Origin: Halobellus inordinatus
GTDB lineage: Archaea; Halobacteriota; Halobacteria; Halobacteriales; Haloferacaceae
Length of the DNA: 64,000 nt
Direction: 5' to 3'
NCBI RefSeq assembly: GCF_024464655.1
Contig: NZ_JANHAV010000001.1
Span: 124,001 to 188,000 of the forward strand
In this document: one piece after another, positions 1 to 64,000 of the stretch
Layout of the letters: every line of letters begins with the position of its first letter
Position numbering within the stretch: the stretch's first letter is position 1
Made by a program: the position numbers and the translations under genes
The notes under the pieces: generated by a model
Told to the model about the DNA's origin: nothing
The model's database searches: none
The model's input: only the letters and a program-made list of their open reading frames with translations

Positions 1-812
1 TCCGCGACATCAATATGGAGACCGAGATGGGCGTCCGCGTCATCGCGATCCGTCGGGAGTCGGTGACGGGCAAGCGCCGCTGGCTGATGAACCCCGGCCC
101 CGACAGCGAACTCCAGGCCGACGACTCGCTCCTGCTTCGCGGCCCGCTCGACGGCATCTCGGGGGTGTTCGAGGACGTGACCGGCGATGCCTACGAACCC
201 CCGGAGGCAGTCGAACCGCCGATCGAGGACCTCGAACGCGCGGTCGACTCGATCATCCTGATGAAGGATATGAGCGAACTCGCAGTCGATCTGGCTTACG
301 GCGCGGTGCTGTTCGACAGCGAGGGCGTCGCCGAGGAAGTCCACGAACTGGAGGCCGAAGTCGACGCGCTGAAGTCGCGCTTCGAGGCCTGGACGCTCCG
401 CGCGGCGAGTCGCGTCGAAGATCCCGTCCGACTCCGCGGGCTCGTCCACCTGGCGTCGGCGACGGAGGTCATCTCCGATGCGGCCTTAGAGATCAGCGAG
501 GGAGTCCTCCGCGGTATCGACGCTCATCCGGTCGTCGCTGCCGCCGTCGAGGAGTCCGACGAGGTGATCGTTCGCCTCACGGTCGCCACCGACGCGCCGC
601 TCGCGGGCACCACTCTCGGCGAGGAGATGGTCAAGACGCAGACCGGGATGCGCGTCATCGCCGTCCGCCGCGCGAGCGGCGGCGAGTGGGTCGTCCAGCC
701 CGGCCCGACGACCGAACTCCGCGGCGGCGACGTCATCATCGCGAAGGGGACGCGGGCGGGGGCCGAACGGCTCGGCGAACTCGTCGGCGACGAACAGGAG
801 TTCGAGATCTAG
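1..812 (+). CDS. TrkA-C / PhoU domain protein (5' truncated by window)
   Basis: The reading frame is open to the first base, so the true start lies upstream; the first internal Met is at base 15. The visible part holds the end of one RCK_C/TrkA-C domain (about residues 1-50), a helical PhoU-like middle (about 65-170, rich in acidic helices) and a second RCK_C domain (about 185-265) with the usual GMRVIAVRR and PGPTTELRGGD motifs. This order is known from haloarchaeal proteins linked to potassium channels and transporters, where RCK_C binds a ligand and gates ion flow. No membrane segment is visible here. The role in K+ regulation is inferred from domains only. Confidence 0.8.
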   Translation, partial: RDINMETEMGVRVIAIRRESVTGKRRWLMNPGPDSELQADDSLLLRGPLDGISGVFEDVTGDAYEPPEAVEPPIEDLERAVDSIILMKDMSELAVDLAYGAVLFDSEGVAEEVHELEAEVDALKSRFEAWTLRAASRVEDPVRLRGLVHLASATEVISDAALEISEGVLRGIDAHPVVAAAVEESDEVIVRLTVATDAPLAGTTLGEEMVKTQTGMRVIAVRRASGGEWVVQPGPTTELRGGDVIIAKGTRAGAERLGELVGDEQEFEI

Positions 813-831
813 CTCTCTTTTCGGCCGCAGT

Positions 832-1149
832 CTACAGCCGCCGCGTCAGCCGCACGGCCTCGACGACGGTCAGCGCCGACGCGACGAGCAGCGCGGTCGA
901 CGTCGCGAGGACGAACGCGAGCACTAGAAACCAGCCCTCGGGACCCAAGACGGGATACTCGCGCGTGCCTGCGAACGGCCCGAACAGTTCGAGTACGCGG
1001 GCGAGGTACGCGACGACCGCGAGCGCGACGCCGACGCCGGCGCCGACCGCGGCGTTCCGTGGGACGTGCAACGCTCGGACCAGCCTCGATTGCGGCGGCC
1101 GGTCTGGAACCTCATCGCTCACGTCCTGTCCTTTCGGTGGCGTCGACAA
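832..1149 (-). CDS. Small two-helix membrane protein
   Basis: 105 residues with a polar N-terminus (MSTPPKGQDVSDEVPD) and two hydrophobic stretches, about residues 30-52 and 70-95, separated by a short loop; the C-terminus is basic (RLTRRL), as for an internal end. It converges with the upstream TrkA-C gene, whose stop is 20 bp away. It resembles short haloarchaeal membrane proteins of unknown function. No catalytic motif is visible and I do not assign a role. Confidence 0.6.
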   Translation of the reverse strand: MSTPPKGQDVSDEVPDRPPQSRLVRALHVPRNAAVGAGVGVALAVVAYLARVLELFGPFAGTREYPVLGPEGWFLVLAFVLATSTALLVASALTVVEAVRLTRRL

Positions 1150-1285
1150 AGCGTCGTCGGTCCCGTGGCATCTCCGGCGAATACTGCCACTCCCTTTCGG
1201 TACCGGAACAGCGAGAACGGCCAGTAGACGGCGACGAGCGGCGGAGACCGAACCCCTAAAGGCGGGTGCCTCCGAGTGTCAGATA

Positions 1286-2242
1286 ATGACGACACTCGGA
1301 ACGGCGAGTGCGGGTCCCGGCGAGATGGACACGGGCCGTCTCGAAGTCGGCGAAGCCCGCGACGGCTCCTCCGTCGGACTCCCCTGTGCGGTCATCAACG
1401 GCGCGTCCGACGGCAAGACTCTCTATATGCAGGCGGCCTCGGACGGCGACGAACTGAACGGCGTCGGCGTGATCAACCGGGTCGTCCCCCAACTCGACCC
1501 CGCGGAACTGTCCGGGACGATCCTCGTCGTCGGCATCGTCAACTACCACGCGTTCCAGGTCGCAGAGCACCGGAACCCGATCGACGACACGAAGATGAAC
1601 CGGGCGTACCCCGGCGACGAGAACGGCACGTCCTCCGAGCGGATCGCAGCCGCGACGTTCGACGCCGCCACCCGCGCGGACCTGATTCTCGACCTGCATC
1701 AGGGCTCGACCTCGCGGATGATCGACGAGGTTCGCGTCCGCTGTGGCCGCCGGCACCGTCTTCACGACGAGTGTCTCCAACTCGCGAAGACCTTCGGCTG
1801 CGGGTACGTCCTCGATCAGAAAGGTCCGGAGGGGCAACTCGCCCGCGCCGGCCCCGACCAGGGGATCCCGACGATCGACCCCGAACTCGGCGGCTGCGTC
1901 GGCTGGGACGAGACCAGCATCGAGGCGGGCGTCGAGGGCGTCTTCAACGTCCTCCACGACTACGGCTTCCTCGATGGATCGGTGACTCCCGAGCCACAGA
2001 CGCGTGCGAAGGGGTTCGACCAGTTCGGCTCGCCGACCGGCGGCCTCGTGCGCTTCCAGGTCGACCTCGGCGAGCGCGTCTCCGCGGGCGACCTCCTCTT
2101 CGAGGTGACGGACGTCTTCGGCGAACTGAAGGCTCGCGTGACCGCGAACAACGACGGGGTCTTCTGGCGCACCCGTCGGCTCCCGCAGGTCGCGACCGGC
2201 GAGTACGTCTGCTCTGTCGGCACCAACGTCGACGCGTACTGA
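1286..2242 (+). CDS. Succinylglutamate desuccinylase / aspartoacylase family hydrolase
   Basis: 318 residues; the start chosen is the ATG where family similarity begins, not the longer open frame upstream. The family are zinc amidohydrolases of the M14-like fold that deacylate N-acyl amino acids. The conserved DLHQG (His138) and MNRAYPG (about 104-110) motifs are present. In the usual N-terminal HGDE motif the His is replaced by Asp (Asp53, in SDGDELNG) while Glu56 is kept. The C-terminal part (about 225-318) is a beta-rich biotinyl-like domain (GERVSAGDLLFEV). It ends 4 bp before the threonine synthase homologue, so the two are probably cotranscribed. Substrate unknown. Confidence 0.75.
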   Translation: MTTLGTASAGPGEMDTGRLEVGEARDGSSVGLPCAVINGASDGKTLYMQAASDGDELNGVGVINRVVPQLDPAELSGTILVVGIVNYHAFQVAEHRNPIDDTKMNRAYPGDENGTSSERIAAATFDAATRADLILDLHQGSTSRMIDEVRVRCGRRHRLHDECLQLAKTFGCGYVLDQKGPEGQLARAGPDQGIPTIDPELGGCVGWDETSIEAGVEGVFNVLHDYGFLDGSVTPEPQTRAKGFDQFGSPTGGLVRFQVDLGERVSAGDLLFEVTDVFGELKARVTANNDGVFWRTRRLPQVATGEYVCSVGTNVDAY

Positions 2243-2246
2243 ACGT

Positions 2247-3341
2247 ATGTCTTCCCCGCTCACGCTCCACTGCTCCGGGTGCGACCGGACCTACGACGCG
2301 TGGACCTGGCGGTGTGACTGCGGCGCGCCACTGGAGTTCGCGTCGACTCCGACGCCCGCGGATCGCGAGCCACCGACCTCGTGGGCGGACACTTGCGCCG
2401 GACTGTGGTCGTTCGACGACTTCCTCCCGGTCGACCCGCACGTCTCGCTCGGCGAAGGCCTGACGCCGCTCGTCGGCGCCCCCGACTGGGACGCCCAGTT
2501 CAAACTCGAATACGTCTTTCCGACCGGCTCGTTCAAGGATCGCGGCGCCACGGTGACGCTGTCGGTCGCCGCGGAACTCGGTGTCGAGCGCGTCGTCGAG
2601 GACTCCTCGGGGAACGCCGGTGCGGCGATCGCGACGTACGCCGCCCGCGCGGGCATCGACGCCGACATCTACGTCCCGTCGTCGGTGAAGCCCGCCAAGC
2701 GCCGCGCGATCGAACGCGCTGGCGCGACGCCCGTCCCGATCGACGGGAGTCGCGAGGACGTGACCGCCGCCTGCGTCGACGCCGTCGAGTCCGGCGACGC
2801 GTGGTACGCCTCACACGCGTGGAACCCGGCGTTCTTCGCGGGGACGGCCACGTTCGCCTACGAGGTGTGCGCCCAGCGCGAGTGGACCGCGCCGGACGCC
2901 GTCGTGACGCCGCTCGGCCACGGCACGCTCTTTTTGGGCGCGTACCGCGGCTTTCGTGCCCTCCGCGAGGCCGGCTGGATCGACGAGCTGCCGCGGCTCC
3001 TCGGCGCACAGGCGGCGGGCTATGCGCCCATCGCCGCCGAACTCCACGGCGAGGACGCTGCCGCCGGCTCCAACGACGTCGCGGACGGGATTCAGATCTG
3101 CGACCCTGTCAGAAAGACGCAGATTCTCGATTGCATCGACGCCACCGACGGCGACGCCATCGCGGTCCCGGCGGCGGCGGTCGAACGCGAGCGCGACGCC
3201 TTACACCGACACGGCTTCTACGTCGAGCCCACCTGCGCGGTCGCGCCCGCCGCACTCGCCGCCTACCGCGAGCGCGGCGTCGTCGCTCCCGACGACGACG
3301 TGGTCGTCCCGCTCACCGGCAGCGGGCTGAAAACGCAGTAG
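2247..3341 (+). CDS. thrC: Threonine synthase-like PLP-dependent enzyme
   Basis: 364 residues of fold-type II PLP enzyme. Lys97 in the TGSFKDRGA motif is the expected Schiff-base lysine, and EDSSGNAGAA (about 117-126) is the phosphate/substrate loop. The first 30 residues carry CxxC and CxC pairs (Cys9, Cys12, Cys23, Cys25) typical of a zinc-ribbon in archaeal threonine synthases. Threonine synthase converts O-phosphohomoserine to threonine. It follows the preceding hydrolase by 4 bp. A paralogous lyase with another substrate is possible, because haloarchaea often have more than one ThrC-like protein. Confidence 0.75.
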   Translation: MSSPLTLHCSGCDRTYDAWTWRCDCGAPLEFASTPTPADREPPTSWADTCAGLWSFDDFLPVDPHVSLGEGLTPLVGAPDWDAQFKLEYVFPTGSFKDRGATVTLSVAAELGVERVVEDSSGNAGAAIATYAARAGIDADIYVPSSVKPAKRRAIERAGATPVPIDGSREDVTAACVDAVESGDAWYASHAWNPAFFAGTATFAYEVCAQREWTAPDAVVTPLGHGTLFLGAYRGFRALREAGWIDELPRLLGAQAAGYAPIAAELHGEDAAAGSNDVADGIQICDPVRKTQILDCIDATDGDAIAVPAAAVERERDALHRHGFYVEPTCAVAPAALAAYRERGVVAPDDDVVVPLTGSGLKTQ

Positions 3342-3383
3342 CGTTCGAAAAAGCGACCCGGCCCGGCTCGACCGACGCCGACG

Positions 3384-4190
3384 CTATCGACGACGACGCA
3401 ACTGTTCGTCCCAGTCGATCCAGTCCTGTTCCCAGCCGGTCTTCGCGAAGTAGCCGTCCGCGCTCGCCCGTTCGGCGTCCTCTCTCATCGTCCGATTCCG
3501 TGCCGGGGCGCTGCCCTGTTCCCCGTCGACGAGCAGCGGCTTGAACGCTACCGGCCCGTGGCGCTCGATCACGTCGCCCGAGGCGTCCACGGCGGCGAGC
3601 GTCTGCTCGGGACCGCCGAGCGGGAGGACGAGCCGTCCGTCGGGAGCGAGCTGGTCGACGAGTCGCTTCGGCGGGTCGATCGCGGCCGCCTCGACCAGAA
3701 TCCGGTCGAAGGGAGCGTACTCAGGGAGGCCGTTGGCTCCGTCGCGGGCGTCGACGAGGACGCCGCCGTAGCCCGCCGAATCGAGGTTCGAGCGCGCGGC
3801 GTAGACGAGCCGTCGGTCGATGTCGACGGCGTGGACGCGCGTCTCGTCGAGGATCTCCGCGAGCAAGGCCGCGGTGTAGCCGACGCCCGCGCCGACGACG
3901 AGGACGTCGCCAGTTCGGTCGCGTTCGCCCTCGGTCTCCCGACGTGTCCCCGCTGTGGGCTCAGCCGCGGCTGCGCTCTCTGGAGCGTCGACGTCGAGCG
4001 CCGTCAGGAGCCGCGCGACGATCTCCGGTGAGAGTGTGCCGGCCGCGTCGCCGCTTCGATCGTCGTACGGTGCGTCGTCGACAAACTCCTGACGGGGCAC
4101 CGTCCGCATCGCGAGAGAGACGGCCGCATCGACCGTCAGCCGCTCTTCGAGGCCGTCGACCATATCCCCGCGCAGTTCCCCGGGATCCAT
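3384..4190 (-). CDS. pcm: Protein-L-isoaspartate O-methyltransferase homologue
   Basis: 268 residues from ATG 4190; an upstream in-frame Met would add 12 residues of poor quality. The SAM-binding motif I is VLVVGAGVGYTAALLAEI, followed by VHAVDIDRRLV and the PFDRILVEAA and GRLVLPLGG motifs of the PCMT family. The family repairs isoaspartyl residues in aged proteins by methylating them with SAM. The protein is longer than bacterial Pcm (about 210) because of an acidic insert before motif I and a C-terminal extension ending in WIDWDEQLRRRR. It is convergent with thrC (42 bp apart). Confidence 0.8.
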   Translation of the reverse strand: MDPGELRGDMVDGLEERLTVDAAVSLAMRTVPRQEFVDDAPYDDRSGDAAGTLSPEIVARLLTALDVDAPESAAAAEPTAGTRRETEGERDRTGDVLVVGAGVGYTAALLAEILDETRVHAVDIDRRLVYAARSNLDSAGYGGVLVDARDGANGLPEYAPFDRILVEAAAIDPPKRLVDQLAPDGRLVLPLGGPEQTLAAVDASGDVIERHGPVAFKPLLVDGEQGSAPARNRTMREDAERASADGYFAKTGWEQDWIDWDEQLRRRR

Positions 4191-4306
4191 ACGTCGCTCT
4201 CGGAGGTGCGCACTAATCAACTGCACGCTCCGCCCGCCGCGGCGAAGTCGCTCGACGAGGGATGGCGCGTGTGTCCGTCGCCCCCGGATACACGCTACCG
4301 CTGTTT

Positions 4307-4392
4307 CTATAGTAGCGTTTGCAACTGATTACACAGCCAATCGCACGACTGCGTGCGATTCGGTGCGTGAAGACGTGCAAACGCTACTATAG
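4307..4392. repeat. Palindromic element A1 (family A, 86 bp)
   Basis: The ends are perfect 17-bp inverted repeats, ctatagtagcgtttgca (4307-4323) and its complement (4376-4392). A second hairpin sits in the centre (atcgcacg / cgtgcgat). Three more copies occur at 16772, 43050 and 52503. A1 and A4 share one orientation and A2 and A3 the other. No target duplication is visible beyond the palindromic CTATAG ends. It lies between pcm and a small membrane-protein gene and encodes nothing. Confidence 0.9.
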
Positions 4393-4411
4393 CGGGCCGA
4401 ATCGTTTCCTC

Positions 4412-4621
4412 TCACGGGCCGAGCAGCCGCTCGACGGCGCTCGTGAGGTCGACGACGGCGAGGCTCATCCCCGTGACGACCACGAGCGCGACAGCGGCCA
4501 GGTAACCGAGGAAGCCGACGGTCGCGAACGTCCACTCCGGGAAGAGCACTCCCCCGAAGACGATCGGCACGGCGGCTGTACCCGCGACTACGAGGAGGGC
4601 GTGGGCGGCAATTCGTGTCAC
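4412..4621 (-). CDS. Small two-helix membrane protein (GTG start)
   Basis: 69 residues from GTG 4621 (VTRIAAHALLVVAGTAAV...). Two hydrophobic helices, about residues 5-25 and 33-55, flank the turn FGGVLFPEW; the tail is VDLTSAVERLLGP. The start is chosen because it opens the first helix directly and an AT-rich, TATA-like stretch (around cgttatcat on the minus strand) lies about 25-30 bp upstream. It is downstream of the zinc-finger gene on the same strand with a 122-bp gap. Similar short membrane proteins are common in haloarchaea; function unknown. Confidence 0.6.
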   Translation of the reverse strand: MTRIAAHALLVVAGTAAVPIVFGGVLFPEWTFATVGFLGYLAAVALVVVTGMSLAVVDLTSAVERLLGP

Positions 4622-4743
4622 TTCGGAATTGTGTTTTTCCCGATGATAACGTAAGCGTATCGGTGACTCAAATCTGCATCGTTCAAAACAGGAATACGGG
4701 CTGCAATCTGCCGCCCTGAGTTCCCGAAAACGTCGCTGTATCG

Positions 4744-5403
4744 CTACCAGGCCGACCAGGCGGACGTCGTCTTGTCGGTGCCGTAGAGCCGCTTGACGTC
4801 TTTCGCGTAGACCATATCGCCCTCGTGGTCGAGTTTTCCGTGGCGGTACTCGGGGGCGTCCTGACGAACCTGAATCGCCTTCACGTCGAACTCCTCGTCG
4901 CCGAAGGATTCGGTCTCGCCGACGACGAACTCGTGGTCGCCCGGAAGCTGTAACTCGAAACTTCGGGTCGACTCGCGGTCGCCGGTCCCCTCTTTGGGGT
5001 TGACGGTCACTTTGACGGTGACGTTGTCGACCGCGCGGGTCCAGATGGTGTCGACGTCCTCGATCGTCGCCTCCTCGGTGCGCTGTTCGGGGCCGACCTC
5101 GATGCCGGTGATCCGAACGAGCATAATGGCCTCCTCGCTGTCGACGATGAACTCCTCGCCGACGGCGATGGTCTCTTCGGGCGGCGCGTCGACGCTCGTC
5201 GAGAACGACTCGCCGTCCTGGGAGACGACGACGTCGCGCTCGATTTCGGTCTCCGTCTCGATGCGGACCTTGTGGACGTGACCGCACTCCGTGCAGCGGA
5301 CGGTGTGGTGACCGCTGCCTTCTTTCAGTACCTCGTGGACCGTCGGCTCAGCGGGCGAACAGGAGGGACATTCGACCGCGATGCGGTCCTGTGGCGTGCT
5401 CAT
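4744..5403 (-). CDS. HVO_0476-family zinc finger protein
   Basis: 219 residues. The N-terminus carries a zinc ribbon (CPSC at 12-15 and CTEC at about 37-40, the latter followed by GHVHKVRIETE). The rest is an acidic beta-rich region with an ETIAVGEEFIVDSEEA strand pattern, and the end is basic and aromatic (KTTSAWSAW). The family is widely conserved in haloarchaea, has no proven function and is named after the Haloferax protein. The neighbours, aminopeptidase and type II GAPDH, match the order I recall around the Haloferax gene. Confidence 0.8.
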   Translation of the reverse strand: MSTPQDRIAVECPSCSPAEPTVHEVLKEGSGHHTVRCTECGHVHKVRIETETEIERDVVVSQDGESFSTSVDAPPEETIAVGEEFIVDSEEAIMLVRITGIEVGPEQRTEEATIEDVDTIWTRAVDNVTVKVTVNPKEGTGDRESTRSFELQLPGDHEFVVGETESFGDEEFDVKAIQVRQDAPEYRHGKLDHEGDMVYAKDVKRLYGTDKTTSAWSAW

Positions 5404-5589
5404 ACGGCTCCGTAACCCGTCTGGCCGTAAAAGTCCGCCCTTCCGCGGGGCAGCGTGCGAGTCGCTGGCTCACGAGGGTTTCGTGCTGCGCTGGTGCCCT
5501 CCTCGCCGTCTGTCGAGGCAGCCCCACCTGCTCTCCGTTCTCGCGGCTTACTGCTCGACGTTCGAGAGGTCGACGACGTCCCCGCTCGC

Positions 5590-6540
5590 TCACCGAGGAA
5601 GCTCCACTTCCTCGCCGTCCGCCCGCACGGTCGGCTCTCGCACGATCCCGTCGAGATGCAGCGGTGCGTCCGTGTCGCCGCCAATTCCGGCGTCGTCGCC
5701 GATCGCGATGTGGATCGTCCCGGCCGCCTTCTCGTCGAGGAGGACGGAGCCGACGAGGTCGGTCACCCCGACGTTGGTCCCGATGCCGAGTTCCGCGAGG
5801 TTGTACGCGTCGCGGCCGACCTCCTCGGCGGCTTCCTCGACCTGCGATCGGATCTCGTCGTCCGAAATCTCGGTGACGTAGCCGTCTTCGACCTCGAACC
5901 GGAGTTCCTGCCCGTCGTCGAGGAGGCCGTGCGGTCGCATCGTCCCGTCGACGACGTAGGTGCCGTCGGCGTTCGTCGGCGAGACGAACACTTCGCCAGC
6001 GGGGAGATTCGAGAAGCCGCCGGCGTCGTGGACGATACCCGTGTCGGTGTTCCACTCCCTGTCGCCAGTCTCGAAGGTGATGTCCGTGCCCGCCGGCGCG
6101 GTCACGCGAATCTCGTCTGCGTCTGCGACCTGCGCGAGCACGTCGCGGCAGTGCTGGGCGATGGTCTCGTAGTCGGCGTCGAGACCCGTGACGAACACGT
6201 CTTCGGTGATTCCGGGGAGGGTCGCGCCGCGCGCGCCGGCCTCGCAGGCGTCGCCGCGAGCGCGCGTGTGGCTGATGCTTTTCGTCGTCGGCGCGAGGAA
6301 GACGTCGGCCGCAGCCATCGCGGCGGCCACCGTCGCGGGCGGTTCCTCGCCGTGTTGGTCGCCCGGCGGATACTGGAGGATCGTCGTATCCTCCGAGACC
6401 GCGCACGCGGCCTCATAGAGCGCTTCGCCGATCGGCCGGCGTTTGTCGTCGGTGACGACGACGCACGATTCGGACGCTTCGAGGGCCATACACTGCTCGA
6501 CTGCCGTCCTCGCGGCAGTCACGAGTCCGTCGTTCGACAT
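5590..6540 (-). CDS. Aminopeptidase (M29-like / leucyl aminopeptidase family)
   Basis: 316 residues from the ATG at 6540 (MSNDGLVTAARTAVEQC). A more distal start would add 13 residues without support. The protein matches the archaeal aminopeptidase T-like group: an N-terminal Rossmann-like half with ALYEAACAV and the APTTKSISHTRAR loop, and a C-terminal metal-binding half with GEVFVSPTNADGTYVVDG, ELGIGTN (about 258-264) and GTIHIAIGDD (about 280-289), containing Glu and His ligands typical of the clan. It would release N-terminal residues from peptides using divalent metals. It diverges from the type II GAPDH gene. Confidence 0.75.
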   Translation of the reverse strand: MSNDGLVTAARTAVEQCMALEASESCVVVTDDKRRPIGEALYEAACAVSEDTTILQYPPGDQHGEEPPATVAAAMAAADVFLAPTTKSISHTRARGDACEAGARGATLPGITEDVFVTGLDADYETIAQHCRDVLAQVADADEIRVTAPAGTDITFETGDREWNTDTGIVHDAGGFSNLPAGEVFVSPTNADGTYVVDGTMRPHGLLDDGQELRFEVEDGYVTEISDDEIRSQVEEAAEEVGRDAYNLAELGIGTNVGVTDLVGSVLLDEKAAGTIHIAIGDDAGIGGDTDAPLHLDGIVREPTVRADGEEVELPR

Positions 6541-6753
6541 ACTACTCGGTGAGACCCCCGCGGAGTTAGGCGTTCGCATCGGGCCGGTTCCCGGGGCTAG
6601 CCCCGCAGACGAAGACGCGTGTGAACGCGTTTCAGGACCTGGCGCGTTCGTTACTCGCCTTCGGGAAAATCGCCCGCGTTACTCGCCGAGGAGTTAATTT
6701 CTGGTCGTTATGCTCCGAAATAACTATGCGTGTGCTCCCCGGATTCTCGAATG

Positions 6754-7827
6754 ATGATACGAGTGGGTGTCAACGGTTACGGAACGATCGGTAAGCGCGT
6801 CGCCGACGCCGTCGCGGCCCAGCCAGATATGGAAGTCGCCGGCGTCGCCAAGACGCAGCCCAACTTCGAGGCCCACACCGCCGTCGAGCGCGGCTACCCG
6901 ATGTACGCCGCCATCCCCGAGCGCGCCCCGCTCTTCGGGGACGCCGGCATCGAGACCGCGGGCATCGTCGACGAGTTGGTCGCCGACGCCGACGTGATGG
7001 TCGACGCCACGCCGTCGGGCATCGGCGCCGAGAACAAGTCGCTGTACGCTTCCTACGACACGCCGGCGATCTTCCAGGGCGGCGAGGACGCGGACGTCGC
7101 CGACGTGAGCTTCAACGCCCGGTCGAACTACGACGACGCCCGCGGCGCCGACTCCGTCCGCGTCGTCTCCTGTAACACGACCGGGATCTCGCGGCTCGTC
7201 GCACCGCTGGAGGAGGCCTACGGCGTCGAGAAGGTTCGCGCGACGCTCGTTCGCCGTGGCGGCGACCCAGGCCAGAACTCCCGGGGTCCGATCAACGACA
7301 TCCTTCCGGACCCGATCGGCATCCCGTCGCACCACGGCCCCGACGTCAAGACGATCTTCCCCGATCTCGAAATCGACACGATGGGGCTGAAGGTCCCGGC
7401 GACGCTGATGCACGTCCACGCGCTCAACGTCACGCTCGAATCCGACGTCACGGCCGCCCACGTCCGCCAACTGCTGGAGGGCGAATCCCGCGTCTACGTC
7501 ATTCCGGAGGGCCTCGGTCTCGACGGGGCTGGAAAGCTCAAGGACTTCGCGCTCGACGCCGGCCGACCCCGCGGCGACCTCTGGGAGAACTGCCTGTGGG
7601 GTGAGTCGATCGCGACCGAGGGTCGTGACCTCTATCTCTTCCAGGCGATCCACCAGGAGTCCGACGTCGTCCCCGAGAACGTCGACGCGATCCGCGCCGT
7701 GACCGAGTCCGCGGACGCCGACGAGAGCATCGAGCGCACGAACCGGACGCTCGGCGTCGGTCTCTCGGGTGATCCCGCGGGTTTTAGCGAGTCCGGCCAG
7801 GTCGAAGCCGAGGCCGCCGACGACTGA
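6754..7827 (+). CDS. gap: Type II glyceraldehyde-3-phosphate dehydrogenase
   Basis: 357 residues of the archaeal phosphorylating GAPDH class. The N-terminal nucleotide-binding motif is [17 protein letters not shown], and the catalytic cysteine is in [11 protein letters not shown] (about Cys140). The family signatures [17 protein letters not shown] and HVHALNVT are also present. The start is the second of two adjacent ATGs (6751/6754), directly before the first beta strand. In Haloferax the type II enzyme has been assigned to gluconeogenesis and the type I enzyme to sugar breakdown; a type I copy lies 2.6 kb away on the other strand. Confidence 0.93.
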
Positions 7828-7914
7828 CCCCCCGAGGCGACACACCGCTCGTTCGACACGTCACCGACCGTTCCGCCGCCCACGTTTATCCGTTCTCACC
7901 GAGTGGTCGCGTCC

Positions 7915-8520
7915 GTGACCGACGACGCCCACAGAACCGACTCAGCGGCCGCCGACGCCGGTTCAGACGCGCCGCCGGACGACGAGATGGACCGTCTCCT
8001 CGCAGAGTTCGACGCGCTCGAAGCAACCGTCGACTCTCCGGCGGAGCGAGAACGCGTCCGAACTGCCCGCCGCGCCGCCGTGTCGGCCGCACGGAACGCT
8101 GGCGTCTTCGGCCGGGTCGTCCGCGGGTTCGACCGCGGCGACCTCGCGGAGGCGTTTCTGGGATGTGTCCTGTTCGGTATCCCGATGTTCGTCGAGGGTG
8201 GCACGAACGAAGTGGGCCGATTCCTCGCCGCGCATCCGCCCCTGCTCGTTGGAACGCTCCTCGCCGGAGTCGGACTCGTCATCGGCATCCTCTACGTCGC
8301 CGACATTCAGGACGTCCGCGTGCAGGAACCGTTCTTCGGAGTCCTCCCCCGGCGACTCGTGGGCGTCCTCGGCGTCTCGTTTCTCACCGCGGTGGTCGTG
8401 ATGACCGGGTGGGGACGCGTCGAGTGGGGAACGCCGCTCTTGGCGCTCGCGGACGTCGCCGTCGCGTTCGTACCGATGAGCATCGGCGCAGCGCTCGGCG
8501 ACATCCTCCCGGCGACGTGA
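7915..8520 (+). CDS. DUF2391-type integral membrane protein
   Basis: 201 residues from GTG 7915 (an in-frame GTG at 7903 is also possible). A TATA-like cgtttatcc lies about 30 bp upstream, which suits a leaderless message starting near 7915. The first 75 residues are acidic and helical. Membrane segments follow at about 83-101, 110-132, 150-168 and 175-195, ending in FVPMSIGAALGDILPAT, which is characteristic of the family. Function is unknown. It follows the type II GAPDH gene on the same strand by 87 bp. Confidence 0.7.
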   Translation: MTDDAHRTDSAAADAGSDAPPDDEMDRLLAEFDALEATVDSPAERERVRTARRAAVSAARNAGVFGRVVRGFDRGDLAEAFLGCVLFGIPMFVEGGTNEVGRFLAAHPPLLVGTLLAGVGLVIGILYVADIQDVRVQEPFFGVLPRRLVGVLGVSFLTAVVVMTGWGRVEWGTPLLALADVAVAFVPMSIGAALGDILPAT

Positions 8521-8544
8521 CTGCGTCGGGACCGACGAAAATCG

Positions 8545-9045
8545 CTACTCCTCCGGTAGAATCTCGTGGAACGTCACCTCGCGCGTCTCGGTATCGAGCG
8601 TACCGACGTGATAGACGTCGTCAGCGCCGGGGAACGGCAGTCCGCCCGGATTGACGTGAACCGTGCCATCGCGTTCCTCGTGCGTCCGTTCGTGGGTGTG
8701 CCCGCGGACGACGTAGTCGTAGTCGCCGCACGCGAGGAGCGCGTCCACGAGCCGTTCGCTCGTGCCGTGATAGACGGCGAGGTCGACGCCGTCGAACGTC
8801 AGCGCGGCGCTCTCGCCGTGGTACGTTCCGAACGCTTCGATCGTCTCCGCGAGCGCCCACTCGCCGTCGTTGTTGCCGCGGACGGCGTGGAAGGCGAAGT
8901 CGGCGTCGAAGACGGCGGCGGTGAACGGCGCGACGACGTCGCCGCAGTGGATCACCGCGTCGACGCCCTCGCTCTCGAACGTTTCGACGGCGGCGCGTGC
9001 CAGATCGAGGTTGTCGTGGGTGTCAGAACAGAGTCCGACGCGCAT
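8545..9045 (-). CDS. YfcE/MJ0936-type metallophosphoesterase
   Basis: 166 residues with all five metallophosphatase blocks: GLCSDTHDN (residues 4-12), HCGDVV (about 35-40), VRGNNDGEW (about 57-65), YHGTS (about 93-97) and GHTHERTH (about 114-121). These Asp, His and Asn residues bind two metal ions. Family members hydrolyse phosphodiesters such as bis-pNPP and 2',3'-cyclic nucleotides in vitro; the natural substrate is usually unknown. It lies just downstream of pgk on the same strand (77 bp gap). Confidence 0.85.
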   Translation of the reverse strand: MRVGLCSDTHDNLDLARAAVETFESEGVDAVIHCGDVVAPFTAAVFDADFAFHAVRGNNDGEWALAETIEAFGTYHGESAALTFDGVDLAVYHGTSERLVDALLACGDYDYVVRGHTHERTHEERDGTVHVNPGGLPFPGADDVYHVGTLDTETREVTFHEILPEE

Positions 9046-9122
9046 CGGTATCCGATTCGACGCACGCCTGCTTCAGCGCTTCGACGGGGGCGTCGCTCGC
9101 GATTCGGTCATCGCTCGCGACG

Positions 9123-10346
9123 TTACTGCTCTTTCAGCGCCTCGACGCCCGCAAGCGGCTGGCCGGTCAGCGCGCGGATGTACGCGCCGCCGGCGATCGA
9201 GACGTGGTCGAAGTCGGCTTCGTCCATCCCGTACATCCCGATCGCGCGGGAGGTGTCGCCGCCGCCGACGACGGAGAAACAGTCGGTCTCGGCGATAGCT
9301 TCGAGTACGGTCACAGTGCCGACTGAGAAGCGCTCGTCCTCGAAGACGCCCAGTGCGCCCTTCACGAAGACGGCCTCGGAGTCGCGGACGACATCCGCGT
9401 ACCCCTCGGCGGTGTCGGTGCCGACGTCGAGGAACGAGACGTCTTTCTCCTCGATCTCGTCGACGTCGACCTCCGCGCGCTCGCCCTCGGCCTCGTAGGC
9501 CAGGTCGGTCGCCAGCGTGATCTGCTCGCCGCGCTCTGCGAGCATCTCCTCGACGAGTTCGTGGTTCTGCTCCCACTGGGTGTCGTAGAGATCCTGTTCG
9601 GGATCGAGATCGAAGCCGACCGGGTGGCCCGCGGCGCGGAGGAACAGCTCGCCCGCGATGCCGCCGAGCAGGAAGTCGTCGACCTTCTCGCCGAGGTTGT
9701 TCATCACGTCGATGACGTCCGTCGCCTTCGTGCCGCCGACGGCCATCGTCACCTGCCCGTCGAACTCCTTTTCGGCGATGGCGGTGTTGGCCTCGTACTC
9801 GGTCTGCATCACGCGCCCGGCGTAGGCGGGCAGGACCTGCGGGAAGCCGACGAGCGAGGCGTGCGAGCGGTGCGCCGCCGAGTACGCGTCGTTCACGTAC
9901 GCGTCGAAGTGCGGCGCGAGCGACTGGACGAACTCGGTCTCGGCTTTGACCTCGGGGTCCTCCTCAGGGAGTTCGTCGTCGCACATCCGCGTGTTCTCTA
10001 AGAGGAGAATCTCGCCGGGTTCGAGCGCCTCGATAGCGTCGATAGCATCGTCGCCGTAGGTGTCGGCGACGAAGCCGACGTCGCGGCCGACGTGCGAGGC
10101 GAGGATGTCGGCGTGGCCGGCCAGCGAAACGAAGTCGTCGCGGCCGGGTCGCCCCTGGTGCGCCAGCAGGACGACGCGGTGCCCCGCGTCCGCGAGCTCT
10201 CGCACCGTCTCGGCGTGGCGCTCGAAGCGGCGGTTGTCCTGCGGCTCGCCGTCTTCGATGGGAGAGTTCAGATCGAGGCGGACGAGCACGCGCTGGTCGG
10301 ATTCGAGGTCGTCGAGCGTTTTGAACGTGGCTGTGGGGGTGGACAT
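9123..10346 (-). CDS. pgk: Phosphoglycerate kinase
   Basis: 407 residues, normal length for the family. Visible landmarks are RVLVRLDLNSPIEDG at the N-terminus (substrate aspartate and asparagine), VLLAHQGRPGRDDF, VNDAYSAAHRSHAS, the hinge region, GGTKATDVI, and the nucleotide-site loop VGGGDTSRAIG near the C-terminus. The GGDT motif contains the catalytic glycine-rich helix start. It interconverts 1,3-bisphosphoglycerate and 3-phosphoglycerate with ADP/ATP. It lies 102 bp downstream of the type I GAPDH gene on the same strand, so the two consecutive pathway steps are clustered. Confidence 0.95.
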   Translation of the reverse strand: MSTPTATFKTLDDLESDQRVLVRLDLNSPIEDGEPQDNRRFERHAETVRELADAGHRVVLLAHQGRPGRDDFVSLAGHADILASHVGRDVGFVADTYGDDAIDAIEALEPGEILLLENTRMCDDELPEEDPEVKAETEFVQSLAPHFDAYVNDAYSAAHRSHASLVGFPQVLPAYAGRVMQTEYEANTAIAEKEFDGQVTMAVGGTKATDVIDVMNNLGEKVDDFLLGGIAGELFLRAAGHPVGFDLDPEQDLYDTQWEQNHELVEEMLAERGEQITLATDLAYEAEGERAEVDVDEIEEKDVSFLDVGTDTAEGYADVVRDSEAVFVKGALGVFEDERFSVGTVTVLEAIAETDCFSVVGGGDTSRAIGMYGMDEADFDHVSIAGGAYIRALTGQPLAGVEALKEQ

Positions 10347-10448
10347 CGCTCTCTGTCCCGTGTGCTCGGAATGGTGTTACTTAGTCGTGTTCGGATGCGA
10401 GTCCGGTGTGTGGTCTGTTACCACGACAGTAGAAAAACCGTCTGCCGA

Positions 10449-11495
10449 TCAGCCGTGCGTGACGTAGTGGGCCACGTCGAGCATCCGGTTGGAGAAGCCG
10501 TACTCGTTGTCGTACCACGTCAGGATCTTGTAGAGGCCGCCGCCGTTGACCTGGTTCGTCGACTGGAGGTCGACCGTCGAGGAAAAGGGCAGACCCTGGA
10601 TGTCCGAGGAGACGACCTCGTCGTCGGTGTACCCAAGGACGCCTGCCAGCGGCCCGGAGTCGGCGGCGTCGCGGAAGGCGTCGTTGAGTTCCTCGACGGA
10701 GGGTGTCGCCTCGAGGGAGACGACCAGTTCGGTGATCGAGCCGTTCGGGACCGGCACGCGGATCGCCATCCCGTCGAGTTTGCCTTCGAGTTGGGGCAGA
10801 ATCTCGGTCGTCGCCTGCGCCGCCCCGGTCGAGGTGGGGACGATGTTCTCGGCGGCGGCGCGGCCGCGGCGCGTCTTCGACATCGGGCCGTCGACGAGGT
10901 TCTGGCTGCCGGTGTAGGCGTGGACGGTCGTCAGGAGACCGCTCTCGATGCCGAACTCCTCGTCGAGCACTTTCGCGACGGGGCTGACGGAGTTCGTCGT
11001 ACAGGAGGCGTTCGAGACGACGTCCTCGCCGTCGTACTCGTGGTGGTTGACGCCGTACACGAGTTGCTTGACCGGCTTGTCGCCCTTCGGCGGCGCGGAG
11101 ATGATGACCTTATCCGCGCCGGCCTCTAGATGCGCGGCGGCGTCGTCTTTCGTCCGGAAGATGCCGGTACACTCCAGCGTGACGTCGACGTCGAGTTCAC
11201 CCCACGGCAGTTCGGTCGGATTCTGGACGTTGTACAGCGGGACCGACGTGTCGCCGACGACGAGCGAGTCGCCGTCGAGCGCGACGTCGTCGAGGCGGCC
11301 CATCACCGTGTCGTACTTCGCGAGATACGCCATATCCTCGAAATCCATTACGTCGTTGATGCCGACGAGTTCGACTCGCGGGTCGTCTCGGACGGCCCGG
11401 AGTACGTTGCGACCGATCCGACCGAAGCCGTTCAGCGCGACTCGAACGGCGTCGCCGTCGTCCACGTCTGCGTCCATATCCGATTGTTCACTCAT
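10449..11495 (-). CDS. gap: Type I glyceraldehyde-3-phosphate dehydrogenase
   Basis: 348 residues of the bacterial-type (class I) enzyme. An acidic 15-residue N-terminal tail precedes VRVALNGFGRIGRNVLRA. The catalytic cysteine is in NASCTTNSVSPVAKV (about Cys165), followed by TVHAYTGSQNLVDGP and the C-terminal WYDNEYGFSNRML signature. It oxidises glyceraldehyde 3-phosphate with NAD(P)+ and phosphate. Upstream of pgk, it forms a glycolytic pair with it. The sequence is unrelated in detail to the type II enzyme at 6754, so the cell has both classes. Confidence 0.95.
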   Translation of the reverse strand: MSEQSDMDADVDDGDAVRVALNGFGRIGRNVLRAVRDDPRVELVGINDVMDFEDMAYLAKYDTVMGRLDDVALDGDSLVVGDTSVPLYNVQNPTELPWGELDVDVTLECTGIFRTKDDAAAHLEAGADKVIISAPPKGDKPVKQLVYGVNHHEYDGEDVVSNASCTTNSVSPVAKVLDEEFGIESGLLTTVHAYTGSQNLVDGPMSKTRRGRAAAENIVPTSTGAAQATTEILPQLEGKLDGMAIRVPVPNGSITELVVSLEATPSVEELNDAFRDAADSGPLAGVLGYTDDEVVSSDIQGLPFSSTVDLQSTNQVNGGGLYKILTWYDNEYGFSNRMLDVAHYVTHG

Positions 11496-11860
11496 ATCCG
11501 AGTTTACTATTCCGTCCTACTTGAATCCCGGTGTCATCGAGTTTGCGGCTAAGACGGGCACCAGAACGGGTCTCGGCGTCTCGTACGACCGTTTCGTGGG
11601 TCGGTCTTACTGGCGAACAGTGGGTGGTTTCGTCGTTCGTACTCACTGCGGATCAAAAACGTTCAGAAATCTACGTCTCATTCTTCCCGGGGGCAGGTAC
11701 TGCTTTCGTCTGCCCGTGCCGCTCCCGATTCTCTCATCTGTGTCTCACTTTGCGGCGGAGCGTTTCGGGAAACCACCGCACGGCCTGCCTAGACTCTGTC
11801 GTCCGGCCGATCCCGCCGGGGGGAGAAGGCTTTTCATCGAAACCGACCTAGCAGGGGGTG
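11496..11860. promoter_or_regulatory. Divergent promoter region between type I gap and hsp20
   Basis: 365 bp without a convincing gene in any frame. Near the gap end, on the minus strand, an AT-rich gaatagtaaact lies 10-20 bp before the gap ATG. Near the hsp20 end an aaggcttttcatcga stretch lies about 25 bp before the start. A moderately AT-rich island (gatcaaaaacgttcagaaat, about 11650-11672) sits in the middle. Nothing else recognisable is present; the region probably carries regulation for both genes. Confidence 0.5.
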
Positions 11861-12223
11861 ATGAGAGACGACCGCGACGACCCGTTCGACGACTTCTTCG
11901 AGGGGATCGAACGGATGATGGACGAAATGACCGGCAACGATGCCACCGGGTTCGCTTCCGAGACCCACGTCGACATCTACGACGAGGGCGAGGAGCTTCG
12001 ACTCGTCGCCGACCTCCCGGGCGTCACGAAGGACGCCATCGAACTGAAGTGCGACGGCGAAGTGCTCACGATCTCCGCTGCCGGCGACCGTCGCGAGTAC
12101 GACGAACGCATCCGCCTGCCGACTCGCGTCGACGAACACAGCGCGAGCGCGTCGTTCAACAACGGTATCCTCCAGGTCACGCTGCAGAAGGTCGACGACT
12201 CGGCCTCGATCGACCTCGACTGA
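11861..12223 (+). CDS. Hsp20 / alpha-crystallin family small heat-shock protein
   Basis: 120 residues. The start is the ATG after an adjacent GTG. The alpha-crystallin core spans about residues 35-110, with THVDIYDEGEELRLVADLPGV and LKCDGEVLTISA strands and the FNNGILQVTLQK end, which replaces the common GVLTITLPK motif. The N-terminal 30 residues are acidic and Met-rich (GIERMMDEM). There is no clear C-terminal IXI motif (the tail is SASIDLD), so oligomer assembly may differ. Such proteins hold unfolding proteins. It converges with the RimK-like gene. Confidence 0.8.
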   Translation: MRDDRDDPFDDFFEGIERMMDEMTGNDATGFASETHVDIYDEGEELRLVADLPGVTKDAIELKCDGEVLTISAAGDRREYDERIRLPTRVDEHSASASFNNGILQVTLQKVDDSASIDLD

Positions 12224-12356
12224 GGGCGCTTTCGCCACGCCGCTGAACGCTGCTCGGCCGTACTCCCACTGGACTCTTTCGGAACCACTTACGCGAGCGA
12301 CGTGACCGCTCTGGATACTGACACCGCAGGTACGTCCTCGACTCGACCCGAACCGA

Positions 12357-13217
12357 TCACTCGCCCGCTGTCCGCCGGATCAGCGCTGCGAGTCGGTCCC
12401 AGAAGCTGTCCGCGTACTTTTCGTCGTCGATGGTCGGCCGCGCGTTCGTCTCCGAGACGACAGCCCGGCCGTCCGAGACTAGCACGTCGACGCCGAGGTA
12501 GTCGATGTCGAGTTCGGCGGCGACGTCGGCGGCGAGCGATCGGAGGTCGTCAGGAACGTCGACCGCTGTCGCCGTCGCCCCGCGGTGGACGTTGTGCTTC
12601 CAGCGCCCGGCGTCGCGCGCGTCGTCCGAAAGTTTGCGTTCGACGCCCCCGACGACGGTCCCGTCGACGACCATTATGCGGTAATCGCGCGCGTTCGGCA
12701 GGTACTCCTGCAGGAGATAGGACTGATCGCCCGTCGCGCGGTAGTCGTGGACGAGATTCAGGTAGTCGACGATGCCCAAAAGGGAGTCGAGATCGGTGGC
12801 TTTCGCGACGCCGACGCCCCGGGTCGCGGAGTTCGGCTTGACGACGATGGGAAAGTCGATGTCGGCGACGGCCGCGGCGACGTCCTCGTCGCTGACGGGA
12901 TTCGAGACGAGGCGCGTCTCCGGGACGGACACGCCAGCACGGGAGAGCGCGGCGATCACGCCCGCTTTGTTCCGCGAGGTGACGACCGCGTCCCGGTCGT
13001 TCACCCACGGAATCGCGTGGCGCCCGTCCACGACGCCGCCCTCCATCAGCCGACTGGGATACACGAACCCGACGTCGAAGTGACGGGTCGGTGGCGTCGT
13101 GAGATCGACGACCCGCTCTTTCGCCTGCAGGTGCTCGACGGCGATGTCGCGGGCGGCCAGCGGGTCGTGCATCCGCTCGAACGTCTCCGAGGACGTCGTC
13201 ACGGCGAGTCGAAGCAT
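12357..13217 (-). CDS. RimK-like ATP-grasp ligase
   Basis: 286 residues. An N-terminal pre-ATP-grasp domain (LRLAVTTSSETFERMHDPL...) leads into the ATP-grasp fold with FPIVVKPNSATRGVGVAKA (about 125-143, phosphate-binding loop), YLLQEYLPNARDYRIMVVDG (about 170-189) and the metal-binding end DVLVSDGRAVVSETNARPT. This matches the RimK/MptN/CofF/LysX group, which adds glutamate or other amino acids to carboxyl groups. It is the third gene of a minus-strand series NucS - L10e - ligase. RimK in bacteria modifies ribosomal protein S6; modification of a ribosomal target here is only an inference from position. Confidence 0.75.
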   Translation of the reverse strand: MLRLAVTTSSETFERMHDPLAARDIAVEHLQAKERVVDLTTPPTRHFDVGFVYPSRLMEGGVVDGRHAIPWVNDRDAVVTSRNKAGVIAALSRAGVSVPETRLVSNPVSDEDVAAAVADIDFPIVVKPNSATRGVGVAKATDLDSLLGIVDYLNLVHDYRATGDQSYLLQEYLPNARDYRIMVVDGTVVGGVERKLSDDARDAGRWKHNVHRGATATAVDVPDDLRSLAADVAAELDIDYLGVDVLVSDGRAVVSETNARPTIDDEKYADSFWDRLAALIRRTAGE

Positions 13218-13312
13218 CGACTACTGCGTGGAAGCGACAGCGCAAAAAGCGGCCGGTTCGCGGTGCGAAGTCGTCGCGGCGTGGCGCTCGGGTCCCAGCG
13301 TGCCCGGCGGCT

Positions 13313-13843
13313 CTAGGAGACCAGGAGCTTCTCGCCCTTCTCGACGTCGACGCGGCACGGCGGCGACATCTTGTTGTACGCGCGGCGGAGCGCGTCCTTC
13401 GCAACCTCGGCGTCCTCGGGGTTGCAGTAGATGGTGAAGACGCGCTCGTTGCGCTGGATGCGCGCGGCGGTGCCGACGGGCTTGCCGAAGGCCTGACGCA
13501 TTCCGTCTGAGACACGGTCCGCACCCGCCCCGGTCGCCTGCTTGTTCTCACGCAGGACCTGGTGGGGGAACTTCCGGAGGACCATCTTGTAGTTCTCCTG
13601 TCCGACCTCTTTGAGCATCACGCGGTTCGCCGACAGGCGCGCGGATTCGAGCGAGCCGTGGCGAATCTGACACTCCTCTTCGATGCGGAGGCTGATCTGG
13701 ATCGGGTAGTCCTCGGGACCGGTCTGGAGGTTACCCATATTGTGCTGTGCGATCTTCGAGCCGGGAATGCCCGTGATGTACTCTCGCCGCGTGTAGGACG
13801 GCTTCGACAGTTCCCGGTACATGGAGGCGGGTTTGTCGGACAT
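13313..13843 (-). CDS. rpl10e: 50S ribosomal protein L10e (uL16 family)
   Basis: 176 residues. It begins [20 protein letters not shown] and has the L16/L10e core with [32 protein letters not shown] and PHQVLREN, then [16 protein letters not shown]. The protein binds 23S rRNA near the peptidyl transferase centre and A-site tRNA. Haloarchaeal length matches. It sits between NucS (upstream) and a RimK-like ligase (downstream), all on the minus strand with gaps of about 100 bp. Confidence 0.95.
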
Positions 13844-13945
13844 AGTTACTTGTGCGGAACGACGCCCAGACGACCTAAAAGCGCTTCGAACTGTTCGCCG
13901 CCGATCCCGTGGTCACTGGGTCTGCACGCGGGGACTCCTTGGCCC

Positions 13946-14770
13946 CTATGCGCCGTCGACGGTGCCGCTCTCGCTGTCGTCGCTCTCGCTGTCGTCGCCC
14001 CCACTGCCGCCGCTCCGATTGCTATCACTCCCACTGCCGTCGCCATCTTCTCCGACCGGGTCCAGCGCGACGAACCCCAGGCCCCGCTCTTCGAGGAGTG
14101 CGGCCGCCCGGTCGGTCACGGAGGGGGCAACCAGGATGCCGCGCACGTATTCGCCGGGGAACTCCTCGTCGAGTGCGTCTACGTATCGCTGCAGTTGGCT
14201 CGCTGCTGAGGGACCGACGCGCCGCCGTTTCAACTCCACGACGACCGGCCGGTCGTCGGCGTCGGCACCGAAGACGTCCACCGGCCCCGCTGTCGTCTCG
14301 CGCTCGGTGGCGACCGGAACGAATCCCGGTTCGATCAACGCGGGATCGTCGAGAATCCGCTGTCGGAGGTCCTCTTCGCTCCCGGTCAACGTCAGATCGC
14401 TCCGATCGGTCACTTCGTACGCCGAGACCTGTTCGATCCGCTCGAAATCGACGTCGAGGCGCTCCTCGGGAGCGGAGCGTTCGCTCCGGATTCTGAGCCG
14501 GCCCTCACGGACGCTCACCCGATGAGTACAGCCCGGCGGTTGCCAGTTCACCGGCTTGCGCTTCTCGTCGGTGTGCACGAGGATCGTGCCGTCGGGCTTG
14601 CAGATAATGAGTCGATCGCCGGGGCCGAGGCTGGACGACGCTCGCCCGTCGTACTCGACGGTACATCGGCCGAACACGGTCACCAGCCGCCCGCCGCCGA
14701 ACGCCGTCTCTAAGAGTCCGAGCGCGTCGCGGTGCGTCGGGCGGTGCAGCGTCGTGACCGACATCTCCAT
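13946..14770 (-). CDS. nucS: Endonuclease NucS (EndoMS)
   Basis: 274 residues; starts at 14770 or 14764 both fit, with a TATA-like tttttatt 20-25 bp upstream. The N-terminal half-barrel contains RLVTVFGRCTVEYDGRASS, LGPGDRLIICKPDGTILVH and KPVNWQPPG, as in archaeal NucS. The RecB-like nuclease core follows with GPVDVFGADADDRPVVVELKRR, which has the catalytic D-x(n)-ExK motif, and QLQRYVDAL. NucS cuts DNA at mismatches and takes part in non-MutSL mismatch repair. The C-terminus is a disordered tail of about 35 residues rich in Gly, Ser and Asp; I see no clear PCNA-binding box there. Confidence 0.9.
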   Translation of the reverse strand: MEMSVTTLHRPTHRDALGLLETAFGGGRLVTVFGRCTVEYDGRASSSLGPGDRLIICKPDGTILVHTDEKRKPVNWQPPGCTHRVSVREGRLRIRSERSAPEERLDVDFERIEQVSAYEVTDRSDLTLTGSEEDLRQRILDDPALIEPGFVPVATERETTAGPVDVFGADADDRPVVVELKRRRVGPSAASQLQRYVDALDEEFPGEYVRGILVAPSVTDRAAALLEERGLGFVALDPVGEDGDGSGSDSNRSGGSGGDDSESDDSESGTVDGA

Positions 14771-14849
14771 CCCGTTTCGGCTCTGTGAATAAAAACCGCG
14801 CGTCCCCGCTGTCACCGACCCCGGCGCGCGCCATCTCGCGCGGTCCTGA

Positions 14850-14928
14850 TACTGTCGGACAGAAGCTCGTGAAGTATGTTGGCACCCACGGGGCGCAGAT
14901 ACTTTTCACATAGTTCTGTCCGACAGTA
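14850..14928. mobile_element. MITE-like palindromic element B1 (79 bp, TGA duplication)
   Basis: The element core runs from tactgtcggacagaa to its complement, with TGA at 14847-14849 and again at 14929-14931, giving a 3-bp direct duplication. Counting one flanking base, the inverted repeats are a perfect 16 bp. The central ggcaccc...gggcgc part is a weaker hairpin than in other copies. The minus-strand VanZ gene reads into this element and stops inside it. Further copies are at 23336, 42261 and 60024, with a remnant at 18692. Confidence 0.9.
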
Positions 14929-15373
14929 TGACCGTCCGGACGGTCGCACGCGTCGTGACGCCCGTTACTGCGCCGACGACGTTCACGACGGCGTCAGCCG
15001 TACTCCCCGCCCGCGCAGCCACCGGGATCTGCAGGACCTCAACACCAAAGCCGACAGCCGCTGCGACGCCGACCGCGACGAGTGCAGTGCGGACAGCGTT
15101 CGAGTCGGCCGAGCCGGAGTCGAACCACACCCCCACGAGCCACGCGAGGACACCGTAGGCGACGAGGTGTGCGACGGTGTAGACGTCCATCCCGACTGCC
15201 GCCGTGGTCCCGATGTCCTGCGCTGGGGCCCCGCCGGCGGCCGGGCCGAGTATCGCTGCCGGGTCGACGACCGACGCGAGCACGACGATGAGTGTCCACG
15301 CGGCAGCGACGCTCCCCGCTCTGCGTCGGGATCGAGAGGGGTGGTCGCGCCCGCGGTCGTCGGCGTCGGTCAT
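14906..15373 (-). CDS. VanZ-family membrane protein with element-derived C-terminus
   Basis: 155 residues. A basic N-terminus (RGRDHPSRSRRR) is followed by hydrophobic segments at about 20-40, 60-80, 95-115 and 125-145, with GMDVYTVAHLVAYGVLAWL and FGVEVLQIPV, the VanZ-like core motifs. VanZ-type proteins are small membrane proteins, linked in some bacteria to teicoplanin resistance; the archaeal role is unknown. The last eight codons (VILSDRTM) and the stop lie inside element B1, so the original C-terminus has been replaced. It starts 28 bp before the stop of the aldo/keto reductase gene. Confidence 0.75.
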   Translation of the reverse strand: MTDADDRGRDHPSRSRRRAGSVAAAWTLIVVLASVVDPAAILGPAAGGAPAQDIGTTAAVGMDVYTVAHLVAYGVLAWLVGVWFDSGSADSNAVRTALVAVGVAAAVGFGVEVLQIPVAARAGSTADAVVNVVGAVTGVTTRATVRTVILSDRTM

Positions 15374-15401
15374 CGATTCGGGGTGCGTCCGCGAGCAGCC
15401 A

Positions 15402-16235
15402 TCAGCGGAGTTCGCTCAGCATCCCATCGAGCATCGCCTTCCCGGATCTGAGCAGCGACGACTTGGTGAGCTCTTCGACCTCCGAGCGGGTGAGTTTGAA
15501 GTCGAAGAGTTCGAGGTTCTCGCGGAGGTGGGCTTCGCCGGAGGCTTTCGGAATCACGACGACGTCGCGGTGCTGGATGGCCCACCGGAGAACGATCTGG
15601 GCGGGCGTCTTGTCGTACGCTTCGGCGAGCCGCTGGACGTCATCGTCTCCGAGTGCAGTGCCGCGGGCGAGCGGGCTGTAACCGGTGAGGAATATCTCTT
15701 CTCGCTGGCAGTAGCCGAGCATTCGCCGCTGGGGCTTGTAAGGGTGAAACTGGACCTGATTCGTTACGATCGGCGTCTCCGCAGCCTCGCGTGCGCGCTC
15801 CAAGAAGACCTTCGGGAAGTTACTGACGCCGATGTTGTAGACGAGCCCTTGCTCGACGAGCCGATCCATCGCACGCATCGTCTCACCCACCGAGACGAGC
15901 GGATTCGGCCAGTGCAACAAAAGCAGATCGACGTAGGGCGTGTCCAGTCGTTCCAGGCTCTCTTTCGTCGATCGGATTACGCCGTCGTAGCCGGCGTTTC
16001 GCGGCGAGACCTTCGTGGTCAGAAACAGGTCCTCGCGATCGACGTCGGCGTCGGCGATCGCGCGGCCCACCTCCGTCTCGTTGTCGTACAACTGCGCGGT
16101 GTCGATGTGCCGGTAGCCCACATCAAGCGCGGTTGACACCGTCTCGTAGCACTCCTCGCCCGTGAGCTGCCACGTCCCGAGTCCCACCTTCGGGACGCGC
16201 GCGCCGTACGCCTCGACGTACTCCATCTCGACCAT
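15402..16235 (-). CDS. Aldo/keto reductase
   Basis: 277 residues, a full-length (beta/alpha)8 reductase. The catalytic tetrad is visible: Asp in HIDTAQLYDNE (Asp and Tyr), Lys in LFLTTKVSP and His in LLLLHWPNP. The NADPH pocket is represented by VVIPKASGEAHLRENLE (about 230-246). Such enzymes reduce aldehydes and ketones with NADPH; the closest characterised group is the 2,5-diketo-gluconate reductase type, but substrate cannot be told. It precedes the VanZ gene on the same strand with a 28-bp gap, possibly one transcript. Confidence 0.88.
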   Translation of the reverse strand: MVEMEYVEAYGARVPKVGLGTWQLTGEECYETVSTALDVGYRHIDTAQLYDNETEVGRAIADADVDREDLFLTTKVSPRNAGYDGVIRSTKESLERLDTPYVDLLLLHWPNPLVSVGETMRAMDRLVEQGLVYNIGVSNFPKVFLERAREAAETPIVTNQVQFHPYKPQRRMLGYCQREEIFLTGYSPLARGTALGDDDVQRLAEAYDKTPAQIVLRWAIQHRDVVVIPKASGEAHLRENLELFDFKLTRSEVEELTKSSLLRSGKAMLDGMLSELR

Positions 16236-16453
16236 ACGCCTGCTTTGACCGCCGTCGCCGAGAACGTGTCGGCTATTGTGGGGGTCGGAACCGATCGGCT
16301 CCCGATCTCATCGTGGGCTCGGAGACGGCGTCGCAACTCTGGGATCGCGGTGCCGAAAGAAGGATTTTTCAGAGAACTGCCGCAACCGAACCGGAATCAG
16401 CTGCCCGCTCGACCGCCAGCCTCCGTCCGCTACGTATGTGGTACGTCGACTTC

Positions 16454-16648
16454 TTACAGACGCTCGACGTTCTTCGCGCGCGGGCCCTTGTCGGCCTGCT
16501 CGATCTCGAACTCGAGTTCCTGACCCTCTTCGAGGTCCGGGCCGCCGATGTCTTCCATGTGGAAGAAGACGTCCTCGTCCGCGTCCTCGGTGGAAATGAA
16601 GCCGTAACCGCCTGTGTCGTTGAAGAAGTCGACAGTGCCGTTTGCCAT
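16454..16648 (-). CDS. cspA: Cold-shock domain protein (copy 1)
   Basis: 64 residues, a single cold-shock OB fold. RNP1 is TGGYGFIST and RNP2 is EDVFFHMEDI. The end is GPRAKNVERL. It starts MANGTVDFFNDTGG, nearly identical to the second copy at 52140. Such proteins bind single-stranded RNA or DNA and act as RNA chaperones. Palindromic element A2 begins 124 bp upstream of its start. Acidic substitutions are typical of a halophile. Confidence 0.93.
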   Translation of the reverse strand: MANGTVDFFNDTGGYGFISTEDADEDVFFHMEDIGGPDLEEGQELEFEIEQADKGPRAKNVERL

Positions 16649-16771
16649 TGCGACCGTACCGAATCCCCGCCGATGTATAACTGTTGTGCGACTCGTGGTA
16701 CCACGCCGTGTGACCGAGAGCCTCCAGAACTGGACTCGCGGCCGCCCGGTGTTGCTGGCTCTCGTCTCTGT

Positions 16772-16856
16772 CTATAGTAGCATTTGCACGTCTTCACGCA
16801 CCCGATTGCCCGACAGCGTGTGATCGGGTGCGCAATCAGTTGCAAAGCTACTATAG
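16772..16856. repeat. Palindromic element A2 (family A, 85 bp)
   Basis: Ends are ctatagtagcatttgca and tgcaaagctactatag, an imperfect match with one base lost on the right. The centre is a hairpin (cccgatt...atcggg type). It is inverted relative to A1. It lies in the 422-bp gap between the cold-shock gene and the unknown gene at 17071, together with element D. Confidence 0.85.
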
Positions 16857-16918
16857 TGGTCCGTCGTCCTCGCCCCCCGGACAAGTCCGGAAAAAATCGC
16901 AGCCCTCAGCACGTGTGA

Positions 16919-16998
16919 TAATGATTACTCTCGTCTCTTACCGCCGACCATCGCCACCGAGAGTGGCGCTCGGCGGTACACAGTGAGAGTAATCACTA
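16919..16998. mobile_element. MITE-like palindromic element D (80 bp, TGA duplication)
   Basis: Single copy in the window. Outer inverted repeats of 15 bp with one mismatch (ataatgattactctc and ataGtgattactctc on the opposite strand) enclose a central hairpin with taccgccga / tcggcggta arms. TGA stands at 16916-16918 and again at 16999-17001, a 3-bp duplication as in family B. Sequence differs from families A, B and C. It ends 70 bp before the unknown gene at 17071. Confidence 0.75.
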
Positions 16999-17070
16999 TG
17001 AGTCCTCGGAGCACCGACGCCCGATGTCGGGATCGATGACTGTTAAGTAGTGTCGTTTGGAGGGTACGAT

Positions 17071-17988
17071 ATGGTCGATCCGATCTCGGCGACGCTCGGT
17101 GCGTTGACGCTTGGTGTCAACGCCGCGAGTGCCTACCACCAGCGAAAGTCCATCGTGCCAGACGGGGGCGTCGACGAAATCGGCGGGGTCAAGGAGTTCT
17201 GGAGCGCCCATCGCCGAGACACGCTCGACACTGGGTCGTACGTCACAGTCGAGGGGACGCTGTCTCTGTACGCCCCGATGATTTTCGGGGATCCACGACT
17301 CATCAAGCAGCGACACTTCGAGTTCAGAGACGCCCTCTCGACAGACGCACCGACCAGTATCGACGCGCTCGTCAGCATCAGTTCCGGGCAACCGGTCGTT
17401 CGACTGGAGCCGATGGAGGGCGTCTACTACGCGGGGCTGTACGAGGGGATCGGCCGAAATTCGATCCCCGTCTTCGTCGACGAAGGCCGCTTCGATTCGT
17501 GGCGCGCAGAGCGGACGAACGCCCGCAATCAGGTGTGGGACGTCGCGTTGACTGGCCAACTCGACGACCTGCCGACCGAGTGGGACGACTTCTTCTCTAT
17601 CTTCGGACTCGACCAGGAAGCGCCCGAGTACGCCATCTACGTACAGGACGACGCCACCTCGAACATCGAACACCGGGGCGAAACGAGCTTTTTCGAGGCC
17701 GACGTGTGGGCCGCCTACGAACACGGCGGCGATCGTGGGTGGATGACGCGGTGCCCCGACTTTGCCGACCGGACCGAGGTGAGGCAGGCGATCGACGCGA
17801 TCATCGACAATCTCGAAGCAGTCGAGGGAACGGTCGAACTGATTTCACAGTACGACCTCGTCGATCGACCACTCGGAACGAGCCCGGGTATCGATCAGAC
17901 GTCGACGCACGTCCAGGAGATGTCGAACAGACGCGTCCGCGAGGACTACATCGACGAGGTATCCGCGCTCATCGACAGCTACACCTAG
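17071..17988 (+). CDS. Hypothetical protein, unrecognised
   Basis: 305 residues. The start is fixed by a rare strong Shine-Dalgarno match, GGAGGG at 17059-17064, six bases before ATG, with a TATA-like gttaagtag at about 17042. The first 25 residues are weakly hydrophobic (PISATLGALTLGVNAASAY), perhaps a membrane-anchoring helix. The rest is a soluble acidic protein with SYVTVEGTLSLYAPMIFG and YAIYVQDDATSNIEHRGE strands and a helical C-terminus (about 230-305). I recognise no family or catalytic motif. It stands alone next to palindromic element D and could belong to a recently acquired patch. Confidence 0.65.
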   Translation: MVDPISATLGALTLGVNAASAYHQRKSIVPDGGVDEIGGVKEFWSAHRRDTLDTGSYVTVEGTLSLYAPMIFGDPRLIKQRHFEFRDALSTDAPTSIDALVSISSGQPVVRLEPMEGVYYAGLYEGIGRNSIPVFVDEGRFDSWRAERTNARNQVWDVALTGQLDDLPTEWDDFFSIFGLDQEAPEYAIYVQDDATSNIEHRGETSFFEADVWAAYEHGGDRGWMTRCPDFADRTEVRQAIDAIIDNLEAVEGTVELISQYDLVDRPLGTSPGIDQTSTHVQEMSNRRVREDYIDEVSALIDSYT

Positions 17989-18010
17989 TCGTTCTCGGCT
18001 CTCCAGCCGG

Positions 18011-18172
18011 CTACCCGTAGGTCCGTTCGTCCAGGTCCTCTTCGATGTCGTACGCTTCGAGCAACTGATCACAGTAGTCGCGAATCGCCGCTATCGTCTC
18101 GGGTTCGTGTTGGTCCAACAGTTCCTCGAGGCTGGCCGGCAGGTCGCTCTCCGCTTCGACGTCGGGTGCCAT
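18011..18172 (-). CDS. Short acidic hypothetical protein
   Basis: 53 residues starting MAPDVEAESDLPASLEELL. Two amphipathic helices (LEELLDQHEPETIAAIRDYC and QLLEAYDIEEDLDERT) and a C-terminal TYG. It has one Cys and no metal motif. It is divergent from the universal stress protein gene, 94 bp apart, and convergent with the gene at 17071. Short acidic proteins of this kind are conserved among haloarchaea without known function. The ATG at 18172 is preferred over one nine codons upstream. Confidence 0.6.
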   Translation of the reverse strand: MAPDVEAESDLPASLEELLDQHEPETIAAIRDYCDQLLEAYDIEEDLDERTYG

Positions 18173-18266
18173 AGCCGTACGTTCAGTGCGGATACACATA
18201 ATATCGCGGGCATTGTCAACGTGTTACACCCCAACAAACTACTATCTAGGCGGAGAAACGCTAGTT

Positions 18267-18692
18267 ATGTACGAGACGATTCTCGCCCCCACCGACGGCA
18301 GCGACGGCGCCGAGAACGCCGTCGAACGAGCGATCGAGTTGGCTGCCCTGTTCAACGCGGACCTACACCTGCTCTACGTGGCTGATTCCGAGCAGTTCTC
18401 TGCGGATAAACCGGAGGCGGAGATCGAAACGATGCTCGACGACCTCGAGGACGAAGGCCAACGAATCGTCGCCGACCTCGAAGCGCAGGCGTACGACTCC
18501 TCCGTGGATTACGTCGAGACTCACGTCGACCGAGGAACGCCCCACGAAAAGATACTCGAATACGTCGACACCCACGGGATCGAACTGGTCGTCCTCGGCA
18601 CGCACGGTGAGAGCGGTTACGAAGCGGCCCATCTGGGTCACATCGCCCACGAGGTCGCCCGTCAGCTCGACGAGCCGCTCCTGCTCGTCTGA
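18267..18692 (+). CDS. Universal stress protein (UspA family)
   Basis: 141 residues of the Usp fold. It begins MYETILAPTDGSDGAENAV and ends with the motif GTHGESGYEAAHLGHIAHEV. In ATP-binding members this motif is G-x2-G-x9-G-S/T; here the final S/T is His, so nucleotide binding is uncertain. The role in stress tolerance is known only for the family. Its TGA stop (18690-18692) is also the first three bases of a 14-bp remnant of palindromic family B. Confidence 0.88.
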   Translation: MYETILAPTDGSDGAENAVERAIELAALFNADLHLLYVADSEQFSADKPEAEIETMLDDLEDEGQRIVADLEAQAYDSSVDYVETHVDRGTPHEKILEYVDTHGIELVVLGTHGESGYEAAHLGHIAHEVARQLDEPLLLV

Positions 18693-18705
18693 TACTGTCG
18701 GACAG
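18692..18705. repeat. Remnant of family B element fused to tRNA-Phe fragment
   Basis: The 14 bases atactgtcggacag equal the left end of family B, preceded by TG so that TGA is the stop codon of the universal stress protein gene. The rest of the element is missing. At the shared ggacag the sequence passes into a partial copy of tRNA-Phe, suggesting recombination between the two. A chance 14-bp match cannot be fully excluded. Confidence 0.6.
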
Positions 18706-18725
18706 CTCGACCTTCAGTCGAGTGC
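18700..18725 (-). pseudogene. tRNA-Phe fragment (anticodon-arm copy)
   Basis: 26 bases match the anticodon arm of the intact tRNA-Phe (18909-18934) with one mismatch. No complete cloverleaf can be formed. It lies about 160 bp beyond the 3' end of the intact gene and is probably a scar of integration or recombination. Confidence 0.75.
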
Positions 18726-18760
18726 GGAAGCTACTCGAATGGGAACCGTGTAGAAACTGG

Positions 18761-18784
18761 ATGCCGCCTCCCGGATTGTGAACC
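18761..18784 (-). pseudogene. tRNA-Phe fragment (3'-end copy)
   Basis: The 24 bases repeat the last part of tRNA-Phe (18884-18906) including the acceptor strand and T-arm, with a one-base insertion in the T-loop region. The rest of the tRNA is absent. Such 3'-end copies are the usual trace of attachment sites of integrative elements. Confidence 0.75.
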
Positions 18785-18884
18785 TCGCCGAGACGTGCTC
18801 GCTCACTTCGTTCGCCGTGCGCGACTCGTCTGGTTCAAATCGCGGTTGGGAACATTTTCACTGCTCCCTTCGGTCGCAGGAAAA

Positions 18885-18958
18885 TGCCGCCTCCCGGATT
18901 TGAACCGGGGACAGCTCGATCTTCAGTCGAGTGCTCTCCCAGTCTGAGCTAAGGCGGC
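18885..18958 (-). tRNA. tRNA-Phe (anticodon GAA)
   Basis: On the minus strand a 74-base cloverleaf forms: acceptor gccgcct/aggcggc with discriminator A, D-arm with gctc/gagc, anticodon stem ctcga/tcgag with loop ctgaaga (anticodon GAA), and T-arm cccggttcaaatccggg. CCA is not encoded. No intron is present. Partial copies of its 3' half and anticodon arm follow downstream. Confidence 0.95.
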
Positions 18959-19117
18959 GCGCACTTCGATCGAGGCCGAGTATATAAAAAAGGGTTTCGG
19001 ATTGTCGCGCCGCCGGTGTCGGTCGATTCGATTGCCCGACTGCACCGTTTCCTGCATCGAACCCACCACCTCTGTAACGGCATTCGGACTCGTCGTCGCT
19101 GCCGTCACAAAATCTGA

Positions 19118-19138
19118 TGGGCTCGGGCGGATTCGAAC
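19118..19138 (-). pseudogene. tRNA-Val 3'-end fragment (distal copy)
   Basis: 21 bases are identical to the last 21 bases of the intact tRNA-Val (19349-19369), including ggctcgggcggattcgaac. The sequence leaves the tRNA after the T-loop. It is the second of two such tandem fragments. Confidence 0.85.
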
Positions 19139-19243
19139 TAATCGAGAGGCGGTCGCCTCGCTCCGCTCGACGCTGCGACTCTCTGAGTTCGATTCCTTCC
19201 TCGGTTCACGAATTCGTGCTCGCTGTCGCTCGCACAGAATTAG

Positions 19244-19264
19244 TGGGCTCGGGCGGATTCGAAC
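19244..19264 (-). pseudogene. tRNA-Val 3'-end fragment (proximal copy)
   Basis: The same 21 bases of the tRNA-Val 3' end are repeated exactly, 105 bp from the intact gene. One further base (c) also matches. No other tRNA arm is present, so it is not a functional gene. Confidence 0.85.
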
Positions 19265-19348
19265 CTCGGTCGCTCACTGCGTTCGCTCCCTGGTTCAGAA
19301 TCCACCGCTCGGAACAGACTCGGCCCTCCCTACGCTCGGGCACTCGTA

Positions 19349-19422
19349 TGGGCTCGGGCGGATTCGAACCACCGGCCTCTTCCTTGTAAGGGAAGCGTCA
19401 TAACCAGCTAGACCACGAGCCC
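19349..19422 (-). tRNA. tRNA-Val (anticodon TAC)
   Basis: On the minus strand: acceptor gggctcg/cgagccc with discriminator A, a D-arm (gtctagctggttatgac), anticodon stem cttcc/ggaag with loop cttacaa (anticodon TAC) and T-arm ggtggttcgaatccgcc. Length 74 bases, CCA not encoded, no intron. Two 3'-end fragments lie downstream. Confidence 0.95.
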
Positions 19423-19514
19423 GTAGGCGACACGAGTCTGCACACGTGTATAAGATGAACGGTTTCCAATCCCAACGACGGAATCCTTACGCCGACTCGC
19501 TCGAATCGCAGCGT

Positions 19515-20036
19515 ATGGTCGATCGGTCGACGCTCGGTACCGTCGTGCTCGCGCTCGCTGCCCTCCTCGCGCTCGGCATCGTCGCCGTCGCGATGAACCC
19601 CGGGCTGCTTCCGACCGGCGAGTACGAGCGGACGACAGTCACTGTCGTCGACGACGCGACCGGCGAGACGCTCGCGTCGGTGAACGTCCGCGTCGCCGAC
19701 ACGGGGCAGAAGCGTTACACCGGACTCAGCGACACCAACTCGCTCGGCCCGAACGAGGGGATGCTCTTCGTCCACGACGCCGACGAACAGCACGCCTACG
19801 TGATGCGTGAGATGGCTTTCCCGCTCGACATCGCCTTCGTCGACGCTAACGGGACGATCACGACCATCCACCACGCCGAACTCCCGCCCGAGGGCACCTC
19901 CGGCTCGGACCTGACGCGCTACCGCGGCCGGGGCAAGTACGTGCTGGAAGTGCCGTACAACTACACCACAGAACACGGTATCGAGCCGGGCGATCGGATT
20001 CGAGTCGCGGGACGCTGGGGGCCGGCAGACGGGTAG
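19515..20036 (+). CDS. DUF192 protein, membrane-anchored
   Basis: 173 residues from ATG 19515 (MVDRSTLGTVVL). Residues 6-26 form a hydrophobic helix, either a signal anchor or an uncleaved signal, so the rest is outside the cell. The DUF192 domain has QKRYTGLSDTNSLGPNEGMLFVHD and MREMAFPLDIAFVDANG, with the YVLEVPYNYTTEHGIEPGDRI end. This domain is a small extracytoplasmic beta fold of unknown function. It follows tRNA-Val divergently and precedes a short conserved gene. Confidence 0.85.
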   Translation: MVDRSTLGTVVLALAALLALGIVAVAMNPGLLPTGEYERTTVTVVDDATGETLASVNVRVADTGQKRYTGLSDTNSLGPNEGMLFVHDADEQHAYVMREMAFPLDIAFVDANGTITTIHHAELPPEGTSGSDLTRYRGRGKYVLEVPYNYTTEHGIEPGDRIRVAGRWGPADG

Positions 20037-20103
20037 CACTCCCGTCGTCGACGCACCGGCCCGGAACGAAAGGCCGAGGGTGACCGCGCCCGTCAGGGTT
20101 CGT

Positions 20104-20373
20104 ATGGACGGCTCGCTCGACGGCCTCGATTCCCTCGACGGCTGGCAGGCCGAAGGCTACGCTGCGCGCGTTCACTACCGCGGCGCCGACGACCACTACA
20201 GTATCGAGTTCTACGAACCCTCCGAGTGCGTCCTCTACTGGAAGGTGAAGGGCGACGGCGAGACCGCCGTCCCCGTCGGCCGGGAGACGGTTCCCGATCC
20301 ACTCCGGAGGCGCGTTCGCGAGAACCTCGAAGCGGCAGGGATCGATCCCGACGTCGAACGCCGGTCCCTGTGA
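20104..20373 (+). CDS. Short conserved hypothetical protein
   Basis: 89 residues from MDGSLDGLDSLDGWQAEGY. It is a compact beta-alpha protein with RVHYRGADDHYSIEFYEPSECVLYWKVKGDG (mostly strands, given here as a description from residues 20-50) and a C-terminal helix RRRVRENLEAAGID. No cysteine pair or catalytic motif stands out. It is 57 bp upstream of the ABC exporter on the same strand and may share its transcript. Function unknown. Confidence 0.65.
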   Translation: MDGSLDGLDSLDGWQAEGYAARVHYRGADDHYSIEFYEPSECVLYWKVKGDGETAVPVGRETVPDPLRRRVRENLEAAGIDPDVERRSL

Positions 20374-20430
20374 GCCTCCTCGAATACCGCTACGATCCAA
20401 CCCTTTAGTACCGACGAGCCCTGAGACGCG

Positions 20431-22377
20431 ATGATGGACTCCCTCGCGGACGAAGACGATCCCTTCGAGCGCCAGCGCGAGCGCGCGGAGAACCCGATGC
20501 GCCGACTCTTCGCCGAGTACGGCCGCGAGAACGCGTTTGCGTTCGCCGTCGGGCTGACATCCAGCGTCGTCGCGCGAGTGCTCGATCTCCTGCCGCCGAT
20601 CCTCCTCGCGGTCGCCGTCGACTCCATCTTCTTCGACGAGCGGCCGTTCTCGCTGTGGCTCGTCCCCGACGCGTGGCTGCCGGCGACGTCCGCCGAGCAA
20701 CTCTATCTCTCTGCGGGGCTGATCGCCGTCGCCTTCTTCGGCGGCGCGGCGTTCCACTGGACGCGCAACTGGGGCTGGAACGCCTTCGCCCAACATATCC
20801 AGCACGCGATCCGGACCGACACCTACGACAAGATGCAGCGGCTGAATATGGACTTCTTCGCCGACAAGCAGACCGGCGAGATGATGTCGATCCTCTCGAA
20901 CGACGTCAATCGCTTAGAGCGCTTCCTCAACGACGGGATGAACTCGGCGTTCCGCCTCGGCGTGATGGTCCTCGGCATCGCGGCGATCCTGCTGTACTGG
21001 AACTGGCAACTGGCGGCAATCACGCTGACCGTCGTCCCGCTGATCGGCTACTTCACCTACCGCTTCGTCCAGACGATCCAGCCGCAGTACGCCGACGTGC
21101 GCTCGTCGGTCGGGCAACTCAACTCCCGACTTGAGAACAACCTCGGCGGAATCCAGGTCATCAAGTCCGCGAACACGGAGGACTTCGAGTCCGACCGCGT
21201 CGACGACGTCTCCCAGGACTACTTCGACGCCAACTGGGGGGCGATCCGCACGCGGATCAAGTTCTTCCCCAGCCTCCGGATTCTCTCGGGCGTCGGCTTC
21301 GTCCTCACGTTCCTCCTCGGGGGCGCCTGGGTGCTCACCTACCGCCAGACCGGCAGCGCGCCGCTGTTTTTCACCGGGGAACTCACGCCCGGCGAGTTCG
21401 TCGGCTTCATCCTCTTCACCCAGCGCTTCATTTGGCCGATGGCGCAGTTCGGCCAGATCATCAATATGTACCAGCGTGCGTACGCCTCCGCCGCCCGGAT
21501 CTTTGGCCTGATGGACGAGCCATCCCAGATCGCGGAAGACCCGAACGCCGAGGACCTCGTCGTCGACGAGGGTCGCGTCGTCTACGACGACGTCACCTTC
21601 GGTTACGGCGACGAGGAGGCGATCGTCGAAGACATCTCGTTCAGCGTCGACGGCGGCGAGACGCTCGCGTTAGTCGGTCCGACCGGGGCCGGCAAGTCGA
21701 CCGTGCTCAAACTGCTCCTCCGGATGTACGACGTCGACGAGGGATCGATCTCGATCGACGGGACCGACATCCGCGACGTCACGATCCCGAGCCTCCGGCG
21801 CTCTATCGGCTACGTCAGCCAGGAGACGTTTATGTTCTACGGCACCGTCGAAGAGAACATCCGCTATGGGACGTTCGGCGCGACCCACGAGGAGGTCGTC
21901 GCGGCCGCGAAGGCCGCCGAAGCGCACGACTTCATCCAGAACCTCCCCGATGGCTACGACACCGAGATCGGCGAGCGCGGCGTGAAGCTCTCGGGCGGCC
22001 AGCGCCAGCGGCTCTCGATCGCTCGCGCCGTCCTCCGCGATCCCGAGATCCTCGTACTCGACGAGGCGACTTCGGACGTCGATACCGAGACAGAAATGCT
22101 CATCCAGCGGTCGCTCGACCGCCTGACCGAGCACCGAACGACGTTCAGCATCGCGCACCGGCTCTCGACGATCAAGGACGCCGACCAGATCGTCGTCCTC
22201 GAAGACGGCCGTATCGCCGAACGCGGCGACCACGAGGAGCTGCTTGCGAACGACGACCTCTACGCGCACCTCTGGGGCGTCCAGGCCGGCGAGATCGACG
22301 AACTGCCCGAGGAGTTCGTCGAGCGCGCCAGCCGCCGCGCCTCGCGAACGAGCGTCGAGAGCGACGCCGACGACTGA
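20431..22377 (+). CDS. ABC exporter (permease-ATPase fusion)
   Basis: 648 residues. The membrane domain covers about residues 25-345 with six helices and the sequence DFFADKQTGEMMSILSNDVNRLE in the first coupling region. The nucleotide-binding domain has Walker A GPTGAGKST (about 413-421), Q-loop GYVSQETFMFYGTVEENI, signature LSGGQRQR (about 518-525), Walker B ILVLDEATS and H-loop IAHRLST. It is an MsbA/LmrA-type half transporter that would act as a homodimer, exporting a lipid, drug or peptide; substrate not predictable. The start has two adjacent ATGs. The C-terminal tail is acidic. Confidence 0.92.
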   Translation: MMDSLADEDDPFERQRERAENPMRRLFAEYGRENAFAFAVGLTSSVVARVLDLLPPILLAVAVDSIFFDERPFSLWLVPDAWLPATSAEQLYLSAGLIAVAFFGGAAFHWTRNWGWNAFAQHIQHAIRTDTYDKMQRLNMDFFADKQTGEMMSILSNDVNRLERFLNDGMNSAFRLGVMVLGIAAILLYWNWQLAAITLTVVPLIGYFTYRFVQTIQPQYADVRSSVGQLNSRLENNLGGIQVIKSANTEDFESDRVDDVSQDYFDANWGAIRTRIKFFPSLRILSGVGFVLTFLLGGAWVLTYRQTGSAPLFFTGELTPGEFVGFILFTQRFIWPMAQFGQIINMYQRAYASAARIFGLMDEPSQIAEDPNAEDLVVDEGRVVYDDVTFGYGDEEAIVEDISFSVDGGETLALVGPTGAGKSTVLKLLLRMYDVDEGSISIDGTDIRDVTIPSLRRSIGYVSQETFMFYGTVEENIRYGTFGATHEEVVAAAKAAEAHDFIQNLPDGYDTEIGERGVKLSGGQRQRLSIARAVLRDPEILVLDEATSDVDTETEMLIQRSLDRLTEHRTTFSIAHRLSTIKDADQIVVLEDGRIAERGDHEELLANDDLYAHLWGVQAGEIDELPEEFVERASRRASRTSVESDADD

Positions 22378-22426
22378 GTCAACCTCTCGCTCTCGCCCTC
22401 TCTCGTCCCTGCCAGTACCTCGATAC

Positions 22427-23233
22427 TTACTCCAACTCGGCCCGCAGCGCCTCGTTCATCGCGTCGACCGGCGCGTCGCGCCCGGTCCAGCGCTCGAACG
22501 CCTCGACGCCCTGGAACAGGAGCATCCACGCGCCGTCGATGGTCGTCGCGCCCACCTCGGCGGCTTCCCGGAGCAATCGCGTCTCGATCGGCGCGTAGAC
22601 CGCGTCGAGCACGGCGAGGTCAGCGTGGAGATGGTCGGCCGGAACGGGGGTCTCGTCCACGTCGGGCTCCATCCCAACGCTCGTCGCGTTGACGAGGAGG
22701 TCGGCGTCGGCGACGCGGTCGAGTGTGTCGAGGCCGCCCGCCGTCGCGCCGGGCACGTCGGCCGCGAGCGACTCCGCGCTCTCGACCGTCCGGTTCGCGA
22801 TGTGGACCGACGCCCCGGCGTCCGCGAGCGCAAACGACGCGGCCCGGCCGGCCCCGCCCGCGCCGACGACGACCGCGTCGCGACCGTCGATGGCGACGCC
22901 GTGGTGCGCGAACGAGCGTTCGACGCCCGCGACGTCCGTGTTGTACCCCTGCGGCGTCTCGTCGGAGAAGGCGATCGTGTTTACCGCGCCGACGCGGCGG
23001 GCGACGTCGTCCGATTCGACCGCGTCGAGGACGTCCTGCTTGAACGGGATCGTGACGTTCAACCCCGCGATTCCGAGCGTCTCCGCGGCCGCGACGGCCT
23101 CCGCAGCGGCGTCGCGGTCGGGTTCGAAGGTGACGTAGCGCGCGTCGATCCCGAGCGCCTCGTAGGCAGCCTCGTGCATCGGCGGCGACAGCGAGTGCTC
23201 GACCGGATTCCCCAAGAGTCCGTATACATCCAT
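22427..23233 (-). CDS. aroE: Shikimate dehydrogenase
   Basis: 268 residues from ATG 23233. The substrate-binding domain has [20 protein letters not shown] and [11 protein letters not shown] (catalytic Lys), and the NADP domain has [28 protein letters not shown]-like sequence near the C-terminus ([17 protein letters not shown]) completes the family pattern. It reduces 3-dehydroshikimate in aromatic amino acid synthesis. It is convergent with the ABC exporter (about 50 bp apart) and diverges from the exchanger gene across element B2. Confidence 0.93.
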
Positions 23234-23255
23234 ACCCACGCGTCGCCACGCGATC

Positions 23256-23264
23256 GAATTAAAT
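23256..23264 (-). promoter_or_regulatory. TATA box for aroE
   Basis: The AT-rich stretch (atttaattc on the minus strand) is centred about 26 bp upstream of the aroE ATG, the usual haloarchaeal spacing for a leaderless transcript. It is the only AT island between the gene and element B2. Confidence 0.6.
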
Positions 23265-23335
23265 GGTCGCTCGGCGGCCAGTCTCGCGCGTCTCCGGCGG
23301 CGTCGCGGCCGCGCTCACGCTGTCGCTATCACTGA

Positions 23336-23414
23336 TACTGTCGGACAGAAGTTCGTGAATGATGTTGGCACCCACGGGATGCCGATACTTTTCACATCGT
23401 TCTGTCCGACAGTA
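23336..23414. mobile_element. MITE-like palindromic element B2 (79 bp, TGA duplication)
   Basis: Same family and orientation as B1. TGA stands at 23333-23335 and 23415-23417. The central hairpin reads ggcaccc...ggatgcc. It sits in the intergenic space between the divergent aroE and exchanger genes, about 40 bp upstream of the latter, so it does not touch a stop codon here. Confidence 0.9.
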
Positions 23415-23456
23415 TGAACCGCAAGAGATAGGCGGGGCAAGCGGCCACTTTGAGTG

Positions 23457-24779
23457 ATGACTTCGCGCTTACGCCACCCGCTCACCGCCGTCGCCGGGGG
23501 CGTCGTGTTGACGCTCCCGTGGGTCGTCGCGTGGGCGACGGGACTGGCCGACGGCTTCGCGCCGCTCTCGATCGTCGGCGTCAGCGGCCTCGCCGTCCTC
23601 GGGGCGTCCTTCCTCCTTGCGTGGGGGGCTGAGACGGCTGAGAAAGACGTGCCGCGGGCGTTCGCACTGGCCGTTCTCGCCGTTCTCGCCGTCGCCCCCG
23701 AGTACGCCGTCGACGCGCTGTACGCCTGGCAGGCGGCGACCGACCCGGCGAAGGCGAACCTCGCGGTCGCCAATATGACCGGCGCGAACCGCATCCTCAT
23801 CGGTCTCGGCTGGTCCGGGATCGCGCTGTTCTCGATCTACAAAGCGACCGCCAGCGGCCGTGACGATGGGAGCGTCGTCAACCGCGAGGGCACGCTCCGC
23901 GACGCCGTGAAACTCGATCCGAGCATCTCGACGGAGATTCTCTTCCTCTTTTTGGCTACGATCTTCGCCTTCTTCGTCCCGCTCAGCGGCGGTATCGACA
24001 TCGTCGACACGGTCGTCCTCGTCGGTCTCTACGTCACCTACATCGCGATCATCGTCCGCGGTGACGTCGACGACCACGACGAACAGGTCGGCGTGCCGGC
24101 GTACTTCCAGTCGTATCCCCGGAAGGTCCGCGTCCCCATCGTCCTCACGCTGTTCGTCTACTCCGGCTTCCTGATCCTCACAGCGGTCGAACCGTTCGCG
24201 CACGGACTGGAGCGATTGGGACTGCAGTACGGTATCCCGGAGTTCTTTATGATCCAGTGGATCGCGCCGCTGGCGTCTGAGAGCCCCGAACTCATCGTGA
24301 CCGCCTACCTCGTGAACAAGGCGCGGGCGACGGCGGCGTTCAACGCGCTCATCTCCTCGAAGCTGAATCAGTGGACGCTCCTGATCGGGACGCTTTCGGT
24401 CGTCTACAGCATCTCGCTCGGCTCCTACGGCGTCTTGCCGTTCGAGTTCAAGCAGGCGGCCGAAATCTGGCTCACCGCCGCACAGAGCTTCTTCGCGCTC
24501 GCGGTCCTCGTGAATTTCCGCATCAGCGTCCGCGAGGCGGTGACGCTTCTCGTCCTGTTCGTCTCGCAGGTCGTCATCGAGTTCGCGCTCATCCGAGTCT
24601 ATCCGGAAGCGCTCGCGGAGACGTACTCTATCTACCTGCTCTTGGCGTACTCGGTCGTCTACGTCGTGCTCGCCGCCGGACTCCTCGCCAGCCGTCGGCG
24701 TGACCTCCAGCGACTCGCCAAACTCACCGTCGCCAACATCCGCGGGACGCCGATGCCGGAACCGGAGCGCGCGGACTGA
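23457..24779 (+). CDS. Sodium/calcium exchanger family membrane protein
   Basis: About 440 residues with around ten hydrophobic helices. The two alpha-repeats of the CaCA family are seen as WGAETAEKDVP ... VAPEYAVDALYAW (about 60-90) and IAPLASESPELIVTAYLVNK (about 270-290), both containing the acidic-Pro-Glu pattern that binds cations; NALISSKLNQWTLLIGTL follows the second. Such proteins export Ca2+ in exchange for Na+ or H+. The central loop after helix three carries a charged stretch (about 140-160). ATG 23457 follows an adjacent GTG. Confidence 0.85.
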   Translation: MTSRLRHPLTAVAGGVVLTLPWVVAWATGLADGFAPLSIVGVSGLAVLGASFLLAWGAETAEKDVPRAFALAVLAVLAVAPEYAVDALYAWQAATDPAKANLAVANMTGANRILIGLGWSGIALFSIYKATASGRDDGSVVNREGTLRDAVKLDPSISTEILFLFLATIFAFFVPLSGGIDIVDTVVLVGLYVTYIAIIVRGDVDDHDEQVGVPAYFQSYPRKVRVPIVLTLFVYSGFLILTAVEPFAHGLERLGLQYGIPEFFMIQWIAPLASESPELIVTAYLVNKARATAAFNALISSKLNQWTLLIGTLSVVYSISLGSYGVLPFEFKQAAEIWLTAAQSFFALAVLVNFRISVREAVTLLVLFVSQVVIEFALIRVYPEALAETYSIYLLLAYSVVYVVLAAGLLASRRRDLQRLAKLTVANIRGTPMPEPERAD

Positions 24780-24845
24780 GCGACGAAGCGTCCGCCTTCC
24801 CGCCGCTCCGAGAGTTTTTATACCGAGCGGCGACCACTCCCGGTC

Positions 24846-26273
24846 GTGATCGGACTGGTCGTCAGCCGCGCCGACTCCGCCTCGGTCGCGATCGGCGAGG
24901 CACTCCGCTCGCTCGTCGAGTGGGAGACGCGCGAGGACACCGCGCGCAGCGACGCCGACGGTGGTGGGACGTACTACCGCTACGAGGACTTCGAGCTCCG
25001 GGAGTTCGACGCCTGGCACCTCGAACTCGACGGCGTCGCGGCCGCCTTTTCGGAACAGCCCGCTTTCGTCGCCTTTCTCTCGCGGCACTCGGGTGATACC
25101 GGCCCGCTCCTGACAGCGCACTTCACGGGGAACTTCGGGCCGGCCGAACACGGCGGTGAACCGGGCGAGCTGGCTCGCACGTGTCCGAACGTCCAGCGAG
25201 CGGTCGTCGAGGCGTTCGACCGCCACGCGCCCGAGGGCTACGACGTCGGCATCGAGTGCACGCACCACGGCCCGAGCGACGTCGGCGCCCCTTCCCTGTT
25301 CGTGGAACTCGGCAGCAGCGAGACCGAGTGGGACGACCCCGAGGGTGCCGCGGCCGTCGCCCGCGCAGTGCTTTCGCTTTCGGGGACGGCTCCGGACGCA
25401 ACGCGGTCCGTCGACGCTGCCCCGACCGGCGGCGCCGACTCGGGCCACGAACCGCGACAGATCGTCGGATTCGGCGGTGGCCACTACGCACCCCAGTTCG
25501 AACGGGTCCTCCGCGAGACGGACTGGGCGATCGGCCACATCGGTGCCGACTGGGTCCTCCAGTCGATGGGCGCACCCGAGGCGAACGCGGCGGTCGTCGA
25601 CCAGGCGTTCGAGCAGTCGGCGGCGACACGCGCGCTCGTCGCCGCCGACGATCCCGAACTCGAAGCCGTCATCGACGACCTCGGCTACCGCGTCGTCGGC
25701 GAGACGTGGCTCCGCGTCACGACCGACGTCGACCTCGACCTCGTCGAAACCATCGAAGCAGCGCTCTCGCCGATCGACGCCGGACTTCGGCTCGGGACCC
25801 CGGCGAAAGACGCCACCGACGACGTGGCCGACCGCGACGCCTTCGACGTCGTCTCGCTCCCCGACGACCTCCTCGCGGAGGCCTCGGGCATCGACCAGGC
25901 GGCGACGATGGAGGCCGCAAGCGCCACGCTCCTCGCCTTCGAGACGGTCGAAGGCGGGACGAAACCCCAGGGGAATGCCGCTGTCGGCGACGTCAGCGCT
26001 CTCGACGCGCTCGCTGACGCGCTCGCGTCCATCCTCGAATCGAAGTACGACGAGGTCCGGAGGGAGGACGGCCGCGTCGTCGCGACGCGAGAGACGTTCG
26101 ACCCGGCGGCGGCAGCCGAGTTGGGCGTCCCGGAGGGGCCGGCCTTCGGCCGACTGTCCGCGGGCGAGACCGTGGAGGTCGACGGACGCGAGGTCACGCC
26201 CGCGGAGGTCCACGCCGAGGAGACCGTAACGTTCCCGGTCGGCAGCGCGCCCCGGCCGACGAACTCGCCGTAG
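24846..26273 (+). CDS. dtdA: D-aminoacyl-tRNA deacylase, archaeal type
   Basis: 475 residues from GTG 24846, 28 bp after a TATA-like gagagtttttata. The DtdA motifs are PLLTAHFTGNFGPAEHGG (about 95-112), YDVGIECTHHGPSDVGAPSLFVELGS (about 132-157), and FGGGHYAPQFERV (about 217-229), with the conserved His and Glu residues. The enzyme frees tRNA from D-amino acids such as D-Tyr. Bacterial Dtd is unrelated. Residues 285-475 are a long haloarchaeal extension with acidic low-complexity content. Confidence 0.92.
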   Translation: MIGLVVSRADSASVAIGEALRSLVEWETREDTARSDADGGGTYYRYEDFELREFDAWHLELDGVAAAFSEQPAFVAFLSRHSGDTGPLLTAHFTGNFGPAEHGGEPGELARTCPNVQRAVVEAFDRHAPEGYDVGIECTHHGPSDVGAPSLFVELGSSETEWDDPEGAAAVARAVLSLSGTAPDATRSVDAAPTGGADSGHEPRQIVGFGGGHYAPQFERVLRETDWAIGHIGADWVLQSMGAPEANAAVVDQAFEQSAATRALVAADDPELEAVIDDLGYRVVGETWLRVTTDVDLDLVETIEAALSPIDAGLRLGTPAKDATDDVADRDAFDVVSLPDDLLAEASGIDQAATMEAASATLLAFETVEGGTKPQGNAAVGDVSALDALADALASILESKYDEVRREDGRVVATRETFDPAAAAELGVPEGPAFGRLSAGETVEVDGREVTPAEVHAEETVTFPVGSAPRPTNSP

Positions 26274-26485
26274 TCTGTGCGTCGCATTCGGAGTCGTACG
26301 GCCGCCGACTCCGGACCGATTCGGGCGTCGATAGCAGTCGATCTGACTGGCGACTCCCAGTGGATCATCCCCCTCGCCCCCGGGAACTCCGCCGAACCCC
26401 CGCGTCAAGCCACCTGAGCGTCAGACGCGTGTCCGACGAAAGGGGGAAAGATAATTAGGCTGTATTCGGTACGAATGGCCATACT

Positions 26486-27646
26486 ATGGACTCCATCGTC
26501 GACGATGCGATAGACGAGGCCGAGGAGACGGGGGATGGGAACGCCGTCGACGCACCCACGGGCGGGGAGATGCCCCGCACCGGAACGATGACCGACGAGG
26601 AACTGCAGGAAGTCCTCGTCGACCTCCAGACTGACATCACGGTCGTCGGCTGCGGCGGCGCCGGCGGCAACACCGTCAACCGAATGCACGAAGAGGGCAT
26701 CGAGGGCGCGACGCTGGTCGCCGCCAACACCGACGTCCAGCACCTCGTAGAGATCGAAGCCGACACGAAGATCCTGATGGGCGAACAGAAGACGCAGGGC
26801 CGCGGCGCGGGCTCGCTCCCGCAGGTCGGCGAGGAAGCCGCCTTAGAGTCCCAAGAGGAGATCTACGACTCGATCGACGGCTCGGATATGGTGTTCGTCA
26901 CGGCCGGGCTCGGCGGCGGGACCGGCACCGGCTCGGCCCCGGTCGTCGCGAAGGCTGCTCGCGAGTCCGGCGCACTCACCATCGCCATCGTCACGACGCC
27001 GTTCACCGCCGAGGGCGAGGTCCGCCGGACCAACGCCGAAGCGGGGCTCGAACGCCTCCGCGACGTCGCCGACACCGTCATCGTCGTGCCGAACGACCGC
27101 CTGCTCGACGCGGTCGGCAAGCTTCCGGTTCGCCAGGCGTTCAAAGTCTCCGACGAGGTGCTGATGCGCTCGGTGAAGGGGATCACCGAACTCATCACAA
27201 AGCCCGGGCTGGTCAACCTCGACTTCGCCGACGTGAAGACCGTGATGGAGCGCGGCGGCGTCGCGATGATCGGCCTCGGCGAGTCCGACTCCGAATCGAA
27301 GGCCCAAGACTCCGTCAAGAGCGCGCTCCGCTCGCCGCTCTTGGACGTCGACATCTCGGGGGCGAACTCCGCGCTCGTAAACGTCACCGGCGGGTCGGAT
27401 ATGAGCATCGAGGAGGCCGAGGGCGTCGTCGAAGAGATCTACGACCGGATCGACCCCGACGCACGGATCATCTGGGGGACCTCCGTCGACGAGGAGATCG
27501 ACGGCACGATGCGGACGATGATCGTCGTCACGGGCGTCGAATCGCCGCAGATCTACGGCCGCAGCGACGACGACGAGGCCCAACCCCAACCGCAGGCCCC
27601 GCCACAGGGACAGGCCGGCGGCGCCGAGATCGACTACGTCGAATAG
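26486..27646 (+). CDS. ftsZ: Cell division protein FtsZ (FtsZ1-like)
   Basis: 386 residues. After an acidic 45-residue leader comes [15 protein letters not shown], the tubulin signature [16 protein letters not shown] (about 137-152), and the GTPase T7 loop [11 protein letters not shown]. The C-terminus is a Gln/Pro-rich linker and DYVE end. It forms the division ring. Haloarchaea usually carry two FtsZ proteins with separate roles; the link to secE and spt5 downstream is typical of FtsZ1. A TATA-like aagataatta lies 33 bp upstream. Confidence 0.93.
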
Positions 27647-27725
27647 CGACCCTATCCCCGTCGTGTGGTTCCGTCTCTCGGGACCCCCGACTGTTGGTTC
27701 CGTACTGCTGCTCTGGGACGTCCGG

Positions 27726-27736
27726 TTTTTTTTTTT
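27726..27736 (+). terminator. T-run terminator after ftsZ
   Basis: Eleven consecutive T residues, 80 bp after the ftsZ stop and 88 bp before secE. Archaeal intrinsic termination uses U-rich runs without need of a stem. It is the longest homopolymer in this G+C-rich window. It would separate ftsZ from the secE-spt5 message. Confidence 0.65.
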
Positions 27737-27823
27737 GCTTCATCACTTCCCTCCAGTGCTGCCGCAGCGCGAAGCGGGCATCAATAGATAGAAAAAGCCC
27801 GGCATACAAGCTACGGCACAACG

Positions 27824-27997
27824 ATGGACGTCAAGTACGACCTGACCAGCTACGTGCGGGTGCTGAAGCTGGCGAGCACCCCCTCGTGGGAGGAATTCTC
27901 ACAGATTGGTCTCATCGCCGGCGCCGGCATCGTTCTCGTCGGCTTCCTGGGCTTTCTCATCTACGCGGTGATGAGCTTCCTCCCGGGGGGTGTCTGA
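27824..27997 (+). CDS. secE: Preprotein translocase subunit SecE/Sec61-gamma
   Basis: 57 residues, [20 protein letters not shown] and one C-terminal transmembrane helix (about 27-52, [20 protein letters not shown]). This is the normal architecture of archaeal SecE, which clamps SecY in the membrane. The stop overlaps the first codons of spt5. An AT-rich patch (gatagaaaaagc) about 33 bp upstream may be its promoter. Confidence 0.93.
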
Positions 27998-28451
27998 CGT
28001 GCCGATCTACTCGGTGAAGACGACCGCCAGCCAGGAGCGGACGGTCGCCGATATGATCGCCAACCGCGAGGAACCGGAGATCCACGCCGTGTTAGCTCCG
28101 GACTCGCTCACGAGCTACGTGATGGTGGAATCGGACAACGATGCCGTGATCACGCGCGTTCTCGAGGAGATTCCGCACGCTCGCGGCCTCGTCAAGAGCG
28201 GCGGGGAAGCCGGCCGCTCCTCGATCGCGGAAGTCGAGCACTTCCTCTCGCCGACGCCGGACGTCGAAGGCATCGCCGAGGGCGACATCGTCGAACTGAT
28301 CGCCGGTCCGTTCAAGGGCGAGAAGGCTCGCGTCCAGCGGATCGACGAGACGAAAGACCAGGTCACAGTCGAACTCTACGAGGCGACGGTTCCGATTCCG
28401 GTCACCGTCCGCGGCGACCAGATCCGCGTCCTCGACAGCGACGAGCGCTGA
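27990..28451 (+). CDS. spt5: Transcription elongation factor Spt5 (NusG family)
   Basis: 153 residues from GTG 27990, overlapping secE by 8 bp (another GTG lies at 27999). The NGN domain (about 1-90) has [18 protein letters not shown] and ends [10 protein letters not shown]; the KOW domain has [21 protein letters not shown]. Spt5 with Spt4 clamps RNA polymerase and increases processivity. The secE-spt5 pair is conserved in archaea. Confidence 0.95.
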
Positions 28452-28621
28452 GCCGTTTTCCCGCCGGTCGGTAGTGTCCACGTCGTCGTGAGAGCGGCCT
28501 GTGCGCAGTCGAGACGCGAAAACGGGCACTGGGTCGCAGTCTCAGGAGGGCGACGGCGACGACGATCCCGGCGTCTGCGGACGGGGCCTGGCGAATACGG
28601 ATGGGAGCGCTCCGGCGACGC

Positions 28622-28924
28622 TCACAGCGCGTCGCGCCGTTTGAGTTCTTCGACGACGTCCCGGAGGTTAGCTTCGTCTTCGATATCTGCCTTGATGTCT
28701 TCGCGGACGCGCACGGCCGTCGAATCTGCGTCGTAGGCGCGCACGTACTCCGCTCGGGAGTGTTCCTCGAAGGCGTGTCGGATCGCGAAGTAGCCGTCCG
28801 GGACGATGCTGCCACAGACCGTACACTCGTGGCGGGCGTGTTCCACCGTCTGGTGGATGATCGCGGACTCGACGTCCTCGAAGCGCTCCCCACAGTCGCC
28901 GATGCCGCACTTCCACAGGGACAT
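28622..28924 (-). CDS. C2H2-like zinc finger protein
   Basis: 100 residues from MSLWKCGIGDCGERFEDVES. Two linked zinc-finger-like units are visible: CGIGDC ... HQTVEH and CTVCGSIV ... HAFEEH, with Cys2His2 spacing. The C-terminus is a charged helix (IEDEANLRDVVEELKRRDAL). Single-gene haloarchaeal family, probably nucleic-acid or protein binding; role unknown. It is convergent with spt5 and diverges from the PHP gene. Confidence 0.75.
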   Translation of the reverse strand: MSLWKCGIGDCGERFEDVESAIIHQTVEHARHECTVCGSIVPDGYFAIRHAFEEHSRAEYVRAYDADSTAVRVREDIKADIEDEANLRDVVEELKRRDAL

Positions 28925-29013
28925 ATCGGAACGCACGCACAGGTCCGACAAAACCGTTCCGCAGCGGATGAGAAATAGAAATCACTAACCCGGCGCCGTG
29001 CAGACCGACGGAC

Positions 29014-29856
29014 GTGACCGACACGGCCGCGTCCGGACCGGACCAAACGAGTGACGCCGATTCGAACGTGGCGGCAGCCGTACGCACCGACGGCGGCGCG
29101 GCGACGACTACCCGAGTCGACCCTCACGTGAAGATCCTGAACGAGCGCGTCGTCGCTCGTGCGAAGGCACGCGGCCTCGACGTCTTGGTGTACGCGCCGC
29201 ATTTCGTCCGCCTGCCGACGATCCGCGAGCGCGCGGAACGCTTCTCGGACGACGACCTGCTCGTCGTCCCCGCCCGCGAGGTGTTCACCGGTTCCTGGCG
29301 GAATCGGAACCACGTCCTCGCGATCGGGCTCTCCGAGCCGGTCCCGGACTTCATCTCGCTCGCCGGCGCGCTCGCGGAGTTCGACAGACAGGACGCGGCC
29401 GTGCTCGTCCCCCACCCGAACTTCCTCAACGTGAGTCTCGACCGCGAGACGATCGCAGCCTTCGCCGAGCGAATCCACGCCGTCGAGACGCACAACTTCA
29501 AGGTACCCTCGCGGCAGAACCGCCACGCTCGAACCCTCGCGAACGACGTCGGTCTCCCGGGGTTCGGCTCCTCGTACGCCCACCTCCGCGGCAGCGTCGG
29601 CGAGGTGTGGACGACGTTCGAGCGCGCGATCGACTCCGCGACCGACCTCGTCGACGCGCTCCGAGAGCAAGCGCCCCGTCGCGTTCTCCGGCGCAGCGGC
29701 CTCGCTCACTCCGTTCGCGGACTGACCGAGTTCGCGCATCTGGGCTATGAGAACTCCTGGGGGAAGATCGACCGACTGTTTCTCTCGGGAATGGAGCCAA
29801 CCCATCCGGGACACGTCGCCTACGAAAATCGATTCGACGACGTCAGAGAGTACTGA
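29014..29856 (+). CDS. PHP-associated domain protein with degenerate metal motif
   Basis: 280 residues from GTG 29014. After a 35-residue acidic tail comes VDPHVKILNERVVARAKARG, which is where PHP phosphoesterases have the HxH metal motif; here it reads DPHVK, so only one His remains. Later pieces keep the fold: LVVPAREVFTG, VLVPHPNFLN and FGSSYAHLRGSVGEVWTTFE. Some PHP residues (His in PHP, Asp/His near GSSYAH) are still present. It may be a binding rather than catalytic protein. Neighbour: divergent zinc finger gene. Confidence 0.65.
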   Translation: MTDTAASGPDQTSDADSNVAAAVRTDGGAATTTRVDPHVKILNERVVARAKARGLDVLVYAPHFVRLPTIRERAERFSDDDLLVVPAREVFTGSWRNRNHVLAIGLSEPVPDFISLAGALAEFDRQDAAVLVPHPNFLNVSLDRETIAAFAERIHAVETHNFKVPSRQNRHARTLANDVGLPGFGSSYAHLRGSVGEVWTTFERAIDSATDLVDALREQAPRRVLRRSGLAHSVRGLTEFAHLGYENSWGKIDRLFLSGMEPTHPGHVAYENRFDDVREY

Positions 29857-29890
29857 CCTCCGTCTCGGAGACCGGTTCAGTGCTGTTCGT

Positions 29891-30457
29891 TCACAGTCCG
29901 ATGAGGACCCCGAACGTGCTCGTCGCCTCCGCCAGCGACGTGTCGAGCGCGAAGACGTAGTTGTGGACGAGCGCGAGCAACACCAGTTCGAGCACTGTCA
30001 CGAAGACCGTCACACGGATCGCCCAGCTGCTCGACGTCGCCACGCCGGTCGGGAGGTCGTACTCGGTTGCCGAAAGCGGGTAAAAGAGCGCGATCCCGCG
30101 CTTCGAGCCGACCATATCGAGGAGGTAGTGCGTCGCGACCCCGATCCAGACGAACTTGAGGTTCCCGAAGACGTAGGGAAACGCGAGGAAGATGGCCAGG
30201 ATCGGCAGATTGTGCAGCGTCTTTCGGTGGCGGCCGAACGCGGTGTCGACGTCGGGAAAGAGCGCGCCGAGGACGACCGGCAGCGACAGTTCCGCGACCG
30301 ACCAGGCGGTGTCGCTGGCGAGCGTCACGGCGGCGTCGACCGTGACGGCCCCGCTCTCCCCCCCGACGAGCGGTCCCGACGTCGGATCCACCGAGAGAAT
30401 CACCCCGAGTCCGATCGCGAGGATCGCCCCGTTCAGCACGTGCCCGTCTTTGTTCAT
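29891..30457 (-). CDS. DUF457-type membrane protein (YdjM-like)
   Basis: 188 residues with four hydrophobic segments (about 8-22, 58-70, 82-100 and 148-168). The family motif HVLNGAILAIGLG, GALFPDVDTAFGRHRKTLHN and IGVATHYLLDM contains the conserved His and Asp residues that led to annotation as metal-dependent hydrolases. The bacterial relative YdjM is a membrane protein of the SOS regulon. Function in archaea is unknown. The protein ends EATSTFGVLIGL. Confidence 0.8.
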   Translation of the reverse strand: MNKDGHVLNGAILAIGLGVILSVDPTSGPLVGGESGAVTVDAAVTLASDTAWSVAELSLPVVLGALFPDVDTAFGRHRKTLHNLPILAIFLAFPYVFGNLKFVWIGVATHYLLDMVGSKRGIALFYPLSATEYDLPTGVATSSSWAIRVTVFVTVLELVLLALVHNYVFALDTSLAEATSTFGVLIGL

Positions 30458-30549
30458 CGGCTGTGAGTCTGCGTGCCGCCCCTACAAACGTTGTGTCTCA
30501 TCGAGCGCCGCGCCGTCGGCCACTTTCTCACCCCGTCAGACCGTCCCGA

Positions 30550-31062
30550 CTACGCCTCCACGGCGACGAGGAGTGTTTCGAGCGCCTGCCGTGCGATCTG
30601 CTCTTTGATTTCGGTTCGACTGCCGTCGAACTCGTAGCGCTCGACGCGCGTGTAGGACTCCCCTGTTCCCCACTCGCCCCGATAGGCGACGCCGATGAAG
30701 ACGGTCCCGACCGGCTTCTCTGCCGTGCCGCCGTCCGGCCCGGCGATCCCGGTGGTCGAGATTCCCCAGTCGGTCCCGGCGGTGTCGCGGACGCCGGCCG
30801 CCATCTCGTGGGCCACCGGCTCCGAGACCGCCCCGTGTTCGTCCAGCGACTCCCGTGAGACGCCGAGCGCAGTCAGTTTCGCGTCGTAGGAGTACGTCAC
30901 CAGCGAACGGTCGAAGTAGTCCGAAGAGCCGGGGATGTCGGTCAGGAGCGACCCGATCAGGCCGCCCGTGCACGACTCGGCGACGGCGACCGTCTCGCCC
31001 GTCTCGCGGAGGGCGTCGCCGACGCGGACTTCGATCGGGGGATCGGATGCGAACTCTCGCAT
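30550..31062 (-). CDS. CinA C-terminal family protein (nicotinamide-nucleotide amidase)
   Basis: 170 residues from ATG 31062. The CinA signature is AVAESCTGGLIGSLLTDIPGSS (residues about 24-45), followed by FDRSLVTYS, HGAVSEPVAHEMA, and STTGIAGPDGGTAEKPVGTVFIGV. The family deamidates NMN to nicotinate mononucleotide (PncC activity) and salvages pyridine nucleotides. This is the stand-alone C-terminal domain without the N-terminal MoaB-like part. It is divergent from the aminotransferase at 31151. Confidence 0.88.
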   Translation of the reverse strand: MREFASDPPIEVRVGDALRETGETVAVAESCTGGLIGSLLTDIPGSSDYFDRSLVTYSYDAKLTALGVSRESLDEHGAVSEPVAHEMAAGVRDTAGTDWGISTTGIAGPDGGTAEKPVGTVFIGVAYRGEWGTGESYTRVERYEFDGSRTEIKEQIARQALETLLVAVEA

Positions 31063-31150
31063 ACCCGTGTGGTGGGCGGCGAACAGTAAAGAACGCCCGC
31101 ACGGCGCGGTCGAAAAACACACCCTTCTCGCATCCGTCGCCGCAGACGAG

Positions 31151-32272
31151 ATGACAGAGACGGACGACGCGTACGACGAACCGCTCTTCTACCGCGTCAT
31201 CCAGTACGCCGTCGCCGCCGACCGCGACGTCGTGACGATGGTCTCGGGCAACCCCGACTGGGGACCACCGGAGGCGCTCCGAGATGGACTCGAATCCTAC
31301 GCCGACAGCGACCCGCGAGACTTCCAGTACCCGGCGAGCGAGGGGCTCGGTGCGCTTCGCGAGGTGATCGCTGAACGGCGGAACGTCGACGAATCGCGGC
31401 TGGTCGTCACCAACGGCGCGGCCGAGGCCAACTACCTCGCGATGGCGGAGGCGATAGAGCGTGGGTCGGGCTCGGAGTTCCTCCTGACCGACCCCGTCTA
31501 CCCGTACTACCCGGGGAAGGCGACGATGCTCGGCGGCGACGTGACGCGCGTGCCCGTCCACGACGACGGCCACGTCGACGTCGCGGGGATGCGCGAGGCG
31601 GCCTCGTCCGACACGGCGATGATCGTGCTCAACACGCCGAACAACCCCACCGGCACCGTCTACAGCCGCGACGCCGTCGACGAAATCGCGGACGTCGCTG
31701 CCGAGCACGACGCCCTCCTCCTCGTCGACGAGGTGTACGACCACTTCGACTTCACCGGACGCTTCGAGAGCGCGCTCACGCTCGACCGCGAGCACGTCGT
31801 CGTCACTTCGTCGTTCTCGAAGTCGATGGGGATCACGGGCTTTCGCGTCGGCTACGGCGTCTTCCCCGACCACCTCGTCGGCGACGCGAGAGCGCGGCAT
31901 ATGCTCGTCAACGTCACCGGGAGCCGCCCCGCGCAGGCGGCCGTCGCCAACGCCTTACAGGAGACGCCTCCGTCGTACTACGAGTCCGTCCGCGACACGC
32001 TCCGCGAGCGGATCGACGCGTTCACCGACGCGCTCGACGCGGCCGGCGCGGACTACACCACCCCGGAGGGCGCGTTCTACGTCCTGGCGCGCTTCGAGGA
32101 CTTCCCGGGGACGATGGCGAACGTCGAGCGGCTGATCGACGAGGCCGGGGTCGCGGGGATGCCCGGCGAAGCGTTCGGCGAGGCCTACGACGACTGGATC
32201 CGCTTTGCGCTCTGTACCGACCGGGCGGCGGAGGCGGCGGACCGACTCGCCGCGTACTTCGACGACCGCTGA
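31151..32272 (+). CDS. Class I/II aminotransferase
   Basis: 373 residues of fold-type I PLP enzyme. Visible are the substrate loop (VTMVSGNPDWGPP), NGAAEANYLAMAEAI, NTPNNPTGTVYS (Asn that binds PLP O3'), LLVDEVYDHF (Asp), and the Schiff-base lysine in SSFSKSMGITGFRVGY (about 219-234). The C-terminal Arg that holds the carboxylate is in DWIRFALC. It belongs to the aspartate aminotransferase superfamily; the donor and acceptor are not evident. The ATG is chosen where PLP-fold homology begins. Confidence 0.88.
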   Translation: MTETDDAYDEPLFYRVIQYAVAADRDVVTMVSGNPDWGPPEALRDGLESYADSDPRDFQYPASEGLGALREVIAERRNVDESRLVVTNGAAEANYLAMAEAIERGSGSEFLLTDPVYPYYPGKATMLGGDVTRVPVHDDGHVDVAGMREAASSDTAMIVLNTPNNPTGTVYSRDAVDEIADVAAEHDALLLVDEVYDHFDFTGRFESALTLDREHVVVTSSFSKSMGITGFRVGYGVFPDHLVGDARARHMLVNVTGSRPAQAAVANALQETPPSYYESVRDTLRERIDAFTDALDAAGADYTTPEGAFYVLARFEDFPGTMANVERLIDEAGVAGMPGEAFGEAYDDWIRFALCTDRAAEAADRLAAYFDDR

Positions 32273-32378
32273 AGGCTGCGGGCGGTGCAAGCGTACGCTG
32301 AGCGGACCGCGTTGGCTCGGGCGACTCTCGCATCCGCCGACCGAGAAGTACACAAGTCCGCATCTCGTCCCCCCTCGT

Positions 32379-33659
32379 ATGTCGAGTATCGACGTCGACG
32401 CCGCCGACGAGGGCGACGACGCGCGTACCGAGAGCGACTCGCCGGAGGAGAGCCACGACCACACCGTCGACGTCGAGGCGGTCGATCACGTCGACCCGAT
32501 CGAAGACGCCGAGGACGCGACGGGGCTGCCCGACCAGGTCGACGCTCCCGACTACGTCCTCTACGGCGGGAAAGGGGGAGTCGGCAAGACGACGATGGCG
32601 GCCTCGACGGCGCTCGCCTCCGCGGCCGCGGGCACGGCTACGCTCGTCGTCTCTACGGACCCGGCGCACTCGCTGTCGGACACGCTCGACGTCGACGTGC
32701 CGGCCGAGCCGACGCGGATTCGCGAGGACATCCCGCTGTACGCCGCCGAGATCGATCCGGACTCGGTCGTCGCCGGCCCGTTCGGCGACGAGGCCGGACC
32801 GGGGGCGGCCGGATCGGGCGCTGCGGGCGATGCGGGCGCAGGAGCCGGGTTCGGATCTGACGCCGACGCCAGCAGCGGATTCGATCAGAACGCGGACGTC
32901 GAGGACAACCCCTTCGCCGGCGGCGACGCGGCGGGCGCAGGGGCGTCGCCCTTCGGCGACCTCGGCGGGATGGAGGACCTCATCGGCGGCGCGATGGGGC
33001 CGGGGTCGATGCCCGGCGCCGACGAGGCGGCGGCGATGCAGCAACTGATGGAGTACCTCGACGACCCCCGATTCGACCGGGTCGTCGTCGACACCGCACC
33101 CACGGGGCACACGCTCCGACTGCTCGAACTCCCGGAACTGATGGACTCGATGGTCGGCCGCATCGCGAAGTTCCGCCAGCAGTTCTCGGGGATGATGGAG
33201 GGCGTCAAAGGAATGTTCGGGATGGGCAACGAGGAGAACGCCGCCGCGCCCGACCTCGACGAACTCCGCGAGCGGATCGAACGCCTCCGGACCGTCCTGC
33301 GCGATCCCGCGAAGACGGACTTCCGCGTGGTGATGATTCCCGAGGAGATGAGCGTCGTCGAGTCCGAGCGCCTCGTCGAGCGCCTCGACGGCTACGGCAT
33401 CCCCGTCCAGACGCTCGTCGTCAACCGCGTGATGGAGGACCTCGCTGAGGTGACGAGCGCCGACGTCGACGACCGCTGGGTGGTCTCGCCGGACTTAGAG
33501 CACTGTGAGTTCTGTCAGCGTCGCTGGCAGGTCCAGCAGGACGCCATCGGTCGCGCGACCGAACTGTTCAGGAGTCGGGACGTAAAGCGCGTGCCGCTTC
33601 TGGCCGAAGAAGTGCGCGGCGAGCGGGCGCTCCGCGTCGTCGCGGCGTGTCTGGAGTAG
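32379..33659 (+). CDS. Get3/ArsA family ATPase with Gly/Ala-rich insert
   Basis: 426 residues. After an acidic 55-residue leader come the P-loop YGGKGGVGKTTMAASTALA (Lys70), switch I VSTDPAHSLSD, and VVVDTAPTGHTLRLLELPE (switch II). A CxxC pair (Cys376 and Cys379 in HCEFC) matches the zinc-binding dimer site of Get3. Residues about 136-215 are a low-complexity stretch rich in Gly, Ala, Asp and Ser, inside the region where Get3 has its helical client-binding part. The protein likely targets tail-anchored membrane proteins or acts in anion transport; the first is inferred from the zinc motif. Confidence 0.85.
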   Translation: MSSIDVDAADEGDDARTESDSPEESHDHTVDVEAVDHVDPIEDAEDATGLPDQVDAPDYVLYGGKGGVGKTTMAASTALASAAAGTATLVVSTDPAHSLSDTLDVDVPAEPTRIREDIPLYAAEIDPDSVVAGPFGDEAGPGAAGSGAAGDAGAGAGFGSDADASSGFDQNADVEDNPFAGGDAAGAGASPFGDLGGMEDLIGGAMGPGSMPGADEAAAMQQLMEYLDDPRFDRVVVDTAPTGHTLRLLELPELMDSMVGRIAKFRQQFSGMMEGVKGMFGMGNEENAAAPDLDELRERIERLRTVLRDPAKTDFRVVMIPEEMSVVESERLVERLDGYGIPVQTLVVNRVMEDLAEVTSADVDDRWVVSPDLEHCEFCQRRWQVQQDAIGRATELFRSRDVKRVPLLAEEVRGERALRVVAACLE

Positions 33660-33680
33660 CGAAACGCGCAGAACCGCACG

Positions 33681-34550
33681 CTAGAGCTTTCTGAGGTACC
33701 GGTAGGCGGTGTCGAGCCACCGCGCAGGGAGGTGTCGCGCCAGCACCGAGATCCGCGCGGCCGTCCCGGGCTGATACCGGGGTCGTGGCTTCGTCGAGGA
33801 GGCGGCGTCGAGGATGTCCTCTGCGACGCGCTCGGCCGAGATTGCGCCGAGTCCGCCGCCGCCGATCAGTTGCGTGTCCGAGAAGAGTTCGTAGAACGAC
33901 TCGTACGCGCCCGAGCGTTCGATGCCCGGGATGTCGTCGGCGTCGTCGCCGTCGCCTCTGTCCCCGTCGTCGCCGTGGACCTCACGCTCTGCGCGGTCTG
34001 TGAACTGCGTCTCGACCGGGCCGGGTTCGACGACGACGACGTCGATGCCGTACTCGTCGACCTCGTTGCGGAGCGCGTCGCTCATCGCTTCGAGCGCGAA
34101 CTTCGACCCCGCGTAGATGCCGCCGCCGGGGAACGAGACCCGCCCCGCCGCGCTGGAGACGTTCACGACGGTGCCGTCCTCCTGTTCGCGCATATGCGGG
34201 AGGACCGCGCGGAGCAGTCGATGCGGCCAGTAGACGTTCACGTCGAACTGCCGGTGGACCTGCTCGGTGGGGACGTCTTCGACCGGCCCCATCTGCCCGA
34301 AGCCGGCGTTGTTGACGAGACAGGAGATGTGGCCCTCCTCTTCGATGATGCGGTCGACTACGCGGTCGACGTCGTCTTGGTCAGTGACGTCCAGGGTGGC
34401 GATGTTGCAGCCCTTCTCACCGAGCGTCTCGATGTCTGCTGGGTTGCGGGCCGTGGCGTAGACGCACCAGTCCTCCTCGAGGAAGGCGAGCGCCGTGGCG
34501 CGGCCGATGCCGGACGAACAGCCGGTGATGAGGACCGTCTTCGGATGCAC
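33681..34550 (-). CDS. Short-chain dehydrogenase/reductase
   Basis: 289 residues from GTG 34550, right before the Rossmann motif TVLITGCSSGIGRATAL. Catalytic residues are Asn in LVNNAGFG, Ser in VVNVSSAAGR and Tyr-x3-Lys in GGIYAGSKFALE. TARNPADIETLGEKG is the cofactor-preference loop. A variable acidic insert (about 195-215, DDGDRGDGDDADD) is halophile-specific. Substrate not predictable. It converges with the Get3-like gene and diverges from malQ. Confidence 0.88.
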   Translation of the reverse strand: MHPKTVLITGCSSGIGRATALAFLEEDWCVYATARNPADIETLGEKGCNIATLDVTDQDDVDRVVDRIIEEEGHISCLVNNAGFGQMGPVEDVPTEQVHRQFDVNVYWPHRLLRAVLPHMREQEDGTVVNVSSAAGRVSFPGGGIYAGSKFALEAMSDALRNEVDEYGIDVVVVEPGPVETQFTDRAEREVHGDDGDRGDGDDADDIPGIERSGAYESFYELFSDTQLIGGGGLGAISAERVAEDILDAASSTKPRPRYQPGTAARISVLARHLPARWLDTAYRYLRKL

Positions 34551-34672
34551 GATCCGAGCAACGACCCGCGCGGTGTTAATTGTGTGCGGTTCACGGCAGG
34601 CCGCCCGCCCCGGTGCGCGCCGGCGTCGGCCCGTTGCCACACGCTTAACTTTCTGCCCGGGGTGGTCCGAGT

Positions 34673-36163
34673 ATGCGATTCGATCGACGGTCCGGGGTCT
34701 TCCTCCACGTCACCTCCCTGCCCGGCCCACACGGCATCGGCGACCTGGGCCGCGGCGCCCGCACGTTCCTCGATTGGCTCGCGGACGCAGCGCAGTCGTA
34801 TTGGCAGTTCTGCCCGGTCGGCCCGACGGCGTCGGTCCACGGCGACTCGCCGTACCAGGCGTACTCCGCGTTCGCGGGGAATCCGCTGCTCGTCAGCCTC
34901 GACCGACTCGTCGACGCCGGGTATCTGGACGAGGCGGACCTCGAACCGGTCCCCTCGTTCCCGGCGCACGACGTCGAGTACGACCGCGTCCGCGAGTACA
35001 AAACCGAGACGTTGCGGCTCGCGGCCGAGCGGTTCCACGCCGACGCGGACGACGCCGACCGCGAGGCGTTCGCGGCGTTCCGCGAGCGCGAGTCGACCTG
35101 GCTCGACGACTACACGCTGTTTATGGCGTTGCGAACGCGGTACGACGGCGCGTGGACGTCGTGGCCCGAACCGGTCCGGACGCGCGAACCGGACGCGCTG
35201 GTGACCCACCGCGAGGAGTTGGCTGACGAGGTGGCCTACCGCGAGTTCGTCCAGTTCGTCTTCGATCGGCAGTGGCGTTCGATGCGAGAGTACGCCAGCG
35301 AGCGCGGCATCGACCTCGTCGGCGATCTCCCCATCTACGTCGCGCTCGACAGCGCCGACGTCTGGGCGAACCCGGAGGCCTTCGATCTGACCGACGACCA
35401 CGAGCCGGCGGCCGTCGCCGGCGTCCCGCCGAACCCCGGCGACGAGGGCCAGCGCTGGGGGAATCCCGTCTACGACTGGGACGCGCTCTCGGAGACCGGA
35501 TACGACTGGTGGCTCGCGCGACTCGAACGCCTCCTCGAACTCGTCGACGTCACGCGTATCGACCACTTCAAAGGGTTCGACGAGTACTGGGCGATCCCCG
35601 CCGACGCCGAGTCGCCGGCGGCGGGCGAGTGGCGCGACGCGCCGGGCGAGGACTTCTTCGAGACCGTCGAAGCGGAACTCGGCGAACTACCGTTCGTCGT
35701 CGAGGATCTCGGGTTCCTCGATCAGGGGCTCGTCGACCTCCGCGAGCGCTTCGACTTCCCGTCGATGCGCGTGCCTCACTACGCCGACTGGTGCCGCGAG
35801 GGCGATATGTACCAGCCGATGCACTACCCCGAAAACAGCGTCGGCTACACCTCGACGCACGACACGAACACCCTCGTCGGGTACTACGACGCGCTCCCGC
35901 CGCGCCAGCGCGACTGCCTCGAGTACAACATCGGCGCGGACGGCTCGGAGATCCACTGGTCGATGATCGAGGCAGTCTGGCGCTCGGACGCCGTGCTCGT
36001 CTTCACGACGATGCAGGACGTCCTCGGCCTCGACAAGCACGCGCGATTCAACCGCCCGGGAACCGCGCTGGGCAACTGGACGTGGCGCTGCACCGACGAG
36101 GCGTTCGAAGACGACACCGCGGCGCGGCTCGCGCGCGTCACCGACGAGCACATCCGGAACTGA
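34673..36163 (+). CDS. malQ: 4-alpha-glucanotransferase (GH77)
   Basis: 496 residues, normal for bacterial-type MalQ. Catalytic motifs: the nucleophile Asp in TRIDHFKGFDEYW (about residue 297), the acid/base Glu in VEDLGFLDQG, and the transition-state Asp in STHDTNTLVGYY. VGDLPIYVALDSADVWANPE is the family-typical 330 loop. It transfers maltodextrin units between glucans, part of starch or glycogen breakdown. It diverges from the SDR gene with 122 bp between start codons; a short promoter stretch (cgcttaactttctg) lies about 25 bp upstream. Confidence 0.93.
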   Translation: MRFDRRSGVFLHVTSLPGPHGIGDLGRGARTFLDWLADAAQSYWQFCPVGPTASVHGDSPYQAYSAFAGNPLLVSLDRLVDAGYLDEADLEPVPSFPAHDVEYDRVREYKTETLRLAAERFHADADDADREAFAAFRERESTWLDDYTLFMALRTRYDGAWTSWPEPVRTREPDALVTHREELADEVAYREFVQFVFDRQWRSMREYASERGIDLVGDLPIYVALDSADVWANPEAFDLTDDHEPAAVAGVPPNPGDEGQRWGNPVYDWDALSETGYDWWLARLERLLELVDVTRIDHFKGFDEYWAIPADAESPAAGEWRDAPGEDFFETVEAELGELPFVVEDLGFLDQGLVDLRERFDFPSMRVPHYADWCREGDMYQPMHYPENSVGYTSTHDTNTLVGYYDALPPRQRDCLEYNIGADGSEIHWSMIEAVWRSDAVLVFTTMQDVLGLDKHARFNRPGTALGNWTWRCTDEAFEDDTAARLARVTDEHIRN

Positions 36164-36247
36164 GCACTACGCTCCCCGCCGCCCAGTTCCCACCCGCTCC
36201 TCGACGCATCGAAACCCCGATACGCGCCTGGGCCGTCCACTGTCTCG

Positions 36248-37171
36248 ATGACGTTCGAATCCGGCGCGATCCCGCTCTCCTCGATCCCCGGGCCGTTCGA
36301 TCTCCAGGCGACGCTCGAAAGCGGCCAGTCGTACCTGTGGGACAGCGCCGACGGACGGATGTACGAGTCGATGGACGTCTACGGCGGCGACGCGTGGTAC
36401 GAGACGGTCGTGCCGCCGGTCGACGGCGTCACCGACGAGGACGTCGTCGTCCGCGTCCGCCAGCGTGACGGCGACTTGGAGTGGGAGGCGACGACCGACC
36501 CCGTGCCGCTTTTGACGCACCTCCTGCGCCTCGACGACGACCTCGACGCGATCTACGCGGCGACGCCCGACGACGACCTCATTGAGCGCGCCTACGACGC
36601 CTACCGCGGGATGCGACTCGTCCGCGACCCGCCGTTTCCCTGTCTCGTCTCGTTCATCTGTTCGGCGCAGATGCGCGTCTCGCGGATCCACGGGATGCAG
36701 ATGGCGCTCGCCCGCGAGTTCGGGACGCACCACGACGTCGACGGCGAGGCCTTCGAGGCGTTCCCGACGCCCGAGCAGTTGGCCGCACAGAGCGAGGACG
36801 ACCTCCGCGACCTGAAACTCGGCTACCGCGCGCCCTACGTACAGCGGACCGCAGAGATGGTCGCCGGCGGAGAGGCTCACCCGAGAGAGGCGGTCGGTCG
36901 CGACTACGAGGACGCCCGCGAGTATCTGACGCAGTTCGTCGGCGTCGGCGACAAGGTCGCAGACTGCGTGTTGCTGTTCTCGCTCGGCTATCTGGAGGCG
37001 GTCCCACTCGACACTTGGATACAGGGCGCCATCGCCGAGCACTTCCCCGAGTGCGACCGCGGCAACTACACCGAGACGTCGCGCGCCCTCCGCGAACGTC
37101 TCGGCGGCGAGTACGCCGGTTACGCCCAGACGTACCTCTTTTATTACCTCCGCGCTCGCGGCGACGACTGA
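36248..37171 (+). CDS. 8-oxoguanine/alkyladenine DNA glycosylase (OGG-like, HhH-GPD)
   Basis: 307 residues. The N-terminal beta domain of Ogg1 type (about 1-110) precedes the helix-hairpin-helix core with SFICSAQMRVSRIHGMQM and the HhH motif FVGVGDKVADCVLLFSLG. Lys236 and Asp255 (in PLDTW) are the catalytic lysine and aspartate of bifunctional glycosylase/lyases. The combination is that of OGG1-class enzymes, which remove 8-oxoguanine. The mixed AlkA class is the alternative. It is 84 bp downstream of malQ on the same strand. Confidence 0.85.
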   Translation: MTFESGAIPLSSIPGPFDLQATLESGQSYLWDSADGRMYESMDVYGGDAWYETVVPPVDGVTDEDVVVRVRQRDGDLEWEATTDPVPLLTHLLRLDDDLDAIYAATPDDDLIERAYDAYRGMRLVRDPPFPCLVSFICSAQMRVSRIHGMQMALAREFGTHHDVDGEAFEAFPTPEQLAAQSEDDLRDLKLGYRAPYVQRTAEMVAGGEAHPREAVGRDYEDAREYLTQFVGVGDKVADCVLLFSLGYLEAVPLDTWIQGAIAEHFPECDRGNYTETSRALRERLGGEYAGYAQTYLFYYLRARGDD

Positions 37172-37245
37172 CCGGCGATCGGTTTGATCGGATATTGGTA
37201 TCGATCGGCGAACCTTTGATGCCACGGGCGACCGTACTATCCTGT

Positions 37246-37734
37246 ATGGACTGCAGAGTCGTCGTCGAGGCCGCGATACCGGTGTACGACGTGACGACGC
37301 CCGACGAGGCGATCCGGATCGCCATCTCGAAGACGGGCGAGATGCTGAATCCGGATCTGAGCTACGTCGAGATCTCGATGGGTTCGCGCACCTCGCCCGA
37401 CGGCGAGGAACTCCCGCCAGCGTTCATCGCGGCCGACGAGGCGCTCGTCGCGCTGGAACTGGAGATGACGGTCTTCAACGTCGAACAGGAGGAACACGCC
37501 TCCCGGATCGCCCGGAAGGAGATCGGCCAGCGGCTCGAAAACGTCCCGCTGAAGGTTCTCTCGGTCGAGCCCGTCGAGGAGGGTGACGAGACCGACGAGG
37601 ACGCGACAGGCGAGGACGAATCCAACGAGCACGGCAGAAACGGCGCGGACTCCGAGACCGAAGACCGATCGACCGACGATTCGGGAGACGACGACCTCAT
37701 CCCCGAGTTCGACGACCTCGTCGAAGACGGCTGA
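37246..37734 (+). CDS. UPF0212 (DUF555) family protein
   Basis: 162 residues from ATG 37246 (MDCRVVVEAAIPVYDV); an ATG nine codons upstream is also in frame but family members begin about here. The conserved core RIAISKTGEMLNPDLSYVEI and FIAADEALVALELEM leads into RIARKEIGQRLENVPLKVL. It is followed by about 60 acidic disordered residues. Family role unknown, though it is conserved across euryarchaea. It lies 74 bp after the glycosylase. Confidence 0.85.
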   Translation: MDCRVVVEAAIPVYDVTTPDEAIRIAISKTGEMLNPDLSYVEISMGSRTSPDGEELPPAFIAADEALVALELEMTVFNVEQEEHASRIARKEIGQRLENVPLKVLSVEPVEEGDETDEDATGEDESNEHGRNGADSETEDRSTDDSGDDDLIPEFDDLVEDG

Positions 37735-37830
37735 TCGGCGTTGCGGACGGGTGGCCGCGCGGTTCTTCTCTCCAGAGATGTATCCGTGACAGCCGACAGT
37801 ATCGTGGGGCTGCAGTACTCACCGCGAGAC

Positions 37831-38202
37831 ATGGCGAACGAGACGCTGTACGATCGACTCGGCCAACGCGAGGGGATTCGCACCGTCGTCGACGACTTCT
37901 ACGACCGACTCGTCGCGGACGAGGACATAGGCCCGTTCTTCGAGGACGCTGACGTCGAACGTCTCCGACAGACACAGACCGACTTTCTGTGTGAGGCCGC
38001 AGGTGGGCCCGAAACGTACGACGCTGCTCCGATCCGCGAGGCGCACCTTCACGTCCCGTTCACTGAGGAGCATATCGAGCGCGCTATCGAGCACCTCTCG
38101 GATAGTCTTGACGCGTTCGACGTTCCGGAAGACGACGCCGCGAAAGTCGTGCAGGCCGTCGCGGCGTACGAGGAAGAGTTACTGGCGCGCGCGGACCGGT
38201 GA
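37831..38202 (+). CDS. Truncated hemoglobin, group I type
   Basis: 123 residues from ATG 37831 (MANETLYDRLGQREGIRTVV). TrHb features: FYDRLVADEDIGPFF (B helix region), QTDFLCEAAGGPETY (E helix with GGP), and the proximal His in PIREAHLHVPFTEEHIE. Such globins bind O2 or NO and may protect from nitrosative stress. The distal residue at position B10 appears to be Tyr (DDFYDRL). The rest is a single C-terminal helix region ending EEELLARADR. Confidence 0.88.
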   Translation: MANETLYDRLGQREGIRTVVDDFYDRLVADEDIGPFFEDADVERLRQTQTDFLCEAAGGPETYDAAPIREAHLHVPFTEEHIERAIEHLSDSLDAFDVPEDDAAKVVQAVAAYEEELLARADR

Positions 38203-38338
38203 GCAGGCGACTACAGACGCGATCGTAGGTAGATCGGATGCGACGCGCGTGGGTGCGCCGGCGGACGACGGCCCCGTGTGTCGCTGTGGCTATCGCTCTG
38301 AGACGTGGTGTGCGGAGGATGCGGCGAGTCGTCGGGGG

Positions 38339-38575
38339 TCAGTCGGCGGCGGCTGCGACGCGGTCCTGCTCGACTTCGTCCATCGAGGAGGTGATTCCTT
38401 TGACTAGTTTAAAAACAGCGGCTTTGTGATCGGTTTTCGACTTGTGAATCGAGGTCGGTCGGACGCCGAGTTCATTGTATGCTTCGAGCGAAACTTCCTC
38501 GTCTTCCCACGCTTCGACCTGTGTGTGTACTTCCGCAAGCAGGCCGTGAAGGTGGATGAGCTCCTGCTTCTTCAT
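38339..38575 (-). CDS. UPF0058 family protein
   Basis: 78 residues, MKKQELIHLHGLLAEVHTQV..., all helical, with EVSLEAYNELGVRPTSIHKSKTDHKAAVFKLVKGI. This family is typical of euryarchaea and Sulfolobus-like organisms; function unknown. ATG 38575 is supported by a TATA-like aatatatt at 38601-38608, about 28 bp upstream, fitting a leaderless message. Confidence 0.88.
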   Translation of the reverse strand: MKKQELIHLHGLLAEVHTQVEAWEDEEVSLEAYNELGVRPTSIHKSKTDHKAAVFKLVKGITSSMDEVEQDRVAAAAD

Positions 38576-38600
38576 GAGCAAAAGTCTGTTGAGACTCGAA

Positions 38601-38610
38601 GAATATATTA
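38601..38610 (-). promoter_or_regulatory. TATA box for UPF0058 gene
   Basis: The sequence taatatattc on the minus strand is centred about 30 bp before the ATG of the UPF0058 gene. It is one of the clearest AT-rich boxes in this region. Confidence 0.6.
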
Positions 38611-38863
38611 CTATCCTGAGTCTCGTTAACACGGGCCTGCCGAATATCCCGATGAAACGCCCCGAATCGACCGATTTCAGGTCGACAATGATGAAGGATT
38701 CCGGGACAGCCCACCGACCATCCGGTTATTATTGGTCGAGTGTCATTAGTCGTTATACTGTTCTATACATCAGGGCCGTAAAAAGTGTTTCTAGAGATAC
38801 ACGAACCACGACAGGACCGACAGTATATGAACGCTTTACACGACGCGGCCCCATAACGAGGGT

Positions 38864-39271
38864 ATGGACTACGACGATCAACTCGACCGCGCACTCGACC
38901 AGTCGCCCGACATCGCCGAAGGTGGAGACCGGTTCGAGGTCCCGGATCCGGAGGTCCGCCAGGAGGGCAACGCCACGGTCTGGGAGAACTTCGAGTCGAC
39001 GCACGACCGGCTCGCGCGCGAGCCGGATCATCTGGTCCGGTTTCTGCAGTCGGAGCTCGGGACGAGCGCGCAGATCGACGACCGCGGCCGCGCGCGCTTC
39101 ACGGGCGACTTCAAACAACGGCGGGTCGCGGAGGCGCTCGAAACGTACGTCGACGACTTCGTCACGTGCAGCGAATGCGGATCGCCGGACACGCGACTCG
39201 TCGAAGAGCGCGGCACGACGATGCTGAAATGCGACGCCTGCGGCGCGCTCTCGACGGTTCCTGACCTCTGA
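38864..39271 (+). CDS. Translation initiation factor aIF2 subunit beta
   Basis: 135 residues. The N-terminal part binds the gamma subunit. The alpha/beta core has LVRFLQSELGTSAQIDDRGRARFTGDF, and the C-terminal zinc ribbon has CSECGSPDTRLVEERG and CDACGALSTV. It forms part of the aIF2 complex that brings Met-tRNAi to the ribosome. A TATA-like ctttacac lies about 28 bp upstream of the ATG. The 288-bp intergenic gap to the UPF0058 gene holds only promoters and weak hairpins. Confidence 0.95.
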   Translation: MDYDDQLDRALDQSPDIAEGGDRFEVPDPEVRQEGNATVWENFESTHDRLAREPDHLVRFLQSELGTSAQIDDRGRARFTGDFKQRRVAEALETYVDDFVTCSECGSPDTRLVEERGTTMLKCDACGALSTVPDL

Positions 39272-39361
39272 TACGGTCGCGAGGACGGACCTGGGTCGCC
39301 CCGAAGTCCGTAGCACGATGCCAGTCGCGTCTGCCGCGGGCCGTCGGCACAGCCTGCTGGT

Positions 39362-39541
39362 TCACTCGAACTGTTTTACGGTGTCGAGGTCGCGTTCGGT
39401 CCGCATAAACTCCGCGAGCCGACGGGTCGCACCGCAAGAAGAGCACGTGTAGTTTTCACGGTGATTGGGTAGCGACGTCGGCTTCGCCTCCCAGCCTTTC
39501 CCGCATTCAGGGCACAGCAGTCGGACAAACGCTTCGACCAT
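39362..39541 (-). CDS. Small zinc-ribbon protein
   Basis: 59 residues: MVEAFVRLLCPECGKGWEAK followed by KPTSLPNHRENYTCSSCGAT and RRLAEFMRTERDLDTVKQFE. Two CxxC pairs (Cys10/Cys13 and Cys33/Cys36) form a one-ribbon zinc site. No longer reading frame covers it, and the Cys spacing supports it as real. It is convergent with aIF2-beta and follows tfb on the minus strand. Function unknown; small zinc ribbons of this type are common in haloarchaea. Confidence 0.75.
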   Translation of the reverse strand: MVEAFVRLLCPECGKGWEAKPTSLPNHRENYTCSSCGATRRLAEFMRTERDLDTVKQFE

Positions 39542-39733
39542 AGCCCAATCGACTCCCGGTACGTCAATAAAGGTTGTTGCGCCGGCACCGTCGGCAGACG
39601 AATAGCTGCCCGACAGGGGGCTGTCTCGGGCCGCTCGACGGGAACCGTCTCGGGCCGTTCGTCCGCGTGGACGATTCGGTCTGTCCCGTCTCCTCCCGAT
39701 TCGCTACGTCCTTTCTCGGCGCTGCGTCGTCGC

Positions 39734-40801
39734 CTACGCGAGCATCCCCGGGTCGTCGACCTCGAGGAGTTCTTTGTACCGGTTACGGATCGTGACCTCG
39801 GAGACGTCGGCGACCTCGCTGACCTGGCTCTGGGTCACCTTCTCGTTGGTGAGCAGGGCGGCCGCGTAGACGGCCGCGGCCGCGAGGCCGACCGGCGACT
39901 TCCCCGAGTGGATCGCGGCCTGCTTCGCGTTTCGGAGCAGCTGTCGCGCCTGTCGTTCGGCCTCGTCCGAGAGGCCGAGTTCCGAGGCGAACCGGGGGAC
40001 GTACTGTTCGGGGTCTGCGGGCTCGACTTCCAGTTTGAGCTCGCGGACGACGTAGCGGTACGTCCGAGTCAACTCCATCTTGTCGACGCGCGAGACGCGC
40101 TCGATCTCGTCGAGCGAGCGGGGCGTCCTGGCCTGTCGGGCCGCGGCGTACAGCGCGGCGGTTGCGACGCCCTCGATCGAACGGCCGGGAAGTAGGTCCT
40201 CGCTCAGCGCGCGGCGGTAGATGACCGACGCGGTCTCCCGGACGTTCTCCGGGAGGCCGAGTGCCGAGGCCATCCGGTCGATCTCGCCGAGCGCCTGTTT
40301 GAGGTTGCGCTCTTTCGAGTCGCGCGTGCGGAAGCGCTCGTTCCACGTGCGGAGGCGTTGCATCTGCTCGCGCTGTCGCGACGACAGCGAGTTGCCGTAG
40401 GCGTCTTTGTTCTGCCAGCCGATGTTGGTCGACAGCCCCTTGTCGTGCATCAGATTCGTCGTTGGCGCGCCGACGCGAGATTTGCGGTCGCGCTCGGCGC
40501 TATCGAAGGCCCGCCACTCCGGACCGCGGTCGATCGAGCCCTCGTCGACGACGAGACCACAGTCCGCACAGACCGTCTCGCCGCGGGCTTCGTCGGTGAT
40601 GAGCGTGCCGCCACACTCAGGGCAGACGTGCTCTTCTGCTTCGGTCTCCTCTTCGTGGGCGTGCTCTTCGTCGCTCTCGGTGCGTTCTCCGTCGGTTCGC
40701 GTTTCAGTGTTGTGGGTTGTCACTTGTGTATCGTCCTCGCGTTCGTCTGCTTGCCGTGTGCTACGGCCCGCTACGTGCTCTCTGGTGCGTGTGTCACTCA
40801 T
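39734..40801 (-). CDS. tfb: Transcription initiation factor B (TFB)
   Basis: 355 residues. After an acidic tail of about 55 residues come a zinc ribbon (CPECGGTLITDEARGETVCADC) described by its four Cys, the B-finger region (RGPEWRAFD), linker, and two cyclin repeats (about 155-240 and 255-350) with RSIEGVATAALYAAARQARTPR and GKSPVGLAAAAVYAAALL. The C-terminal HTH (VTQSQVSEVADVSEVTIRNR) binds the BRE. Haloarchaea have many TFBs that may select promoters with different TBPs; this is one of them. Confidence 0.95.
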   Translation of the reverse strand: MSDTRTREHVAGRSTRQADEREDDTQVTTHNTETRTDGERTESDEEHAHEEETEAEEHVCPECGGTLITDEARGETVCADCGLVVDEGSIDRGPEWRAFDSAERDRKSRVGAPTTNLMHDKGLSTNIGWQNKDAYGNSLSSRQREQMQRLRTWNERFRTRDSKERNLKQALGEIDRMASALGLPENVRETASVIYRRALSEDLLPGRSIEGVATAALYAAARQARTPRSLDEIERVSRVDKMELTRTYRYVVRELKLEVEPADPEQYVPRFASELGLSDEAERQARQLLRNAKQAAIHSGKSPVGLAAAAVYAAALLTNEKVTQSQVSEVADVSEVTIRNRYKELLEVDDPGMLA

Positions 40802-40884
40802 GATGGGGAGGGGGTTCGTTCGCGACCGGGAGGAATAAGATAGAGTCCGGCCCGAACTGACCTTACTATCTGTAAGTACCAGAA

Positions 40885-40894
40885 GTATTTAAAC
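40885..40894 (-). promoter_or_regulatory. TATA box upstream of tfb
   Basis: gtttaaatac on the minus strand with a purine-rich BRE-like caaaatg before it. The distance to the tfb ATG is about 85 bp, so the message would have a leader of about 60 bases. A second TATA-like gtatatatag lies further up at 40989-40998. Confidence 0.6.
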
Positions 40895-40936
40895 ATTTTG
40901 GCGACCGAAAGCGGATTATTCACGATCTTTGAGCCT

Positions 40937-40952
40937 CAATACGCGAGTATTG
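40937..40952. other. Hairpin with GCGA tetraloop downstream of corA
   Basis: Perfect 6-bp stem caatac / gtattg closing a GCGA loop (GNRA class), 73 bp beyond the corA stop on the same strand. It could be the corA terminator stem or part of a 5' leader for tfb. The intergenic space here (40802-41024) has no gene. Confidence 0.45.
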
Positions 40953-41024
40953 GCCCTCGAACGATCTGACGCTGGTGGACTGCCAAGACTATATATACGT
41001 TCCGAAGGTTGTGGAGGTCGTCGC

Positions 41025-42023
41025 TTAGAGCCAGCCCTCTCGCCGGAAGTGGAGGAGCAATATCGCCGTGACCAGTCCCATCCCGACGACGACAGCGGGA
41101 TAGGCGTACGGCCACGTCAGCTCCGGGAGGTTCGTCGCGTGGTCGCCGAAGTTCATCCCGTAGACGCCAACGACGAACGTCAGCGGGATGAAGATCGTCG
41201 CGACGACAGTCAACCGCTTCATCACGTCGTTCGTCGATTGGGAGACGACGTTGAGGTAGATATCGCGCGTCCCACGCGTGAGATCCCGGTACGTCTCGGT
41301 GAGATCGACGATCTCGACCAAGTGGTCGTAGACGTCACGGTAGTACTTCTCCATCGGCTCACTGACACGTTCGGCGTCGCCACGCGCCAGCGTCCCGACC
41401 GCCTCCCGCATCGGCCAGACGACTTTTCGGAACGAGAGGAGGTCCCGACGGACGGCGTTGAGGCCCTCGATGAGTTCCTCGTCCGGTGTCGAGAGGATCG
41501 CTTCCTCGATCTCCTCGATGGTGTCGCCGACGGTGTTGAGTAGCTCGAAGTAGTCCTCGACGGTGTGGTCGATCACCCGGTAGGCTGCGAAGTCCGGCCC
41601 CTGTTTCAGCGTCCGACCCTCTTGATTCTCGACGGACTGCCAGACGTCGGAGACGACGGCGACGTAGCCGTCCTCGGCGGTCACCGTCACGAGCCAATCG
41701 TTGCCCAGGAACAGGCCGATCGGCTGCGTCCGGATCTCCTCGTCGAACGTCGTCTCGCCTCGTTCGAGCGCGACCGTCTTCACCAGGACGAACGTGTGCC
41801 CCTCGAACTCCTCTCTCTTCGGCCTGACGTCGCCGCGAACGTCCTCCATCTCTAGCGGATGTAACGAGAACGCCTCGGCGACCATCCGCTCTTCCTCTCG
41901 TGTCGGGGCACTCACCCGGACCCACGTCGTCCCAGGGGCTTCGCGTGCCGCTCGGAGATCCGATTCAGTCTCGATCGCGTGGTGTTCGACGCGTCCGACG
42001 TCGTAGACGATCGCCGAGATCAC
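41025..42023 (-). CDS. corA: CorA-family magnesium/cobalt transporter
   Basis: 332 residues. The cytoplasmic funnel (about 1-265) has HPLEMEDVRGDVRPKREEFEGHTFV and RPKxE motifs; the pore signature YGMNF appears near residue 293, between the two C-terminal transmembrane helices (about 270-290 and 305-325). These proteins import Mg2+ or transport other divalent metals. It is preceded by an overlapping small membrane protein gene (ATGA), so the two are translationally coupled. Confidence 0.93.
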   Translation of the reverse strand: MISAIVYDVGRVEHHAIETESDLRAAREAPGTTWVRVSAPTREEERMVAEAFSLHPLEMEDVRGDVRPKREEFEGHTFVLVKTVALERGETTFDEEIRTQPIGLFLGNDWLVTVTAEDGYVAVVSDVWQSVENQEGRTLKQGPDFAAYRVIDHTVEDYFELLNTVGDTIEEIEEAILSTPDEELIEGLNAVRRDLLSFRKVVWPMREAVGTLARGDAERVSEPMEKYYRDVYDHLVEIVDLTETYRDLTRGTRDIYLNVVSQSTNDVMKRLTVVATIFIPLTFVVGVYGMNFGDHATNLPELTWPYAYPAVVVGMGLVTAILLLHFRREGWL

Positions 42024-42184
42024 GTCGCCCCACTCCCGTCGTAACTGATGGCGTAGAGCGTCACGCCGACCATCACGCCGACGAGCGTCGCCGACCGTCC
42101 CGGATACGGCGCGGCGACACCGACCGCGTACCCGAGGAGAGCGAGCGCGGTGAGCGAGATCCCGATCAGCCGCGTTCGTCGCAT
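42020..42184 (-). CDS. Small two-helix membrane protein coupled to corA
   Basis: 54 residues, MRRTRLIGISLTALALLGYA, AAPYPGRSATLVGVMVGVTL, then YAISYDGSGAT. Helices at about 5-24 and 31-46. Its stop TGA overlaps the corA ATG as ATGA, showing cotranslation. The basic N-terminus points inside. Not recognised; possibly an accessory to the CorA transporter, by position only. Confidence 0.6.
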   Translation of the reverse strand: MRRTRLIGISLTALALLGYAVGVAAPYPGRSATLVGVMVGVTLYAISYDGSGAT

Positions 42185-42260
42185 AGCTGACACTCTCGGA
42201 GCGAGGACAAAAGCGTTGTTCGGTGCAAAAACAGGTACGGTGCGCGCTTCGGCGTCGTCA

Positions 42261-42339
42261 TACTATCAGACAGAAGTTCGTGAATCATATTGGCACCGAC
42301 GGGGTGCCGATACTTTTCACATAGTTCTGTCTGACACTA
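42261..42339. mobile_element. MITE-like palindromic element B3 (79 bp, TCA duplication)
   Basis: Element core tactatcagacagaa... with TCA at 42258-42260 and again at 42340-42342. The right TCA is exactly the stop codon (TGA on the minus strand) of the lipoprotein gene. Inverted repeats are slightly diverged (atactatcag against atagtgtcag), the central hairpin is ggcaccgacggggtgcc. Same orientation as B1. Confidence 0.9.
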
Positions 42340-42993
42340 TCAGTCCGAGACCGGGTGTTCGAGCGCGCGCATCATCGACAGGACGTTCTCCTCCTCACCG
42401 TCGAGCTGCTGGGGGTAGACGCCGATCGCGAGGACGAAGTCCTCACCGTCGCGGTACTTCGTCACGTGAACGAAGACGTCGATCTCTCGGCCCTCTACGG
42501 TCGCTGTTCCCGCGAACTTCGTCACCGTCGTCTCGGTCCCCTGGACGGTGATGTTCCGTTCGCTCACCTGTCGAATGTCGCTCAGGCCGGAGTAGCGCTG
42601 CTGGACGAACTCGACCAGCCGCGCGTTCGAGAACTGCCCGATCGGGTTGAGGGTCTGGCCGGCGATCTCGACGGCGGGCGTCGAGACCACGGTGAAGACA
42701 CCGAGGCGCGTCTCGCCCAGCGGTCCGAGGTCCAGACTCTTATCGTAGCTCGTGACCTGGTTCGTGGCGACGACGCGGCGTTCCTGGCCGGCGACCTCGA
42801 ACGTCCGGTTCACGGTGATTTCCCGCGTCCCATTCGACTCGTAGCCCGCTTCTTCGACTGCCGAATCAGCGACGGCAGCCGGTTCCGCGGTGAACGTGAG
42901 CGCTTCGCTTCCAGTGAGAAAGCCGATACAGCCGCTCGTCGAGAGCAGGAGCGCGACGGCGACAGCGGCTACCACGCGACGGTTCGATATCAC
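42340..42993 (-). CDS. Secreted lipoprotein (DUF6517-like)
   Basis: 217 residues. A signal peptide with a lipobox (VVAAVAVALLLSTSGC, Cys22) precedes an extracellular beta-rich domain with EITVNRTFEVAGQERRVVATN and YSGLSDIRQVSERNITVQGT. The protein would be lipid-anchored outside the membrane. It resembles haloarchaeal lipoproteins of the DUF6517 group. Function is unknown. Its TGA stop coincides with the 3-bp duplication of element B3. Confidence 0.8.
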   Translation of the reverse strand: MISNRRVVAAVAVALLLSTSGCIGFLTGSEALTFTAEPAAVADSAVEEAGYESNGTREITVNRTFEVAGQERRVVATNQVTSYDKSLDLGPLGETRLGVFTVVSTPAVEIAGQTLNPIGQFSNARLVEFVQQRYSGLSDIRQVSERNITVQGTETTVTKFAGTATVEGREIDVFVHVTKYRDGEDFVLAIGVYPQQLDGEEENVLSMMRALEHPVSD

Positions 42994-43049
42994 GATCGGA
43001 GGTACTCACCCGATCGGGTTTAAATCCGCGGGTCGACCCCGACGTCGAC

Positions 43050-43134
43050 GATAGCAGCATTTGCACGTCGTCACCCGCCCGATCGTCCGACAGTGTACGA
43101 TCGGGTGCGCAATCAGTTGCACACGCTACTATAG
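43050..43134. repeat. Palindromic element A3 (family A, 85 bp)
   Basis: Left end gatagcagcatttgca (two changes from consensus), right end tgcacacgctactatag. The centre is a strong hairpin cccgatcgt / acgatcggg. It is in the A2 orientation. Its last three bases overlap the first bases of element C1, so the two elements abut without spacer. Confidence 0.85.
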
Positions 43135-43209
43135 GGGTTATCGTAACTGTTCGGAGATTCTCGCCGTACCGTCCGGCGAGAAATCTATGGAGACTTACGA
43201 CAACCCCTA
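43132..43209. mobile_element. MITE-like palindromic element C1 (78 bp)
   Basis: Ends taggggttatcgtaa and its approximate complement at the right (ttacgacaacccct). The central hairpin is ctcgccg / cggcgag. It is inverted relative to C2-C4 and joined head-on to A3. No 3-bp duplication is visible, probably because A3 and C1 disturb each other. The next gene on the minus strand ends eight bases further right. Confidence 0.8.
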
Positions 43210-43216
43210 TATCTCG

Positions 43217-43765
43217 CTACCCGAGATACGAGACGGAAACGGTGTGTGGGCCAGTCGCGGTCTCCAACGTGACTTCCTCGACCAGTCGTTCCCGGACCTG
43301 TTCGCGCCACTCGTCGACAGCCTCCTGATGGCGTTCGCGATGCCGTTCTCGCGTGTAGGGCGTCTCCGAGGCGCGGAGTTCGTCTTCGGTGTCGTCGACG
43401 GTCGGATACGACGGCGGGTCTGCAACGAACCGCTCGGGGGCGAGGTGTATCGGTGACGGCGCGTCGTCGGAGCCGCTCTCACTGTCGACTGGCACTGCGT
43501 CCGTCTCCGAACTGGACGCCGCCTCCTCGTCCGGACCGACGATGCCAGCGTCGTGGATCCGCGCTCGCATCCGACCCGAGAAGGGCGGCGTCACGCGCAG
43601 CACGACCGCCCGCTGGCTCCGGGACGCCGCTTCGAGTCCGTCGACGACGTCCGCTGTCGTCACGGCGAGCGATCTGATCCGATGCGGGCCCGTCGCGGAC
43701 GACGCCGAATCCACAGACGAAGGTGGACGAGAGGGGTCCTCTCCCGTCCCATCGTGTTCCGTCAT
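43217..43765 (-). CDS. Hypothetical acidic protein
   Basis: 182 residues from ATG 43765, one base after the upstream gene's stop (TGAGATG). A Ser/Ala/Asp-rich tail precedes RIRSLAVTTADVVDGLEAASRSQRAVVLRVTPPFSGRMRARIHD (described, about 30-75), then an acidic middle and a basic helix (YTRERHRERHQEAVDEWREQ) that ends in GPHTVSVSYLG. A conserved haloarchaeal protein of unknown role. The stop lies within 8 bp of element C1. Confidence 0.7.
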   Translation of the reverse strand: MTEHDGTGEDPSRPPSSVDSASSATGPHRIRSLAVTTADVVDGLEAASRSQRAVVLRVTPPFSGRMRARIHDAGIVGPDEEAASSSETDAVPVDSESGSDDAPSPIHLAPERFVADPPSYPTVDDTEDELRASETPYTRERHRERHQEAVDEWREQVRERLVEEVTLETATGPHTVSVSYLG

Positions 43766-43766
43766 C

Positions 43767-43898
43767 TCACCCCGCGCCCCACCGCGCGGTGTCGGGTGCG
43801 CCGAGGTCACCGTTGCACTCGGGACATCGAGCGCGGAACGAGCCGGGAGAGACGCGAAAACCGCAGTCCTGACAGACGAAGGATTGTCGACCACTCAT
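43767..43898 (-). CDS. Rubrerythrin-like zinc ribbon protein
   Basis: 43 residues, MSGRQSFVCQDCGFRVSPGS then FRARCPECNGDLGAPDTARW. Two CxxC motifs (Cys9/Cys12 and Cys25/Cys28) form a zinc ribbon like the rubredoxin-like part of rubrerythrin. It is coupled to the following gene (1-bp gap). Such tiny ribbons are frequent in haloarchaea. Too short to say more. Confidence 0.72.
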   Translation of the reverse strand: MSGRQSFVCQDCGFRVSPGSFRARCPECNGDLGAPDTARWGAG

Positions 43899-44049
43899 CA
43901 CTCCGCCTGAAAGGATCCTGGCGTGTTAACTCTTACCGTGGTATGTTCACGGGAGACGACACCTTAAATTGTTCAATAGTGGAACTATCGTACAAGGCAG
44001 CACGGGCGAATCACAATCTATTCATTCTCACAGATAACTGTTCTGTACA

Positions 44050-46032
44050 ATGAGCAGTTCGGGGGCCGACACGCGGTTACGCATCGACGGGGTCATCCGC
44101 CGTGTTCACGAGGCACTCGTGGAAGTGAAGACACGAGACGAACTCGAAGCCGCAGTCTGTCGAGCCTTTGCGGACTCTGAGCCGTACGTCTTCGCCTGGA
44201 TCGGGGTGCACGATACCGACACCAACGCCGTCGTTCCGAGCGCGATTGCAGGGACGGGACAAGAGTACCTCGACGAGATCTCGATCGCGCTCGACGACTC
44301 TGCGGAGGCGAACGGCCCGACCGCGGTGGCGCTCCGCACCGGCACGACGCAGATTATGCAGCGCATTCGGGACGATCCGGACTACGAACCCTGGCGCGAG
44401 CAAGCGCTTGCCCACGGGTTCGAATCGAGCTCCGCCATTCCGCTCGTCGAAGGTGATCTGGCGTACGGCGTCTTGAACGTGTACTCCGGACGGCCCGAGG
44501 CCTTCGAGGCGTCCGAACAGACGCTCCTGGCAGAACTCGGCGCGACGATCGGGACCGCGATCGGCGGCGTCTTGGCCCGCGAAGATCTGGAGGCCCAGAA
44601 GCGCCAGTACGAGCAGCTCACAGAGCGCATCTCGGACGCGTACTACGCCGTCGACTCGGAGTGGGAGATCACGTACTGGAACGACCAGATGGCCGATCGA
44701 ACTGACGTGTCGGCCGCGGACGCCCTCGGCGAACGGCTCTGGACGGCGTTCCCCGAGATCGTCGGGACGGAAGCCGAGTCGAACTACCGGGCTGCGATGG
44801 AGACGAACGAGCCGCAGTCGTTCGAGATGTACGTCGAAGCGCCGTTCGACTACTGGGTCGAAGTCGACGTCCATCCCGACGAGGACGGCCTCTCGATCTT
44901 CTCACGGGAGATCACAGAGCGCAAACAGCGCGAACGGGAACTCACGGAAGCGAAGCGTCGCCTCGACGCGATCGTACACAACACGTCCGAAGCCATCTAC
45001 ATCAAGAACCGCGAGAGCGAGTACGTCTTCATCAACGAGGTCGGTGCTGACATCTTCGATGAGACGCCCGAGACGGTCGTCGGCAAGACCGACGACGAAC
45101 TGTTCGACACCGAGAGCGCCGACGCGGTCAGAGCCGACGACCGCCACGTCTTCGAGACCGGATCCGGGGAGACGTGGGAGCGCGTCCGCTACGTCGATGG
45201 GACTGAACACGTCTTCATCGACAACAAGTTCCCCTACCGCGACGAGTCAGGCGAGATCATCGGACTCGTCGGTGTAAGCCGCGACATTACTGAACGCAAG
45301 GCGTACGAACAGCAACTCGAAGAGCAGCGCGACGGCCTCGACCTGTTGAACAAGGTCGTCCGACACGACATCAGGAACAACCTCCAGGTCGTGCTCGGTT
45401 ACGGCGACCTGCTCGGCCCCTACGTCGACGCCGACGGGAACGAGCACCTGACCAAAATTCTGAACAACGCCGAGTCGGCAGTCGAACTGACCCACACGGC
45501 GGCCGACCTCGCGGAAGTGATGGTCCATCCGGACCGCGACCCGACCCGTGTCTGCTTGGACGACATCCTCCAGACGCAGATCACCGAGGTCTGTGAGACC
45601 TTCGATGGCGCCACAGTCGCAGTGGCGGGGTCGTTGCCGGCGGTCGAGGTCCTGGCCGACGATATGCTCTCGTCGGTGTTTCGAAACCTGCTGAAGAACG
45701 CCGTCCAGCACAACGACAAGGACGTTCCCGAAGTGACGGTCTCGGCGGCCGTCGACGACGACGCGGGGGCGGTTACCGTGCGCGTCGCCGACAACGGCCC
45801 CGGGGTCCCCGAGGACCTCCGACCGTCGATCTTCGGGAAAGGCGAGAAGGGTCTCGACAGCGAGGGCACGGGCGTCGGACTCTATCTCGTTCGCACGCTC
45901 GTCGAGGCCTACGGCGGGGACGTCTGGATAGAAGACGAGACGGCGGGGCGGCCCGCCGACACGCGTACAGCGCCCGCTGCTGCGACCGACGCCGAGGGCG
46001 CGGTGTTCGCCGTCGAACTCCCGATCGCCTGA
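44050..46032 (+). CDS. GAF-PAS-PAS sensor histidine kinase
   Basis: 660 residues, no membrane segment, so it is a cytoplasmic sensor. Order: GAF (about 15-175, VKTRDELEAAVCRAFADSEP), PAS 1 (about 185-300), PAS 2 (about 305-420, EAIYIKNRESEYVFINEVG), HisKA with phospho-acceptor His439 in VVRHDIRNNLQVVLGYG, then HATPase with N box NLLKNAVQHN, G1 DNGPGVPED and G2 GTGVGLYLVRTLV. It phosphorylates itself in response to an unknown signal. No response regulator is adjacent. Confidence 0.92.
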   Translation: MSSSGADTRLRIDGVIRRVHEALVEVKTRDELEAAVCRAFADSEPYVFAWIGVHDTDTNAVVPSAIAGTGQEYLDEISIALDDSAEANGPTAVALRTGTTQIMQRIRDDPDYEPWREQALAHGFESSSAIPLVEGDLAYGVLNVYSGRPEAFEASEQTLLAELGATIGTAIGGVLAREDLEAQKRQYEQLTERISDAYYAVDSEWEITYWNDQMADRTDVSAADALGERLWTAFPEIVGTEAESNYRAAMETNEPQSFEMYVEAPFDYWVEVDVHPDEDGLSIFSREITERKQRERELTEAKRRLDAIVHNTSEAIYIKNRESEYVFINEVGADIFDETPETVVGKTDDELFDTESADAVRADDRHVFETGSGETWERVRYVDGTEHVFIDNKFPYRDESGEIIGLVGVSRDITERKAYEQQLEEQRDGLDLLNKVVRHDIRNNLQVVLGYGDLLGPYVDADGNEHLTKILNNAESAVELTHTAADLAEVMVHPDRDPTRVCLDDILQTQITEVCETFDGATVAVAGSLPAVEVLADDMLSSVFRNLLKNAVQHNDKDVPEVTVSAAVDDDAGAVTVRVADNGPGVPEDLRPSIFGKGEKGLDSEGTGVGLYLVRTLVEAYGGDVWIEDETAGRPADTRTAPAAATDAEGAVFAVELPIA

Positions 46033-46092
46033 GTGGCGCCGACCGCCGACGCCTTCGAGAATACATATACGAGTCCGTACGCAAGGACGGGT

Positions 46093-46944
46093 ATGAGCGA
46101 TCAGCGTCCCGAAAGTGCGGGATGGTTCGTCGACGTCGATCCGGGGGACCTCGACGCCGGCGCGGCGGCGATCTACGACCGAACGGCCGAGCACCCTCGG
46201 GACTGGCCGGCCGAAGCGGTCCGGGCGGGCTTCGCTGCCGACGAAGCCGACTACTACGACGCGCTCCACGAGGCGACGCTCGCGGCGACCCGCGAGGCCG
46301 TCCAGGAGCGCGAGCGCTCGGACGACAAACAGCTCACGCACGCGGTCCGCGCGATGGACGACGCCGAGCGAACCGCGAACGAACTCGCCGAGCGTCTCGC
46401 CGAGTGGGCAGGCACGTTCGACCGCGACGTCCCCGGCGGCGTCGACGGTGCCCGCGAGGTCGCAGCGTGGACCCCCGAGACGCCCGCCGAGGAGCGCGTC
46501 GTCTCGCTCGCCGAGCGGGTCGTCGACCTCGACGACGAGCGCGCCGAGCTCCGCTCGTTCGTGGAGTCACACGCCCCCGACGTCGCCCCCAACCTCGCCG
46601 AGATGGCCGGTCCCGTCCTCGCAGCGCGACTGCTCTCGCTCGCCGGCGGACTGGAGTCGCTGGCGAAAAAGCCCGCCGGGACGGTGCAGGTGCTCGGCGC
46701 GGAGGACGCGCTCTTCGCGCACTTGCGCGGCCGCGGCTCCTCGCCGAAACACGGCGTCATCTTCACGCACGAGTACGTCCGTGGGACTCACCCCGACCAG
46801 CGCGGGTCGGCCGCGCGGGCGTTCGCCGGCAAGCTCGCGATTGCAGCCCGGATCGACTACTACTCGGGCGAGTTCAAGCAGTCCGTCCACGACGACCTCA
46901 CAGACCGGATGGCGACGATCCGCGAGCGGGAGGTGTGCCAATGA
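46093..46944 (+). CDS. nop5: Nop5/Nop56/58-type C/D box RNP protein
   Basis: 283 residues from ATG 46093. The N-terminal domain has an acidic haloarchaeal variant; the coiled-coil and NOP domain (about 150-280) has PDVAPNLAEMAGPVLAARLLSLAGGLESLAKKPAGTVQVLGAEDALFAHL, given here as the region's character: the Gx-rich loop that contacts L7Ae and C/D RNA. The protein recruits fibrillarin to guide RNAs. Its stop overlaps the fibrillarin start (ATGA), as in all archaea. Confidence 0.92.
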   Translation: MSDQRPESAGWFVDVDPGDLDAGAAAIYDRTAEHPRDWPAEAVRAGFAADEADYYDALHEATLAATREAVQERERSDDKQLTHAVRAMDDAERTANELAERLAEWAGTFDRDVPGGVDGAREVAAWTPETPAEERVVSLAERVVDLDDERAELRSFVESHAPDVAPNLAEMAGPVLAARLLSLAGGLESLAKKPAGTVQVLGAEDALFAHLRGRGSSPKHGVIFTHEYVRGTHPDQRGSAARAFAGKLAIAARIDYYSGEFKQSVHDDLTDRMATIREREVCQ

Positions 46945-47594
46945 GCTCCGCGCTCCCTGCCGGCGTCGAGCGCCGGCGATTCGACGGCCGCGAGCGACTC
47001 GCCACCCGTGGCGACCCGGTCTACGGCGAACCGCAGGACGACGAGGGCTGGCGCGCGTGGGACGCCGGGCGGTCGAAACTCGGTGCGATGCTCGAAATCG
47101 GGATGGACCTCGGCATCGCCGGCGACGACGGCGTGCTCTATCTCGGCGCGGCCTCGGGCACGACCGTCTCGCACGTCGCGGACTTCGCCGGCCCGACGTA
47201 CGCCGTCGAGTTCGCCCCGCGCCCGACGCGTGACCTCGTCGGCGTCGCCGAGTCGCGGCCGAACCTCTTCCCGCTGCTGAAAGACGCCCGCGAGCCGGAG
47301 ACGTACGCGCACGTCGTCGAATCCGATCTGGACTGTCTGATCCAGGACGTCGCGACCCGCGGGCAGGCGACGGTGGCGCTGCGGAACCGGGAGTTCCTCG
47401 CGCCGGACGGCCGGCTGCTCGCCGCGTTCAAGGCGCGGAGCGAGGACGTCCTCAGCGACCCCGCAGAGGTCTTCGACGACGTGCTCGCCGAACTTCGAGC
47501 GGGCTACGAGATCCTCGAAACCCAGCGGCTGGATCGCTTCCACGACGATCACCTCGCGGTCGTCGCCGAGCCGCGACCGGAGGGGTCCGAGTGA
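46941..47594 (+). CDS. flpA: Fibrillarin-like rRNA/tRNA 2'-O-methyltransferase
   Basis: 217 residues. The SAM-dependent core has VLYLGAASGTTVSHVADFAGP (motif I), YAVEFAPRPTRDLV, and the D-x-x-x-D in DLDCLIQDVATRG. The fibrillarin signature is conserved. With Nop5 and L7Ae it methylates RNA sites chosen by C/D box guide RNAs. Translationally coupled to nop5. Confidence 0.94.
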   Translation: MSSALPAGVERRRFDGRERLATRGDPVYGEPQDDEGWRAWDAGRSKLGAMLEIGMDLGIAGDDGVLYLGAASGTTVSHVADFAGPTYAVEFAPRPTRDLVGVAESRPNLFPLLKDAREPETYAHVVESDLDCLIQDVATRGQATVALRNREFLAPDGRLLAAFKARSEDVLSDPAEVFDDVLAELRAGYEILETQRLDRFHDDHLAVVAEPRPEGSE

Positions 47595-47727
47595 GCGCGT
47601 CGACGACCGCGTCGGTTCCGGGAGTGACGCCATCGGCTTCGGGCCGACGGTCGCCCCCGGCGCGGATGGGCGAATCGTTCGCCGCAGCCCGCGACATATT
47701 TAATCGGCCGCCGCAAACCACGTGCCG

Positions 47728-48804
47728 ATGGAGCTAGGGTCGGCGGACGCCTTCGACCGGATGGGCACGCTCGGCGTCGAAGAGGAGTTCTACATAGTCG
47801 ACGAGCGGGGCTACCCGGCGTCGGGCATCTCGGATCTCGTCTACGATCATCCCCCCGGAGGAATCCTCGAGGACCGAATCGACCACGAACTGTTCCAGTT
47901 CACGATCGAGACGCAGACGCCGCTCATCGAGGACGTCGACGCGGTCGACGAGATGGTCCGTGCGGTTCGCGAGGCTCTCGTCGATCACGCCGCCGAACAC
48001 GGCTATCGGATCGCGGCCGCCGGACTCCACCCGGCGGCGAAGTGGCGCGAACTCGATCACGCCACGAAGCCACGGTACAAGTCTCAGCTGGACCGCATCC
48101 AGTATCCCCAGCACCGCAACACGACCGCCGGTCTCCACGTCCACGTCGGCGTCGACGACGCCGACAAGGCGACGTGGATCGCCAACGAGCTCCGCTGGTA
48201 CCTCCCGCCGGTGCTCGCACTTTCTGTCAACTCCCCGTTCTGGAACGGCTTCGACACCGGATTAGCATCCGCTCGTGCGAAGATCTTCGAGGCGCTCCCG
48301 AACACGGGAATGCCGACGTACTTCGAGGACTTCGAGACCTACCAGCAGTTCGAGCGCAAAATGGTCGAACTCGGGTCGATCGAGGACCGCGGGGAACTCT
48401 GGTACGACGTGCGGCCACACACGGGCCACGGGACCGTCGAAGTCCGCACGCCCGACGCCCAGACTGCCCCGGCGGCGACCGTGGCGTTCGTCGAGTACGT
48501 GCACGCGCTCGTCGAAGACCTCGCCGCCCGCTACGAGGACGGCGAGTCGGGGACAGACATCCGTCGAGAGATCCTCGACGCCAACAAGTGGCACGCGATC
48601 CGCTACGGCTACGACGCGTCGTTCATCACGCGCGACGTCGAAGACACGATCACGCTCGGCGAGTTCGTCGCTACCGAGTCCGACCGTCTCGGCATTGACA
48701 GCCTCCGGACGCGCTTCGAGATGGAGAGCGGCGCGGCGTGGCAGCGTCGGATTCACGAGGAGGAAGGACTCGACGCACTCTGTGAAGCGCTCTGTCTCGA
48801 CTGA
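47728..48804 (+). CDS. gshA: Glutamate-cysteine ligase (GshA, archaeal type)
   Basis: 358 residues; ATG 47728 or GTG 47722, with the TATA box atatttaat at 47696-47704. Core motifs of the GCS2-like family: [48 protein letters not shown], and [11 protein letters not shown]. In haloarchaea this enzyme makes gamma-glutamylcysteine, the main low-molecular-weight thiol instead of glutathione. No Gsh synthetase gene is adjacent. Confidence 0.88.
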
Positions 48805-48855
48805 TCCCGAGAAAGGCTTTTGTCTCGCGAGTTTTGACCTTTCGACTAGAACACG

Positions 48856-49572
48856 ATGTCCCCTGACGAGCCGACAGACGAGACCGAGAGCGACGGAACC
48901 GACCGACTGACTGACGCAGACGCGGCAGACGGGAGCGAAGACGACGGTATCGACATCGAAGTCGGCGAGGACACCTACCACGGATCCAGCGACGCGGCGG
49001 CGGCCGACGAGGCGGAGGCGGACGTCGATGCGGACGGCGAGAGTACGCGTGCACGCCTCGAAGCGGAGGCCGACCGCGCCGTCTCGGAGTTCGACGAGGG
49101 CATCGTCGACCTCCTCGCGTGGCTCCTCGACACGGAAACCCGCGCGCGGATCTACGTCTATCTCCGGAAGAACCCCCACTCGACGAGCGAGGAGGTCGCC
49201 GACGGGACCGGGCTCTACCCGAGCACCGTCCGCGAGGCGCTCGCCGAACTGCACGACGAGGAGACCGTCACCCGTCGCAAGCGCGAGAGCGCCGGCGCGG
49301 GCAACAACCCCTACGAGTACACCGCGATCGCGCCGAGCGAACTGGTCCGCGGCGTCGCCGAGCAGGTGCAGTCGGAACTGAACACGGTGTTCAACCTCGA
49401 CCGCCGACTCGGTGACGACGCGGACGACGAGGGCGAGACGAGTGTCGGGCCGGTCACGATCACTGTCGGCGAGGATGGCGACGACGCGAAGCACGACGAC
49501 GCTCACGACGCTAGTGACGAGGGCGACGGCGACGAGGATGAAGGCGGCGAAGACGACAGTGAACAGGCCTAG
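48856..49572 (+). CDS. Winged-helix transcription factor with acidic tails
   Basis: 238 residues. The first 75 and last 55 residues are extremely acidic and low complexity. In between lies a wHTH (about 85-175) with GIVDLLAWLLDTETRARIYVYLRKNPHSTSEEVADGTGLYPSTVREALAELHDEETVTRRKRE, described by its recognition helix PSTVREALAEL. It resembles haloarchaeal HTH regulators of the ArsR/MarR-like class. Role unknown. It is on the same strand and 51 bp after gshA. Confidence 0.8.
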   Translation: MSPDEPTDETESDGTDRLTDADAADGSEDDGIDIEVGEDTYHGSSDAAAADEAEADVDADGESTRARLEAEADRAVSEFDEGIVDLLAWLLDTETRARIYVYLRKNPHSTSEEVADGTGLYPSTVREALAELHDEETVTRRKRESAGAGNNPYEYTAIAPSELVRGVAEQVQSELNTVFNLDRRLGDDADDEGETSVGPVTITVGEDGDDAKHDDAHDASDEGDGDEDEGGEDDSEQA

Positions 49573-49604
49573 CACGCCGGTCGACGGCCACCGCTTCCGC
49601 GCCA

Positions 49605-49612
49605 TTTTTAAC
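49605..49612 (+). promoter_or_regulatory. TATA box for GGGP synthase gene
   Basis: tttttaac centred about 28 bp upstream of the ATG at 49636. The spacing fits a leaderless haloarchaeal transcript. Confidence 0.6.
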
Positions 49613-49635
49613 GTTCCCCGGGAGACGTATCGTCA

Positions 49636-50358
49636 ATGACCGGGCCTTGGACGGAGTGGGACCACGTGCTGAAAGTGGACCCGGACAAAGATCTCGTCGA
49701 CGGCGAGACGTTCGAAGACGTCTGTGAGACTGGAACCGACGCGATCGAGATCGGGGGAACGCTCGACATCACGACCGACAAGATGCAGCGCGTCGTCGAC
49801 GCGTGTTCGCGCTACGACGTGCCGCTGTACCAGGAGCCGTCGAATCCCGGGGTCGTCATCGAATCTGAGGACCTCGACGGCTACCTCGTCCCGACGGTGT
49901 TCAACGCCGAGTCCTCGTTTTGGGTGACCGGCGCACACAAAGAGTGGGTCCGCATCGACGGTCCCCTCGACTGGGACCGGACGACGACGGAAGCCTACGT
50001 CGTGTTGAACCCCGACGCGTCCGTCGCCGAAGTGACCGAGGCCGACACCGACCAGACCGCCGAGGACGTCGCCTCGTTCGCGGCCGTCGCCGAGAAGATG
50101 TTCGGCCAGGAGATCATCTACATCGAGTACTCGGGTACTTTCGGCGATCCGAAGAAGGTCGCGGCCGCCCGCGACGCGCTCGAAGAGTCGACGCTGTTCT
50201 ACGGCGGCGGGATCCACGACTACGACACCGCCTACGAAATGGGGCAGAACGCCGATACGATCGTCGTCGGCGACCTCCTCCACGACGAAGGTGTCGACGC
50301 CGTTCGGGAAACCGTCGAAGGCGTCAAAGACGCCCACGCCGAAGCCGTCGTCGAGTAG
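49636..50358 (+). CDS. Geranylgeranylglyceryl phosphate synthase
   Basis: 240 residues, a (beta/alpha)8 prenyltransferase. Typical pieces: [55 protein letters not shown] (glycerol-1-phosphate site), [13 protein letters not shown] and [13 protein letters not shown]. It joins glycerol-1-phosphate and geranylgeranyl diphosphate, the first step of archaeal ether-lipid formation in the cytoplasm or at the membrane. It is separated from the wHTH gene by 63 bp. Confidence 0.92.
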
Positions 50359-50544
50359 CGCGCTCTGCTCCGGCCTTCACCTCCCGTCCGCTATTTTCGC
50401 CGCTCTCCCGCGCTGTTTTCGTCGCCGTCTTCGGCCTCGCATTCGCCTTCACTTTTGCGTCCACCCGGACGGCCGGTCGCTTGAGCCGCGCTCACCGCTC
50501 GCAGTTCCGTGCGGGAACGACACACTTCGGGTCCGAACCGACCG

Positions 50545-50552
50545 TTTTTAAG
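50545..50552 (+). promoter_or_regulatory. TATA box for aspS
   Basis: tttttaag, centred about 28 bp upstream of the aspS ATG at 50577. The upstream 186 bp after the GGGP synthase gene contain no gene. Confidence 0.6.
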
Positions 50553-50576
50553 ACCGGGCGGTCGGTAACACGGAGT

Positions 50577-51881
50577 ATGCAAGGCAGAACCTTCACGGCC
50601 GACGCCGAGCCTGGCGACGAGGTCACTGTCGCCGGCTGGGTCCACGAGGTCCGTGACCTCGGCGGGATCGCCTTCCTGATCCTCCGAGACAAGTCAGGGA
50701 AGATTCAGATCAAACTCGAAGAGGACTCGATGGACGCAGATCTCGTCGAGACCGGGCTCGACGTCTCTCGGGAGAGCGTCATCACCGTCACCGGCTCGGT
50801 GAAAGAGGAGCCGCGCGCGCCGACCGACGTCGAGATCATCCCCGAGAGCATCGAGGTGCTCGCGGAGTCCGACACCGAACTGCCGCTCGACCCCTCCGGA
50901 AAGGTCGACGCCGAACTCTCGACGCGGCTCGACAACCGAACGCTCGACCTCCGCAAGGAGGAAGTGAAAGCGATCTTCGAGATCCGCGCGGAGATCCTCC
51001 GCTCTGTCCGCGACGCCTTCCGCGACATCGGTTGTACGGAGATCAACACGCCGAAGATCGTCGCGACCGGGACCGAAGGCGGCACCGAGCTGTTCCCGAT
51101 CACCTACTTCGGCGAGGAGGCCTTTATGAACCAGTCGCCGCAGCTGTTCAAGCAGCTGATGGTCGGCTCCGGCCTCGAACGCGTCTTCGAGATCGGTCCG
51201 ATCTTCCGCGCCGAAGAGCACAACACGCCGCGGCACCTCAACGAGGCGACCTCGATCGACTTCGAGTCGGCGTTCGTCGATCACACGGAGGCGATGGACG
51301 CCTGCGAACACGTCGTCAAGAGCGCCTACGAGGGCGTCGCAGAGAACTGCCAGCGTCAGCTCGAACTGCTCGGTCTCGACGAGGAGTTCGAGGTGCCCGA
51401 GGGCGACTTCCCGCGGCTCACCTACGAGGAGGCCATCGAGCGGATCAACGCGACGGGCGAACTCGACGAACAGCTCGTCTGGGGCGACGACCTCCCGACC
51501 GAGGGCGAGCGCGCGCTCGGCGAGGACGTCGGCGAGCACTACTTCATCACCGACTGGCCCAGCGAGATCAAGCCGTTCTACATCAAGGACCACGACGACG
51601 ACGAGCAGCTCTCGACGGGGTTCGATATGATGCACCCGCGGATGGAACTCGTCTCCGGCGGGCAGCGTGAACACCGCTACGATCACCTCGTCGCCGGCTT
51701 CGAGCAGCAGGGCCTCGATCCCGACCAGTTCGAGTACTACACGAAGATGTTCAAATACGGGATGCCGCCGCACGCCGGCTGGGGTCTCGGCGGCGAGCGT
51801 CTCGTGATGACGATGCTCGGGCTGGACAACATCCGAGAAGCTGTGCTGTTCCCGCGAGACCGCCAGCGCCTGAGTCCCTAG
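50577..51881 (+). CDS. aspS: Aspartyl-tRNA synthetase (probably non-discriminating)
   Basis: 434 residues. OB fold (about 1-105), then class II core: motif 1 around [35 protein letters not shown], motif 2 [18 protein letters not shown], and motif 3 [16 protein letters not shown]. His23 in GWVHEVRD occupies the position where discriminating archaeal enzymes have Trp; His is linked to non-discriminating AspRS, which would also charge tRNA-Asn. The last residues ([11 protein letters not shown]) are repeated downstream in two further DNA copies. Downstream lie the scar repeats and the second cold-shock gene. Confidence 0.94.
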
Positions 51882-51893
51882 AGCGAAGGCGTC
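51846..51893 (+). repeat. aspS-tail repeat, copy 1 (in gene)
   Basis: 48 bp spanning the last twelve codons, stop and 12 downstream bases of aspS. Copy 3 matches 47 of 48 bases. This is the functional gene end. Confidence 0.9.
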
Positions 51894-51936
51894 GCTGTCG
51901 AGCGGGAGCCAGAAAAGCGAGCGAAGTGAGCTTTCG

Positions 51937-51959
51937 CTGTTCCCGCGAGACCGCCAGCG
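51937..51959 (+). repeat. aspS-tail repeat, copy 2 (partial)
   Basis: 23 bp (ctgttcccgcgagaccgcca then gcg) identical to the core of copy 1, 91 bp after it; the sequence then diverges. Confidence 0.85.
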
Positions 51960-52021
51960 TCTGTCGCCGTAAGCGACGACGCGACACTATCGCGGGGGCA
52001 AGCGATTCCTTCCGGATCGCC

Positions 52022-52069
52022 CTGTTCCCGCGAGACCGCCAGCGCCTGAGCCCCTAGAGCGAAGGCGTC
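52022..52069 (+). repeat. aspS-tail repeat, copy 3
   Basis: 48 bp with one mismatch to copy 1 and the same reading frame and stop ([11 protein letters not shown] stop). It lies 140 bp beyond the aspS stop. It has no start and cannot be a gene by itself. Confidence 0.9.
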
Positions 52070-52139
52070 TCTAATGAGGGGTCGTGGTACCTCGACCCTC
52101 GGAAGGGTTATCCCTCACACGACCATCGGTTTGGTTGCA

Positions 52140-52346
52140 ATGGCACACGGTAAGGTTGATTTCTTCAACGACACTGGCGGCTACGGTTTCATCTCGACTG
52201 ACGACGGCGACCTCGACGACGACGAAGACGTTTTCTTCCATATGGAGGATGTCGGCGGCGAAGACCTCACGGAAGGTACTGAGGTCGAATTCGACATCGA
52301 GTCCTCGCCCAAGGGGCCTCGCGCAGCGAACGTCGTTCGACAGTAA
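52140..52346 (+). CDS. cspA: Cold-shock domain protein (copy 2)
   Basis: 68 residues, MAHGKVDFFNDTGGYGFIST, then DDGDLDDDEDVFFHMEDVGG and GPRAANVVRQ. Differs from copy 1 by an acidic DDDE insert and a few changes. RNP1 (GYGFIS) and RNP2 (DVFFHM) are intact. It follows the aspS-tail scars and is followed by palindromic elements C2 and A4. It binds single-stranded nucleic acid. Confidence 0.93.
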   Translation: MAHGKVDFFNDTGGYGFISTDDGDLDDDEDVFFHMEDVGGEDLTEGTEVEFDIESSPKGPRAANVVRQ

Positions 52347-52396
52347 TACCGAGACACACCTGTCGCTCACAGCGACAGACACCATCTCGATTTTCA

Positions 52397-52474
52397 TAGG
52401 GATTATCGTACGTCCTCATAGATTTCTCGCCGGACGGTACGGCGAGAATCTCCGAATAGTTACGATAATCCCTA
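52397..52474. mobile_element. MITE-like palindromic element C2 (78 bp, TCA duplication)
   Basis: Core tagggattatcgta ... tacgataatcccta with 14-bp inverted repeats. TCA at 52394-52396 and again at 52475-52477 is a 3-bp duplication. Central hairpin ctcgccg / cggcgag. It lies 50 bp after the cold-shock gene's stop and 28 bp before element A4. No gene is found in this 393-bp gap. Confidence 0.9.
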
Positions 52475-52502
52475 TCAGACGACTACAGGCTCCGAGCGAA
52501 CG

Positions 52503-52588
52503 CTATAGTAGCGTTTGCAACTGATTACACAGCCAATCGCACGACCGCGTGCGATTAGGTGCGTGAAGACTTGCAAACGCTACTATAT
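52503..52588. repeat. Palindromic element A4 (family A, 86 bp)
   Basis: Very close to A1 (same orientation): left ctatagtagcgtttgca, right tgcaaacgctactatat with the last base changed. Central hairpin atcgcacg / cgtgcgat. It is followed by about 150 bp of intergenic DNA before the pantoate kinase gene. Confidence 0.9.
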
Positions 52589-52708
52589 ATCTGTACACGC
52601 TGCGTGAGCGGTTCCTTTTCTCGGGTGGAAAGTCGCTTATGACGCCCTCATAGGCCGCAGTATCGTGACGTCGGCTGTGGCGACGCAACCCCCGCCGAAA
52701 CCGCGCCC

Positions 52709-52716
52709 GATTTAAC
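52709..52716 (+). promoter_or_regulatory. TATA box for pantoate kinase gene
   Basis: gatttaac, about 27 bp upstream of the ATG at 52740, in otherwise very G+C-rich sequence. Confidence 0.55.
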
Positions 52717-52739
52717 GGCGCGTGCGCAACCGACGCACG

Positions 52740-53594
52740 ATGACCGACGAGGCGACGGCGTTCGTTCCCGGGCACGTCACGGGGTTTTTCAGCGCGCACC
52801 CGGACGAGGACCCGTTAGTTGCGGGCTCGCGCGGTGCGGGCATCACCCTCTCACACGGCGTCGAGGTGCGGATCGAACGCGACGCCGGAGCCTCGGACGT
52901 GACGCTCAACGGCGAGGTGCTCACCGTTGACGCCGTCGACGCCGTGCTCGACGCACTCGGCGCGACCGGCGCGGCCGTGACCGCCGAGACGCCCCTCCCG
53001 CTCGGAGCCGGCTTCGGCGTCTCCGGTGCGATGGCGCTCGGAACCGCCTACGCGGTCAACGCGGCGTACGACTGTCGCCGGACCGAGAACGCCCTCGTCG
53101 CCGTCGCCCACCGCGCGGAAGTCGAGGCGGGGACGGGCCTCGGCGACGTGGTCGCGCAGGCCCGCGGCGGACTCCCGATCCGGCTCGAACCGGGCGCGCC
53201 CGAACACGGCCGGCTCGACGGCGTCCCGGCCAGCCCGCGCGTCGAGTACCTCTCGTTCGGCTCGGTTTCCACAGAGGAAGTCCTCTCGGGTGACACCCGC
53301 GCGCTGACGGCTGCGGGAGAGCGTGCGCTCGCGGACCTCCGCGAGCGGCCCACCCCTGACCGTCTCGTCTCCCTGTCGCGCCGCTTCGCTCGCGAGGCCG
53401 ACCTCCTGACTGACCACGTCGCCGACGCCATCGCGGCCGTTCGCGCCGCGGGCGGCGACGCGGCGATGGCGATGCTGGGTGACACCGTATTCGCGTTCGG
53501 AGGGGACCTCTCGGCGGCGGGTTACGACCCCGAGGTCTGTTCCGTCCACGCCGCGGGGGCGACGCTCCGCGCGCAGGGCGCACGCGACGCCTGA
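52740..53594 (+). CDS. Pantoate kinase
   Basis: 284 residues of the GHMP kinase fold. Starts TAFVPGHVTGFFSAHPDEDP, with the GHMP nucleotide loop PLPLGAGFGVSGAMALG (about 90-106), then HRAEVEAGTGLGDVVAQARGG. It phosphorylates pantoate with ATP, the first step of the archaeal branch of CoA synthesis (pantoate kinase plus phosphopantothenate synthetase replace PanC/CoaA). The next gene on the strand is the phosphopantothenate synthetase, 111 bp later. Confidence 0.9.
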   Translation: MTDEATAFVPGHVTGFFSAHPDEDPLVAGSRGAGITLSHGVEVRIERDAGASDVTLNGEVLTVDAVDAVLDALGATGAAVTAETPLPLGAGFGVSGAMALGTAYAVNAAYDCRRTENALVAVAHRAEVEAGTGLGDVVAQARGGLPIRLEPGAPEHGRLDGVPASPRVEYLSFGSVSTEEVLSGDTRALTAAGERALADLRERPTPDRLVSLSRRFAREADLLTDHVADAIAAVRAAGGDAAMAMLGDTVFAFGGDLSAAGYDPEVCSVHAAGATLRAQGARDA

Positions 53595-53705
53595 GCGAAC
53601 CTGACACCTGACGTTGCCGCCGACGGTCCGCGATCGATGCGTGACGGCTGTTGTGGCTGCTCGCCGAATCGGCTCGCTTTTTGTTTGCCCCGTAAATATC
53701 GGGGT

Positions 53706-54467
53706 ATGAGCGAGATCGACGTCCCGGAGAGCCACCCCCGATACGAGTCGCTGCTCACGCGACACCGCATCGAAGCGGGCGTAGAGAAGGGAATCACGAG
53801 CAAGCAGGGCCTCATCGCGGAGGGCCGCGGCGAGGCGTTCGACTACTTGCTCGGCGAGCAGACGACGCAGTCGGCCGATCGAGCCGAGCGCGCCGCCGCC
53901 GCGTTGCTGCTTCTCGCGGATCATCCGGTCCTCTCGGTCAACGGCAACGCCGCCGCGCTCGTCCCCGGCGAGATGATCGAACTGGCGTCGGTGGTCGGGG
54001 CCGACATCGAGGTCAATCTGTTCAACCGGACGGACGAGCGGATGCAGGCCATCGTCGAACACCTCCGCGAGCACGACGCGGCCGAGGCGGGCGTCGAGAT
54101 CAAGGGGCTCACCGCCGACGCCCGGATCCCCGGGCTCGATCACGAGCGCGCGAAAGTCGACGCCGACGGAATCGGATCGGCCGACGTCGTGCTCGTGCCG
54201 CTCGAAGACGGAGATCGGGCCGAAGCGCTCGCCGAGATGGGGAAACGAGAGATCGTGATCGACCTGAACCCGCTGTCGCGTTCGGCACAGACTGCGACGG
54301 TGCCGATCATCGACAACATCCTCCGCGCGGTACCGAACATCACCGAACACGCGCGGACGCTACAGGAGGCCTCACGGGAGAAGCTGGAGACGATCGTGCG
54401 CGAGTTCGACCGCGAGCGCGCTCTCGCGGCCGCCGAGGACGCGATTCGCTCCGGCACGCTCGAGTGA
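53706..54467 (+). CDS. 4-phosphopantoate--beta-alanine ligase
   Basis: 253 residues from ATG 53706. Family motifs: HPRYESLLTRHRIEAGVEKGITSKQGLIAEGRGEAFDYLLGE (described, residues about 8-50), SVNGNAAALVPGEMIELA, EVNLFNRTDERM, KREIVIDLNPLSRSAQTATVPIIDNILRA. The DUF137 fold joins 4-phosphopantoate to beta-alanine. The start lies just after a small hairpin (ccccg taaatat cgggg at 53688-53704), which may be a regulatory or structural element of the leader. Confidence 0.9.
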   Translation: MSEIDVPESHPRYESLLTRHRIEAGVEKGITSKQGLIAEGRGEAFDYLLGEQTTQSADRAERAAAALLLLADHPVLSVNGNAAALVPGEMIELASVVGADIEVNLFNRTDERMQAIVEHLREHDAAEAGVEIKGLTADARIPGLDHERAKVDADGIGSADVVLVPLEDGDRAEALAEMGKREIVIDLNPLSRSAQTATVPIIDNILRAVPNITEHARTLQEASREKLETIVREFDRERALAAAEDAIRSGTLE

Positions 54468-54491
54468 GCGTCGCACAGCACTCTCGGACCG

Positions 54492-55217
54492 CTACTGTTC
54501 TCGCAACTCGGCGTCGGTAAGCGCGTCGTTGAGGTCGTCGCGGACGAACTCGCCCGTCTCTCTGTCCATCGCGGTCGTCACGATACGGTTCTCCTGGACG
54601 CTGGAACCGTCCCGGAGTAGAAGTCGGACGTTGCCGTTGTCGTCGGCGCGCGTAACTTTCGCTCTGAGCCCCGTCCGCGACCCGGTTCCGCCGGCGTCGA
54701 TCGGGCCGGGCACGATCTTCTTCACGTGCGGGTGGTTGGCGACGACGCCGATCGCCTTGCGACCGCGGCGCCCGCCGATGAGCGTCGAGTGCGACCCGCC
54801 GAGTTTCTCTCGCGGCGGCGTCTCGACGACTTCCAGCGACCGTTCGCCGCGGCGGTCGAGGACGCGCTCGACTGGGTCGTCGGCTGCGACGCGGTAGAAC
54901 TCGTGGTGCAACTGCGCGCGGGCTTCCCGCAGTACGTCGCGGTCGCCCGCTGCAAAGACGGTCTCGGGACGCTTCCGGCGGATCTCGTCGGCGACGCGCC
55001 CCGCGAAGTTCCGAAGTTCGACGACCTCGGCTTCGGGGTCGTCTTCGGGGACCGTCGTCAGCGTCGTGCGACCGACGATCTCCTCGCCGTCGAGCATCGT
55101 CAGTTCCGCGCGGTCGCGCTCGAACGCGACGACGACGGCGTCGCAGTTGGCCGTGTTGCAGACCAGACAGTAGTCCCCGGGGCGTTCGAGGGGCGTCCCG
55201 CACCGCCGGCAGTCCAT
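54492..55217 (-). CDS. DUF2103 protein with zinc ribbon
   Basis: 241 residues. The N-terminal zinc ribbon (CRRCGTPLERPGDYCLVCNTANC) is followed by the DUF2103 core with SHSTLIGGRRGRKAIGVVANHPHVKKIVPGPI (described by its basic RGRK and Pro-rich ends). The family is found only in archaea; an RNA or DNA contact is likely from the basic patch but unproven. A TATA-like cttttattttt lies about 20 bp upstream of the ATG. Confidence 0.78.
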   Translation of the reverse strand: MDCRRCGTPLERPGDYCLVCNTANCDAVVVAFERDRAELTMLDGEEIVGRTTLTTVPEDDPEAEVVELRNFAGRVADEIRRKRPETVFAAGDRDVLREARAQLHHEFYRVAADDPVERVLDRRGERSLEVVETPPREKLGGSHSTLIGGRRGRKAIGVVANHPHVKKIVPGPIDAGGTGSRTGLRAKVTRADDNGNVRLLLRDGSSVQENRIVTTAMDRETGEFVRDDLNDALTDAELREQ

Positions 55218-55327
55218 AGCGGTGGAAGACGACGGAAAAATAAAAGCGCGGCTATCGAGTCACTGGCTTGGCTGTACGCATATGTCCGAAAATGACGCCG
55301 CAGCGGGCGTACATCCACAATTCGCGC

Positions 55328-56737
55328 TCACAACTCCGTCGGACTCGTCTTCAGGTACTCCCGGAGAAGCACCGTCGCGTACGACCCCGACGGCAGCGAA
55401 AACGACAGGTCGTAGGTGTCCTCGCTGTCCTCGAGGTCGGTGTCTACGTCGACGCACGTCCGAAGGAGGACCGCTCGGCGCGTCCCCGTCGAGTGGAACT
55501 CGCCGGGCAGATCGAAGTCGGACGGTTCGAGGCCCAGATCATCGAGGACTGCGCGCTCGACATCGCCGGGTTCGCCCTCTGCGAGGTCGGTTTCGGTGCC
55601 GACGAGCGGCGCCGTCACGAACGCCCGGCCGCGCTCGCAGTGGCGGCGCATCACGTCCACGCGTCGCTCGGTCGCCGTCTGCGTTCGGTCCGTGTCCGGC
55701 CGATAGAGCCCCTCGGGCGCGTCGGTGTCGGCGAAGCAGACGACGTCGCCCGCGACCGGTTCCGAGAGCGGGAGCCCACGCGAGAGCCGCTCGCTGACGA
55801 TCCGGTTGAACGCGTACGACTGCGCGGCGTTGACGAACAGGCGCTGAAGGTTCTGGGGGACGGCTTCGAGCGCGTGTCGCCAGTCTTCTGCGGTCTCGTC
55901 GCCGTCTTCGTGCAGCCGGTGCAGCATCGCACGCTCGAACCGGAGTGCGCCGGGCATTCGATCGAGCGCCGCCTGCCAGTCGGGATCGGTCGTCGCGGCC
56001 TGCTCGTCGACGAACGCCCGCGCGGCCTGCGTCGCCTCCGGTTCGGCATCGAACGGATTGCCGACGTACGTCAGGACGGCCTCGCGCCACTCGCCGCGGG
56101 CGACGCACAGGCCGACCTCGTGGGTGACAGGACGGCGGCTGCCGAAGCGCTGGTGGCCGAAGTAGTTCGGGACCGCGACGTCGACGCAGCCGTCGGCCTC
56201 GGTGAACACGTCGGCGACGCTGCGCCGACGCTCGTCTGCCGCCTCGTGAAGCCGCGCGTGCAGTTCGGCGGTGATCTCCTCGACGGGCGTGACGTCGGCG
56301 TCGCGAACGCTGATCTCGAAGGCGTTGCCCGCGAGATCGCCGAAGTGGAGCGTTCGGCCGATCCGGCCGAGCACCTCGACGTCCGCGTCGTCGATCTCGG
56401 GCAGGTCGTCGGGATCGACGTCCGAGAGCGTGAATAGTTGCGTCGTGACCGCGTGTTTGTCCTTCGTGCCCGCCCACGAGACCCGCTCGCGGCTGATCCC
56501 GAGCGCGTTCGAGAGCCGGTGGGCGAAGTCGTTCGTGTCCCACTGCCGGAGCTCCGCGCGGACGAGCAGGTGCGGATAGTCGCCCGCGTCGGCCGCGAGC
56601 GGTTCGGGTTCCATCGTCTCCAGTTCGCGGACGCGGAAGTCCTCGGGCGTCGTCCGCAGGCGGCCGCCGGTCCCGTCGGCGTCGCTGAAGTAGTACTCGA
56701 TGCCGACGCGCCGTTCGAGCGGGTGTGCCTCGCGCAT
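55328..56737 (-). CDS. truD: tRNA pseudouridine(13) synthase TruD
   Basis: 469 residues. The catalytic Asp is in [13 protein letters not shown] (about 90-102). A TruD insertion domain with [23 protein letters not shown] comes next, then [19 protein letters not shown] (conserved), and the C-terminal PUA-like part. The enzyme isomerises U13 of certain tRNAs. Start and end match family length. It is downstream of the sensor kinase (no overlap) and upstream of DUF2103 in opposite order. Confidence 0.92.
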
Positions 56738-56794
56738 CTGGTCGTCACCGGGTTCCCGCTCTGGGGGTAAGGCCGCTCCGGTTCGGCCTTCGTC

Positions 56795-57877
56795 TTACTC
56801 GCGCGCGGCGTCGCCCCGCCGGACGGGGTCGTCCCACATTCCGGTGATCTCGAAGCGCGCGCCCCCAGAGTCGGCCTCGCGGACGTCGATATCCCATCCG
56901 TGGGAGTCGGCCACAGCCGAGACGATATTCAGGCCGAAGCCCGTCCCGCGGTCGGCGGTGGTGTACCCGTAATCGAAGACGCGCTCTCGGTCGTCCGCGA
57001 CGATGCCTGGGCCGTCGTCGGCGACGACGATTCCGCGCCCCCCCGGCGTGGTCGACACCGTCACGGTGACGCCGCTGTCGCCGGTCGCGTGCCGGACGGC
57101 GTTCTCGAAGAGGTTCTCGAAGAGTCTGCCGATCCGGCTCTCGTCGGCCGTCACGGTTCCGAGGTCGTCTTCGACGACGAGTGTCGGCGCGCCCCGGGCG
57201 TTCCCGTGCGCGCTGCGGCCGCCTCTCCCACCGACGACGGCTTCCCAGGCGCCGTCGACGACCTGATTCAGATCGACCTGGACGGGATTTTCGACGCGGT
57301 CGCCGTGGCTGACGAGCGTTCGCACGTCGTCGACGATGTCTGCCATCCGACCGTGGACACGTTCGAGACGGTCTAAGAACTCCTCGCCGCCGCAGACCTC
57401 GCCGCGGAGAATCCCCACCTGCGCCTGCGCCGCGTTCAGCGGGTTCCGGAGGTCGTGTGTCAGGATCTCGGCGAAGCGTTCGAGTTCGCGCTCGCGCTCG
57501 GTCTGTTCGCTCACGTCGCGAACGACGCTCACGAAGCACTCCCGTTCGCCGACAGTCGTCGGCGAGACAGTCGACTCCGCCCAGAACGTCGTTCCGTCGC
57601 GCCGCTCGACCTCCCAGCGATACGTCCCCGACCCCGTCTCGCGGGCCGTTCGCTCGGCCCCCGTCCGTGCGTCCTGCGCCTGCGCTGGGGACACGGCGCA
57701 CTCGTCGATCCCGAGTTCGCGGAAGGCTGCCGGCGGGTAGCCGAACAACTCCTCGACGGTGCCGTTGACAGCGACGACCTCGCCGCTTCCCGCGTCGCGA
57801 GCGATCACGGCGTCTCCGAGATCGTCGACGACCTCCAAGAGTAAGCTATCGGCACTCGGACCCGCGAACTCGCTCAT
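56795..57877 (-). CDS. PAS sensor histidine kinase
   Basis: 360 residues from ATG 57877. PAS domain (about 12-125) with IARDAGSGEVVAVNGTVEELFGYP; HisKA with phospho-acceptor His141 in EILTHDLRNPLNAAQAQ; HATPase with N box NLFENAVRHA, G1 DDGPGIVADD and G2 GTGFGLNIVSAVADS. No transmembrane segment. It probably reports an intracellular signal; no regulator nearby. It ends 57 bp before truD on the same strand. Confidence 0.9.
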   Translation of the reverse strand: MSEFAGPSADSLLLEVVDDLGDAVIARDAGSGEVVAVNGTVEELFGYPPAAFRELGIDECAVSPAQAQDARTGAERTARETGSGTYRWEVERRDGTTFWAESTVSPTTVGERECFVSVVRDVSEQTERERELERFAEILTHDLRNPLNAAQAQVGILRGEVCGGEEFLDRLERVHGRMADIVDDVRTLVSHGDRVENPVQVDLNQVVDGAWEAVVGGRGGRSAHGNARGAPTLVVEDDLGTVTADESRIGRLFENLFENAVRHATGDSGVTVTVSTTPGGRGIVVADDGPGIVADDRERVFDYGYTTADRGTGFGLNIVSAVADSHGWDIDVREADSGGARFEITGMWDDPVRRGDAARE

Positions 57878-57954
57878 CTTCTGTCTCTCCGCACGGATCT
57901 GTGGTAAGTCGTTTGGCCGTTCGATCCCATCGATGGTCGTTCGCCCCCTCTCGA

Positions 57955-58293
57955 TCAGTACAGCGAGAGGTCGCCGGTGACTCGGTCGACGTCTTCTTCG
58001 CGGGCGGGGCCGACGGCCAGACAGGTCACCGTTCCGGGATCTAACTGGGTGTGCCCGGCGTCTCTGACGACGGCGTGCGGGAGGCCCAGGCGTTCGGCCT
58101 CGTCGGCGAGGCGGAACAGTTCCGGTTCGCTGTCGACTTTGAGCACGACTTTCTTCTGGCCTTCGCCTTTCCACCGCTTTCTGGTCCGCTCGTCGGTGTC
58201 TTCGTAGGCCGACAGCGAGGCGTGCGCGACCTGCGCCGCGAGCTTGCCGCGGCCCATTCCGAGATCCGTCCGGGCGACGATGGCTTGCTTCAT
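57955..58293 (-). CDS. pth2: Peptidyl-tRNA hydrolase Pth2
   Basis: 112 residues. Core [26 protein letters not shown], then [41 protein letters not shown] described by the catalytic pocket residues (Lys, Thr/Gln near HTQL). It frees tRNA from peptides in abortive translation. Downstream is the kinase gene; upstream, element C3. Confidence 0.94.
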
Positions 58294-58342
58294 ACGCGAG
58301 GGTGGCGCGCGACGTGGTATATGTCCTCGCTTTGTCCGCTTG

Positions 58343-58419
58343 TAGGGATTATCGTAATCCGCATAGATTTCTGGCCGGACAGTACGGCGAGACTCTCCGA
58401 ACAGTTACGATAATCCCTA
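58343..58419. mobile_element. MITE-like palindromic element C3 (77 bp, TTG duplication)
   Basis: Core tagggattatcgtaatc... with TTG at 58340-58342 and again at 58420-58422. This is the only full copy whose duplication is not TGA/TCA. Central hairpin is ggccg / cggcg, weaker than in C2. It lies between pth2 and dcd. Confidence 0.9.
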
Positions 58420-58492
58420 TTGGCCGTCACTCCGCTCGGCTGGCTCTCTCGGAAGGATGACTTTACGTCCCTCGCTCACGCTCGTTCTGACG

Positions 58493-59083
58493 ATGATACT
58501 CTCGGACGACGACATCCTGGCTCGCTTAGAAACTGGGGATTTGGTCGTCGACCCCATCGACGACCTCGATATGCAGGTTCAGCCGGCGAGCCTGGATCTG
58601 CGGCTCGGCGAGGAGTTCCTGGAGTTCCAGCGGACCAACATCTCGTGCATCCACCCGAACCGTGAGGCCGAAGTCTCCGAGTACGTGACCGAGACGCGGG
58701 TCCCCGAGGGAGAGGAGTTCATCCTCCACCCCGGCGACTTCGTCCTCGGGACGACCAAAGAGCGCGTCGAGATCCCGCCGGACCTCCTCGCGACAGTCGA
58801 GGGCCGATCCTCGCTCGGTCGGCTCGCGATCGTGATCCACGCGACGGCCGGGATCGTCGACCCGGGCTACGAGGGTCAGATCACGCTCGAACTCTCGAAT
58901 CTCGGTACTGCCCCGGTCGCGCTCACGCCGGGGATGCGCGTCTCACAGCTCGTGTTTACGGAGCTCACACAGCCCGCGGCCCGCCCCTACGGCGCCGAAC
59001 GCGGCTCGAAGTACCAGGGACAGGAGGGGCCGCAGGCCTCGCGGATCGGTGACGACCCCGAGTTCACCGGAGACCGAGAATGA
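58493..59083 (+). CDS. dcd: dCTP deaminase
   Basis: 196 residues from ATG 58493 ([17 protein letters not shown]). Active-site motifs [33 protein letters not shown] (Glu in GYEG and Arg/Ser in GRSSLG). It deaminates dCTP to dUTP as a source of dTTP. Its stop overlaps the next start (ATGA), so the thiamine regulator is cotranslated. Confidence 0.93.
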
Positions 59084-60000
59084 GATTCATCGAGGAGGTC
59101 GTCGTCGAGGAGTTCCTCCCGACGTTCCGCTCGATGCTCGCCGAGGAACTCCGCGACCGCGGCCTGACCCAACACGAAGTCGCCGAGGCACTCGGGATCA
59201 GCCAGTCGGCCGTCTCGAAGTACGCCCACGGCGAGATCAGCCGCCGAGAAGAAGTGCTCGAAGACGACCGCGTCGTCGACCTCGTCGAGCGCGTCGCCGA
59301 CGGGCTCGCGACGGGCGATATGAGCCGGGTGCAGGCTCTCGTCGAGGCCGAAGTGCTCGTCCGCCAGTTGGAGGAGGGCGACCTGCTCGCTCGCCTGCAC
59401 GAAGAAGCGATGCCGGAACTGGCCGACTACGACGGCTACGTGCGGATTCACGACCCCGAAAGCGGGCTCCGTACGAGCGAGCAGGTGCGGTCGTCGGTCC
59501 GGCAGGCGCTCCGCCGACTCACTAACGCGAGCGGCTTCGCGGGACTCATCCCGAACGTCGGATCGAACCTCGTCGAGTGCCTCCCCGACGCGTCGACCGT
59601 CGACGACGTCGCGGGCGTCCCCGGCCGCATTTTCGACGTGAAGGGGCGCGCGACGGTCCCGAGCGATCCCGAGTTCGGCGTCAGCGAGCACGTTGCGTCG
59701 GTGCTCCTCTCGGCGCGTGCGGCTGGCTGCGACGTCCGCGCGGCGATCAACGTCCGCTACGACTCCCAGCTCGTCGCCGACCTCGACGCCGCGGGCTACG
59801 ACACGGTGGAGTTCGACCCCGACGCGCCGACCGACCCGATCCGGGAGTCGGTCGAAGAACGCGGCCCCGAGACGCTCTCGGAGACGTTCGTCTGCTATCA
59901 GACCGGCGGGTACGGCATCGAGCCGATCACCTACGTGCTGGGTCCCGACGCCGACGCGGTCGTCACGGCGGTCAAGACGCTTCTTCGTCCCGAGCAGTAG
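59080..60000 (+). CDS. HTH-ThiN regulator of thiamine synthesis (ThiR-like)
   Basis: 306 residues. A winged/XRE HTH at the N-terminus ([33 protein letters not shown], about 20-52), a middle helical region, and a C-terminal ThiN domain (about 150-305) with [28 protein letters not shown] and [15 protein letters not shown]. ThiN is a thiamine-phosphate synthase domain; fused to HTH it acts as a ligand-responsive repressor (ThiR) in haloarchaea. It starts within the dcd stop (ATGA). The next gene, Thi4, is convergent. Confidence 0.85.
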
Positions 60001-60023
60001 GCCATCTCCGTTCGCGAGACTCA

Positions 60024-60102
60024 TACTGCCGGACAGCAGTTCGTGAATCATATTGGCACCCACGGGGTGCCGATGATTTTCACATCGTTCTGTCCAACAG
60101 TA
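60024..60102. mobile_element. MITE-like palindromic element B4 (79 bp, TCA duplication)
   Basis: Core tactgccggacagca... with TCA at 60021-60023 and 60103-60105. The right TCA is the Thi4 stop (TGA on the minus strand). Central hairpin ggcacccacggggtgcc is perfect. Terminal repeats are slightly diverged. Confidence 0.9.
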
Positions 60103-61029
60103 TCAGTCGTCCGCGGGCGCGGCCGGCGCGAAGTCGACGGGGGCGGCGTCGCGCTCTAGTTCGTCGAGACACGCTTGCGCGCCACGCTTGCCCGAGAGGA
60201 GCATCGCGCCGAACGTCGGACCCATTCGGGGCAGTCCGTCGACGGTGGCGACGGCCATTCCGGTGGCGACGACCCCCGGATGGACCACGCCGGTGTGTTC
60301 GACGACCTGATCCTCGGATTTGCTCACCCACATCGAGTCGTGGCCGGGGGAGTCGTGACCGGGTGCGCCGTACTCGTCGTCGCCGGTCGCGTCCATTCCC
60401 GTGTTGTGCTCGCTCGCGTGTTCGATGCCCGGCGCGTCCAGGACGTCCCGCTCTGCGAGCTTCGAGATGACGACGGCCTCGTGGCCGGTGGCGTCGACGA
60501 CGAGGTCGGACTCGACCGCGACGGGGTCGACGCAGGTGAGTTCGCGAGGGAGCGCGTGGACCGGCGTCCAGTTGAGGACGACGCCGCCGACGCGGTCGCC
60601 CTCGCGGACGACGACGTCGGTGAACTCGGTCATATTCTGGATCGCCGCGCCAGCGTCGCAGGCGGCCTCGATGAGTGCCGAGACGGCGTGCGGTCCGTCG
60701 GCGACGTACAGACCGGGCGCTTCGTCGGACTCCTCGTAGGGGACGCCCAGTTCGTCCAGCACCGACTGCGCGGGGTCGCGCACCGTCACCTTGTTCATCA
60801 GGAACCCGCCGAGCCAGAAGCCGCCGCCGAGGTAGTTGTTCTTCTCGACGATGGTCACGTCGACGCCGCGCTCGGCCAGTTCCTTCGCCGTGACGAGTCC
60901 CGAGGGACCGCCGCCGACGATGATGACGTCGGTGTCGACCCGATCGAGGAACTCTTCGCTCCAGTCGCTGGCGATCGCTCGCGTTACCTGCGCTTCGCTT
61001 ACGTCTGTGAATCCGGTGAACTCCGGCAT
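60103..61029 (-). CDS. thi4: Thi4-type thiazole synthase (Cys-dependent)
   Basis: 308 residues. Rossmann start [21 protein letters not shown] (about 35-55), [18 protein letters not shown] and the C-terminal [16 protein letters not shown]. Cys166 in RELTCVDPV takes the position of the sulfur-donor Cys of yeast Thi4 (Cys205), so this is the single-turnover type and not the sulfide-using His type of methanogens. It makes the thiazole part of thiamine. The promoter carries an inverted repeat, cttagtagtaag (61047-61058), that could be a regulator site. Confidence 0.92.
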
Positions 61030-61046
61030 ACCACCTAGTGATATTA

Positions 61047-61058
61047 CTTACTACTAAG
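61047..61058 (-). promoter_or_regulatory. Inverted repeat in thi4 promoter
   Basis: cttactactaag lies about 20-30 bp upstream of the thi4 ATG and overlaps the TATA region. It has 4-bp inverted arms and could be the operator of the adjacent HTH-ThiN regulator. No second copy is seen in the window, so this is only a candidate. Confidence 0.35.
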
Positions 61059-61230
61059 ACGTTTCGATGACGGGCCGAGCGCGGCGTCGCCCCGCTCGTG
61101 ACGCTCATTGCCGTCCGCGGGAGGCGTTCGCTGGCCGAACGACTTACACGGCTACGCCACCTCGTCCAGACACAATGAACGGATCTTCGACGCTTACACG
61201 TTCTACAGCGGCGCGCGGAGGTGTCCGCCG

Positions 61231-62226
61231 ATGAATATGCTCGTCGACGGTGAGTGGCGGACCGACGCCTACCAGGCTACGAACGAGGACGGGGAGTTCG
61301 ACCGACAGGAGACGACGTTCCGCGACTGGATTCAGGACGATCCGGACGCCGAATACCCCGCCGAGTCGGGTCGGTATCACGTCTACATCTCCCGTGCCTG
61401 TCCGTGGGCCCACCGCGTGGCGATGGCCCGCCGCCTGCTCGGGCTGGAAGACGACATCTCGCTGTCGATCGTCGAGCCCGTCCGTTACGAGGACGGCTGG
61501 GAGTTCTCCGAGGAGTACCCCGATCCGGTCTACGGCGAGGACTACCTCCGCGACATCTACACGCGCGCGGACTCAGACTACACCGGCCGCGTGACCGTTC
61601 CCGTCCTCTGGGATCGCGAGCGCGAGACCATCGTCAACAACGAATCCCGCGAGATTATGCGGATGCTCGACACCGAGTTCGACGACGCCAACGGTGTCGA
61701 TCTCTGGCCCGAGGGCTATCGCGACGCGGTCGATCAGGCCATCGACGAGATTTACGACCCGATCAACAACGGCGTCTACCGCGCCGGGTTCGCCGACACG
61801 CAGGCGGCCCACGAGGCGGCGATCGAGGACCTCTTCGACGCGCTCGACCGCTGGGAGGCCGTCCTCGACGAGCAGCGCTTCCTCGCCGGCGACGTGTTCA
61901 CCGAGGCCGACATCGCGATGTTCGCGACGCTGATTCGGTTCGACCACGTCTATCACACCCACTTCAAGTGCAACCGCCGGGCGATCCACGAGTACCCGAA
62001 TCTCTGGAACTACACGAAGGAGATCTACCAGTTCCCGGGCGTCGCCGAGACGGTGAAACTCGATCACATCACGCGGCACTACTATATGAGCCACGACGAC
62101 GTGAACCCGAAGCGACTCGTCCCGTCCGGCCCCGACATCGACTTCTCGGAGCCGCACGACCGCGATCGGCTGCCCGCCGACCTTCCGTCGGAACTCCGGG
62201 CCGACGCTGCCGTCGCCGACGACTGA
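61231..62226 (+). CDS. Glutathione S-transferase family protein (Xi class-like)
   Basis: 331 residues from ATG 61231 (MNMLVDGEWRTDAYQATNED). The thioredoxin-like half has the redox motif SRACPWAHRVAMARRLLGL (Cys-Pro-Trp-Ala) and VPVLWDRERETIVNNESREIMRML; the helical half has EQRFLAGDVFTEADIAMFATLIRFDHVYHTHFKCNRRAIHEYPNLWNY, described by its conserved Tyr, His and Asp. This matches glutathionyl-hydroquinone reductases. Haloarchaea use gamma-glutamylcysteine rather than glutathione, so the partner thiol may differ. Its TGA stop is the left duplication of element C4. Confidence 0.85.
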   Translation: MNMLVDGEWRTDAYQATNEDGEFDRQETTFRDWIQDDPDAEYPAESGRYHVYISRACPWAHRVAMARRLLGLEDDISLSIVEPVRYEDGWEFSEEYPDPVYGEDYLRDIYTRADSDYTGRVTVPVLWDRERETIVNNESREIMRMLDTEFDDANGVDLWPEGYRDAVDQAIDEIYDPINNGVYRAGFADTQAAHEAAIEDLFDALDRWEAVLDEQRFLAGDVFTEADIAMFATLIRFDHVYHTHFKCNRRAIHEYPNLWNYTKEIYQFPGVAETVKLDHITRHYYMSHDDVNPKRLVPSGPDIDFSEPHDRDRLPADLPSELRADAAVADD

Positions 62227-62304
62227 TAGGGACTATCGTACGTCTCCATAGACTTCTCGCCGGACGATACGGCGTGACTCTCCGAACAGTTACGAGAATC
62301 CCTA
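62227..62304. mobile_element. MITE-like palindromic element C4 (78 bp, TGA duplication)
   Basis: Core tagggactatcgta... with TGA at 62224-62226 and again at 62305-62307. The left TGA is exactly the stop codon of the GST-like gene. The right inverted repeat differs at two bases (gagaatccc). Central hairpin is a variant (ctcgccg / cggcgtg). Confidence 0.9.
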
Positions 62305-62407
62305 TGAGCACGGTTTCTCAGCGGCCGGGCGACTGACCGACCCCCACCGCGACGCTCGCCCGGATCAACGCGTCGCCTTCTTGTCCGACCCCTCCCTCTC
62401 CTCGCGT

Positions 62408-63112
62408 ATGACTGACAGCGACGACGCGACCGCAGGGACGCCAGCCGAGACCCGACGCCAGACGCCGGGCGGCGGCGTCCGCCCGTCCGCGACCGACATC
62501 GAACCCGCGGCCCCCGCGGAGTTCGGCCTGGTACAGGCGTGGTGGGGCGACGGCAAGGGCAAGACGACGGCGTCGCTCGGGATGGCCTTCCGCGCGGCCG
62601 GCCACGGCTACCGCGTCCACCTCCTCCAGTTCCTGAAGGGCGGCGCCGACTCGGTCGAAGGCGTCCGCGGCGAGTACAACGCAATCGCGGCCGTCCCCGG
62701 CATCTCCTACGAGAACACGGGTCACTACGGCTGGCACGGCCTGCTCGACGGCTCCGACGACGACGAGCACCACGCGAAGGCCCGCGGCGCGCTCGAACGA
62801 ACGGCGGAAATCGTCGACGGCGCGGCCGACGCTGACCTGACGGCCCCGCTCGATCTCGACGGCGACCCCACGGACGGCGTTCACCTGCTCGTCCTCGACG
62901 AGATCCTCTACGCCGTCGAGCAGGACCTCCTCGAGGAGGCCGACGTGCTCGATCTAATCGACGAGAAACCCGATAACCTCGAACTCGTCCTCACCGGGAG
63001 CCACTCGGAGCCGACCTACCTGCTCGACGCCGCCGATCTCGTGACCGAAGTGCGAAAGGTGAAACACCCCTTCGACGCGGGCGTTCGCGCCCGGAAAGGC
63101 ACCGAGTACTGA
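62408..63112 (+). CDS. cobA: Cob(I)yrinic acid a,c-diamide adenosyltransferase
   Basis: 234 residues from ATG 62408, with a 35-residue disordered leader. The ATP site is [23 protein letters not shown] (P-loop GDGKGKT), then [14 protein letters not shown] and [18 protein letters not shown] (Walker B-like). It adds the adenosyl group to the cobalt of corrinoids. Its stop overlaps the start of the next gene (TGATG). Confidence 0.92.
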
Positions 63113-64000
63113 TGGCCGACGACGTCGGAGCGGGCGGCGACGACAGCGGTGCCGCCGAGACGATTCTCGTCGCGGGGACGGCCAGTCACGTCGGCAAGAG
63201 CACGGTGGCCGCCGGTCTCTGTCGCCGTCTCGCTGACGCCGGCGTCGACGTCGCGCCGTTCAAGGCGCAGAATATGAGCAACGAGGCGCGGGCGGTCGTC
63301 CGTCCGAGCGCGGTGCGGACTCGTGAGGCCGGCGGCTCCGACCCCCGCTTCGACTCCGGCCCCGCCACCGAGACCGATTACAGCCCGGCATTCGGCGAGA
63401 TCGGCGTCTCCCAGTACGTCCAGTCCCGCGCGGCCGGCGTCCGGCCGACGACCGACCACAACCCCGTCCTCTTGAAGCCGCGCGGCGGAGGCGAATCCCA
63501 ACTCGTCGTCGACGGGGTCGCGGTCGGCCACTACGCCGCGGGCGACTACTACGCCGAGCACTGGGACGATGCCCGTCGGGCGGCCGAAGCGGCGCACGCG
63601 CGCCTCGCGGCCGATCACGACGTCGTCGTCGCCGAGGGCGCGGGCTCGATTGCGGAGGTGAACTTCCACGACCGGGACCTAGCGAACGTCGAGACGGCGC
63701 GATTCGCCGACGCCACCGTCCTGCTCGTCGCCGACATCGAGCGCGGCGGCGTGTTCGCGTCTAGTCTGGGCACGCTCGAACTGCTGCCAGACGACGTGCG
63801 CGACCGCGTCGTCGGCGTCGCGATCACGAAGTTCCGCGGCGACCGCTCGCTGCTCGACCCCGGTATCGAGGAGATCGAAGCGCGAACCGGCGTGCCAGTT
63901 CTCGCGGTGCTCCCGTACGACGACCCCGGCCTTCCCGACGAGGACAGCGTCTCGCTGCCGGCCGTCGGCGAGCGGTCGGTCCGCGGCGACGACGACGGCG
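63112..64000 (+). CDS. cobQ: Cobyric acid synthase (3' truncated by window)
   Basis: 296 residues visible, no stop before the end. The amidotransferase ATP-binding domain begins [25 protein letters not shown] and goes on with [72 protein letters not shown] and [29 protein letters not shown], all in the CobQ/CbiP order. The class-I glutamine amidotransferase half is beyond the window. It amidates four carboxyls of adenosylcobyrinate diamide. It overlaps cobA by one base (TGATG). Confidence 0.92.

Follow-up and report, generated by a model that had tools for sequence, protein, structure and literature searches.

Short MITE-like elements of Halobellus and other haloarchaeal genera whose target-site duplication often is the stop codon of a gene

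The window analysed here, a stretch of 64,000 nucleotides from the 3.4-Mb genome of Halobellus inordinatus, carries on its plus strand a GST-like gene (61237-62226; start according to our own gene caller) with the Pfam domains GST_N_2 and GST_C_2, an N- and a C-terminal GST domain. The open reading frame closes at the TGA at 62224-62226, which is directly followed by a 78-bp MITE-like element, C4 (62227-62304, plus strand), with the imperfect inverted ends TAGGGACTATCGTACG and GTTACGAGAATCCCTA, and by a second TGA (62305-62307, plus strand). The order of the junctions is ...GCCGACGAC, TGA, TAGGGACTATCGTACG...GTTACGAGAATCCCTA, TGA, GCACGG, in which the first TGA is both the stop codon of the GST-like gene and the left target-site duplication on the plus strand. 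A gene of the ATP:corrinoid adenosyltransferase (BtuR/CobO) family (62408-63112, plus strand; PF02572) lies downstream and is given for context only. A preliminary description of the window had proposed this arrangement, and both the sequence and the Pfam domains of the gene confirm it.

In ten genomes of the same genus, the GST-like gene is likewise followed by a BtuR/CobO-type gene, and all ten orthologues end with ...GACGACTGA at the homologous codon, the element being absent. From this we conclude that the 3-bp repeat at C4 is the target-site duplication of a stop codon which was already present, and the proposal that the protein is left unharmed, because the duplication rebuilds the stop, is supported by the sequence and by these relatives. 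Neither an empty site without the TGA nor the element at the same place in distant species was encountered. The preliminary description had also expected that the TGA of an empty site would be followed directly by the sequence that now lies beyond the far TGA; the single TGA and the missing element were indeed found in all ten relatives, but their spacers downstream of the GST-like gene are too diverged for base-by-base alignment, which leaves the right-hand junction of C4 unproven.

For other insertions, 15 excised junctions were concatenated into one query and searched in two relatives. At locus L143 the relative reads GATCTC TGA GAAGG, which equals our own excised sequence (90% identity over 193 nt, both flanks conserved); at L192 and L124 the relative has the same TGA and no element, and at L187 it carries TAA at that codon. 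As the stops are present in relatives that lack the element, the insertions came after the stops. The possibility that the element itself creates the stop was ruled out by excision and by the relatives without the element.

Within the window, two copies of a second family, B, also abut stop codons: B3 (42261-42339, plus strand) is followed by the TCA at 42340-42342, the stop of a minus-strand DUF6517 gene (42340-42975), and B4 (60024-60102, plus strand) by the TCA at 60103-60105, the stop of a minus-strand Thi4 gene (60103-61029). A universal stress protein gene (18267-18692, plus strand) ends with the TGA at 18690-18692, to which a B remnant that consists of a single element end (18693-18706, plus strand) is joined without a gap. 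The earlier count of four genes with a duplicated stop therefore holds for C4, B3 and B4, which sit on the stops of real genes; the remnant adjoins a stop as well, but its duplication cannot be shown because only about 14 bp of one end are left. The remaining copies of the window lie off stop codons. C2 (52397-52474, plus strand; duplication TCA), C3 (58343-58419, plus strand; TTG) and B2 (23336-23414, plus strand; TGA) are intergenic, B1 (14850-14928, plus strand; TGA) has entered a predicted minus-strand gene 11 codons before its 3' end, and C1 (43132-43209, minus strand) lacks a clean duplication and abuts a repeat of another kind, A. B1 swaps the last 11 codons of the predicted gene for element sequence with a new stop. 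Altogether, the pattern of the element ends has eight matches in the window, compared with a mean of 0.09 in shuffled windows.

The A family is separate from B and C and comprises near-palindromic repeats of about 86 bp (CTATAGTAGCGTTTGCAAC...) at 4307-4392, 16772-16856, 43049-43134 and 52503-52588, which follow no common target rule. Several C copies elsewhere in the genome (L148, L152, L164, L171) sit at a TGA within an A copy, so that small repeats nest in one another. A direct repeat of 60 nt (51846-51905 and 52022-52081; 90% identical, 176 bp apart) is unrelated to the elements.

In the stretches of the H. inordinatus genome that were read, which are centred on copies and to which all copy counts refer, we counted 84 C and 45 B copies, 81 and 41 of which are full-length. 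The elements measure 77-80 bp, which is too short to encode a transposase, and carry terminal inverted repeats of about 15 bp per end. An exact 3-bp direct repeat flanks 70 of the 81 full-length C and 37 of the 41 full-length B copies (107/122), and a 4-bp repeat flanks none. Among these 107 triplets, TGA (49) and TCA (41) make up 84%, followed by TAA (6), TTA (6) and others (5), and 102 fit TNA; the target sequence is palindromic and centred on CTNAG, with ACTNAGT as a frequent form. The ends of the elements read TAGGGATTATCGTA / TACTGTCGGACAG / TACGGATTATTGTA, with the TNA repeat, and another Halobellus genome (G004) harbours a third family, whose ends (TACGGATTATTGTAA) are related. Of 342 sampled genomes, 43 have ends of the form TNA-TA[N]GGATTAT[N]GTA, and such ends are present in 23 out of 89 genera of the order. 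The elements are mobile, as indicated by empty sites in relatives and by the many copies, and with their short length, inverted ends, target duplication and multiple copies C and B are MITE-like, non-autonomous elements. The dominant family differs between Halobellus species, with C and B in H. inordinatus and the third family in G004 (loci L198-L209, L304-L330), which suggests separate bursts.

A 3-bp TNA duplication is characteristic of the IS1031 group of the IS5 family, whereas IS630-type elements duplicate the 2-bp TA. An IS630-type origin was rejected, since at 107 copies the two outer triplets repeat each other in the same orientation and the duplication measures 3 bp. The elements resemble the IS1031 group in the TNA duplication (102/107), but no transposase with these ends was found among the six H. 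inordinatus loci of PF01609, the one transposase family that was searched, and searches with the end patterns likewise revealed no autonomous partner. In the plasmid searches, Haloplanus and Halobellus ramosii each contributed a single remote copy and no parent element was detected; in viral contigs, ten matches to one element end were obtained, and chance alone would produce a few of these.

The association with stop codons was quantified on sequence from which each element plus one repeat had been excised, with genes called by a simple codon-usage caller without curation; the same caller defined the null expectation. In the H. inordinatus genome, 46 of the 107 insertions (43%; 31/70 C, 15/37 B) lie exactly on the stop of a predicted gene, 59 are intergenic and 2 coding. 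According to the target-weighted expectation, stops represent 16-17% of the non-coding sites (p ~ 1e-11), although the intergenic weight may include missed genes, in which case the excess would be smaller. The third family in G004 has 14 of 19 insertions on stops (9% expected), and in five relatives all nine C copies are on stops. In seven genomes of other genera, where the sampled copies were those that came first in each genome's list in the survey of end patterns, 35 of 53 insertions are on stops, which corresponds to 73% of the non-coding insertions versus 14% expected (p = 4e-20, a value somewhat too small because three sites orthologous between two sister species each entered the count twice). 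It is scarcely credible that the pattern is an artefact of gene calling or that the elements make the stops: the calls do come from an uncurated, simple caller, but they were made after removal of the elements and against a null set by the same caller, the genes with stop insertions in the H. inordinatus genome encode 83-1013 aa, four genes that were checked have Pfam domains up to their end, and the stops recur in relatives.

Coincidence would require that a TGA-rich target and abundant TGA stops produce the pattern on their own. Both TGA and TAA are among the TNA targets, and gene ends do fit CTNAG; nevertheless, 9-17% of the non-coding insertions would be expected on stops by this reasoning and 44-74% are seen. 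Even among identical CTSAG cores, the odds of stop over intergenic use amount to 3.8 in the H. inordinatus genome and to 17.8 in the others, and of the A repeats, which served as a control, 1 of 14 lies within 3 bp of a stop, compared with 35 of 81 C and 17 of 41 B copies. We therefore regard coincidence as very improbable. GC content or an extended target context as the cause of the excess was rejected, and a benefit from tandem stops (TGA-TAG) was set aside, since TAG starts only the C family.

Pooled and expressed per weighted target, the insertion rate reaches 45.5 on stop codons, compared with 9.0 within 1-30 bp and 9.3 within 31-100 bp downstream of them; other intergenic sequence has a rate of 4.5, the final 15 codons of genes 1.5 and the rest of the coding sequence 0.2. 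The sharp step from the stop codon to the next 30 bp is not explained by target sequence, flank GC or proximity to gene ends alone. Stops followed by the next tandem gene within 30 bp, or overlapping with it, were never used (0/73). From these data we conclude that the association is general, i.e. that a MITE superfamily of several haloarchaeal genera is associated with stop codons several-fold over other suitable sites.

One explanation for the excess at stops would be that the copies right after the stop are kept because their hairpin aids mRNA 3' ends or transcription termination. The predicted hairpins are strong (-25 to -43 kcal/mol), and some insertions lie between closely spaced convergent genes. 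We consider this explanation improbable: a hairpin placed 1-30 bp downstream of the stop ought to work equally well, yet the use of such sites is about 5-fold lower, the preference for convergent pairs is not significant (p = 0.15), the insertions show no orientation bias and Rfam contains no match for the elements.

Guided insertion, in which the transposition machinery or the state of the DNA at translated gene ends would steer the elements to stops beyond their preference for CTNAG, agrees with the codon precision of the spike and with the 4-5 times higher use of CTSAG stops relative to sites with the same core that lie 1-100 bp downstream of a stop; the stop shares of young and old copies in the H. 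inordinatus genome are similar as well. On the DNA, however, a stop and another CTGAG could differ only via transcription or translation, we know of no mechanism that reads a stop codon on DNA, and guided insertion is harder to reconcile with the smaller proportion of stop insertions in the genome that had the largest burst. We therefore consider guided insertion possible, yet rather unlikely, and it is equally doubtful that a superfamily distributed over many haloarchaeal genera senses gene ends at codon precision instead of combining a sequence preference with later selection.

The fate of individual copies bears on such later selection. At ten copies with mismatched triplets, the gene still stops at the triplet on its side, and the change affects the far triplet or end, the commonest form being TGA to CGA; this fits selection acting on one triplet as a stop and leaving the other free. 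The far CGA (T to C) recurs at L133, L157, L121, L118, L325, L326 and L330, and L375 has TAA on the gene side and TGA on the far side. Moreover, two sister species of another genus (G271 and G215) share three insertions, all on stops (L338/L347, L340/L349, L342/L350), from which it follows that some copies persist across speciation.

The account that we favour, and to which we assign about an even chance as a whole, combines insertion of a MITE into CTNAG, rebuilding of the stop, purging of coding hits and preferential retention of stop copies. Non-coding elements of about 80 bp would be moved in trans by a transposase, although the searches described above found none with these ends. Insertion into the palindromic CTNAG duplicates the central TNA, as the flanking triplets show. 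Gene ends in these GC-rich genomes often read ...C TGA G, which makes many stops good targets, and the duplicated TGA or TAA rebuilds the stop beside the gene and leaves the protein unchanged, as both the sequence and the relatives that lack the element show. Insertions within genes are probably purged by selection, considering their near-absence, so that stop codons may represent safe landing sites in crowded genomes. The weakest step is the last one, according to which the remaining several-fold excess over equally good intergenic targets would mainly be due to long-term retention of stop copies. Retention is favoured because the share of stops is higher in genomes with fewer copies, compared with 43% in the genome with the large burst, and because the three shared insertions are all on stops. 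It is opposed by three observations: retention predicts older copies on stops, yet stop copies in the H. inordinatus genome are not significantly more diverged (C, p = 0.19; B, p = 0.80); selection would hardly distinguish the stop from the 30 bp that follow it, where the rate is nonetheless about 5-fold lower; and no depletion of intergenic copies between divergent genes was seen.

The preliminary reading is hence supported yet understated, as the elements have a target motif, CTNAG, about half of all copies are on stops, several haloarchaeal genera are concerned and target preference alone does not account for the excess. The elements provide a quantified case in which the target duplication of a selfish element recreates a stop codon and renders the insertion harmless in compact genomes, and they raise the sharp question of whether the stop-codon spike arises at insertion or by later selection. 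For genome annotation, it should be considered that hairpins directly at gene 3' ends could pass for terminators.

As a kind of element, the families described here are MITEs. Like the prokaryotic MITEs covered by a 2024 review (PMC10969869), they are short and non-coding, with inverted ends, a target duplication, many copies and a stable hairpin, and lie mostly outside genes; what sets them apart is that in about half of the copies the triplet they duplicate is itself a stop codon. The review describes a preference for intergenic and 3'-untranslated regions, as for QMITE2 of Coxiella, and makes no mention of stop codons. QMITE2 of Coxiella burnetii is also a MITE family found mainly at gene 3' ends, but its duplications are long and variable (7-11 nt) compared with 3 bp here, and coincidence with a stop is reported as a single case only (PMC5896051). 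In the open-access literature that we searched, we came across no MITE family described as regularly duplicating a stop codon, and as far as searched the association is unreported. The nearest named haloarchaeal elements are the small mobile repeats SMR-A and SMR-B of Haloquadratum walsbyi, which are described as targeting PATEs and IS605-type elements (PMC3119063). PATEs have IS605-like subterminal palindromes and no terminal inverted repeats, whereas the elements described here have terminal inverted repeats. With the small mobile repeats they share a length of 80-110 bp, prominent inverted ends, multiple copies, a haloarchaeal host, the lack of a known mobiliser and insertion into other repeats, and they differ from them in the 3-bp TNA duplication, the small mobile repeats being described as elements without target duplication (PMC3119063).
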